Positions 1 through 39,612 of a stretch of DNA of 39,612 nucleotides are shown in pieces. The notes under the pieces were generated by a model. The model did no database searches, was not told the DNA's origin, and saw nothing but the letters and a program-made list of their open reading frames with translations. Location of the stretch: the NCBI RefSeq assembly GCF_003247215.1, contig NZ_QKAP01000135.1, positions 1-39,612 on the forward strand. The letters are read 5' to 3'. The position numbers and the translations under genes are program-made. This stretch comes from Malonomonas rubra. GTDB lineage: Bacteria > Desulfobacterota > Desulfuromonadia > Desulfuromonadales > Geopsychrobacteraceae. Numbering within the stretch: the stretch's first letter is position 1; every line of letters starts with the position of its first letter.

Positions 1-140
1 CAGGGGAGGGAGCGTTGTAGACCCCGCCTGTCTCAGCGTGATTGAGGGAGGATGGACAGGAGCCGTGTACGAGGCCCGTACGCACGGTTCTGTGAGAGGG
101 ATGAGGTGGGTATTGATCAACCCACCTCACCCTACTCGAT
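1..140 (+). ncRNA. Group II intron, 3' end (domains V and VI)
   Basis: Bases 60-91 fold as a typical domain V. A lower stem GAGCCGT/ACGGTTC carries the AGC triad, a two-base GC bulge follows, and the upper stem is GTACG/CGTAC. Bases 103-128 form the domain VI stem (GAGGTGGGT pairs with ACCCACCTC), followed by the characteristic 3' terminus CCTACTCGAT ending at 140. The intron lies on the plus strand. Its 5' part and any maturase/reverse-transcriptase ORF are outside the window. It faces the 3' end of the minus-strand peptidase gene, so it sits in a convergent intergenic space. Many bacterial class C introns insert downstream of terminators, which would fit, but the class is not established here. 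Confidence 0.8.
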
Positions 141-278
141 TGCATTGAGAATGTTGCTTCAACAACTTTATTGAATGGCAAGTCCAATCGGATTGCCTTT
201 TTGATTCCAAGCTTTTGAGCAAGAAAAACCGATTTTGTTTACTGAACAAGAAAATATGTGAACGACTTGTTCTTTGAT

Positions 279-2057
279 TTAGCTACTTGTCAGTGTTTTT
301 AACTCCATTAGCAGCCCTCGCACAAAATCATATCCTTTCTGCCAGAATCCCGGATCGCTTAGATCGATACCAAACGGGTTCAACAATTCCTGGGGTGGCG
401 CGCTCCCGCCAGCTTTCAATAGGTCGAGATAGAGCGGCACAAAATTCTCTCCCTGTTCCATGTATTGCTGATAGAGCGCCAGCACTAACAGCTCACCAAA
501 AACGTAGGAATAGCAGTAGAAGCGGGAATGGATGAAATGACTGATATAGGCCCAGCCCCAGCGGTAAGGTGCGATCATCTGCACCGCATCACCGAACAGC
601 TTGGCGTTCTCCTGCCACCAGAGCTCGCAGTAGTCATCAGGCGATAGCAATCCCTCGGCTCGCTTTTTGTGGGCGGCGATCTCGAAGCGGGTCAGGGCGT
701 TCTGCCGGAAAGTGGTCGCGATGATCTCCTCCAGCTTGACACAGAGCAGCTCGATGCGTACCTGTTTGTCCTGTTCGCTGTCGAGCATCCTGCGGGTCAG
801 TAACATTTCTCCGAACACGCTGGCTGTCTCCGCCATCGGCAGCGGCGCCTGATAGTGGTAGAGGTTTTGGTCTTGTGATAAAGCGAAATGTACACCGTGC
901 CCCAGCTCGTGAGCGAGGGTCGAGACATCGCGCAGGTTGCCGGTGAAGTTGAGCAGCACGTACGGCTGATAACCAGGCAGCATCCCCATACAAAAGGCGC
1001 CGCCGGTCTTGCCCGGGGCCGGGAAGCAGTCGATCCGCTGATCGGAAAAGAAGCTGTCGGCGAGCGTCGCCAGTTGCGGTGAGAAACTGTTGAATGAATC
1101 GAAAACTAACTTCCTGGCTTCGGCGATATCGAAATGTCGTTTACTGCCCGGCAGAGGCGCATAGATATCAGTGTTTTTCATCTCTTTCAAGCCGAGCAGC
1201 TGCATTTTCAGCGCAAAATATTCACGGGCCAGTCCGTAGTTCTGCTCGGTGACCGCCATCATTTGCGCGACCATTTCCGGTTCGGTTTCGCTGCTCAGGT
1301 GGGTCGGCGTCATCAGGTCGGGATAGTTGCGGAGGGCACACTCCCGCTCATGATCGAGCAGCAGGTTGTTGAAGCAGGCGGTCAGCACCAGCGCGTTTTC
1401 CTGGTGCTTGTTGAGGAAGGTGGTAAAGGCCCGTTCGCGTACTGCGCCCTCCGGGTGGTAAAGCAGCGCCAACAGTTCTTCGCCGGTGACCTCCTTTATT
1501 TCTGTTTCTCCCGGCATGACAAAGTCGAAGCTGAAGGAGGAAGTCAGCTCTTCGAACAGCTGGCTGAACCCTTCCTTGCCGGAAAGATCCTTCCGTTTGA
1601 GCGCCTGTTCAACCTCTTCGCTCAAGGTGTAGTGAGCGCCTTTGCGCAGCTGGTTGAGGTAGTGTCGATAAGGTGAAAGTTCGGTTGTCGCGGTTAGTTT
1701 GGTAAACCGCGCTTTCTCAACCTTCATCATCTCCAGTTCGAAGAACAGTAGCTCTTCGCTGATCTTCGCCCATTGCTCCCGGACTTTGGCGAACAGCGCT
1801 TTGTGTTGATCTGGACGGCTGTCGGCCGAGAACAGCAGTTGCGCATAGAGATAGGGCAGAAGTCCTTTGCTCTGTAGTTGTTCGTAATTCTGCAGGGCGG
1901 TAGCTAGGTCGACGGCATCAAGTTGCGCGACTCGTGATTTATAGCGGTTACGAAACTGATCGGCTTGCGCGGCCAGTTGTTTAAGGTGCGCGTCGATTTC
2001 TGGGTCGTCGGCTGTCTTGTATAGCGGATTGAGGTTCCAGTTGATCTGCTCTGTCAT
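279..2057 (-). CDS. pepF: M3 family oligoendopeptidase (PepF-like)
   Basis: Probable cytoplasmic zinc metallopeptidase of family M3B, about 592 residues, which cleaves short peptides. The zinc motif HELGH lies at about residues 383-387 (His383, Glu384, His387). A downstream MAETASVFGE segment supplies the third ligand, Glu at about 410. The C-terminal YSYVFGELLVLALYQQY region is also typical of PepF/M3B. A longer frame opens at 2117, but the start at 2057 is preferred: GGAG lies seven bases upstream of the ATG, and the protein then begins directly with the family-like MTEQINWNL. No signal peptide is seen. It is the last gene of a minus-strand group, 85 bases after the GH65 gene, and its metabolic link to that gene is unclear. 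The family is secure; substrate and exact symbol are not. Confidence 0.9.
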   Translation of the reverse strand: MTEQINWNLNPLYKTADDPEIDAHLKQLAAQADQFRNRYKSRVAQLDAVDLATALQNYEQLQSKGLLPYLYAQLLFSADSRPDQHKALFAKVREQWAKISEELLFFELEMMKVEKARFTKLTATTELSPYRHYLNQLRKGAHYTLSEEVEQALKRKDLSGKEGFSQLFEELTSSFSFDFVMPGETEIKEVTGEELLALLYHPEGAVRERAFTTFLNKHQENALVLTACFNNLLLDHERECALRNYPDLMTPTHLSSETEPEMVAQMMAVTEQNYGLAREYFALKMQLLGLKEMKNTDIYAPLPGSKRHFDIAEARKLVFDSFNSFSPQLATLADSFFSDQRIDCFPAPGKTGGAFCMGMLPGYQPYVLLNFTGNLRDVSTLAHELGHGVHFALSQDQNLYHYQAPLPMAETASVFGEMLLTRRMLDSEQDKQVRIELLCVKLEEIIATTFRQNALTRFEIAAHKKRAEGLLSPDDYCELWWQENAKLFGDAVQMIAPYRWGWAYISHFIHSRFYCYSYVFGELLVLALYQQYMEQGENFVPLYLDLLKAGGSAPPQELLNPFGIDLSDPGFWQKGYDFVRGLLMELKTLTSS

Positions 2058-2142
2058 CAATCGTCTCCATTGAATAGCATTTTGTTCACTATCAGCTATC
2101 GCAAGTTTTCCTGTCAACCGGTCTTAGGGAATGGGGGTAGGT

Positions 2143-4503
2143 CTATTTGATAGCAGTTTCTACGGGTGTGCCTCGCTTCAGCAGCAGTTCCTGTCCCTGA
2201 TGGGTGATGGTCAGCTCTTTCCCATCCCGAAGCAGATAGTGAGCTTTTTTCTGCTCGAAGCAGACTTCCAATGTCTGTCCGCGAATGCAGAGCGGGAATT
2301 TGAGCTGATGCATCTGTTTGGGAAGGCACGGATCGAAACTTAACTTGCCAGCGTAATCGCGCATGCCGGCAAAGCCGTAAACCGCGACCATCCAAGTTCC
2401 ACCCATCGAAGCTATATGGCAGCCGTCCTTGACGTTGCCGCCAACATCTGCCAAGTCCATCAGCACAGCATAACGGGCATACTTGGCGGCCTGTTCCATG
2501 TTGCCGATTTCAGCGGCGATAATTGACTGGATACAGGCTGACAAAGATGAGTCCCCGGTTGTAAGCGGATCATAATAATCGAAATTGCGCTTTTTCTGCT
2601 CTTTGGAAAAATCCTGGCCGAGCAGAAACATCGCCAGCACGACGTCCGCCTGCTTGAGCACCTGATAACGGTAGATGACCAGCGGGTGATGATAGAGCAG
2701 CAGCGGGAAACTTTCACGCGGGGTTCCTTTGATATCCCAAAGTTCGCGGTCGAGAAAATTGTCATCCTGCGGGTTGATGCCGAGTGATTCGTCATAGGGA
2801 ATGTACATTTTTTCGGCCGCCTGTTGCCAATCGCTGGCTTCGGCAAAGTCCAGACCGGTGCGGTGCACCAGAGTGGCAAAGTGTTCCGGGTGGCACTCCT
2901 GCATTTTGGTGATGGTTTTAGCCGCGTAACGCAGGTTTTCGCGAGCCATCAGGTTGGTGTAGGCGTTGTTGTTGACCACCGTGGTGTACTCGTCGGGGCC
3001 GGTCACACCGTGGATACAGAATTGGCCGTTGTTGCGTTGCGAATAGAAGCCGAGATCGTACCAGAACCGGGCGGTCTCAACCAGCATCTCGGCTCCCTCG
3101 TTGAAGAGCAGAGCCTTATCATCGGTAACCTCTACATATTTACGCAGGGCGTACATGATGTCGGCGTTGATGTGGTACTGGGCAGTACCGGCGGCATAAT
3201 AGGCGCTCGCTTCTTCGCCGTTAATGGTACGCCAGGGGAAAAGGGCGCCCTGCTGATTCAGCTCAGTCGCCCTTTGGCGGGCTTGATCGAGCATACTGTG
3301 GCGGAAGCGCAGCAGGGTACGGGCGATGTGCGGGGCGCTGTATATGAGGAACGGCAGCACGTAAATCTCCGTGTCCCAGAAGTAATGCCCCTCATAGGTT
3401 TGTCCGGTTAGCCCTTTAGCCGGAATGCTCGCCCCCTCGGCACGTCCAGAAGCCTGCAGAATCTGAAACAGGTTCCAGCGCAGCGCCTGCTGGAACTCTC
3501 CCACCGGCGACTGCTCCTGTTCCGGACCGGTGATCTGCACATCGCTGCGTTGCCAGAAATCATCCAGGTAGCTGCGCTGGCTGTTCAACAGCGCTTTAAA
3601 GCCTTCTTTGCAGGCGCGATCCAGAGTCCAATTGCAGCGGGTATGCAGTTTCTTCACCGGTGCGCTGTGCGAGCTGTGATAGGCCACATACTTGATCAGT
3701 TGGATCGGCTGTCCCGGTTTGGCGTCGATCAGATATTCGACTTTACCGGAATCATCCGAACAATCGCTATGCCAGGTATAGGGGCAGGCGGTGTCAAATT
3801 GATGATCGATGCCGCAGGCCAGAGTCATGCCGCTTTGCTTCGCCCGGTGGCCGATGAATAAACGTTGCTCCTGGCAGTCGTGTAGTACCGGGAGCAGGAC
3901 TTGATCTTTAAACCCTTTCGCTTGCCGGGGGTCATTTTGTCCCGTCTGGTTGGTCTGCCCGCCGATGATTTCCGAAGAAATCACCACCGGTGCCTCGGCG
4001 TTGAGCAGGGTAACCTGGTAGGAAAATGCCGCCAGGTGGCGGTGATCGAAAGAGACCAGCCGCCGCGATTCGATCAGAATCCGTTTTCCGGAAGGGGTTT
4101 CCCAGAGGATCTCTCGATCTAGAGTACCAGCCTGCATGTCGAGGGTGCGCTGATAAAGGAGCAGGCTGGCCGCCGGAAGGTAGAAAGGTTCGTCATCAAC
4201 ATAAAGACTTATCCCTTTGGCATCGGTGATGTTAAGCATGGTCTGCCCGGTCTTGGCGAATCCGTAAGCGTCTTCACCGTAAACGATCGGCCAGGTTTCA
4301 TGAAAACCGTTGATGAAGGTTCCGCGTTGGAAGTAAGGGCTGCCCTCCTCGAAGTTGCCGCGCAGGCCGAGGTAGCCGTTGCCGAGTGAAAATAACGTTT
4401 CGGTTTGAGCCAAAAAGCGGGGGTAGAAACTGGTCTCGATAATCTTCCATGGATTGATCGGGTAGATGTGTAGTGGCGGATTGAGGGTCTCATGTCTAAT
4501 CAT
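2143..4503 (-). CDS. Glycoside hydrolase family 65 disaccharide phosphorylase
   Basis: A 786-residue cytoplasmic inverting phosphorylase of the maltose/trehalose/kojibiose phosphorylase family. It would convert an alpha-glucosyl disaccharide plus phosphate into beta-glucose 1-phosphate and a sugar. The N-terminal beta-sandwich carries the family signature LGNGYLGLRGN (about 40-50). The catalytic barrel shows EGHYFWDTEI (371-380), the probable general acid Glu505 in TGPDEY, and the phosphate/substrate motif KQADVVLAMF. Length matches the family. It lies 35 bases after a beta-phosphoglucomutase gene, the standard partner that turns beta-glucose 1-phosphate into glucose 6-phosphate. The natural disaccharide cannot be told from sequence by eye. 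No strong ribosome-binding site precedes the ATG, so translation may be coupled to the upstream gene. Confidence 0.92.
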   Translation of the reverse strand: MIRHETLNPPLHIYPINPWKIIETSFYPRFLAQTETLFSLGNGYLGLRGNFEEGSPYFQRGTFINGFHETWPIVYGEDAYGFAKTGQTMLNITDAKGISLYVDDEPFYLPAASLLLYQRTLDMQAGTLDREILWETPSGKRILIESRRLVSFDHRHLAAFSYQVTLLNAEAPVVISSEIIGGQTNQTGQNDPRQAKGFKDQVLLPVLHDCQEQRLFIGHRAKQSGMTLACGIDHQFDTACPYTWHSDCSDDSGKVEYLIDAKPGQPIQLIKYVAYHSSHSAPVKKLHTRCNWTLDRACKEGFKALLNSQRSYLDDFWQRSDVQITGPEQEQSPVGEFQQALRWNLFQILQASGRAEGASIPAKGLTGQTYEGHYFWDTEIYVLPFLIYSAPHIARTLLRFRHSMLDQARQRATELNQQGALFPWRTINGEEASAYYAAGTAQYHINADIMYALRKYVEVTDDKALLFNEGAEMLVETARFWYDLGFYSQRNNGQFCIHGVTGPDEYTTVVNNNAYTNLMARENLRYAAKTITKMQECHPEHFATLVHRTGLDFAEASDWQQAAEKMYIPYDESLGINPQDDNFLDRELWDIKGTPRESFPLLLYHHPLVIYRYQVLKQADVVLAMFLLGQDFSKEQKKRNFDYYDPLTTGDSSLSACIQSIIAAEIGNMEQAAKYARYAVLMDLADVGGNVKDGCHIASMGGTWMVAVYGFAGMRDYAGKLSFDPCLPKQMHQLKFPLCIRGQTLEVCFEQKKAHYLLRDGKELTITHQGQELLLKRGTPVETAIK

Positions 4504-4538
4504 CGCTTTTTTAGGCCTTTCCCCGGCAACTTATTTAT

Positions 4539-5291
4539 TTACTGCGGTAGTAACTCTGACAGATCGCTGACAACCAGATCGGCACCGTTTTCTCGCAGGG
4601 CGGCGGCATCATCGTGTCGGTCGACGCCGATCACCAAGCCGAAACCGCCTTTCTTTCCAGCCTGTACGCCGGCGATCGCGTCCTCGATGACGACCGATTT
4701 TTGCGGTTCAACGGCAAGCAGTTCCGCCGCTTTCAGGAAGGTCGCTGGCTCCGGTTTGCCGGGCAGGCCATACGTTTCGGCGACTTTACCGTCGATCCGC
4801 TCTTCGAACAGTTCGGCAATTCCGGCCGCGTTCAGGATCGCTTCGCAGTTCTTGCTCGCCGAAACCACCGCCATGCGGATCTTCTTTTCACGCAGGTAAT
4901 GGACCAGTTTGATCGAGCCTTCGAAAACACCTACGTGACCGGCTGCGAGCATCTCGCCGACCAGCTGATTTTTACGGTTACCCAAGCCGCAAACTGTTTC
5001 TTCCTCGGGATCATTTTCCGGGCTGCCGTATGGGAGTTCAATCCCCCGCGATTGGAGGAAGCTCTTTACCCCTTCGTAGCGCAGTTTTCCATCGACGTAG
5101 TGGCGATAGTCTAGATCGATGTCGAACGGCTGAAAGGCGACCCCGGTGGAGAGAAATTTCTGCTGCAGATAGTTGTCGAACATCTGTTTCCAGCAGATGG
5201 CGTGCAGCTTCGCAGTTGCCGTCAAGACACCATCAAGGTCGAATAGGACCGCTGAAAACTGTTCAAAGTCGATCTTCCGATTTTGGTTCAT
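4539..5291 (-). CDS. pgmB: Beta-phosphoglucomutase (HAD superfamily)
   Basis: A 250-residue HAD-family enzyme that would interconvert beta-glucose 1-phosphate and glucose 6-phosphate. The phosphorylation motif FDLDGVLT gives the nucleophile Asp18 and the acid/base Asp20. A cap domain follows, containing RSRG/GNRKN-type segments as in GH65-linked mutases, then the motif II Ser in VVSASKN, the Lys region GKPEPATFL, and the metal-binding VVIEDAIAGVQAG. The frame extends to 5333, but the start at 5291 is preferred because a purine-rich AGGAG/GGGA stretch precedes that ATG and the HAD motif then sits at the usual distance. It is first in the minus-strand group with the GH65 gene, which strongly supports a disaccharide phosphorolysis role. 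Confidence 0.9.
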   Translation of the reverse strand: MNQNRKIDFEQFSAVLFDLDGVLTATAKLHAICWKQMFDNYLQQKFLSTGVAFQPFDIDLDYRHYVDGKLRYEGVKSFLQSRGIELPYGSPENDPEEETVCGLGNRKNQLVGEMLAAGHVGVFEGSIKLVHYLREKKIRMAVVSASKNCEAILNAAGIAELFEERIDGKVAETYGLPGKPEPATFLKAAELLAVEPQKSVVIEDAIAGVQAGKKGGFGLVIGVDRHDDAAALRENGADLVVSDLSELLPQ

Positions 5292-5460
5292 TGTTTTCCC
5301 TGCTCCTTTGTTGCCGCACGCAGCGGTTCGCACTGAGGTTTACCAGCAACAGAAAAATGCATGTTGGAATAAATTATGATCTCATAAAGCATAGCAAACT
5401 GGAGCGAAGCTGCATTTTTGAGGGGTAAATAGCACAGTTTGTGCGAGAGGAGGCTTGGCG

Positions 5461-5500
5461 GAAAAATAAAAAGGGTTACAGCGAAAACTGTAACCCTTTT
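5461..5500 (-). terminator. Rho-independent terminator downstream of tRNA remnant
   Basis: Bases 5469-5481 (AAAAGGGTTACAG) pair perfectly with 5488-5500 (CTGTAACCCTTTT) around a six-base loop. Read on the minus strand, the 13-bp stem is followed by TATTTTTC, a U-rich tail. It lies just downstream of the tRNA-Phe-like 3' fragment on the same strand, so it is most simply the original terminator of that tRNA gene. Confidence 0.75.
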
Positions 5501-5506
5501 ACTAAC

Positions 5507-5551
5507 TGGTGCTCAGAGGCAGAATCTGAATTGCCGACACAGGGATTTTCA
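5507..5551 (-). pseudogene. tRNA-Phe 3' remnant
   Basis: On the minus strand this reads as the 3' half of a tRNA. It has an anticodon-loop portion TGAAAATCCCT (GAA anticodon, Phe), a variable loop GTGTC, and a T-arm containing TTCAGATTC with one extra base compared with the usual TTCGATTC. It ends with an acceptor strand TCTGAGC followed by A and CCA. Upstream of the anticodon the match stops abruptly, and no D-arm or 5' acceptor strand is present. It is therefore a decayed or duplicated 3' end, the type of remnant left by integration into a tRNA gene. Identification is by eye only. Confidence 0.6.
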
Positions 5552-5775
5552 GGATTGACCTTCCTCACTGAAAATGAAAGTTTACCTGTACATATAACGG
5601 CTTTATTAATAACAAAATTCCCCTCCACACTTATTGTGGCATGTGCAACTTAAAAGGAAGCGACAGGGGAAGGGTCGGCCTAAAGATCTGGCTGGCTTGA
5701 AAAGCAACTGCGACACCCCCCCCCCTCGGCAACAGGAACTATAATGCAAATTACTCATCTCAGTCAAAGTGACAA

Positions 5776-5992
5776 CATTCCTGAAGCGATTCACGTGCCG
5801 ATGTGGAAAATTCTCTTCCGGTTGGCCAATCTGCTGCAGGGTAAAAATACCGAGATGGTACTGACTTGTGAACACGGGCCACGCGCACGGGTGGTGCGAG
5901 GACTATTGACAAAAAGCGGCTACTTTAACCAGTTTTTCCTGGATGGAGATATGACAGGTTGGCTCAGAGCCGGGCTAATAACAGACAAGTAA
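5776..5992 (+). pseudogene. Truncated, diverged rhodanese copy
   Basis: An open frame from 5744 gives 82 residues. Its last 71 match the intact rhodanese at 9262-9570 at 56 positions, without gaps. The active-site loop CEHGPR is kept, but the N-terminal half that carries VVDVRS and the first strands of the fold is missing. The 32 bases between 5744 and the start of homology do not resemble a rhodanese. A run of nine C (5717-5725) lies upstream, and no good ribosome-binding site precedes 5744. It is most likely a non-functional remnant of a segmental duplication. Confidence 0.7.
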
Positions 5993-6048
5993 GCATGGAT
6001 TTTCCAGAAAATAACCTTTCAAGTTGGCGTAGACATGTCAGAAATCAC
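5776..6048 (+). repeat. Segmental duplication, copy A (pairs with 9354-9626)
   Basis: This 273-base segment aligns without gaps to 9354-9626. The match covers the rhodanese C-terminal part and about 56 bases of 3' flank (AAGTTGGCGTAGACATG in both). Similarity ends at both sides in unrelated DNA. Confidence 0.85.
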
Positions 6049-6147
6049 AATTATGAAACTGTAAAATGTCTACTCGGACGGTGATTCCCTTTTGATCAAT
6101 GCTAACTATGTTAAACTTAGAAAAATTCTTTTAGGAAGGGGTAGTTA

Positions 6148-6306
6148 ATGGATCTTATTCGCATTCTCTTTGCCATCATATTGCCACCTTTGGGAGTGTT
6201 TCTCCAAGTCGGTATAGGTAAACATTTCTGGATCAATATCATTCTCACTCTTTTGGGTTATATTCCTGGCATTGTTCATGCTGTTTGGGTTATTGCAAAG
6301 AAGTGA
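6148..6306 (+). CDS. Pmp3/YqaE family small membrane protein
   Basis: A 52-residue hydrophobic protein with two predicted membrane segments (about 3-22 and 29-48) joined by a short loop GIGKHFW. The pattern ILPPLGVFLQ...NIILTLLGYIPGIVHAVWVI is the hallmark of the UPF0057/Pmp3 (YqaE) family. Members are small inner-membrane peptides linked in fungi and plants to membrane potential and salt stress; in bacteria the role is poorly defined. AGGAAGGGG lies about eight bases before the ATG. It precedes the mscS-like gene in the same direction, so a shared envelope or osmotic stress theme is possible but not shown. Confidence 0.88.
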   Translation: MDLIRILFAIILPPLGVFLQVGIGKHFWINIILTLLGYIPGIVHAVWVIAKK

Positions 6307-6452
6307 ACATCGGCTACCAAATTGACATTTTTCAGTATCATAAATAGCGATCAAGCTCCATGTTTGGGGCAGTAAAAAAGTAGAGAGATCAAAGGGGCTA
6401 AGGAAATCGCCTGCTACTAAGTCAAAGCCATGTTGTCCTTAGGGGGTAAAGT

Positions 6453-7280
6453 ATGTCGCAATTAATTGAAAAACTCGATATAAACCAATACTTACCAACC
6501 GCTCTGGATTGGGCCACTAACATTTTTCTTGCCCTGATTATCTTGATTATTGGCATCTGGTTTGCCGGCAAGGTTTACCGGGGCATTGTCGGAATAGCAA
6601 ATAAGCACGAACAACTTGACGATACCCTTTTCAGATTTTTTGGAAGTCTAGCGCGCTACACAATACTGGCGTTTGTTGGAATTGCAGTCTTAAATCGCTT
6701 TGGGGTGCAGACAGCTTCTATAATCGCCCTTTTAGGTGCGGCGGGGCTAGCCGTTGGATTGGCGCTTCAAGGCACTCTCACCAACTTGGCCGCGGGCGTC
6801 ATGCTGTTGATCTTCCGGCCGTATAAAGTAAATGACTTTGTTGATGTGGCTGATAAGTTCGGGAAGGTTACGGAAATAGATATGTTTACTACTATCCTGC
6901 AAACCTTTGATAATCAGCAAATAATTATTCCCAACGGTAAGATATGGGGTGAGCAAATCGTTAACCACTCCCATCACACCATTCGTGGCGTGGATATGAG
7001 GTTTGGTATCGCTTATGGAGAAAGCATTGACGATGCCCGGAAGGTTATCGATAAGGTGCTTGAGGATCACGCCCTCGTCCGTAATGATCCGCCTCCTTTT
7101 GTGGAGGTTGAAAGCTTAAATAATAGCTCCGTCGATTTTCTGGTTAGACCATATTGTGAAGGGCAGCATTATTTTGCTATTCGTTATTCCATTCCGGAGC
7201 AAATCAAGAAAGCCCTGGATGATGCCAACATAGAAATACCATTCCCCCATAGAAAAGTCATTGTCGTCAATGAAAATTAG
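6453..7280 (+). CDS. mscS: MscS-type small-conductance mechanosensitive channel
   Basis: A 275-residue inner-membrane channel that would open under membrane tension to release solutes during hypo-osmotic shock. It is close in length to E. coli MscS (286). Membrane segments lie at about 20-40 and 62-82. The pore helix TM3 at about 90-120 (SIIALLGAAGLAVGLALQG) has the Gly/Ala spacing of MscS. The beta domain follows (FRPYKVNDFVDV, IIIPNGKIWGEQIVN), then the alpha/beta vestibule ending near residue 275. AGGGGGTAAAGT precedes the ATG. It seems to be a single-domain MscS without extra sensory domains. Confidence 0.93.
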   Translation: MSQLIEKLDINQYLPTALDWATNIFLALIILIIGIWFAGKVYRGIVGIANKHEQLDDTLFRFFGSLARYTILAFVGIAVLNRFGVQTASIIALLGAAGLAVGLALQGTLTNLAAGVMLLIFRPYKVNDFVDVADKFGKVTEIDMFTTILQTFDNQQIIIPNGKIWGEQIVNHSHHTIRGVDMRFGIAYGESIDDARKVIDKVLEDHALVRNDPPPFVEVESLNNSSVDFLVRPYCEGQHYFAIRYSIPEQIKKALDDANIEIPFPHRKVIVVNEN

Positions 7281-7532
7281 TAAAAGTGGGTTGGAGTTGC
7301 CATAAGCTGGTTTAATTGTGAGTTTCAGGATGATGCCTTGGACTTCCCAAGGGCATTCGCCTAATAACTTACGACTTTTGAAACCCTCACTGTCAGACAC
7401 CCTGATATTCCCTGCCATTTAGGCCATTCCAGAATAATATTTTCTGGTCGCCCTTTTGTTTTGTATGACATTGTGCCTATCATTACTTTTTAGGTTATAC
7501 TTCAAGTTCAAGGTTCTTCGAGGAGGTCAGAT

Positions 7533-7895
7533 ATGTCACGTCTCTTCATAATCATGTTGTTCGTCCTCGCCATGATCCTTACATCCGAAACGCAGGGCAT
7601 TGCAAAAAAAGGCGGCGGTAGTGGTCATTCAGGGAGTGGGAGCAACCATTCGAAACATTCTGACGACCACCACAACCTTTTTGATGACGATGACCACCCT
7701 AAAAGCAGTGGCTACCATAAAAAGAGGGGGGAATTGAAACTGGAATTCGATGATGAAGGCCATCACCATCATGGCAATGGCCTGTTCAATCACCATCACG
7801 GTGACGGTGACGATGATCATCGCCATGGGGAAATTGAGCCTACTCGCCACGGAGGTGGTGAAATAGAAATTCACCGCAGCAGCGGACATAACTAA
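7533..7895 (+). CDS. Small exported His/Asp-rich protein
   Basis: 120 residues. An N-terminal hydrophobic stretch (about 1-24, ending near TQGIA) looks like a signal peptide. The mature part is low-complexity and dominated by His, Asp, Gly and Ser, with clusters such as DDHH, HHHHG and HHHGDGDDDHRH. No family is recognised. Composition suggests divalent metal binding (Zn, Ni, Cu or Co) in the periplasm, but this is inference only. GAGGAGGTC lies just before the ATG, giving a strong ribosome-binding site. It lies between mscS and a GYD-domain gene, and no transporter is adjacent to indicate the metal. Confidence 0.7.
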   Translation: MSRLFIIMLFVLAMILTSETQGIAKKGGGSGHSGSGSNHSKHSDDHHNLFDDDDHPKSSGYHKKRGELKLEFDDEGHHHHGNGLFNHHHGDGDDDHRHGEIEPTRHGGGEIEIHRSSGHN

Positions 7896-7970
7896 CGATT
7901 TTTGAAGCGCTATTTAGGGCCCGGAAAGTATGTATAATTATGACATTACAGTTGAAGAAGGGAATCGAAA

Positions 7971-8264
7971 ATGGCTATCTTCTTAATGTTCGGCAGGTAT
8001 ACATCCGAGGCGGCAAAAGACATCAGTCTGGACAGGACGGTCAAAGCCCGTGAATTGATTATGAAGAACGAAGGGAAAATAATATCCATGTTTGCCGTCA
8101 TGGGCGAGCACGATCTGGTTTTCACCATCGACTTTCCCGAGGCGGCCATGGCCATGGCCGCCTCGGCCGCATTGTATAAGTTGACCGGAATCCATTTTAC
8201 AACTTCCCCCGTGGTTGACGTAGGACAGTTCGATAAACTAATGGGAGAGGTTAAGGAAATATAA
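7971..8264 (+). CDS. GYD domain protein
   Basis: 97 residues matching the GYD family (PF08734), small ferredoxin-fold-like cytoplasmic proteins. The family pattern is visible as a first strand FLMFGRYT, a KARELIMKNEGKIISMFAVMGEHDLVFTIDFPEAAMAMAA core, and a C-terminal TTSPVVDVGQFDKLM. The role of the family is not established. A GAAGAAGGGAA stretch lies upstream of the ATG. No signal peptide is present. Confidence 0.85.
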   Translation: MAIFLMFGRYTSEAAKDISLDRTVKARELIMKNEGKIISMFAVMGEHDLVFTIDFPEAAMAMAASAALYKLTGIHFTTSPVVDVGQFDKLMGEVKEI

Positions 8265-8658
8265 ACTGGTACTTTAACGGGCATATCCACCTAGTCCGAT
8301 CCCTGCTTGGCGAGAATCTTTTTGCTATTTCCAGCAAGATTGTCTGGAAAGTCCGGATCAAAAGGATTCTCCCACTAAGTTACTGAAATCACAGCGACGC
8401 GAACGTGTAGTTTCCATGTTTCAAAATAGAGAAGTGAGGATTAAATTACGAGATTTGAGATGTAGAAACGAAGAAGCCTCGGCTAGGTCCGGAGCTTACT
8501 TGTGGCGGAATTGAGAGACAATTCAAACGACTAACCTTGAAAAGATCTCTCCAGTTCGCTTTGCTTTTTGCCGCACCGTTCGCATACACTGGATTAGCAG
8601 GCCATGCCGCACCTTTAGAGGAGTGGATGCCGTTACCGTTTTCCAGTAGGGGGTCATG
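8265..8658 (+). other. Intergenic stretch with repeated element and orphan signal-peptide frame
   Basis: About 390 bases with no convincing intact gene. It contains a 29-base element (8436-8464) that recurs before the intact rhodanese, and an open frame (8459-8659) described separately. I see no strong terminator. Confidence 0.6.
8436..8464 (+). repeat. 29-base upstream element, copy 1
   Basis: It matches 9214-9242 at 24 of 29 positions without gaps; both begin GAGGATTAA and share GATTT.AGAT.TA. One copy lies about 195 bases before the DUF411 gene, the other 20 bases before the rhodanese gene. It could be a shared promoter or operator, or a relic of local duplication. Confidence 0.5.
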
Positions 8659-8659
8659 A
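8459..8659 (+). pseudogene. Open frame encoding an orphan signal peptide, possible gene remnant
   Basis: The frame is open from 8459 and stops at 8657-8659, overlapping the first codons of the DUF411 gene. From a possible TTG at 8537 it reads as a 40-residue peptide starting LKRSLQFALLFAAPFAY, with a hydrophobic core and a GLAGHAAP cleavage-like site, then only about 15 further residues. No good ribosome-binding site precedes the TTG. It looks like the 5' end of an exported protein that has lost its remainder, or a leader peptide translationally coupled to DUF411. I do not recognise a family. Confidence 0.35.
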
Positions 8660-9126
8660 TGTGGAGATTGATCACTACCCTGATCGTGGTGCTCTGTTCG
8701 ACAGTTCTTTTTACCTCGCAGATTCATGCAATCGAGAAAGGCCCGCAAACCAAGGTATACGTCTACCAGTCGCCTGGCTGAGGTTGCTGCGGTGGCTGGA
8801 TCAAGCATCTGGAAGAACGAGGCTTCGTGATCAAAAAGGAATCGGTGGTCAGGATTTCTGAGGTCAAGAACCGCTACAAAGTTCCGAAGATGCTCCGATC
8901 CTGCCATACGGCCATCGTTGATGGCTACGTCATTGAAGGGCACGTCCCTGCCGACGAGATTATCCGTTTGCTCATAGAGAAACCAGACATCATTGGGTTG
9001 AGTGTGCCCGGGATGCCCAGCGGGTCACCCGGCATGGACCAACCTGGCGTCGAGCCGGAACCGTACAGCGTTCTGTCCTTCGACAAGCAGGGCCGGACTC
9101 GGGTTTTTGCTACCTATCCGAAGTAG
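8659..9126 (+). CDS. DUF411 protein with in-frame UGA (candidate selenoprotein)
   Basis: Read through a single TGA at 8779-8781, this is a 155-residue exported DUF411 protein. A signal peptide ends near residue 24 (SQIHA). Then come VYVYQSP, G40, the UGA codon 41, GCCGGWIKHLEERGF, a conserved RYKVPKMLRSCHTAIVDGYVIEGHVPADEI block, and VPGMPSGSPGMD with FDKQGRTRVFA at the end. DUF411 proteins normally read SPTCGCC-x-KW here, so the UGA falls exactly on the first conserved Cys; both following Cys are kept. The family is often found near copper-resistance genes, suggesting thiol/metal chemistry in the periplasm. The rest of the frame shows no decay. The alternative is a recent nonsense mutation (TGC or TGT to TGA). 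AGGGGG lies five bases before the ATG at 8659; an adjacent ATG at 8656 is also in frame. Confidence 0.65.
8779..8811 (+). promoter_or_regulatory. UGA codon and possible bacterial SECIS hairpin
   Basis: After the TGA (8779-8781), bases 8790-8811 can form a small hairpin. The lower stem pairs 8790-8792 with 8809-8811 (one G-U), there is a 2x2 internal mismatch, and the upper stem pairs 8795-8797 with 8804-8806. The six-base apical loop begins GG. The loop starts 16 bases after the UGA, inside the usual 16-37 range, and has G in its first two positions as bacterial SECIS elements do. The stem is short and imperfect, so this is weak supporting evidence. Confidence 0.35.
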
Positions 9127-9213
9127 ACAAAACCTGCGACCGTTCCAAATTGGAGGCCTGAATAAACCCCCGATGCGTAGGTGCTTGATTGCATCGAATG
9201 TGTGGAGCCTTGA

Positions 9214-9242
9214 GAGGATTAAGTTACTCGATTTAAGATATA
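9214..9242 (+). repeat. 29-base upstream element, copy 2
   Basis: Partner of 8436-8464 (24 of 29 identical). It lies 20 bases upstream of the rhodanese start codon, where a core promoter could lie. Confidence 0.5.
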
Positions 9243-9261
9243 CCCAGTCGTTGGAGGCAAC

Positions 9262-9570
9262 ATGGAAGCAAATGAATTGATGCAGCGTTTAAAATCGGAC
9301 AAACCGCCCACAGTTGTCGATGTGCGCAGCAAAATTGAGTTTCGTAGAGGACACATTCCTGGAGCGATTCACATGCCGATGTGGAAAATTCTCTTCCGGT
9401 TGGTCAATCTGCCGCAGGATAAAAATACCGAGGTGGTGCTGACTTGTGAACACGGGCCACGCGCACAGGTGGTGCGAGGATTATTGACAAAACGCGGCTA
9501 CATTAACCTGTTTCTCCTTGATGGACATATGGCAGGCTGGCGCAGAGCCGGGCTAAAAACAGACAAGTAA
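9262..9570 (+). CDS. Single-domain rhodanese
   Basis: 102 residues, a stand-alone rhodanese domain that would carry sulfane sulfur on a cysteine persulfide. The typical VVDVRSKIEFRRGHIPGAIHMP opening is at 18-39. The catalytic Cys62 lies in the six-residue loop CEHGPR (C-x-x-G-x-R), followed by VVRGLLTKRGY and a C-terminal LLDGHMAGWRRAG. GGAGGCAAC precedes the ATG. There is no signal peptide, so it is cytoplasmic. A decayed partial copy lies at 5776-5992. It sits 135 bases after the DUF411 gene, and a thiol/sulfur theme between the two is possible. Confidence 0.92.
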   Translation: MEANELMQRLKSDKPPTVVDVRSKIEFRRGHIPGAIHMPMWKILFRLVNLPQDKNTEVVLTCEHGPRAQVVRGLLTKRGYINLFLLDGHMAGWRRAGLKTDK

Positions 9571-9626
9571 GCATGCATTTTCCAGAGAGGCACCTCTCAA
9601 GTTGGCGTAGACATGGCAGAAATCAC
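9354..9626 (+). repeat. Segmental duplication, copy B (intact rhodanese side)
   Basis: Ungapped 273-base partner of 5776-6048. It includes codons for the last 71 rhodanese residues and 56 bases of downstream flank. This copy belongs to the complete gene and is presumably the source type. Confidence 0.85.
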
Positions 9627-9663
9627 GACATTTGAGATTGAAAAAGTTACCTGTTCCCGTTCA

Positions 9664-10143
9664 TCACTTCACAACGAGTTTCATTTTTCGACCGCCAGTT
9701 ACTTCAAAACCATTTTTTTTATAAAAATTGATGGTTTTTTCAAACTCTGGGAGAGGAGGGGTGCATAATTCTAGTCGTTTCCACCCGAAAGATTTCGCAT
9801 GCTCAACCACACTTTTGAGCAATACATGACCAACCTTTTGAGACCTAAATCCGGGCTCAATGTAAAATTCCTGAACGATACCAAAGGTTCCTTCGGCGTA
9901 TAGTGAGTAACTTTCGCAGAGGGCAGCAAAACCGATAGGTTTATCCGATCCCGCCTTTATTGCCAGGAAAACAGTATATTTGCCTTGCTCCATTAATTTG
10001 CGACAAAGATCTACCGTTTCTGCCATGTCTACATTGAAATGTTGTGCACCTGTTTTTACTATAATTTCATCAGTAAGAGCTTTTGCAAAATAAGCTATTA
10101 CTTGTGAATCAGACGGAACTGCTTTTTTAATGTAGGTACTCAT
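9664..10143 (-). CDS. GNAT family N-acetyltransferase
   Basis: 159 residues with the GNAT fold. The N-terminal strand is IKKAVPSDSQVIAYF. The central block VQEFYIEPGFRSQKVGHVLLKSVVEHA contains the acetyl-CoA pyrophosphate loop (R/Q-x-x-G-x-G/A type: RSQKVG). Then come LELCTPP and the C-terminal NFYKKNGFEVTGGRKMKLVV. It would transfer an acetyl group from acetyl-CoA to an unknown amine. It is cytoplasmic and apparently monocistronic, followed upstream on the same strand by the C39-like gene. Base composition is noticeably AT-rich compared with the large operon, consistent with an accessory origin. Confidence 0.85.
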   Translation of the reverse strand: MSTYIKKAVPSDSQVIAYFAKALTDEIIVKTGAQHFNVDMAETVDLCRKLMEQGKYTVFLAIKAGSDKPIGFAALCESYSLYAEGTFGIVQEFYIEPGFRSQKVGHVLLKSVVEHAKSFGWKRLELCTPPLPEFEKTINFYKKNGFEVTGGRKMKLVVK

Positions 10144-10209
10144 TATTGATTCCAGATGGCTAACATAAGAAATCAGGAAACTTAAATGCGGTTGTTGCTT
10201 TCCGAAGAA

Positions 10210-10626
10210 CTATATGTTTTTAATCTCAATGAACCACTTGGGGTGCATTGCATTGAAGTCGGTTCGGATATTGGACGGCAGGGAACTTGCCGAATCAAGC
10301 ACATAGGATCGACTACCCTCACGCTTAAAAACAACCCAGTGCCAGAAATTCTTGCCATCTTCCTGATGGTGTTTAATGGACAATAAGGCAAGATCCGGTA
10401 GCCCACGCCATGACTCAAAAGGAATCTCTTCGGCAGATGTCTTAACACCTGCTTTGGCCAACATTTTTCTGACATGTTGGGTATCAGACCAAAGGGATTT
10501 ATCTTCAGCATAGATACCCATACCGTTTGCTATGATCCTCATCTCCTGATAGGTCTTTCCCAAAATACTTGCAACTGATGCAATTCCACACCCTGTTGCT
10601 TCTTCCTGTAATATCGGTTTTAGCAC
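10210..10626 (-). CDS. C39-like papain-fold cysteine peptidase or peptidase-like protein
   Basis: About 138 residues. The Cys-containing motif QEEATGCGIASVASILG near the N-terminus, a His in FWHWVVF, and an Asp in YVLDSASS form the Cys-His-Asp arrangement of C39-like papain-fold proteins. The frame can start at TTG 10638, but a GTG at 10626 with GGAG six bases upstream is the better start. No transporter domain is attached, so it is not a bacteriocin exporter; stand-alone C39-like proteins have varied or unknown roles. No signal peptide is seen. The gene lies about 70 bases upstream of the GNAT on the same strand, so the two may be co-transcribed. Confidence 0.7.
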   Translation of the reverse strand: MLKPILQEEATGCGIASVASILGKTYQEMRIIANGMGIYAEDKSLWSDTQHVRKMLAKAGVKTSAEEIPFESWRGLPDLALLSIKHHQEDGKNFWHWVVFKREGSRSYVLDSASSLPSNIRTDFNAMHPKWFIEIKNI

Positions 10627-10990
10627 TGAGTACTCCAATTGCCTAACTTTTAACTTTATAGATCGAGAAGGTTTAGATCTCCATTCTTGTAAATGAAGAG
10701 GGCTTTTTGTTTTAGTAGCTGTTCGAAGCGTTTAATAGACAATCTAAGCGGTATCCATCACTGCTAAAGACTATTTCGCTTCATCGAGAAAATCAGGGGC
10801 TAGCACCTCTGAAAGCTTAAATCATTAAATCCACAATGCTTCGGGAATGTGCCTCTTAGATTGTTAGTTCAAAAGTGCCAGAGGCTTTGACGACGTACAT
10901 TCTGCTCCCTCTTTTTCTGGCTGGTTGGAGTCTCGTTTTGTTCAAATTATACTTAATCTGATGAAACACTCCCACAAAATTTCTAAAATA
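10627..10990 (+). other. AT-rich intergenic stretch without a recognisable gene
   Basis: About 360 bases between the C39-like gene and the insertion sequence. Only very short frames are present, for example a 24-codon ATG frame in the middle, and none looks coding. It presumably contains the promoter of the C39-like/GNAT pair near 10640-10700. Confidence 0.5.
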
Positions 10991-10998
10991 TATAAGAA
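10991..10998 (+). repeat. 8-bp target-site duplication, left
   Basis: TATAAGAA directly abuts the left inverted repeat and is repeated exactly at 11734-11741 after the right one. Eight bases is the usual duplication for the IS1595 family. Confidence 0.9.
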
Positions 10999-11733
10999 GG
11001 GTCATGACACTTTAAGAGGTCAATCACGGATGATTTTGAGGATCAATTGGTAGAGATCCTGACCTCTATGATTGAACCTAAACTCACATTCTTTGAGATG
11101 CAAGATGAAGGTGCTGGGAGCCATGCCACGAAAGCGAACGAGTCTTGTTTTTGCGTAGCTCCAAAAACCTTCGATCCCGTTGATGTGAGTTCGACCTTTG
11201 TCAAATTCGTTCTGGTCGTGATCGATGCGCAGATGCTTTCCATAGGCAACGTCGACCAAGCTGTTATAGCCGCGCCAGCCGTCAGAGCAGATGACGCTTT
11301 TCAACTCGACTCTGCCCCGTATAACGGCTTGTAGCGTGATTTTGGAACAATTCGGAACGATCTCTGTGTAGACATGACCGTTCCGTTGAAAGATGCCAAA
11401 AACCATCGTTTTGCCATATGTGCCACGCCTCTTTTTCCTTTGATGCGGCGTGCACCAAAGAACGATTCGTCAACTTCGACCTCTCCCGAAAAGGGAGATT
11501 GTGTATCGCGATATTCAACCAGGCGCCGCCGGATCGCTTTCAAATAACGATTGATCGCATTACGGCTCAGACCTGTAAAACGAGCAATCTGAGAGGCGTC
11601 CAAATCGACAGAAAACAGCCTGACAATCCGACGAAATTGATGCTCAGGAATGAGTGAACGCCAAACATACTTGTTTTCATTGTCATGACAGCAGCTTAGC
11701 ACACCTTTGCGAGTGCTTAACGTGTCATGACCC
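10999..11733 (-). mobile_element. IS1595-family insertion sequence (short, IS1016-like size)
   Basis: A complete 735-base element. The terminal inverted repeats are 10999-11016 (GGGTCATGACACTTTAAG) and the complement of 11716-11733 (GGGTCATGACACGTTAAG), 17 of 18 matching. They are bounded by a perfect 8-bp duplication. The single transposase gene lies on the minus strand and is frameshifted. The undamaged duplication points to a fairly recent insertion about 220 bases upstream of the promoter of the large envelope operon. Confidence 0.92.
11020..11702 (-). pseudogene. IS1595-family transposase, frameshifted
   Basis: Two overlapping frames encode adjacent parts of one DDE-type transposase. 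The first (11702 down to about 11406) has an HTH-like region (SQIARFTGLSRNAINRYLK) and the first catalytic Asp in GEVEVDESFFG. The second (11406 down to 11020) begins near MVFGIFQRNGHVYTEIV, has the second Asp in ICSDGWRGY, and the terminal acidic segment in HINGIEGFWSYAKTR. Intact relatives run from GKRG directly into a K-T-x-VFGI segment, so a single-base change near 11400-11412, beside a GCAAAACG run, breaks the frame. Programmed frameshifting is not usual for this family, so a disabling mutation is more likely. Confidence 0.85.
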
Positions 11734-11741
11734 TATAAGAA
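11734..11741 (+). repeat. 8-bp target-site duplication, right
   Basis: Exact copy of TATAAGAA at 10991-10998, immediately outside the right terminal inverted repeat. Confidence 0.9.
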
Positions 11742-11954
11742 ATTCATTTTTTAGGGACATTTGATAATCGGATTGAATGTCTATCTTGGACGACACTGGC
11801 TCCGGACTAATTTAAATTCTGATAATGCAAAGCCAATTTCAAAGGAGAGTCGTACAAAGATAGAAAACCTACATTGCCTTTATTTTTAAATGGTTATGGA
11901 GGTTTTTAGCCGCCATGGTGTAGTTCGGTTGTTACCATTGTGGAAAAAATATGT

Positions 11955-11982
11955 TTGACATTAAATTTATTTCGTGTAAACC
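11955..11982 (+). promoter_or_regulatory. Candidate sigma-70 promoter of the envelope operon
   Basis: A perfect -35 box TTGACA (11955-11960) is followed after 16 bases by a weak -10 TAAACC (11977-11982). Transcription would start near 11988-11992, just before the riboswitch. The region from 11742 to 11954 holds no gene that I can recognise. Confidence 0.45.
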
Positions 11983-12004
11983 TACTAATAAATGAACTGA
12001 CGGT

Positions 12005-12098
12005 ACAATCTCCGAAAAGGCAAAACCGGAGTAATCCGGTGACGCAAAGCCACGGGTCCTTTGAATAAGGACAGCCGGGTTGCCGAAGAGGTGAGATA
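12005..12098 (+). ncRNA. GEMM-I cyclic dinucleotide riboswitch (c-di-GMP or cGAMP)
   Basis: The segment shows the conserved GEMM-I core in order: GGCAAAACCGG, a first hairpin closing with CCGGTGACGCAAAGCC, a second helix GGGTCC.../...GGACAGCC, and the closing GGGTTGCCGAAGAGG. The outer bases ATCTC near 12010 and GAGAT near 12093 can close a basal helix. By hand alignment to the Vibrio Vc2 aptamer, the ligand-contact position equivalent to G20 reads G, which would favour c-di-GMP. Geobacter GEMM-I variants that bind cGAMP usually have A there, and my alignment could be off by one. It lies between the candidate promoter and an intrinsic terminator. Confidence 0.88.
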
Positions 12099-12130
12099 TG
12101 CATCTTGGCACCGGCGAAAACCGATTCTCA

Positions 12131-12170
12131 AGAGCGCTCATCTACGGCAGAAGGTGGGCGCTCTTTTTTT
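12131..12170 (+). terminator. Intrinsic terminator of the riboswitch expression platform
   Basis: A 13-pair stem (12131-12143 with 12052-offset partner 12152-12164, core AGAGCGC/GCGCTCT) has an eight-base loop and is followed by a run of seven T. It ends 52 bases before the start codon of the giant gene. An upstream hairpin (TCTTG near 12104 with CAAGA near 12128, enclosing CGG/CCG) overlaps the 5' edge of the terminator stem and could compete with it. Ligand-controlled read-through is therefore likely; the direction (on or off) is not determined. Confidence 0.85.
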
Positions 12171-12222
12171 GTTAGAGGTGCCCAGAACAGGAAATGCCTA
12201 ACAAGGGAAAAGCAAAGCGAAG

Positions 12223-15200
12223 ATGCAATTGCAAACGCACAACTTACATATCGAAGAAAAGCGAAATCGAATCCGGGGAGGATGGTTCGGACTGCTGCTT
12301 CTCGTCCTGTTGTTGGCCGTCGCCGGACCGGTACAAGCGGTAGATAAATTCTGCAGTGATGCCCCTTACTTCGGTGTGATTGATGGCAATGTCCATCCGG
12401 TTCCAAACCAGATCACAATCGATCGCGATTGTACTTTCCAGAATTTTCCAGAGTCCAATCCGCTGACAACGACGGTTAATTTCCAAACCAACGATCCCTC
12501 GATTTATCTGATCATTTTCAACAACGTCATTTTTACCGGGCACATGGCTTGCGCCAGTATCGATCACCGCATCTGGTTCTCCAACGGTTCCGATTATGGG
12601 TCGAGCAACAGTTGTCAGGATCTGTTCATTCCGGTGGAAAGCATTGCCAAGCAGGCACCCGCGGAAACGGCGGCTGTTGGTGTCCCCTTTACCTATACCC
12701 TGACGCTACCGTCCATGACCGAAGTCGGCGGGCCATCGTTGAACGACCTGCACACCGTCACCCTTTGGGATGATCTGACCGCCACAGGGGCAGCCCTGAC
12801 CTATGTCGATATAAACGCCTATTACAAGAATAGCGGCACCCCCGTGACGTTGGTGCCTGAAAACGACCCCGACGCCCTAGGCGGAATTTGGACTTCTAAG
12901 AACCTTTCGTACAAGCCGCTTCCCCTAATTCTGAAAGGGGAGCAGATTATCGTTGAGCTTACGGTTGTGCTGGATGATTCGCCGGTTAATACGGTGGGAA
13001 CCAGCTTTACCAACACTGCCAAGTGGTCCTTCGGCCGTCTGATCGAGGGGGAGTTTTATTCTCCTCTTCCCGGCGAGTGGGGTGTTTCCGAGCCGATGAC
13101 AATCGCCGCGCCAGAACTGGTGGTGACCAAAACAAGTGATGAAACAGCCCTAAATCTAGGTGTGCCGGTAACCTTTACGATCGAGGTCCAGAATGTCGGT
13201 GGCAGCGAGGCCTGGAACACCAGTGTTGTTGATCAGATTCCGGATGGCATGTGCGACCAGGATCCCACGGCGACTCTCTCCGCCCGGATTATCGCCGCCG
13301 ACGGTAGTCCAGTTGCCACTCTAGAACAGGGAATAGATTTCACCCTGAATTATGACGCCACCCCTGCGCCAACCTGCCCGCTGAGTTTGGATTTGAAATC
13401 AGCGAAGGCGGTGATCGGTCCCTCAGAGCGTTTGCTGATCAGTTATGAATCGCAACTGGATGGCGACACCACTGCCGACGGACTGACGTTGACAAATGTG
13501 GCCGGGGCGGTGAAGTGGTTCAGCGCCGATCCCAACGGGGGAACCAGCCCCAAGCCGATCAGTCGCACGCTTAGTGACGGGACACCGGGTGTTGACGATC
13601 ATCAGGACAGCCAGTCCGTGACCACGGCCCTGTCTGGCTACTATTTCCAGAAAACGGTAACCAACCTGACCAGTAACGTTAGTCCGGCAACTACCGCCGC
13701 TCCGGGTGACCAGTTACGTTATCGCCTGCGGGTCTTCAATGTCGATCAGACGCTCAATGACATCACCTTACTCGATCAACTCAACCCGACCTACTTTGAC
13801 TTGGGCAGTTTCTCGATGGTGACGTTACCGGCGGGCAGCGCCTTCAGTTTCGATCCCGTCACCGGAATGCTGCAAATCAATGGCGGTTCAGGAGATCTGA
13901 ATGTCGCGGTCGGTGAGGAATTGGTGATCGAGTTTGACGTTACTCTCAGATCATCTTTGAGTAACGGGACTTTGGTTGTTAATCAAGCCGAATTCACTGC
14001 CTTTGGGCCTCTGAATGCGATCAGCGACGATCCCTATTTCAACGGTATTGCCCCGCCTGGTGAACCGGCCGATCCGACCCGGGTGGAGATCCAGTCTCCC
14101 GGGCCGCTGGAAAAATCCAATGATCAGTCGACTGCGACCATCGGCGAGCAGTTCATCTACAGTATCACCGTTCCTGCAGAGCCGGTGGCGATTCCATTGT
14201 ACGACGTTCGGGTGATGGACAACCTGAGTCTGTCAACTGCCGATCTGCGTTTTATCAGTGCCGAGATCGCGGGTGGCAGCTGGGTTCCGAACAATGTCGG
14301 GAGTGACACAAATCTGATCATCGCAGACACCTCAACCGGGATTGATATCCCTGCTAACGGGCAGGCGATTATCAAGATCCGGGTGGAGCTTTTGAACAGC
14401 GTCACCAACCAGACTGGGTTGTCGTTCGCCAACAGCGCTAGCTACAGCTATAACCGCAGTAACGGCAACGAGACCACCCGCACCCTCGGTGGCGCTGGCA
14501 GCAGTCCTAACATGCGGATAGTTGAGCCGGCTTTGAGCGGCAGCAAGGCAGTCAGCTTTATTTTGCCGGCGGGCAAACCATCCACCGATCCGGCTGTAGT
14601 CGGTGATATTCTCGAATATCGGATCAGCATGACCAACAACGGCGATTCGACCGCTTTCGATGTCAGTGTGGTGGATACTCCGCCGGCTGAAGTGCTGCTG
14701 GTGCCGGGATCAGCGACGGCGCAACTCAATGGGGTCGGCATAAGCGGCTTTGTTGCCGAGCCCACCGAACTTGTCGGCGGCGGGCTGGTCTGGGGGCCAT
14801 TAAACGACGACGGCAGTTTGGACATTCCCGCTGGGCAGACTCTGGTACTGACCTATCAGGTGACCGTTTCATCGGTAGCCGGCACCGCTTTCAGCAACAG
14901 CGTGTATCTGGACTGGAGTTCCTTGGACGGGGACATTTCGGCGGAGCGGACCGGCGACGGATGCCCGACGGTCACGGCGCCCGACGACTACTGTTATGGC
15001 CCGGCGACGGTCAGCGTCAGTACTCTCGACAACACGACGATCATCAAAACGGTAGCGGACGATTCCTTTGCCGAAACTCCCGCCAGTAGCGGCGCTCCGA
15101 TAGTTCGGGTTGGTGACACCGTTACCTACGATCTGACCCTCAATCTGCAAGAATACATAACTCAGGATGTGGCGGTCGAAGATCAACTGCCAGTGGGGAT

Positions 15201-18200
15201 GCGTCTGGAAAGTTTCTCCATCATTGGCGGAAGCGGTTTTGGCTATACATTGACGAGCCAACCGGCTGCCGGGGCAACCGGCACCCTACGTTGGGAATTC
15301 GGGGATATCAACAACCCACCGAGTGCTGACGGGACGCCGCTTGATCCCTTGGTGATCCGTTATGTCACGCGGGTCATTACCGATGCCCCGCCGCTGGGAA
15401 TTGCTTACGACATCGATACCGCGCGTGACAATCAGGTGCAACTCTCCTATGCCGGTGGCGATCCGGTGCTATTTCCCAATCGTTTGACGGCTTCGGCGGA
15501 AATCAGTGTTCGCCAGCCACAGATGAGCGCAATCAGCAAGAGTGATCTCGGAACGGGTCGGGACGGTAGCGGCACGGCGGTCGATCCATATCGGGTCAAT
15601 ATCGCGACCGATGTCATGAACTTCCGGTTATCGTCCTGCAACGAGGGGCTGGCACCCGCCTATGGTGTGGTTTTGACTGACCAACTGGCACCCGAGTTTG
15701 ACGAAAGCGGTTTGATCAGCAGTCCACCGGTGGTGCGTATCGGCTCGACCACCTTGAGTGTCGGCACCGACTACAACCTCACCGCGCCGAATCGTGGGGG
15801 CGAATTGCGCATCGCCCTGCAGGACAGCGCTCCGGTCAATCCGGGTGAGTGTGTCATCGTCGATTACAACCTCGGTTTTCACACTGATCTGACAGTTTCT
15901 AAAACCTGGAATAACAGGGCTCGGTTAGCGGAATACCGCTCCTTGCCTCTTGCCGAGGCGGGTCGCCTCTATGCGGCAGGTAGTTCAGCTGATGTTTGGA
16001 TGACCAACTTGGTGAATGTCGAGCAATTGCTGAAATCCCTTGAGTCGGCACCGGAGGCGACCATCGGCGACGAGGTGACCTATCGCATCCGGGTGCCGGT
16101 TCTGCCGATGAACCGGGCGCTGGACGACCTGGTGATTACCGACAGCTTACCAGCCGCTCTGGAATATCTCTCTGCCAGTGCGATCGACAACAGTGGCGCG
16201 TCTGTAAGTCTGGTCGACAACAGCTCGGCCCCAGGCGATATTAGTCTGGGAATCGGGCAAATTCCGGCCGGCGAACAGGTGACCATCACCTTGCGGACCC
16301 GGGTCGTCAACAATGCCGCGGCCAACGCCGGAAACAGTATTATCAACACCGCTTCGTACACTTATGCGGGAATGCCGGTCGGTCTGGATACTGCCTCATC
16401 CAGCGGCCCTTTGACGATTGTCGAACCGACGTTGACCATCGCTAAGTCAGCAGTGAATCTCAGCAACCCCAGCAGCGCCCCTGTAATTGGCGATATCCTC
16501 CGTTACGATCTGGTGTTCATGGCTGCCGGCGGCGTGGTGGGAGATGCGTATTCTTCCGCCTTCGATCTGGCGATAGAAGACAGTCTGGGGGTTGGGCTCG
16601 CCTATCGAGGCGGGACTGTCGTTATCGACGGGGCCGGCAACACGATTGCTGACCCGACGGTGAGTGTTGATGCGGTTTCTACCGCCCAGACGCTCAACTG
16701 GAGTCTGGCTGATGCCACGGCGGATATCGATGTTTTGGAAGGAACTCAAGTGACTCTGTCCTACGAGGTGGAGGTACTTGGCAGCGTACTTCCGGGACAA
16801 ACACTCACCAATAGCGCCGTGGCTCGCTGGACTGGGCAGGACGGCGATAATCCCTTCGAACGTAGCGGAAGCGGCCTGCCGGAGGAGAATGATTATGTCA
16901 CTACGCCGGCGGAAATCAGCCTGACTGCGGCGCTGTCGGTTGTCCTTGGTAAATCGGTGGTTAATCTCACCACCCGCGAGGACCCGGGCGTGAACGCCAC
17001 GCCTGGAGACCGGCTGCGCTACACGCTGGTGCTCAGCAATCAGAGTCTGACGCCCTTGACCAACGGCGTGCTGATTGACGAATTATCCGCCCAGTTCGCA
17101 GCCGGCAGCTTGCAGCTGATCAGCGTACCGCCGGATGCCGATATCACTGCGACCAACCCTTCCGGCGGTTCGGCCGGAACCGGGATGGTTCATCTCGGAA
17201 ACCTGAGTTTGGCGGCGCAAGGTGAGGCTGGAGATTCCTTGACTCTGGTATTCGAGGCGACCCTCGCCCCGGTCATTCAAAGCGGGACTCAGGTGCTGAA
17301 CCGGGCGCAACTGAGTGGTGATAATCTGGCCACCGTGATCAGCAATCAAACAAGCACCCTGATCACTTCGGCTCCTGCCCTTGAGGTCTGGAAGACATCA
17401 CAGGATCTCACCGACGATCTCGCGGTGCTGATGGCCGGTGATACCCTGCGTTACACCATTACCGTCAAAAACGTCGGCACCGAGAATGCCGTCAACGTCT
17501 TGCTGCGGGACCAGATCCCGGCTAACACCCGTTATCTGAACGGCACGACGACCCTGAACGACAACCCGGTGGCGGACCCGGCTCCCGGTGTTTCGCCGCT
17601 ACGGGACGGACTTTTTCTCAATTCACCGGAGGACGCAACGGCCGGGGCGATGCGGGCTGACGCGACCAGCAACTCCGCAAATGTTGCTACGGTCAGTTTC
17701 GACGTGGTGATCAATGCCGATGTCATCGACGGTGCGGTTATTGTCAATCAGGGGTTCGTCGATTTTGCCGGAACCGGCAGCGGCTCGGCCCCGGAAGAAC
17801 CGTCCGACGATCCGGCTACCGCGGTTGCGGATGATCCAACCCGAGATGTAGTCGGCAACCTGCCGTTGATCGATGCGCACAAGACGGTGGATATTCTCGT
17901 AGACAACGGTTCGCTAGGGATCGTCGATCCGGGTGATCGGCTCCGTTATACGATAGTGGTCACCAATACTGCTGCGACGCCGGCCACCGCTGTGGTGCTC
18001 CGTGATGCAGTACCCGCGTTCACTACCTATGTGGACGATTCCGTGCAGTTGAACGGCCTTCCGGTAGGCCAGCCGGACCTCGGCGTCTCACCATTGACTG
18101 CCGGTATCGACCTGAGTTCCTCCGACCTGACACCGCCCCTGCCGAGTGCGGACGGCGGCATTCTGTCAGCCAACGGGACCGCCACGATCAGTTTCGACGT

Positions 18201-20613
18201 CGAGGTTCAGGCCGGAGTTGCTGAGGGCACCATCATCAGCAACCAGGGTTTTGTCAGTAGCGCCGAACAGGCCGATGAACCAACAGACGCCGACGGTATC
18301 GACAGCAACGGCGATCAGCCGACCCAGATCGTGGTGGGGGCGGCTCAACAGCTAAGTATCCTCAAGCAGGTTGCAGTGATTGACGGCGGTACGGCAGAGG
18401 CCGGCAGCCAGCTCGAATACCTGATTCGGGTGACCAATATCGGTAGCCTGCCGGCTACGCAGGTCTTAGTGACCGATGATCTGGCTCTAAAGATAGATGG
18501 TCTGCCTCCGCTCGCCGATTATGTGGACTATATCGCCAACTCCGCCCGTTTGAATGGCTCTGCCACCGGTGTGACCTTTATGGGGACACAGTTGACGGCC
18601 GACTATGCCGCCGAATATGGCGATTTGCCGGCGGGCGCTGATTTCGAGGTGCGCTTCCGGGTCAGGATCAAACCGACGGTGGCGCGGGGGACGACTCTTA
18701 CCAACAGTGCTCAGGTCACTTGGGACAACAATCCGCCTGTGAGCGCGGAGGTTTCCCTAGACGTGGGCGGGGCTCCGGAAAGTGCCGCCCTGAACGGGCG
18801 TGTCTGGCACGATGCCGACCTGAACCTGCTTGACGACGACGGCGAACGCCCTCTGGAGGGGTGGACCGTTGAGCTGTCCCGCGCTGGCCGCATGCTTGCT
18901 TCAGTGCTGACCAATGTCGATGGGGAGTATCGTTTCAGCGGCCTGCCCACCAACGAAACGACCGGCGAATTTTACCAGGTACGCTTTCTGGCGCGGGGAG
19001 CCGGGCCGGACACCGCTTCCTTGGGGGATGGCGACTCCCCCTTTACCAATGGCCCACAGCAGATCAGCGATATTACCGTTCCCGACGGTGCCAACCTGCA
19101 AAACCTGAATCTGCCGATTACGCCGAACGGTGTGATTTACGACTCGATCCGACGTGAGCCGATTGCCGGTGCCCAGGTGACCCTAATAAATGCGGTATCC
19201 GGAAACACTCTGCCGAGCACCTGTTTTGACGATCCCCGTCAGCAGGAACAGCTAACTGCTCTGGACGGTTATTACAAGTTCGCGCTTAACTTCGGTGATG
19301 CGGCCTGTCCGGCTGGTACCGATTATCTCATCGAGGTCGTGCCGCCACCAAGCGGTTACACGGGGATGCCTTCGCGGATCATTCCTCCGACCAGTGACGC
19401 CACAACGACAGCGTTTTCCGTTCCTGCTTGTCTCGGTAGTGCGGCTGATGCCGTACCGACCAGTGCCGACAGTTGCCAGGTGGTAGTCGACGCCGAAGTG
19501 CCGCTGCGGGAGGTTGCACCGCGTACCGCAGGGACCGCCTATCATTTGCATCTTAAGTTGGACAACAGTCTGGTTCCCGGGGATAGCCAGATCTTTAACA
19601 ACCCGATTCCGATCGATCCGGTGGCCGACGAGGCGGTAGCGATCACCAAGACTGCTGCTCGACTGACGGCCAGCCGGGGAGACCTGGTGCCCTACACTAT
19701 CCGGGTGAACAATGTTTTCGGGGTACCACTGACCGATGTGTCGTTGATCGATCGTTTCCCGGCTGGCTTCAAGTACGTGACGGGGTCCGCTCGGTTGGAC
19801 GCGGTGCCCGCAGAACCTCACTGGACCGGAAGAGAGTTGAGCTGGGAGAATCTGGATCTGCCGGTGGATGCCAGCCTCACCCTGCAACTGCTGTTGGTGG
19901 TGGGGGGCGGTGTTAGCGAAGGGGAGTACGTCAACCGGGCGCTGGTACGCAACAGTGTCAGCGGCGATCAGTACTCGGGCGAAGCGACCGCGACTGTGCG
20001 GATTGTCCCCGATCCAACCTTCGATTGCAGCGATGTTATTGGCAAGGTGTTCGATGACCGCAACCGGAACGGGCAGCAGGAATCGGGGGAAGACGGGCTG
20101 GCCGGGGTCCGGCTGGCGACGGCGCGTGGACTGCTCGTGACCACCGATCCCAACGGGCGTTTCCATATCACCTGTGCCCAAGTGCCGGATTTGGAGCGGG
20201 GCAGCAATTTCATTTTGAAGCTGGATGATCGCACCCTGCCGAGCGGCTTCCGTCTGACCACCGAGAACCCGCGGGTGCAGCGTGCCACTCGCGGCAAGAC
20301 ACTGCGCTTCAATTTCGGCGCGACCCTGCACCGGGTGGTGACCATCGATGTGGCCGACGGAGCCTTTGAGCCGGACAGTACCGAACTGCGTCCGCAGTGG
20401 CAACCCCGCATCGATCAGTTGCTGCAGGTTCTGAAGGAGGCGACTTCGGTGTTACGGCTTTCCTATCTGGCCGATATCGAAGCGGAGAGTCTGGTGAAAA
20501 AACGCCTCGCCATGCTGAAGCGGACCCTGACGGAACGTTGGGAACAGGGCGAGGGGAACTATCGTCTGGCGATTGAAAGCGAAGTGTTCTGGAGGCGCGG
20601 CAGCCCGCCTTAA
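12223..20613 (+). CDS. Giant secreted DUF11-repeat surface protein (2796 residues)
   Basis: An exported protein with a signal peptide (hydrophobic core at about 22-36, ending GPVQA). About thirteen consecutive DUF11 (conserved repeat/isopeptide-type Ig-like) modules begin near residues 139, 295, 472, 626, 769, 936, 1101, 1264, 1402, 1569, 1718, 1881 and 2043. Each starts with a K-S/T motif followed by GDxLxYxIxVxN. Then come an SdrD-B-like domain (about 2189), a carboxypeptidase-regulatory-like domain (about 2303), another DUF11 module (about 2471), a second SdrD-B-like domain with DRNRNGQQESGE (about 2603), and a C-terminal OmpA-like segment (about 2706-2796). No sortase motif is seen. Such proteins are typically cell-surface fibres or adhesins. 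It heads the riboswitch-controlled operon. The ribosome-binding site is weak (AGCGAAG). Confidence 0.88.
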   Translation: MQLQTHNLHIEEKRNRIRGGWFGLLLLVLLLAVAGPVQAVDKFCSDAPYFGVIDGNVHPVPNQITIDRDCTFQNFPESNPLTTTVNFQTNDPSIYLIIFNNVIFTGHMACASIDHRIWFSNGSDYGSSNSCQDLFIPVESIAKQAPAETAAVGVPFTYTLTLPSMTEVGGPSLNDLHTVTLWDDLTATGAALTYVDINAYYKNSGTPVTLVPENDPDALGGIWTSKNLSYKPLPLILKGEQIIVELTVVLDDSPVNTVGTSFTNTAKWSFGRLIEGEFYSPLPGEWGVSEPMTIAAPELVVTKTSDETALNLGVPVTFTIEVQNVGGSEAWNTSVVDQIPDGMCDQDPTATLSARIIAADGSPVATLEQGIDFTLNYDATPAPTCPLSLDLKSAKAVIGPSERLLISYESQLDGDTTADGLTLTNVAGAVKWFSADPNGGTSPKPISRTLSDGTPGVDDHQDSQSVTTALSGYYFQKTVTNLTSNVSPATTAAPGDQLRYRLRVFNVDQTLNDITLLDQLNPTYFDLGSFSMVTLPAGSAFSFDPVTGMLQINGGSGDLNVAVGEELVIEFDVTLRSSLSNGTLVVNQAEFTAFGPLNAISDDPYFNGIAPPGEPADPTRVEIQSPGPLEKSNDQSTATIGEQFIYSITVPAEPVAIPLYDVRVMDNLSLSTADLRFISAEIAGGSWVPNNVGSDTNLIIADTSTGIDIPANGQAIIKIRVELLNSVTNQTGLSFANSASYSYNRSNGNETTRTLGGAGSSPNMRIVEPALSGSKAVSFILPAGKPSTDPAVVGDILEYRISMTNNGDSTAFDVSVVDTPPAEVLLVPGSATAQLNGVGISGFVAEPTELVGGGLVWGPLNDDGSLDIPAGQTLVLTYQVTVSSVAGTAFSNSVYLDWSSLDGDISAERTGDGCPTVTAPDDYCYGPATVSVSTLDNTTIIKTVADDSFAETPASSGAPIVRVGDTVTYDLTLNLQEYITQDVAVEDQLPVGMRLESFSIIGGSGFGYTLTSQPAAGATGTLRWEFGDINNPPSADGTPLDPLVIRYVTRVITDAPPLGIAYDIDTARDNQVQLSYAGGDPVLFPNRLTASAEISVRQPQMSAISKSDLGTGRDGSGTAVDPYRVNIATDVMNFRLSSCNEGLAPAYGVVLTDQLAPEFDESGLISSPPVVRIGSTTLSVGTDYNLTAPNRGGELRIALQDSAPVNPGECVIVDYNLGFHTDLTVSKTWNNRARLAEYRSLPLAEAGRLYAAGSSADVWMTNLVNVEQLLKSLESAPEATIGDEVTYRIRVPVLPMNRALDDLVITDSLPAALEYLSASAIDNSGASVSLVDNSSAPGDISLGIGQIPAGEQVTITLRTRVVNNAAANAGNSIINTASYTYAGMPVGLDTASSSGPLTIVEPTLTIAKSAVNLSNPSSAPVIGDILRYDLVFMAAGGVVGDAYSSAFDLAIEDSLGVGLAYRGGTVVIDGAGNTIADPTVSVDAVSTAQTLNWSLADATADIDVLEGTQVTLSYEVEVLGSVLPGQTLTNSAVARWTGQDGDNPFERSGSGLPEENDYVTTPAEISLTAALSVVLGKSVVNLTTREDPGVNATPGDRLRYTLVLSNQSLTPLTNGVLIDELSAQFAAGSLQLISVPPDADITATNPSGGSAGTGMVHLGNLSLAAQGEAGDSLTLVFEATLAPVIQSGTQVLNRAQLSGDNLATVISNQTSTLITSAPALEVWKTSQDLTDDLAVLMAGDTLRYTITVKNVGTENAVNVLLRDQIPANTRYLNGTTTLNDNPVADPAPGVSPLRDGLFLNSPEDATAGAMRADATSNSANVATVSFDVVINADVIDGAVIVNQGFVDFAGTGSGSAPEEPSDDPATAVADDPTRDVVGNLPLIDAHKTVDILVDNGSLGIVDPGDRLRYTIVVTNTAATPATAVVLRDAVPAFTTYVDDSVQLNGLPVGQPDLGVSPLTAGIDLSSSDLTPPLPSADGGILSANGTATISFDVEVQAGVAEGTIISNQGFVSSAEQADEPTDADGIDSNGDQPTQIVVGAAQQLSILKQVAVIDGGTAEAGSQLEYLIRVTNIGSLPATQVLVTDDLALKIDGLPPLADYVDYIANSARLNGSATGVTFMGTQLTADYAAEYGDLPAGADFEVRFRVRIKPTVARGTTLTNSAQVTWDNNPPVSAEVSLDVGGAPESAALNGRVWHDADLNLLDDDGERPLEGWTVELSRAGRMLASVLTNVDGEYRFSGLPTNETTGEFYQVRFLARGAGPDTASLGDGDSPFTNGPQQISDITVPDGANLQNLNLPITPNGVIYDSIRREPIAGAQVTLINAVSGNTLPSTCFDDPRQQEQLTALDGYYKFALNFGDAACPAGTDYLIEVVPPPSGYTGMPSRIIPPTSDATTTAFSVPACLGSAADAVPTSADSCQVVVDAEVPLREVAPRTAGTAYHLHLKLDNSLVPGDSQIFNNPIPIDPVADEAVAITKTAARLTASRGDLVPYTIRVNNVFGVPLTDVSLIDRFPAGFKYVTGSARLDAVPAEPHWTGRELSWENLDLPVDASLTLQLLLVVGGGVSEGEYVNRALVRNSVSGDQYSGEATATVRIVPDPTFDCSDVIGKVFDDRNRNGQQESGEDGLAGVRLATARGLLVTTDPNGRFHITCAQVPDLERGSNFILKLDDRTLPSGFRLTTENPRVQRATRGKTLRFNFGATLHRVVTIDVADGAFEPDSTELRPQWQPRIDQLLQVLKEATSVLRLSYLADIEAESLVKKRLAMLKRTLTERWEQGEGNYRLAIESEVFWRRGSPP

Positions 20614-20681
20614 GCGGGCGGGTGCGGACCTTTAGTTTCAGGGAAGGGCGGTTTCGGTTACATGAATCGTTCTTTCCCTGA
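20603..20681 (+). other. Intercistronic inverted repeats
   Basis: A perfect hairpin spans the stop codon (GCCCGC 20603-20608 with GCGGGC 20614-20619). A second inverted repeat pairs TCAGGGAA (20638-20645) with TTCCCTGA (20674-20681). Neither has a U-run, so they are more likely RNA-processing or stability elements between the giant gene and the barrel gene than full terminators. Confidence 0.5.
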
Positions 20682-20722
20682 TAAATGCAACCTTACCTCG
20701 TGGGCAAATGAAAAGTGGGTAA

Positions 20723-23700
20723 ATGGAAAAGCGTACGATAGTCATTTTCTGTCTGAGCATATGGCTTGCAACGGGTGGTGGGGTGTTCGCAGCTGCGATG
20801 CCTGACTTACTGGTTGTTGAGCCACAGGTGGATGTTCGGGAATCAGCCGGCTTTGGGGCTGCAACCGAAAGGCATCTGCCGCCCGAGCAGATCGCCCGGA
20901 CTTGGCTGCTCGACCCGTCCATTTTCAACGCCGATCAGGGCGATCAGGTGGAAGTGCAGCAGGTTGTAGAGCCGGACATCGAGACCGTCAAGCTCACCGA
21001 TCTGGTGGCGCCGATTCATTTCTACGAGGGGGAAGCGCAGATTCCCACGGAACACCTGTCCCGGCTGCGGGAGGTACTCGACAGCATGCGGCATCGTGAC
21101 AACGTGCGGCTGCACTTCGTCGGGCATGCTGATTCTCAGCCGCTCAGTTCCGCCTTGGAAGCGATTTATGGCGACAATATCGGTTTATCCCGGGAGCGAG
21201 CGGGAACGACCGCGGAGTATTTTCAGCAAGCTCTGAATCTTCCCCCGGAAGGTATTTCCTACGAAGGCGTCGGGGCCAGCCAGCCGCTTGCCGACAATGC
21301 GACGGAGACCGGTCGGGCGCTCAACCGGCGGGTGGAGGTCGAGGTCTGGTACGACGAAATCGGTGAGAAGACAGTCGATCGGGAAGTTATCGTTCCCCGC
21401 CAGGTTAACCAAGTCAAGGTTTGCCGGACCGAAACCGTCTGCAAGCTGCGTTACCGGGAAGGGCATGAACATCGTGCCCGGATCAGGAACCTGGTCGCTC
21501 CTCTGCACTATCGCGAAGGGATGTTGACTGTCCCGGACAGTTTCCAAAGGCAGATCGAGCAGTCCCTGGACAACCTACGCGGCAAGCGAAATCCGGTCGT
21601 AAAATTTATCGCCTATTCCGACACTAAGCCGCTAGATGGTCGGGAAAAGCGGATCTATGAAGATCACCTTGGTTTGACCAAGGCGGTTGCGCGCCGCGTC
21701 TCTCTGGCGGTGGGCGAAGAGCTTGGGTTGACCGGCTACAGCCTTGCCAGCGAGGGAAAAGGGACGGATCAGCCTGTCGCTTCCAATGACACCCCTCAGG
21801 GGCGTAGCAGAAACCGCCGCGTCGAAGTGGAATTCTGGTATGACGACCCATTACAGGATCTGCCCGACGAACCCCAGATCTGTCCTGATGATAGCGGTGC
21901 CGAAACAGTAACTCGGATCTACGAGCCGCCGGGTGGCAGTATCGAACCGATCCGGTTTGAGCAGGGCAACCCAGTGGTAACGGCGGCTGAAGTCGAACGG
22001 CTGCGGCAGCAAATGGACGAGATCAGCGATCGGAGCAATGTGCGACTGCGCTTCATCGGCTATATCGGTAATAAACCTCTGGATCGACGGACTGCAGCAG
22101 TTTACGGCGACGACATCGGCTGGTCAACAGTCCGCGCTGTGCGGGTCAAGCACCTGGTCAGCGAGATGCTAGGGCTCACTGAGGAACAGACGGAATCCGA
22201 AGGGCGTGGCTACGTTCAGGCGGACGATGTGGTCAATGAGGGCTTTCTCGAGTCGAATGACTCACGGGTTGAAGTGCAGATCGTCTATGACGAGTTGCTG
22301 CTTCTCGATGACTTCGAGGGGGTGGAGATCACCCGCATGTCGCGCGAGATTCATACCGAGCATCCCTATGCTCTCAACCTGATGCGTATCTCGGTCGATG
22401 GCCGGCCGCTCGATGATCCGGGCAAGGATGTGACCGATCTGCAGCGCTGCACTGATGTGGCCCTGGACCGGGCACAGGTGCGGTTCAAGCACAACAGCCT
22501 GCAACGAGAGCCGCGGCTCAACGTGACCGCTTGGCCCCGCGCCATCCGGTGGCAGGATGATCCGGAGACTGCTTTTGTCGAGAATCGGGTTGGTTTCCGT
22601 CTTTATCTCAATTATCGCAGTTTCATCGACCGGGCGGAAGTGCGGATTTTCGATGAACAGCAATCGGTCCGCGATCTGCCGTTGGCGGTGGTGGTAATGG
22701 ATGAGGATGGTTTGGCTGCTTGGCAGCCGGAATTCACTACCTTCTCCGCCACCGGTCGAAACCTGAAATACTTGGTGCGGGTCTACGATTCCCAAGGACG
22801 TTATGACGAGACGGTTCCCCAACCCCTGTGGGTGACCGACCGCCTCGATGCGGAAACCCTGACCGTCGAGCCGGCAACGGAACTATTGGCCGGCTATGGT
22901 GAAAGCCGACTCGCCACCCGGCAGATTCCGCTGCACGGGGGTACGGTGCAGGCTTACGGTCAAGCCATCCCAACCGGTTATCAGGTCTGGCTTGCCGGTT
23001 ACCCGGTTCCAGTCGATCGGGAAGGGAAGTTTGTCGCCGAAGAGATCCTGCCGGAAGGGGTGAATACAGTTGAAGTGGCGGTTCTGGATCAGGTGGGGAA
23101 CGGCGAACTTTTCCTTCGTGATCTGGAGTTGGAGCACAACGACTGGTTCACCGTAGGGATCGCCGATCTGACCCTGTCGGCCAGTAGTACCGACGGACCG
23201 GCCAACCTGGTCGCCCCGGATGAAAAGCGCTATCGCGAGGATGTCGGTCTGCAGGGACGATTGGCCTTCTTTACCCAGGGGCGCTTTGGGGAAGATTGGG
23301 GCTTGACCGCCAGCGCCGATACCCGCGAGGAGGAGTTCGACGAAATTTTCAGTAACTTCCTGGACAAATCCCCGGAGGCCTTGTTCCGGCGAATCGATCC
23401 TGACTATCACCTGCCGACTTACGGTGATGACAGTACCGTCACCGAAGTTGCACCGACTTCAGGAAAGTTCTACCTGAAGTTGGACAAAGGGGACAATTAC
23501 GGCCTGTGGGGGAATTTCAAGGTCGACTACACCGACAATAGCCTGGCTCATGTAGACCGAGGCTTGTACGGGGCCAGGCTGCATTACCAGACTGGCGCCT
23601 TGACCACTTTTGGTGAGCGTCGTCTGGAAGTCGACGGGTTTGCCGCCGAACCGGGCACTGTGGCCGGGCGCGATGAGTTCAGAGGGACCGGCGGGTCGCT

Positions 23701-25825
23701 TTATTACCTGCGCCATCAGGATCTGTTGCAAGGCTCGGAACGGGTCCGCATTGAAGTGCGTGACAAGGAGTCCGGACTGGTCCTAAGTGTGAAAAACCTG
23801 ACCCCCGGCCTCGATTACGATGTTGATTATCTCCAGGGACGCATGCTGTTGAACCAGCCCCTCTCGCCGAGCGTCGATGACGGGTTGCTAGTGCAAAGCG
23901 ATACCAGCGGCGGACATCCCGCATTTTTGGTGGTGCGCTACGAATTCACTCCCGGCTTTGATGAGCCCGATACCCTGACCGCTGGCGGCCGATTGCACTA
24001 CTGGGTCAACGATCATATCAAGGTTGGCGTTACCGCCAGCGATAATGAAGATGCAGACGAGACCGGTAACCTCGGCGCGGTCGATGTCACCCTGCGGAAA
24101 ACGGCGCGGACCTGGCTGAAGCTTGAAGCCGGCCGCAGTGAGGGGAGCGGGGTGCAGGAAACCACGTCACTCAATGGCGGTTTCAACTTCACTACGGTTG
24201 AATCGGGGGCCGCTGTGAACGATCAGGCCGAAGCGCACCGAGTAGAGCTCAGCGTTGATTTCAGCGATTTCTTTGCCGCCTACCCGGGGTACTTGACCCT
24301 CTATCAGCAGGAAGTTGCCGCCGGCTATTCGGCTCCGGGTCTACTGACCGCCAAGGATACTACGAAGTACGGTGGGACTCTGAAGTGGCCAGTCAGCGAA
24401 CGTGTCCAGTTGCAACTTAAGGCCGATCGTCAGGTTCAGCAGGATGGACTTGAAACCGACGCCGGGGAACTGAATGTCGACTACCAGCTGAGCGAACAAT
24501 GGACCCTGAGCAGCGGTGTTCGACATGACCGGCGGGAGGATCATTCCACCGTTGTTCCTCCTACGCAGGAAGAGGGAGAGCGGACCGATGCCTTGCTGCA
24601 GCTACAGTATGATTCTCTGGAGCGTTGGACCGCTTACGGATTCCTGCAGGATTCGCTGCAGACCTCCGGCAACCGAGAGCAAAATGCCCGTTTTGGGTCC
24701 GGTGGCAGTTATCGTGTCAGTGAGCGATTCAAGTTGAATGGCGAACTATCCAGTGGTGACCTAGGAGAGGCCGCCCGGCTGGGCAGCGAATACCTTTACT
24801 CCGACCGGACCACCCTCTATCTCAATTACGCTTTAGAGAACGAGCGCTCCGACAACGGTCTACGCGCCCACAAGGGGAGTTTGGCCTCCGGTTTCCGCAC
24901 CCGTTACTCCGACAGTGCCAGTGTATTTCTCGAAGAGCGTTATACTCACGGCGAGGTTCCAACTGGGCTAACGCATGCCACTGGGGTGGAACTAGCGCTG
25001 AACGACCGTCTCAACCTTTCTGCCAACCTCGATTACGGCATCCTCAAAGATCAACAGTCCGGTGCCGAGATCGAACGGACCGCCTTGGGGCTCAGTGCCG
25101 GTTATGGTTTCGACAAACTGAAACTCTACTCTGCCGTCGAATACCGGCTAGATGATACGGAGCAGGTTGCTGCCGAGAACATCCGGCGGACGACCTGGCT
25201 GCTGAAGAACAGCCTCAGGTATCAGGTATCGCCCGACTGGCGGCTGATCGGCAAGCTCAACCTGTCTCGTAGCGACAGCTCGCAGGGCACCTTCTACGAC
25301 GGCTCTTACACAGAAGCGGTGCTGGGATCGGCTTATCGACCGGTGGCCAACGATCGACTCAATGCTCTGCTCAAATATACCTATTTTGCCAACCTCCCGA
25401 CCGTTGATCAACTGACTGGCAATTCGACCGAGACCACTTACGTTCAACGCAGTCATATCGCTTCTTTCGAATTGATGTATGACCTGACGGAACGACTGAC
25501 CATTGGTGGCAAGTATGCTTATCGTTACGGGGAGGTCAGCCAGGACCGGGTTGATCAACAGTTCTTCAGCAGCCGGGCACATCTGTATGTCCTGCGCACC
25601 GACTGGCATGTCCTGTATCGCTGGGATGCACTGGTTGAGGGGCGCATCCTTGATCTCCCAGACGCCGGAGACCAGCGTAGCGGGATTCTGCTCGGTATCT
25701 ACCGGCATCTGGGCAATCACGCCAAACTGGGGGTCGGTTATAACTTCAGCACGTTTTCGGATGATCTGACCGACCTGGATTACAAGCACCAGGGGCTGTT
25801 CATTAATCTGGTCGGAAAGTTTTAA
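20723..25825 (+). CDS. Outer-membrane beta-barrel protein with three OmpA-like domains (1700 residues)
   Basis: The signal peptide ends near GGGVFA. Three tandem OmpA-C-like (peptidoglycan-binding type) domains lie at about 95-210, 256-375 and 408-520. The first two keep the Asp (HADS, YSDTK) and Arg (SRERA, AVARR) that contact peptidoglycan; in the third the Asp position reads YIGNK, so it looks degenerate. Beta-sandwich periplasmic domains follow (about 520-840). A roughly 850-residue C-terminal region of alternating aromatic and polar strands ends GLFINLVGKF, the terminal Phe expected of a barrel recognised by BAM. It follows the giant surface protein by 109 bases and is probably its outer-membrane partner (secretion pore or anchor). 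That role is inference. Confidence 0.82.
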   Translation: MEKRTIVIFCLSIWLATGGGVFAAAMPDLLVVEPQVDVRESAGFGAATERHLPPEQIARTWLLDPSIFNADQGDQVEVQQVVEPDIETVKLTDLVAPIHFYEGEAQIPTEHLSRLREVLDSMRHRDNVRLHFVGHADSQPLSSALEAIYGDNIGLSRERAGTTAEYFQQALNLPPEGISYEGVGASQPLADNATETGRALNRRVEVEVWYDEIGEKTVDREVIVPRQVNQVKVCRTETVCKLRYREGHEHRARIRNLVAPLHYREGMLTVPDSFQRQIEQSLDNLRGKRNPVVKFIAYSDTKPLDGREKRIYEDHLGLTKAVARRVSLAVGEELGLTGYSLASEGKGTDQPVASNDTPQGRSRNRRVEVEFWYDDPLQDLPDEPQICPDDSGAETVTRIYEPPGGSIEPIRFEQGNPVVTAAEVERLRQQMDEISDRSNVRLRFIGYIGNKPLDRRTAAVYGDDIGWSTVRAVRVKHLVSEMLGLTEEQTESEGRGYVQADDVVNEGFLESNDSRVEVQIVYDELLLLDDFEGVEITRMSREIHTEHPYALNLMRISVDGRPLDDPGKDVTDLQRCTDVALDRAQVRFKHNSLQREPRLNVTAWPRAIRWQDDPETAFVENRVGFRLYLNYRSFIDRAEVRIFDEQQSVRDLPLAVVVMDEDGLAAWQPEFTTFSATGRNLKYLVRVYDSQGRYDETVPQPLWVTDRLDAETLTVEPATELLAGYGESRLATRQIPLHGGTVQAYGQAIPTGYQVWLAGYPVPVDREGKFVAEEILPEGVNTVEVAVLDQVGNGELFLRDLELEHNDWFTVGIADLTLSASSTDGPANLVAPDEKRYREDVGLQGRLAFFTQGRFGEDWGLTASADTREEEFDEIFSNFLDKSPEALFRRIDPDYHLPTYGDDSTVTEVAPTSGKFYLKLDKGDNYGLWGNFKVDYTDNSLAHVDRGLYGARLHYQTGALTTFGERRLEVDGFAAEPGTVAGRDEFRGTGGSLYYLRHQDLLQGSERVRIEVRDKESGLVLSVKNLTPGLDYDVDYLQGRMLLNQPLSPSVDDGLLVQSDTSGGHPAFLVVRYEFTPGFDEPDTLTAGGRLHYWVNDHIKVGVTASDNEDADETGNLGAVDVTLRKTARTWLKLEAGRSEGSGVQETTSLNGGFNFTTVESGAAVNDQAEAHRVELSVDFSDFFAAYPGYLTLYQQEVAAGYSAPGLLTAKDTTKYGGTLKWPVSERVQLQLKADRQVQQDGLETDAGELNVDYQLSEQWTLSSGVRHDRREDHSTVVPPTQEEGERTDALLQLQYDSLERWTAYGFLQDSLQTSGNREQNARFGSGGSYRVSERFKLNGELSSGDLGEAARLGSEYLYSDRTTLYLNYALENERSDNGLRAHKGSLASGFRTRYSDSASVFLEERYTHGEVPTGLTHATGVELALNDRLNLSANLDYGILKDQQSGAEIERTALGLSAGYGFDKLKLYSAVEYRLDDTEQVAAENIRRTTWLLKNSLRYQVSPDWRLIGKLNLSRSDSSQGTFYDGSYTEAVLGSAYRPVANDRLNALLKYTYFANLPTVDQLTGNSTETTYVQRSHIASFELMYDLTERLTIGGKYAYRYGEVSQDRVDQQFFSSRAHLYVLRTDWHVLYRWDALVEGRILDLPDAGDQRSGILLGIYRHLGNHAKLGVGYNFSTFSDDLTDLDYKHQGLFINLVGKF

Positions 25826-25838
25826 CAGGGTGATAACT

Positions 25839-26357
25839 ATGGTGAATATCTTAAAAGTGATCGTTTTCGGCTTCGGTATCTTGCTGGGAGTGAGCCTAGC
25901 AGCTCGTGGCGAAGAGATCCCCGGAGAGCGTTTTAAGGGGCTGGATGAACAGGTGCAGGAGATCAAAAGTGATGTCCTGTCGATCGCCGCTGAATTGAAT
26001 CAGCTGGAGGAAAAGCTGCTTTACCCATCCAATACCCAGTTGGCCATTTTCGTTTCCTTGGCTGAGGGGGAAACCTTCCGCCTCGATGCCGTTGAGCTGC
26101 GCCTAGATGGGGACAAAGTCACCCGCCACCTCTACACCTATAAGGAGTTGGAAGCTCTGCGCAAAGGGGGCGTGCAGCGACTCTATACCGGCAATGTGCG
26201 GATCGGAAAACATCAGCTGGAACTGGTCTACCAAGGCAAATCTTCTGGCGGGAGCGATTTCCGTCAGGAGGAGGCCTTCACGGTAGAGAAAGAGACGGGG
26301 CCCGGAATTGTTGAAATCACACTGGCTAAAAGCGAGATTACTTTCAGGAAAGAGTAA
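25839..26357 (+). CDS. Small periplasmic protein with coiled-coil segment
   Basis: About 172 residues. A signal peptide (MVNILKVIVFGFGILLG, ending near ARG) is followed by a short helix-rich segment (LDEQVQEIKSDVLSIAAELNQLEEKLL), predicted coiled coil, then a beta-rich domain. In that domain an AIFVSLAEGETFRLDAVELRLDGDKV pattern leads into VGKHQLELVYQGK-like strands. I do not recognise a named family; similar small proteins accompany TPR/ExbB clusters in this group of bacteria. The ATG at 25839 is preferred over a GTG at 25830 because AGGGTG then sits at proper spacing. It lies 13 bases after the barrel gene and four bases before the TPR gene, so co-transcription and a shared complex are likely. 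Confidence 0.75.
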   Translation: MVNILKVIVFGFGILLGVSLAARGEEIPGERFKGLDEQVQEIKSDVLSIAAELNQLEEKLLYPSNTQLAIFVSLAEGETFRLDAVELRLDGDKVTRHLYTYKELEALRKGGVQRLYTGNVRIGKHQLELVYQGKSSGGSDFRQEEAFTVEKETGPGIVEITLAKSEITFRKE

Positions 26358-26360
26358 TTC

Positions 26361-28244
26361 ATGGCTCGATTCGTTGCATTGCTGACCGTTTTGCTGTTGA
26401 CGGCAAGCCCGGCTACCAGCGCTAGTACGCCACAAAACCTGCGGGATCTCTATTTCGGGGAGGCGCTTTACTACGCTTTTCAGGGGGAGTGGTTCGATGC
26501 CGTCGCCCGGCTCGATACCGAACTGGCTCAATACCGGCGCCTCGATCAACCGCAGCTCGACACTCTCTACTATCACATCGGTCAGGCCAAGTTCGCCGTC
26601 GGCGATTTTGAGCTGGCTTACCGGATGCACCACCGCGCCGGCCGGGCTATCAGCGCGGTGATCGAGGGGAACGTGGCCGAAGAGGTGCGCAACGAAGGGC
26701 TTTATCGGTTGGCACGAATCTATTTCCAGAAAGACCAGCCAGTGAATGCGTTGCTCGCTCTGGAGCGAATCGAGGGCACGGTGCCCGAAGATGTCAAAGA
26801 TGATCTGTCCTTCCTGCGTGGACAGGTTCTGATGGTCAACGGCCGCTACGGAGAGGCCACCGCAATTTTCAGAGAGTTGCAGAAAACGGAGCGGTTGCAG
26901 GGTTTCAGCGATTACAACTTGGGGATTGCTCTGATCAGGGATGGGCAGGAATTGGCAGGTTTGAAGTCTCTCGAACAGACCGGACAGCTCAATACTGAGA
27001 ACCCCGAAGTTCTGGCCATCAAAGACAAGGCAAACCTGATGCTCGGCGGAAAACTGCTCGAGACAGAGAACTTTACGGCGGCCGCGCTGGCACTCGACCG
27101 GGTCCGGCTCGACGGGCCGTTCTCCAACCGGGCTTTGCTCAGTGCTGGCTGGGCAGAGGCGTCCCGGCAGAACTTTGAGCGTGCCCTGGTTCCCTGGAGC
27201 CTGCTGGCGGAACGTGAGGTGACCGATGATGCTGTTCAGGAAGCCCTGCTCTCCGTTCCCTATGCCTACGGCAAGCTGGGGGTCTTCAGTAAGGCTGCGA
27301 ACTTATACAGTCAGGCGCTGCAGGCGTACGGCGCGGAGATCGACAAATTGAGTATCTCGATTAAAAGCATCCGGGAAGGGAAGTTTCTGCTGGCTCTGAA
27401 GCAGGAAGAACTGCAGGAGGATGCCGACTGGGTCGTCAAACTACGGGAGTTGCCCGATTCCCCGGAGACCTTCTATCTGCTCGAACTATTGGCTTCGCAC
27501 GATTTCCAACTGTCGCTGCAGAACTATCTCGACCTTGAACAGCTGGGTAAAAAACTGCGCAGCTGGCGCGGCGACCTGGCCGTGTTTGAAGAGCTTATCG
27601 TCACCCGCCGGGGCTACTATGCGCCGTTGTTGCCGGAGATCGACCAGAGCTTCCGGGAACTAGACGCGCAAATGCGTTTGCGCCTGGAGCAAAAAGACCG
27701 GGTCGCGCAGCGACTACAGACGATGCTGGTGGTGCCGCGGCCCGATTATCTGGCGACCGGGGCGGAGCGGGTCAGCCTGGAACGGCTCGACCGGCTGGAA
27801 CAGAAATTGTCCGAGGACGTCGGTTTGCCCTCACCGAGCCAGGCTCGGATCGATCGCTTGCAGGGAACGCTGCTGTGGAACATTCATACTGATTATGATC
27901 GCCGGTTGACAGAAACCTATAAGCATCTGCAGACGCTGAACGGGGAGATCGAGAAGCTACGTCAGCAGTATACTGCCTTCGTCCGTACTCGGCAGGCCGC
28001 TACTCAGAGTTATCAGGGGTACGATCAGTTGATTATCCGTTTGCGGACCCGTATCGATACCGCCGCGGAGAAGGTCGCATCGTTGGCGGCCCGACAAGGT
28101 CACCTGCTGGAGACGATGGCGGTGGATGAACTTATCAGCCGCCGCGAACGGTTGGCGGAATACCAGGTCAAGGCCCGTTTTGCCATGGCGGACAGCTATG
28201 ATCGTGCCGTCCGCGCTGAGGGGGAAAAGAGGGTGGAGCAATGA
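26361..28244 (+). CDS. Periplasmic TPR-repeat protein (627 residues)
   Basis: An exported scaffold protein. The signal peptide ends near SPATSA. Helical tetratricopeptide-like repeats occupy about 22-320; visible units include FGEALYYAFQGEWFDAVARLD, YRLARIYFQKDQPVNALLAL, LRGQVLMVNGRYGEATAIF and YAYGKLGVFSKAANLYSQAL. The C-terminal half (about 330-627) is a long alpha-helical, charge-rich region with coiled-coil character and Arg/Leu/Glu heptads. No lipobox is seen, so it is probably soluble in the periplasm. Its ATGA overlap with the next gene implies translational coupling. It resembles the TPR scaffolds of Glt/Nfs-type machines in architecture, but orthology is not established. Confidence 0.82.
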   Translation: MARFVALLTVLLLTASPATSASTPQNLRDLYFGEALYYAFQGEWFDAVARLDTELAQYRRLDQPQLDTLYYHIGQAKFAVGDFELAYRMHHRAGRAISAVIEGNVAEEVRNEGLYRLARIYFQKDQPVNALLALERIEGTVPEDVKDDLSFLRGQVLMVNGRYGEATAIFRELQKTERLQGFSDYNLGIALIRDGQELAGLKSLEQTGQLNTENPEVLAIKDKANLMLGGKLLETENFTAAALALDRVRLDGPFSNRALLSAGWAEASRQNFERALVPWSLLAEREVTDDAVQEALLSVPYAYGKLGVFSKAANLYSQALQAYGAEIDKLSISIKSIREGKFLLALKQEELQEDADWVVKLRELPDSPETFYLLELLASHDFQLSLQNYLDLEQLGKKLRSWRGDLAVFEELIVTRRGYYAPLLPEIDQSFRELDAQMRLRLEQKDRVAQRLQTMLVVPRPDYLATGAERVSLERLDRLEQKLSEDVGLPSPSQARIDRLQGTLLWNIHTDYDRRLTETYKHLQTLNGEIEKLRQQYTAFVRTRQAATQSYQGYDQLIIRLRTRIDTAAEKVASLAARQGHLLETMAVDELISRRERLAEYQVKARFAMADSYDRAVRAEGEKRVEQ

Positions 28245-31200
28245 ACGGATTGCGGTTCTGCATACTGATCCTGCCGGTGTTGGTGGCTGCCTGTTCGTCG
28301 GGGGATGGCGGAAGAACCATTGCTGCGTTACGTTCGGTGAAGATTGAAATCCGGGAAGAGCAGATCGAAGACGGGCTCGACAAGGCGATGGCCGGCTATG
28401 AGCAATTTCTGGCGGAGAGTGAAGGATCGGCCATGGTCCCCGAGGCTATTCGGCGACTGGCAGACCTGAAGGTGGAGAAAGAATACGGCTACATCGGCGG
28501 GGTCCAGTCCGCACCCGATGTTTCCGACTTGTCGGCGCCGGAGACGGTGTCTCGTCGGGGCACTGCCATGCCCGCCCAGGAGCTCTCGAGCGGGGCAGAG
28601 GAAATTGAGCTGGAGGACGAATTCGAGCAGCGGGCTACTCAAAGCATCTCTCTGCAGGAACCTGTCCAGAGCCAGGACGACATTGCTCTGGCAATCGATG
28701 ACCTTGAGCGTGCCGGGGCGCGGGAAGCGATTGAGCTTTATCAGAAGCTGCTTCGGGAATACCCGTTATATGAACGCAACGATCAGGTCTTATACCAGAT
28801 GTCCCGCGCCTATGAGGAACTGGGTCAGATCGACCCGGCGATGGAGATCATGGACCAACTAGTAGGAGAATTTCCCGAGTCCCGCTATTTTGACGAGGTT
28901 CAGTTCCGCCGCGCCGAGTATTTCTTCACCCGGCGCAGTTATCTGGAGGCGGAGGACGCCTACGCCAGCATCGTTGCCCACGGCGTCGGCTCCTTTTATT
29001 ACCAGCTGGCTCTCTACAAACTGGGCTGGACCTTCTACAAACAGGAACTTTACGAAGATGGCCTGCGTAAATTTATTGGCCTCCTCGATTACAAAGTGTC
29101 CGTGGGGTACGACTTCGAACAGGTCGAAGACGAGCAGGAACGGAAGCGGATGGAAGATACCTTCCGGGTGATTAGCCTGAGCTTTTCTTATCTCGGTGGG
29201 GCCGAGGCCGTGGTCGATTACTTCACCCAGTACGGTGCGCGCAGCTACGAGGACAGCGTCTATCGCAATCTCGCCGAATATTACTTCACCAAGCGGCGCT
29301 ACAGCGATGCCATCGCCAGCTACAGTGCCTTTATTGATCGCAACCCGTTCCACCGCAAGGCGCCCCTATTCCATATGCGGGCGATCGAAATCAATATTGC
29401 CGGCGGTTTCCCGTCGCTGGTTATCGAAGGGAAGAAGGAGTTCGCCACCCGCTATGGACTGCAAGCGGAGTACTGGCAACACTTTCTGCCGGAAGATCGG
29501 CCTGAGGTGCTCGACTTCCTGAAGACCAATCTGACAGACTTGGCCAACCACTATCACGCCCTCTACCAAGAGCCGAAACTCAAGGAGAAGCAAGGGGAGA
29601 ACTTCGCTGAGGCCCAGCACTGGTACCGAGAGTTTTTGGTCTCTTTCCCGCAGGCGGAAGAATCGCCGGTTATCAATCATCAGTTGGCCGATCTATTGTT
29701 GGAAAATCGTTCTTTCGTCGAGGCGGCGGTCGAATACGAGCGAACCGCCTACGACTATCCCGTGCATGACAGCTCCTCCAAGGCCGGGTATGCGGCGGTT
29801 TACGCCTATCGGCAGCACCTTAAGACGGCCAAGCCGGGCAGTGACGATCCGATCCGTCGGGATGTCATCAGTAGCTCGGTACGCTTTGCCGACACTTTCC
29901 CGCAGCACGAGAAAGCGGACGTGGTGCTTGGCGCCGCAGTAGATGACCTGTATGACCTGAAAGACTTCGAACAGGCGGTGACGGTCGGCCGACATCTGAT
30001 CACGAGTTTTCCTGAGGCCGATGAAGCCGTCCGGCGTGCCGCCTGGCTGGTAATCGGGCACTCAACCTACGAATTGCAGAAGTTTGAAGAGGCGGAGACC
30101 GCCTATGTGCAGGTACTGGATCTGCTGCCGAAGGATGACAAGACTCGAACCGGGTTGATCGATAATCTGGCGGCCTCGATCTATAAGCAAGGGGAGCAGG
30201 CAAATGCAGAACAGAATTACCTGGCCGCAGCCGAGCATTTCCTGCGGGTCGGGGCGATGGCACCGACCTCCAAGCTCCGGGCCAATGCCGAATACGATGC
30301 GGCGGTTGCCCTGATCCAGCTAAAGGACTGGACACGGTCGGCCGAGGTGCTGGTCGCTTTCCGCGACGCCTTCCCTGAGCACGAGCTGCAGCGCGAAGTG
30401 ACGAAAAAGATCGCCTACGTCTACCGGGAGGACGGCAAACTTGCTTTGGCCGCCGAGGAATATGAACGGATCGAACGCGAATCGAGCGACCCGGAGATCC
30501 GTCGGGAAGCCCTGCTGGTTGCCGCCGAGCTTTACGAAGAGGTCGGGTTAAGCGAACGGGTCCTGGCAGTTTATCAACGCTATGTCGGACACTTTCCGCA
30601 ACCAGTTGAAATCAATCTGGAAACCCGCAACAAGATTGCCGAACTGTTGAAACAGAGCGGCGATCTTGAGAGATATCTGCTGGAGCTGAAGAGTATCGTT
30701 GCTATCGACGCGTCTGCGGGGGAAGAACGGACTCCGAGAACCCGCTATCTGGCCGCCAAGGCCGCCTTGGTGCTGGCGGAACCTGGATTCGAGCGCTTTG
30801 CGAACATCCAGCTGGTAAACCCGATCAAGGACACCTTGCGCCGCAAACAAAAAGCGATGAAGGCGGCCACCAAGGCGTTCAGCGATCTGCTCGACTACGA
30901 GGTTGGAGATGTCACCGCCGCCGCCACCTACTATTTGGCCGAGATTTACGACCACTTCAGCAAGGCTCTCATGGCCTCGGAACGTCCCGATGGTCTCAGC
31001 CCGCTGGAGTTGGAGGAATACGAGCTGGCCATCGAAGAGCAGGCCTATCCCTTTGAAGAGAAAGCAATCGTCGTGCACGAAAGCAATCTAGAGTTGATGG
31101 GCATCGGGGTTTACAACGACTGGATCGCCAAGAGTCTGCAGAAACTGGCCAAGCTGGTTCCGGTACGTTACGCCAAACCGGAGCAGGAAAGCACCGTGCT

Positions 31201-32053
31201 CGTTTCGTTCGAGACGTTCAGCTTTGAAATCGTTCACCCAGAACTTCATGCGGAGCAACCGGCCTCTGAAGAAGAGGAAATATCCCCTGACGGTGAACCG
31301 GAAGTGGTCGTTACCCCGACCGTTGCCGAACCGACTGCCGTAGAGCAGCTGGAAGCATCGCCGCTTCCAAGCAATGATACCCAGAGTCAGCCCTATATGA
31401 CCGCTGCTTCGGGCCAAGAAGAGGAAGTGGGGGCAGAGCCAGACGAGCCACTTCCAGTACCGGATGAAGAGGAAATATCCCCTGACGGTGAACCGGCAGT
31501 GGTCGTTACCCCGACCGTTGCCCAACCGACTGCCGTAGAGCAGCAGGAAGCAGCTCCGCTTCCAAGCAATGACACCCAGAGTCAGCCTGAGATGACCGCT
31601 GCTTCGGGCCAAGAAGAGGAAGTGGGGGCAGTACCAGACAAGCCGCTTCCAGTACCGGATGAAGAGGAAATATCCCCTGACGGTGAACCGGCAGTGGTCA
31701 TTACCCCTCCCGTTGCCGAACCGACTGCCGTAGAGCAGCAGGAAGCAGCTCCGCTTCCAAGCAATGATACCCAGAGTCAGCCTGAGATGACCACTGCTTC
31801 GGGCCAAGAAGAGGAAGTGGGGGCAGAGGTGCCGAGCAGCGAAGCGCGAGTGCCGCGGGCAGAGCCAGACGAGCCGCTTCCAGTACCGGATGAAGAGGAA
31901 ATGTCCCCTGACGGTGAACCGGAAGTGGTCGTTACCCCGACCGTTGCCGAACCGACTGCCGTAGAGCAGCAGGAAGCAGCGCCGCATCCAAGCAATGATA
32001 CCCAGAGTCAGCCTGAGATGACCGCTGCTTCGGGCCAAGTCAGGCTGGAGTAG
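28241..32053 (+). CDS. Large TPR outer-membrane lipoprotein with acidic repeat tail (1270 residues)
   Basis: The lipobox LVAAC places the lipidated Cys at residue 18. An acidic linker precedes arrays of TPR/YfgC-like helical repeats through about residue 920, for example AIELYQKLLREYPLYERNDQ, RAYEELGQIDPAMEIMDQLV and AEYYFTKRRYSDAIASYSAF. The last 260 residues are a low-complexity Pro/Glu/Val tail built from four copies of a 65-residue unit (EEEISPDGEP...PLPVPD), with a 12-residue insertion in the third. The tail could span peptidoglycan or bind partners flexibly. The first codon overlaps the stop of the previous TPR gene by four bases. It is likely a scaffold of the envelope machine anchored in the outer membrane; the +2 and +3 residues after Cys are Ser, with no Asp at +2 to suggest inner-membrane retention. 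Confidence 0.85.
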   Translation: MNGLRFCILILPVLVAACSSGDGGRTIAALRSVKIEIREEQIEDGLDKAMAGYEQFLAESEGSAMVPEAIRRLADLKVEKEYGYIGGVQSAPDVSDLSAPETVSRRGTAMPAQELSSGAEEIELEDEFEQRATQSISLQEPVQSQDDIALAIDDLERAGAREAIELYQKLLREYPLYERNDQVLYQMSRAYEELGQIDPAMEIMDQLVGEFPESRYFDEVQFRRAEYFFTRRSYLEAEDAYASIVAHGVGSFYYQLALYKLGWTFYKQELYEDGLRKFIGLLDYKVSVGYDFEQVEDEQERKRMEDTFRVISLSFSYLGGAEAVVDYFTQYGARSYEDSVYRNLAEYYFTKRRYSDAIASYSAFIDRNPFHRKAPLFHMRAIEINIAGGFPSLVIEGKKEFATRYGLQAEYWQHFLPEDRPEVLDFLKTNLTDLANHYHALYQEPKLKEKQGENFAEAQHWYREFLVSFPQAEESPVINHQLADLLLENRSFVEAAVEYERTAYDYPVHDSSSKAGYAAVYAYRQHLKTAKPGSDDPIRRDVISSSVRFADTFPQHEKADVVLGAAVDDLYDLKDFEQAVTVGRHLITSFPEADEAVRRAAWLVIGHSTYELQKFEEAETAYVQVLDLLPKDDKTRTGLIDNLAASIYKQGEQANAEQNYLAAAEHFLRVGAMAPTSKLRANAEYDAAVALIQLKDWTRSAEVLVAFRDAFPEHELQREVTKKIAYVYREDGKLALAAEEYERIERESSDPEIRREALLVAAELYEEVGLSERVLAVYQRYVGHFPQPVEINLETRNKIAELLKQSGDLERYLLELKSIVAIDASAGEERTPRTRYLAAKAALVLAEPGFERFANIQLVNPIKDTLRRKQKAMKAATKAFSDLLDYEVGDVTAAATYYLAEIYDHFSKALMASERPDGLSPLELEEYELAIEEQAYPFEEKAIVVHESNLELMGIGVYNDWIAKSLQKLAKLVPVRYAKPEQESTVLVSFETFSFEIVHPELHAEQPASEEEEISPDGEPEVVVTPTVAEPTAVEQLEASPLPSNDTQSQPYMTAASGQEEEVGAEPDEPLPVPDEEEISPDGEPAVVVTPTVAQPTAVEQQEAAPLPSNDTQSQPEMTAASGQEEEVGAVPDKPLPVPDEEEISPDGEPAVVITPPVAEPTAVEQQEAAPLPSNDTQSQPEMTTASGQEEEVGAEVPSSEARVPRAEPDEPLPVPDEEEMSPDGEPEVVVTPTVAEPTAVEQQEAAPHPSNDTQSQPEMTAASGQVRLE
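31271..32040 (+). repeat. Tandem 195-base coding repeats
   Basis: Units begin with GAAGAGGAAAT at 31271, 31466, 31661 and 31892. The first two spacings are exactly 195 bases. The third is 231 because of a 36-base in-frame insertion near 31829-31864. The last unit is partial. DNA identity between units is very high by eye, indicating recent amplification and likely copy-number variation between strains. Confidence 0.93.
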
Positions 32054-32120
32054 AAGGATGAGACAAGGGATGAAAATCGACCAGAGACAGAAGAGATACA
32101 GTCAGCGGATGCGAGGTTCC

Positions 32121-32777
32121 ATGAATCGGGCAATTTATTGGGCCGCACTAATAACTCTGTCAGTCCAGCTTTTAGGTTGTGCTGGCGGGCTGGCGGGCAA
32201 GCAAGTTGAACCGGCTGAGAAGGTGCCGGTTGTAGATGAAGAAGCCGGAGTGACGCCGCTCTCAGATGGGCGGACGGGATTCGTGATCCGCGAAGTGCCG
32301 CAGCGGACAGCAGAGTGGCAGGACGATTTCGTTGCTGCAATCGGGCATCTGCAAGCAGAGGATTTTTCCACCGCCGCCCAGTTGTTGGAAAATGTGGTAG
32401 CGCAGTCACCGGACGTTACTGCACCGTACATTAATCTGGCCATCGCTTTTCGGAAACTGAACAAACTTGAGCTAGCCGAAAAACAGCTGAAAACAGCACT
32501 GGAGCTTTTCCCGGCACATCCTGTAGCCAGCAACGAGTACGGCCTGCTGTTACGGTCAACCGGGCGCTTTGCCGAGGCTCGTTCGGTTTACGAACAGGCT
32601 CTGAGCATGTTCCCCCATTATACCCCCTTACGCAGGAATCTCGGCATTCTCTGCGACCTCTACCTGCAGGATTTGAGCTGTGCACTCGATCAGTATGAGC
32701 AGTATGGCGCGGCCAATCCGGATGATGAGCAGGTGCAGTTATGGGTGGCCGATCTACGGATGCGACTCGGTCAGTAA
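32121..32777 (+). CDS. TPR lipoprotein (218 residues)
   Basis: The start at 32121 gives a clean lipoprotein signal MNRAIYWAALITLSVQLLGC with the lipidated Cys at 20. Upstream in-frame ATGs (32058, 32070, 32109) would add a long polar leader and are less likely, although a ribosome-binding site is clear for none of them. The mature part contains three to four TPR units, visible as FVAAIGHLQAEDFSTAAQLLENV, PYINLAIAFRKLNKLELAEKQL, NEYGLLLRSTGRFAEARSVYEQAL and NLGILCDLYLQDLSCALDQYEQY. It is third of the TPR proteins in the operon. Small TPR lipoproteins often assist assembly or stability of outer-membrane complexes (PilF/NlpI-like logic), but no specific family is claimed. Confidence 0.82.
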   Translation: MNRAIYWAALITLSVQLLGCAGGLAGKQVEPAEKVPVVDEEAGVTPLSDGRTGFVIREVPQRTAEWQDDFVAAIGHLQAEDFSTAAQLLENVVAQSPDVTAPYINLAIAFRKLNKLELAEKQLKTALELFPAHPVASNEYGLLLRSTGRFAEARSVYEQALSMFPHYTPLRRNLGILCDLYLQDLSCALDQYEQYGAANPDDEQVQLWVADLRMRLGQ

Positions 32778-32849
32778 CTTAAGTCAAAAGCGGCCCTGTA
32801 CAGATGGGCCAAATGAGAAAGTAAATGAAAAGTACAAAGGAGAAAGCGC

Positions 32850-33158
32850 ATGTATCGGAAATGGATTCTTTGTATCGGTTTGACTCTGTTGACAGTGCTG
32901 CCGGTCGTGGCTCAAGGGCCTGAAACAGAACCGGTCCGAAAAGCAACAGACGCCAAAGAGCTGTCTGGCATGTCAATCGTTGGTAACGATGAAGCCCCCA
33001 AATCCCTCTATATCGTTCCCTGGAAAAGTTCTGAACTCGGTGTCGAGACCAGTCTGAAAATGCTGGCACAGGAAGGCGAGGCCCCGCTCGATCGGGAGGT
33101 CTTTGCCCGGCAGCTGGACTACTATCAGGTTCGTTCGACACCGTTGAAAATAAACTAA
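32850..33158 (+). CDS. Small exported protein with SLYIVPWK motif
   Basis: 102 residues. The signal peptide (MYRKWILCIGLTLLTVLPVVAQ) is followed by a short soluble part containing GMSIVGNDEAPKSLYIVPWK and a C-terminal helix with DREVFARQLDYYQV. I recognise no characterised domain, but a small exported protein with this kind of motif commonly sits just before exbB in TPR/ExbBD clusters of Desulfuromonadia-like genomes (from memory, not verified). AAAGGAGAAAGCGC precedes the ATG. Its place immediately before the motor genes suggests an accessory of the same complex. Confidence 0.72.
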   Translation: MYRKWILCIGLTLLTVLPVVAQGPETEPVRKATDAKELSGMSIVGNDEAPKSLYIVPWKSSELGVETSLKMLAQEGEAPLDREVFARQLDYYQVRSTPLKIN

Positions 33159-33224
33159 TACACCGTTACGAAACACTGAGCCGCACCAACCCTAAAATTC
33201 AAAGAGTAAGCTGGAGGTAAACTA

Positions 33225-33875
33225 ATGGGAATTTATTCAATCGTGGCATTTTTTCAGAAGGGTGGCATGTTCATGTACCCGATCCTGCTGGTTTTTACGG
33301 TCGGCATGTCGATTGCGATCGAGCGTTGGGTGCAGTTGAGCCGCACCCGGGTGAAAAATAGCAAAGTCTGGGAGCAGATTCAGCCGGTGTTGGCAGATGG
33401 CGAGTTCGAAAGGGCTCGCGAAATGGTGGATGAAGATCAGTCCACAATCTCACGGATGTTGTCGATGGGGTTGGCTCGTCAGGGAGCAGTTCGGCGGCGC
33501 GAAGATATAGAGATCGCCATGGAAGAGAGCATGATGGAGATCATCCCGCAGCTGGAAAAAAGAACCCCCTATGTTGCCCTCTTGTCCAACATCGCCACCC
33601 TGTTGGGGCTGCTCGGCACGATCATGGGGCTGATCGAGGCTTTTACCGCCGTTGCGAACGCCAATCCGGCGGAGAAGGCCGATCTGCTCTCCGCCAGCAT
33701 CTCAGTGGCCATGAACACCACCGCCTTCGGTTTGATGGCTGCGATTCCGCTGATGTTGATTCATGCCAAGTTGACCTCTACCACCGGCCAGATAGTCGAT
33801 AGTCTGGAGATGGCTTCGGTCAAGGCACTGAATAGCATCACCAATTTTGCCAAACGCCAGCATCCGATGAGTTGA
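33225..33875 (+). CDS. exbB: MotA/TolQ/ExbB family proton-channel subunit
   Basis: A 216-residue inner-membrane protein with the three-helix layout of ExbB/TolQ. TM1 is at about 12-32 (MYPILLVFTVGMSIAIERW), followed by a cytoplasmic loop. TM2 is at about 125-148 (VALLSNIATLLGLLGTIMGLI) and TM3 at about 165-185 (ISVAMNTTAFGLMAAIPLML). The GTIMGLIEAF and NTTAFGLMAAIP segments are strongly conserved family features. The acidic residue found one helical turn before this TTA motif in E. coli ExbB is not present, as in several relatives. Together with the two downstream ExbD proteins it would form a pmf-driven motor. GGAGGTAAACTA precedes the ATG. Confidence 0.92.
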   Translation: MGIYSIVAFFQKGGMFMYPILLVFTVGMSIAIERWVQLSRTRVKNSKVWEQIQPVLADGEFERAREMVDEDQSTISRMLSMGLARQGAVRRREDIEIAMEESMMEIIPQLEKRTPYVALLSNIATLLGLLGTIMGLIEAFTAVANANPAEKADLLSASISVAMNTTAFGLMAAIPLMLIHAKLTSTTGQIVDSLEMASVKALNSITNFAKRQHPMS

Positions 33876-33877
33876 CC

Positions 33878-34375
33878 ATGGGTAGTCGACTTCGTTATCG
33901 CAGACACCGGGGAGCGAAGGAAGCGCCTGAGCTGGACATCACCACCTTCCTGAACCTGATGGTGGTCCTGGTTCCGTTTCTTCTGATCAGTGCCGTTTTT
34001 TCCCGGGTAACGATCCTGGAATTGAGCGTGCCGACTGCCGCCGGCGGAGCTGCCGAGGTGAAACCAAGCTTCACCATCGAAGTGGTGGTGCGCAAAGCCG
34101 GCCTCGAGCTTGCCAACGGTTCACAGGTGGTCGCGGCGTTTCCCAAAAAAGAGGATGAATACGATTTGGAGAAGCTGACCCAAATGCTGATCCGGCTGAA
34201 GAAGGATTACCCGGAGAAGAAGGACGCTACCGTACTGATGGAACCGGATATCGAATACGACACGTTGATTCGGTTGATGGACACGGTGCGGGAAACGGAG
34301 CTGAGCGAAGAGGGGAATGACACGTCTCAGAAACTGGAGTTGTTCCCCCTGATATCGATCGGAGACGCGCCATGA
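33878..34375 (+). CDS. ExbD/TolR family protein, membrane Asp replaced by Asn
   Basis: A 165-residue single-pass inner-membrane protein. A basic N-terminus is followed by ELDITTFLNLMVVLVPFLLIS (about 18-38) and a periplasmic ExbD-fold domain. Aligned to E. coli ExbD (INVTPFIDVMLVLL), the protonatable Asp25 corresponds to Asn26 here, so this subunit should not carry protons by the standard mechanism. The ATG at 33878 lies two bases after the exbB stop codon; a TTG six bases earlier is also in frame. It overlaps the second exbD by four bases (ATGA). It probably forms a heterodimer with that Asp-containing partner. Confidence 0.9.
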   Translation: MGSRLRYRRHRGAKEAPELDITTFLNLMVVLVPFLLISAVFSRVTILELSVPTAAGGAAEVKPSFTIEVVVRKAGLELANGSQVVAAFPKKEDEYDLEKLTQMLIRLKKDYPEKKDATVLMEPDIEYDTLIRLMDTVRETELSEEGNDTSQKLELFPLISIGDAP

Positions 34376-34872
34376 GAAAGACCAGACGCATCAGACGTAT
34401 GGAACGTAATCGCAAAAAAGTGGGGGGGCTCAACCTGACCTCACTGATGGACGTATTCACCATTCTGGTATTTTTTCTCCTCGCTAACTCTTCTTCGAGC
34501 GAGGTGCTGACTACTCCCAAACAGATCAAATTGCCGGATTCTGTAGTGGAGTTAAAACCGCGGGAGACGGTGGTGATCTTGGTCAGCCCGGAGGCCGTGT
34601 TGGTGCAGGGGGAGAGTGTTATCGGCACTCCAGAACTGCTGGCGGAGAAAACCGACCGAGTTGCTGCCATCAGAGAGCGACTGGGACAGCTGGAGCGGAA
34701 TATCATCGGCATCAACACCAAAACGGTGGCGCAAAGCCAGGAAATAACTATTCTGGCGGACAAGTCGATTCCGTTCCGGGCGCTCAAAAAAATTATGACA
34801 ACCTGCACGGATTCCGGATACGGGAGGATTTCCCTCGCCGTAATCCAGAAGGCCGGCAAAACGGATGGATGA
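34372..34872 (+). CDS. exbD: ExbD/TolR family protein with conserved membrane Asp
   Basis: A 166-residue single-pass inner-membrane protein. The very basic cytoplasmic N-terminus (RKTRRIRRMERNRKK) precedes LNLTSLMDVFTILVFFLL, where Asp27 is the expected proton carrier. A periplasmic domain follows with the ExbD-like ending ALKKIMTTCTDSGYGRISLAVIQK. It overlaps the preceding exbD by four bases and the following TonB-like gene by eight, indicating tight translational coupling and a shared complex. Two different exbD genes beside one exbB is the arrangement of Myxococcus aglRQS-type motors. Confidence 0.92.
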   Translation: MRKTRRIRRMERNRKKVGGLNLTSLMDVFTILVFFLLANSSSSEVLTTPKQIKLPDSVVELKPRETVVILVSPEAVLVQGESVIGTPELLAEKTDRVAAIRERLGQLERNIIGINTKTVAQSQEITILADKSIPFRALKKIMTTCTDSGYGRISLAVIQKAGKTDG

Positions 34873-36352
34873 TCCCGTGAATACTTCAATCTTGTCACAG
34901 GAATTGGAGCCTCTGAACGAGCGGATTGAGGAGCTCAAGCAGGCGGTCGTGATGTTGGAAGGCGAGCTGTGTGGCGTAGAGACAGAACTGGAAAATTTCG
35001 CCACCGATCAGCAGCACTTCGACATTCTGCAAGAAACCTGCACTGCCCTCGAGCGACTTAAGGAACTGGGAGCCGGGGAGCTTTTTTGGGAAGGTTTGAC
35101 CGACGAGAATGGCGCCGTTGAACACGCTGAACGGATGCGCACTCGAATCGCCGCATTCCGGGAAGAAACCCGCACTTTGTACGAGCAAAAGGCCGCACTG
35201 CAAGAGTCGCTGGATGAAAATTTACTGGAGCTTGACGAGTTGTTCGAAGAGGTTCGTCAGGCCTATGGCCGCGAGGAGCGGCGTCAGGAAGAGTTCGTCA
35301 TCGAGCGGGAGATCTCGTTTTTCACTTATCGGCCAGCTCTTATGCCTTGGTCCAATAACGCCGAGAGCGAACGGCGGTTCCGCCGGGTGCTGCTGATTTC
35401 GTTGTTTTGGAGTCTGGTTCTCAGTATCGTAATTCCACTGGTGAATGTACCGCTGCCGGACCGGAACACCGAAATGCTTGAGATTCCGGAGCGGCTGGCG
35501 ATGCTTGTCAAGCAGGAACCCCCAATGGTAACGCCGCCACCGGTACCGGAAAAACCGCAGAAAGAGGAGAAGATCGACCCTGAACAGGAGAAGCCGATCG
35601 AGCCGAAAAAAGCCGCCGATGAACCAAAGAAAGCGTCACAAAAGGCCAAGCCCGCCGCCAAGCCCAAGTCGAAATCGGCTGGCGGTGAAACCAAGCTGGC
35701 CCGGCAGAAAGCTGAGCAGACCGGTGTCCTCGCCTTTAAGAGCAGTTTTTCCGACCTGATGGACGAGGTCCCAGTGGCTAAACTGGGAACCGAAGCCCGG
35801 CTGAAGAAGACCGATCCAAGGATCCCGGGACAAGCCCGGGCGCAACGCTCGCTGGTAGCGAAACAGGCAGCGGGTGGCGGCAGCGGCGGCATCAGCAACT
35901 ACGCGGTCAGCCGGAATCTTGGAAATGGCGGCACCGGTGGTGGGAATGGCTATGGCAATGCCGGGCAAATCGGAGGCGTCGGCACCGCCAAGGTAGACAG
36001 CAGTTTGGCCGATCTGACCGAAGAGCAAGGGCGGCCGTTGAGCGATGGCGTCGGTGCCGGGCGGACCGACGAGGAAATTCAGATCGTTTTCGACCGTTAT
36101 AAGGCGACCCTGTACCGGATCTACAATAAGGAGCTGCGTAACGATCCGACCCTTCGCGGTAAATTGCTGCTGAGAATTATTATCGAACCAGGCGGAGAGG
36201 TATCTTTCTGCAAGGTGGAGTCAACCGACCTGGCTTCTCCTGAACTGGTGACGAGTATTGTGGCCCGGGTCATGCGGTTTAATTTCGGTCCGAAAGAAGA
36301 CGTGCCGAAAACGACCATCCTTTACCCGATCGATTTCCTGCCTGCAAGTTAA
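34865..36352 (+). CDS. AgmX/TonB-like periplasm-spanning protein (495 residues)
   Basis: Residues 1-172 are cytoplasmic and mostly coiled coil (LNERIEELKQAVVMLEGEL; later LQESLDENLLELDELFEEV). A single membrane helix lies at about 173-195 (RVLLISLFWSLVLSIVIPL). A Pro/Lys/Glu-rich spacer follows (VTPPPVPEKPQKEEKIDPE), as in TonB and TolA, then a Gly-rich stretch (about 338-375). The C-terminal TonB/AgmX-PglI type domain is at about 400-495: EEIQIVFDRYKATLYRIYNKEL, GKLLLRIIIEPGGEVSFCKV, then RVMRFNFGPKED. It would carry motor energy from ExbB/ExbD to outer-membrane partners. The long cytoplasmic coiled coil is absent from ordinary TonB and could dock a cytosolic regulator. Confidence 0.87.
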   Translation: MDDPVNTSILSQELEPLNERIEELKQAVVMLEGELCGVETELENFATDQQHFDILQETCTALERLKELGAGELFWEGLTDENGAVEHAERMRTRIAAFREETRTLYEQKAALQESLDENLLELDELFEEVRQAYGREERRQEEFVIEREISFFTYRPALMPWSNNAESERRFRRVLLISLFWSLVLSIVIPLVNVPLPDRNTEMLEIPERLAMLVKQEPPMVTPPPVPEKPQKEEKIDPEQEKPIEPKKAADEPKKASQKAKPAAKPKSKSAGGETKLARQKAEQTGVLAFKSSFSDLMDEVPVAKLGTEARLKKTDPRIPGQARAQRSLVAKQAAGGGSGGISNYAVSRNLGNGGTGGGNGYGNAGQIGGVGTAKVDSSLADLTEEQGRPLSDGVGAGRTDEEIQIVFDRYKATLYRIYNKELRNDPTLRGKLLLRIIIEPGGEVSFCKVESTDLASPELVTSIVARVMRFNFGPKEDVPKTTILYPIDFLPAS

Positions 36353-36367
36353 CTGCATGGAGACAAA

Positions 36368-37321
36368 ATGAAAAAAAAAGTGTGGATGCTTGATGATGGG
36401 GAACCTTCAAGTTGGCTTGATTTTGAGTCGATCCTAGTCCCTGAAGCGGCGGAGTCGATCCAGGTTATAAATACGCCGGTCACCAAAAAGCAGGAGAAAA
36501 GCCCTGTGACCGCCTTCAGTCTCTCTCTGTTGGTTTGGGGGAGTGGTCATTTTTACCTTGAGAAGAATCGGCCGGGATATATCTATCTGTCGCTGATGGG
36601 GCTCTATTTCATCATGGGCACCGCATTGATCTTGTTTCATCAGGAGTTTGCCCTTTTTGCCGCGGAACGGCTGCATGTCTTGCTGGTGGGCGGGGTTTTG
36701 GTGGTGCTTGGGTTGCTGATTTGGGGGTCCAACGCCGTTGATGCTTATTATCGAGCCAAGCGTCTGCAAAGTACTCCTTTCCTCGGTCTGGAGCAGAAAC
36801 GCTGGCCGGTATGCGCTTCGCTGTTGGTCCCTGGTTGGGGACAATTTCTAAACAGTCAGCCGAAAAAGGGGATATTCTTTCTGTCCTTTGCTCTGGTCGG
36901 CTATCTGGCGCTACTGATTTTGACCATCGCGCGGCCGATATTGCCGTTGCTGGTTACAGAACCGCTACGAAACGGATATGAGGTCGCTCTGATTATTACG
37001 CTCGTGGCGATTCCTCCGGTTCTCCTGTTTTGGGTTCTGGCGGTCAATGATGCTTATCGCTCTTGCGAAGATTTTTTGCACAACAAACGCCTGTCCGTTT
37101 CCGCAGGAAGACGTTTGAGCAGCCGCAACGTGCTGGTTGACCTGACCCCCTCGTGCTCGGCAGTGTTGGGATTTATGTTGGCGATTTCTCTGGGCATGCA
37201 ATTTTTGCCGAGAGAGTACTATTCACAGTACCTGACGCAGATAAAAGGAGAGTTGCTGGCCAACAAGCTGATTATTCTTCCAGAGTTGGTGGGAAGAGTT
37301 TTGGCTCTTTTGAGCCAATAA
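36368..37321 (+). CDS. Polytopic inner-membrane protein with two TM2/DUF5683-like hairpins
   Basis: 317 residues. A soluble N-terminal segment of about 45 residues is followed by about six to seven membrane helices. Two internally similar units are visible. The first is SLLVWGSGHFYLEKNRPGYIYLSLMG (about 52-78), the second is LLVPGWGQFLNSQPKKGIFFLSFALVG (about 150-176). Both show the P/S-GxGQ/HFY...G(I/Y)(F/I)(F/Y)LS pattern of TM2 and DUF5683 proteins. Function of such proteins is unknown. GGAG lies five bases before the ATG, 15 bases after the AgmX-like gene, so it is in the operon and probably an inner-membrane component of the same machine. Confidence 0.75.
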   Translation: MKKKVWMLDDGEPSSWLDFESILVPEAAESIQVINTPVTKKQEKSPVTAFSLSLLVWGSGHFYLEKNRPGYIYLSLMGLYFIMGTALILFHQEFALFAAERLHVLLVGGVLVVLGLLIWGSNAVDAYYRAKRLQSTPFLGLEQKRWPVCASLLVPGWGQFLNSQPKKGIFFLSFALVGYLALLILTIARPILPLLVTEPLRNGYEVALIITLVAIPPVLLFWVLAVNDAYRSCEDFLHNKRLSVSAGRRLSSRNVLVDLTPSCSAVLGFMLAISLGMQFLPREYYSQYLTQIKGELLANKLIILPELVGRVLALLSQ

Positions 37322-37440
37322 CAAATCAAACCAAGGATACCCGATTACTTGGAACTTGAAAGGAGGAAATAGAACGTTTAGGCCTGACCCTGGTAGGTCC
37401 AACCCTTAAATGAAAAGTATGTATGCAAGGAGAAAAAGTG

Positions 37441-37989
37441 ATGTTACGTACAAGTCTTATCTTATGCCTAGTATTGCCGTTTTTTCTGATTTTCTGCGGC
37501 TGTGCCGCTAAAAACGAAGCCGTTCTTGAACCGGCGGTAACGCCAGAGGTTGAAGCAGTTGCACCGCAGCCGAATACCATTGAGGAAGTTATAAAAGACC
37601 AGTCCTCCAGCGATGAGAGTCTGGTAGCACCGGCAACGGCCGAGGAGGTGCACCCGATTGATGTCAGTGATCTCGACATCATCTTTTTCGCTTCCAACTC
37701 TTATGAACTGACCGACCAAGCAAAACAGTTGCTTGACGATCATGCCGAATGGATGCAAACACATCAGGGGTCTATAGCGACCATTGAAGGTAATTGTGAT
37801 GAACGCGGTTCTGACGAGTATAATATGGCCCTCGGGGAACGGCGGGCATTGGCCACCAAGGAGTATTTGGTACAGCTCGGCATTGCCCCAGAGCGGCTCA
37901 CCATTCTCAGCCTTGGAGAAGAGAATCCGGCAGTTGTTGGCCATGATGAAATTGCTTGGGCGAGAAACCGGCGGGTCGAATTCAGATAG
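37441..37989 (+). CDS. Pal-like OmpA-domain lipoprotein
   Basis: About 182 residues. The signal MLRTSLILCLVLPFFLIFCGC gives a lipidated Cys at about 21, followed by an acidic/Pro linker. The OmpA-C domain (about 75-182) starts IIFFASNSYELTDQAKQLLDDHAEWM. It contains the peptidoglycan-contacting Asp and Arg within EGNCDERGSDEYNMALGERRA and ends with ARNRRVEFR. This is the Pal layout: an outer-membrane lipoprotein gripping peptidoglycan. AAGGAGAAAAAGTG precedes the ATG at 37441; an in-frame ATG 18 bases upstream is less likely. It closes the operon, and with ExbB/ExbD/TonB-like proteins it recalls a Tol-Pal-type system, though TolB is absent here. Confidence 0.9.
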   Translation: MLRTSLILCLVLPFFLIFCGCAAKNEAVLEPAVTPEVEAVAPQPNTIEEVIKDQSSSDESLVAPATAEEVHPIDVSDLDIIFFASNSYELTDQAKQLLDDHAEWMQTHQGSIATIEGNCDERGSDEYNMALGERRALATKEYLVQLGIAPERLTILSLGEENPAVVGHDEIAWARNRRVEFR

Positions 37990-38001
37990 TTTGGCTTGCT
38001 G

Positions 38002-38034
38002 CGGGGGCACCATTTTTAAAGACTGGTGCCCCCG
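38002..38034 (+). terminator. Strong hairpin at the end of the operon
   Basis: CGGGGGCACCA (38002-38012) pairs perfectly with TGGTGCCCCCG (38024-38034) across an 11-base loop, 13 bases after the Pal-like stop codon. There is no U-run after it, so it may act as a processing-stabilising or non-canonical terminator. Confidence 0.6.
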
Positions 38035-38374
38035 TATGATTACGATAACTAAACGCGGTTAAAGGTTACCTGCGGAACGCAGTATTAACCGTGGTTGGGG
38101 AAGTGTGGAAATTGTAAGACCAGGAATCCTATAGTAGCGCAAGGATGGATTTTGTTTCGATTCCATGTGCCATATCGGGGATAAGATAGGTTGCCTCACG
38201 GTTGGTTCGATTGCCCGGATAGGATGATGGTCGGGATAGACTGGACCATTTAAATTGATATCTTTGGCTAAATTGAAAGTGTCTCCAACAAACTTTTAAT
38301 CAGAAGTTTTCTGCGTTGAATAGATTTTCGTTTGATATTTTGTTTTATTTGAGAATTGTTTTATAGGAGTGGCA
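38035..38374 (+). other. Intergenic region with a second hairpin and the left direct repeat
   Basis: No gene seen. Bases 38056-38091 form a two-step hairpin: CGGTTAA with TTAACCG, enclosing CTGCG-GAA-CGCAG. The 117-base repeat (38188-38304) follows. The last 70 bases are very AT-rich and lead to the cytochrome ribosome-binding site; they probably contain its promoter. Confidence 0.5.
38188..38304 (+). repeat. Direct repeat, left copy
   Basis: Matches 39478-39590 over its whole length with scattered substitutions and a few small gaps. The last stretch (TTTGGCTAAATTGAAAGTG onward, through ACTTTTAATCAGA) is nearly identical. After AATCAGA the copies diverge completely. Confidence 0.88.
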
Positions 38375-39457
38375 GTGAGGGTCAAATTTTTAGTTGTTTG
38401 CTTACTTCTTTTTCTTTCTTCAGATTTCGTTTTTGGGGTCGACTTTAACACCTGCGGCGACTGTCATAATAGTGTTCAAGAAGATTCGCAACAGCAATTT
38501 ATCCATTCTCCATTCAATGAAGGGGCGTGTGAAGAGTGTCATGTAATGGATGCTGTAATACTTTCCCAGGTTAACAAAAAAATAGATTGGTTACATGAAG
38601 ATCTGATCCCATCAAAGACTCACCGCTTTAGGGTTCCAGAAAATAAATTAGGAGAGATTTTAGTTGTTGAAATCAAAGACTCGTTAGGCTTGTCAAAAAG
38701 GGAAGAGGTTCCAGTCCCGTCTTTACATGAAGTCCTGCAAGTAGAAGATTCAGAAATTGCTCCGAAAATTTCAAACCCTCGTCTTGTGGGCTTAGACCAA
38801 GGGATTTTTCTGGCGGCAACGGTTGGCTGGGAGACCAATACGTTGACTGATGCTTCTGTACTATATGGTGAGGACGATCTATCGAATTATTTGTCATTAG
38901 ATGGGCGTATTGGGCGAGAACACATTGTTTCCATAACTAATTTGGCACATAACAAAATATATCGGTTCATTGCTATTTCAGAAGATGTTTTTGGGAGAAA
39001 AAGCGAATCTCGCCCAGTTAAGTTTTCTACTTTTGCTGATACAACTCAGCCCCAATCAGAAAAAACTAAATCCACTGAAATATCCGGAAGTGTTGCGGCG
39101 AAATTTAGTCGGATAGAAGATGATTATCTGATTGATGTGCAGCTATCGCAGGCAAACAGGATTTTCATTGGAACAAAGGGAAGGGCACAACCTTGCTTTC
39201 CAGAGGATGCGTTCCATTCTGGACTTAATTGTGCTAACGAAATCTTGATGGAACCGTGTTTAAGTTGTCATCAAAGGCATGGTCATCCAGTTGGTGTTGT
39301 CCCGAAGAAAAAAGGGATCAGAATCCCTGAGGAATTTCCAACCCTATCTGGCGGTCAAGTTGCTTGTGCATCATGTCACGATCCCCACAGTTCACAATAT
39401 TATCAACTTACTCGAAAGAGTGGCAGTAGGCTTTGTGTCAGCTGCCATAGTAAGTAG
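38375..39457 (+). CDS. Exported five-heme c-type cytochrome with FN3-like domain
   Basis: About 360 residues. A signal peptide (VRVKFLVVCLLLFLSSDFVFG) is followed by two CXXCH motifs (CGDCH, CEECH). A central beta-sandwich with fibronectin-III-like features (GIFLAATVGWETNTLTDASVLYG and NKIYRFIAISEDVFGR) follows, then three CXXCH motifs at the C-terminus (CLSCHQRH, CASCHDPH, CVSCHSK), giving up to five covalent hemes. It would act in periplasmic or extracellular electron transfer. GTG at 38375 with AGGAG five bases upstream is preferred over GTG 38369, which overlaps that site. The gene is more AT-rich than the operon before it and is bracketed by direct repeats, suggesting a separately acquired module. 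Confidence 0.88.
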   Translation: MRVKFLVVCLLLFLSSDFVFGVDFNTCGDCHNSVQEDSQQQFIHSPFNEGACEECHVMDAVILSQVNKKIDWLHEDLIPSKTHRFRVPENKLGEILVVEIKDSLGLSKREEVPVPSLHEVLQVEDSEIAPKISNPRLVGLDQGIFLAATVGWETNTLTDASVLYGEDDLSNYLSLDGRIGREHIVSITNLAHNKIYRFIAISEDVFGRKSESRPVKFSTFADTTQPQSEKTKSTEISGSVAAKFSRIEDDYLIDVQLSQANRIFIGTKGRAQPCFPEDAFHSGLNCANEILMEPCLSCHQRHGHPVGVVPKKKGIRIPEEFPTLSGGQVACASCHDPHSSQYYQLTRKSGSRLCVSCHSK

Positions 39458-39477
39458 AGTAGAAAAGACAGGATTTT

Positions 39478-39590
39478 AGGTTGTCCCACGGTTGGTTCGG
39501 TTGTCAGGATAGGACGGTGCATGGAATAGATTGGACCAAAATGATACCTTTGGCTAAATTGAAAGTGTCTCCACCAAACTTTTAATCAGA
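39478..39590 (+). repeat. Direct repeat, right copy
   Basis: Partner of 38188-38304. It starts 20 bases after the cytochrome stop and ends within the tRNA-Lys-like anticodon stem. Confidence 0.88.
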
Positions 39591-39612
39591 TGGTCGTGGG
39601 TTCGATCCCCCC
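39578..39612 (+). tRNA. tRNA-Lys-like 3' half, cut by window end
   Basis: ACTTTTAATCAGA, then TGGTCGTGGGTTCGATCCC, matches the anticodon loop (TTT, Lys), the 3' anticodon stem, the variable loop and the T-arm of a typical tRNA-Lys. The bases before ACTTTT (CTCCACCAA) do not pair with the 3' stem, and no D-arm precedes them, so only a 3' half is present. The T-stem ends CCCCCC rather than CCCAC, so it may be degenerate. It looks like an attachment-type remnant rather than a working gene. Confidence 0.5.

Follow-up and report, generated by a model that had tools for sequence, protein, structure and literature searches.

The stretch of DNA analysed here (the window, 39,612 nucleotides from Malonomonas rubra) contains a gene of the DUF411 family with a TGA triplet inside its reading frame, and the question is whether this TGA breaks the gene or is read as selenocysteine (Sec). 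The frame lies at 8656..9126 on the forward strand; its only internal stop is the TGA at 8779..8781, and when UGA is taken as Sec, the frame encodes 156 residues followed by a TAG stop. The TGA is codon 42 when counted from the ATG at 8656 and codon 41 when counted from the second ATG at 8659. The preliminary description of this DNA, which had reported a DUF411 frame broken only by a TGA at codon 41, matches this frame when the count starts at the second ATG. Mechanical ORF calling cuts the gene at the UGA and yields only fragments (8661-8861 and 8827-9126), which makes it easy to overlook Sec-type DUF411 genes or to take them for pseudogenes.

The read-through product matched the Pfam family DUF411 (PF04214) with 94.2 bits against a cut-off of 27, and its sequence matched CopG of P. 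aeruginosa (6wis) with an E value of 7.5e-32. The family identity can be taken further than in the preliminary description: DUF411 is CopG, for which a structure with its copper cluster has been solved. In the alignment with 6wis, the TGA takes the position of the first CxCC Cys, within the motif SPG-U-GCCGGW, which agrees with the earlier placement of the TGA at the first Cys of the family motif; the proposed Sec would thus occupy position 1 of CxCC, and the rest of the UxCC motif is Cys44-Cys45 (8785..8790, forward strand, as for all features of this gene). All the family blocks downstream of the TGA are intact, as had been described. Among them are Cys83-His84 in the SCHTA block (8902..8907) and the pair Met120-x6-Met127 (9013..9036), whose Met residues are the cluster ligands in the CopG literature (the motif as given in PMC8456105, section 27, and in the accessible part of PMC7558416). 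The Met pair and Cys44-Cys45 are present in the window protein, and its CxCC motif is complete only if the UGA is read as Sec and Sec is counted as the equivalent of Cys. The N-terminal hydrophobic stretch (8656..8730, its extent set by eye) is probably a signal peptide, with a helix at residues 6-21 in the structural model. That model, built by AlphaFold2 with Cys substituted for Sec, has a mean pLDDT of 88.7, and in Foldseek it matched 6wis with an E value of 1.8e-16, an rmsd of 1.6 and a TM score (target) of 0.92, which gives the CopG fold; the next matches were thioredoxins and glutaredoxins. Most likely, the window protein is an exported thioredoxin-fold member of the DUF411/CopG family. 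It shares with P. aeruginosa CopG (PF04214; PDB 6WIS, 6WJE) and R. capsulatus CutG the sequence family, the fold, the position of CxCC, Met-x6-Met, the SCH block and (probable) export, whereas in the window gene a UGA stands in place of the codon for the first CxCC Cys.

Whether the TGA is peculiar to this genome was answered by its relatives. The search of 277 genomes from the organism's own class found DUF411 at 14 places in 13 genomes. Exactly one in-frame TGA is present at 12 of the 14 places, and it is the same codon in 12/12, in the context PG-UGA-GCC in 11 of them and PG-UGA-SCC in L027; the remaining two places are Cys copies, both in genome G157. The possibility that the relatives would all carry TGC or TGT, raised in the preliminary description as what would speak against Sec, is therefore not what the class presents. 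At the level of the phylum, 3 of 395 genomes matched, namely the own genome and two marginal matches (E 8.0e-4 and 8.9e-4), and in the phage collection 2 of 50,697 records matched.

The degenerate pattern PG-UGA-GCC-x-GW was scanned over a collection of 84,980 species and gave 51 stretches. Among these, 24 are DUF411 genes whose frame stays open beyond the TGA until it reaches a normal stop or the contig runs out; the other 27 were set aside as chance matches with no DUF411 downstream. Eight of the 24 records are labelled Desulfuromonas, Desulfuromonadales or Deltaproteobacteria, one is an Acidobacteria MAG, one is a Syntrophobacter MAG, and 12 of the 14 others are labelled Acidimicrobiia, Ilumatobacter or Actinomycetes; L057 (labelled Gemmatimonadetes) and L077 (labelled Dehalococcoidia) group with Acidimicrobiia in the tree. 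Since the pattern demands TGA, the scan is uninformative on how frequent the TGA form is. A search free of this bias covered a sample of 296 genomes of the class to which G656, an Acidimicrobiaceae record, belongs, and its 20 places in 16 genomes comprise 17 intact TGA copies, one decayed TGA copy (L126), one Cys copy (L111) and one C-terminal remnant (L125). The two decayed sequences are second copies, L125 (genome G767) being the remnant and L126 (genome G910) a TGA copy carrying a deletion, and both genomes also hold an intact TGA copy; two TGA-type DUF411 copies are likewise present in each of G656 and G826. In total, 40 distinct TGA sequences from several phyla were collected, so that homologues with UGA at this Cys, for which the preliminary description proposed to look, occur both in the own class and outside its phylum. 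Among the match rows of the class, Acidimicrobiia-class and related genome searches, neither TAA nor TAG was found inside the DUF411 frame. In 22 aligned Sec forms, Cys83, His84, His96, Met120 and Met127 are invariant; Cys44, Cys45 and Trp48 are also invariant (22/22), which is no independent result because 21 of the 22 came from the pattern demanding these residues.

For a UGA to be translated into Sec, the relevant machinery should be present in the cell, and SelA, SelB and tRNA-Sec, which the preliminary description had suggested looking for, were all found in the own genome (3.13 Mb, 99.5% complete, 3.75% contamination). Its tRNA-Sec scores 71.1 bits and is called by ARAGORN as tRNA-SeC with anticodon tca, while selA (578.9 bits) and selB (364.2 bits) are neighbours on one contig; the two contigs that carry the machinery differ from that of the window. 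Among the genomes with TGA copies, SelB is above the curated cut-off in 35 of 39 (23/27 and 12/12 in two sets). No SelB above the cut-off was found in the other four, G134 (87% complete), G660, G662 and G663, of which G660 and G663 have a tRNA-Sec of more than 70 bits. A tRNA-Sec above the gathering score is present in 37 of 41 genomes (39 with the TGA form, to which G157 and G821 with the Cys form were added), where matches near 47-48 bits may be other tRNAs, because G000 has a second match at 47 bits. G826 carries its two TGA copies, SelB and tRNA-Sec together on a single contig exceeding 4.9 Mb, and this arrangement argues against assembly or binning errors. Both Cys genomes have a strong tRNA-Sec, and G821 has SelB as well; therefore, the Cys form in these two genomes is not due to a lost Sec system.

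These results bear directly on the two explanations that would deny Sec. The preliminary description took as its main alternative a nonsense mutation, that is, a decaying Cys-type DUF411 gene with an acquired stop. The standard code does read TGA as a stop, and decayed copies such as L125 and L126 do exist among relatives, each beside an intact copy in the same genome. However, in 40 distinct sequences from several phyla the interruption stands at this one codon and is never anything but TGA; beyond it, dN/dS is low (0.04-0.34 in ten close pairs), a sign of purifying selection, and the Sec machinery is in the genome. Because the same-codon TGA recurs in this way across the class and other phyla, the window TGA is not a chance nonsense mutation; for the family the comparison of relatives refutes this alternative, and we regard it as extremely improbable here. 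The other explanation is that the UGA is read through but, owing to reassignment or leaky decoding, gives a residue other than Sec, such as Cys or Trp. It draws on the fact that the inserted residue is deduced from sequence. Against it stand the placement of the UGA where relatives carry Cys, the occurrence of SelB in most TGA genomes, and, for the window ORFs, the mechanical reading in which ordinary stops including TGA terminate the frames, so that this explanation is also judged very unlikely. The UGA of the window gene is thus very likely decoded as Sec, and the gene very likely a real selenoprotein gene rather than a broken one, as far as sequence comparison can tell; the earlier proposal of a Sec form of DUF411 is borne out by the conservation of the TGA at one codon, the machinery in the genome and the recurrence in other phyla.

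As for the RNA element that may follow the UGA, the evidence differs between groups. The hairpin pointed out in the preliminary description (stem GCU/AGC, loop GGAUCA) is indeed present 16 nt after the window TGA, but as evidence for Sec it is no better than synonymous-codon shuffles. The generic bacterial SECIS scan was rejected as evidence in the same way, since hairpins satisfying its rules are equally good in such shuffles. The mean native energy compared with synonymous shuffles was -7.34 vs -7.70 in 11 Desulfuromonadia, -8.81 vs -10.42 in 13 Acidimicrobiia, -12.15 vs -9.33 in two other sequences (individually not significant) and -7.21 vs -8.51 in seven Cys forms, and RNAalifold over 26 sequences gave only -0.6 kcal/mol. 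Synonymous identity in the first 14 codons after the UGA is higher than in the rest for the 13 Acidimicrobiia-type sequences (difference 0.267, permutation p 0.00015); for the 11 Desulfuromonadia these codons have no such excess (p 0.74).

Over the 26 sequences, 91.7% of the cells are paired in a stem that joins nt 15-20 to nt 26-31 (counted from the UGA), and 16 cells are changed on both sides. None of 500 shuffles was as high, and sliding by 1-3 columns gave 51.3% at most, although related sequences can exceed such shuffles without any structure. Pair 15-31 varies mainly between two clades (C-G vs G-C). In three Acidimicrobiia loci (L047, L049 and L121) it is C-G or U-G, codon 11 being GCA and not CAA/CAG, and since all three form one tree branch, the change may be a single event. 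The complete set of six stem pairs is present in 25 of the 26 Acidimicrobiia-type Sec forms, in 6 of 14 other Sec forms and in 0 of 8 Cys forms (the whole Cys set of this comparison); in L111, the Cys form inside the Acidimicrobiia Sec clade, pair 15-31 is lost. The loop of those 25 Acidimicrobiia-type forms is CGGGU or CGUGU, located 20 nt after the UGA, in agreement with the published SECIS model as set out in the available part of PMC13188914. Taken together, the comparisons support a putative SECIS-like stem in Acidimicrobiia. In the window gene the six pairs also form (8796..8812), but the loop is CAAGC without the G expected from the published model, and the element is therefore only a candidate SECIS.

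The tree was built from 40 Sec rows and 11 Cys rows; the plasmid locus L109, which the motif had missed, is absent from it. On this tree the Sec/Cys label needs five changes, at least three of which are forced by well-supported branches, while support for the division into large groups is weak (60/89) and the branches of several Cys rows are long. L111 (genome G821, with SelB and tRNA-Sec present) sits within the Acidimicrobiia Sec clade with support 98/98, a position that suggests a Sec-to-Cys change.

What the Sec would do in this protein can be approached through CopG. According to the accessible parts of PMC7558416 and PMC8456105 (also PMC8424229 and PMC8872213), CopG proteins bind a tetranuclear copper cluster via CxCC and two adjacent Met, contribute to anaerobic copper resistance, and may, as has been proposed, oxidise Cu(I) to Cu(II) or hand copper on. 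In R. capsulatus, as described in section 27 of PMC8456105, altering the Cys or Met motifs of CutG did not clearly change CutO activity, and deletion of cutG left copper tolerance unaffected; the copper role of the DUF411/CopG family is therefore not settled. The reading that we prefer, with a probability of about 0.9, is that of an exported DUF411/CopG protein in which the UGA at codon 42 would be decoded by the cell's own SelA, SelB and tRNA-Sec, and the inserted Sec would replace the first CxCC Cys, which in CopG binds the copper cluster together with the two Met, the protein performing CopG-like copper work. Outside the cytoplasm, it would bind copper and interconvert Cu(I)/Cu(II) or hand the copper on, as proposed for CopG, and the selenolate would be both one cluster ligand and a redox residue. 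Since the protein matches CopG (6WIS) with its cluster-binding CxCC, Sec probably serves, by analogy, as a copper ligand or redox residue, and a copper role of the window protein is a likely inference. A broader picture, for which the odds seem to us about even, is that the Sec-CopG of several phyla holds a Cu4 cluster tuned for copper redox outside the cytoplasm, S and Se both serving as ligands and the encoded selenolate being one of the bridges, and that this form has spread across phyla and occasionally gone back to Cys.

The gene context of Sec and Cys forms was read as follows. Immediately around the window gene lie a small His-rich ORF (7533-7895, forward strand) with a hydrophobic start, HHHH runs and no Pfam family, which is possibly an exported metal-binding protein, a GYD-domain ORF (7971-8264) and a rhodanese ORF (9262-9570). 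The preliminary description had spoken of neighbouring gene debris, but these nearest ORFs look unbroken; the term suits better an ISXO2/IS1595-type transposase ORF on the reverse strand (11020-11406), which is probably partial, its family match starting from position 39. No copper-specific neighbour was found among the ORFs scanned around the window gene. Forty neighbouring ORFs of 17 Sec loci were scanned, and four of these loci have copper-type genes next to them: a CusB/HlyD-type gene at L073, an E1-E2 ATPase at L047, a MerR regulator and an E1-E2 ATPase at L082 (copper may be the metal of both ATPases) and a CopC-CopD fusion at L084. The ORFs scanned around the remaining 13 include nothing specific to copper; those of L049 are a regulator of the ArsR type and a methyltransferase. 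For the Cys type, nine plasmid records were taken out of 3,452 with a match and eight were read; copper or silver genes stand beside DUF411 in six of the seven annotated stretches (L104 and L107, without annotation, are outside the seven). The arrangement is silA-DUF411-silP in L108, multicopper oxidase or copper-binding genes accompany L109 and L110, SCO and PCu(A)C genes accompany L102, L103 and L105, and no copper or silver gene lies alongside L106.

It is against this context that a Sec protein of the same fold but without a copper cluster has to be weighed, which would be a thiol or peroxide oxidoreductase or would deal with another soft metal or metalloid (Hg, As, Ag). The thioredoxin-like fold, with thioredoxins and glutaredoxins next to CopG in Foldseek, is compatible with it, many Sec families are redox enzymes (section 7 of PMC13188914), and most of the scanned Sec loci have no copper-specific neighbours, L049 having the ArsR-type regulator and the methyltransferase. 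On the other hand, the invariance of Met120-x6-Met127 and Cys83-His84 in 22/22 Sec forms is as expected if the copper site is retained, and E1-E2 ATPase, CopC-CopD or CusB-like genes do stand beside L047, L082, L084 and L073, so that we consider a protein without the cluster rather unlikely.

Sec-CopG, the form with copper work preferred here, was also compared with known selenoproteins. With the bacterial UxC/UxxC selenoproteins in Table 1 of PMC13188914, a review of May 2026 which states 119 families or subfamilies, it shares the in-frame UGA at a redox or metal-binding Cys, the thioredoxin-type fold, the Cys homologues and the Sec machinery; it differs from them in its motif, UxCC, and in that DUF411/CopG is absent from the table. 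The SO_0444 family Cu/Zn efflux transporter and the CopZ-family (2Fe-2S) selenoproteins of the same table, compared by their table entries, are Sec forms that are also linked to copper by name, but they belong to folds and families other than DUF411/CopG. A weak match to the HUGP/GUXX-star fusion selenoprotein (NF045501) around the U motif (residues 30-70) reached 14 bits against a cut-off of 325, and membership was rejected. Table 1 of PMC13188914 has no DUF411 or CopG entry and the main text does not contain "CopG"; no selenoprotein model in NCBIfam 20 matched the window protein, and DUF411 was not found in the available portions of the deep-Sep paper (PMC12013277) or of the 2022 review (PMC9312934). 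The earlier remark that DUF411 is not known as a described selenoprotein family accords with this. In the literature searched there was no paper pairing "DUF411" with "selenoprotein" and no Sec form of CopG, with an earlier mention possible in Deng et al. 2026 or in reference 64 of PMC13188914. Seemingly, Sec-CopG is a real and previously unreported selenoprotein family, a Sec variant of a known copper protein family. It would add to the selenoproteome a family absent from the May 2026 table and tie selenium to copper handling, with Sec placed at the copper-cluster Cys of CopG; the Sec and Cys forms, including the Cys form within the Acidimicrobiia Sec clade, offer a ready comparison of the effect of selenium at a multi-copper site.

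The promoter and terminator scan gave 4 and 1 sites, compared with shuffle means of 3.1 and 3.0. Elsewhere in the window, a c-di-GMP-I riboswitch aptamer (12010-12088, forward strand, 73.2 bits) lies just upstream of an ORF at 12223-20613 on the same strand, which encodes 2796 residues with several DUF11 and SdrD-B-like domains and is followed by more large ORFs with an OmpA domain and TPR repeats; the locus from 12010 onwards perhaps encodes surface proteins under c-di-GMP control.
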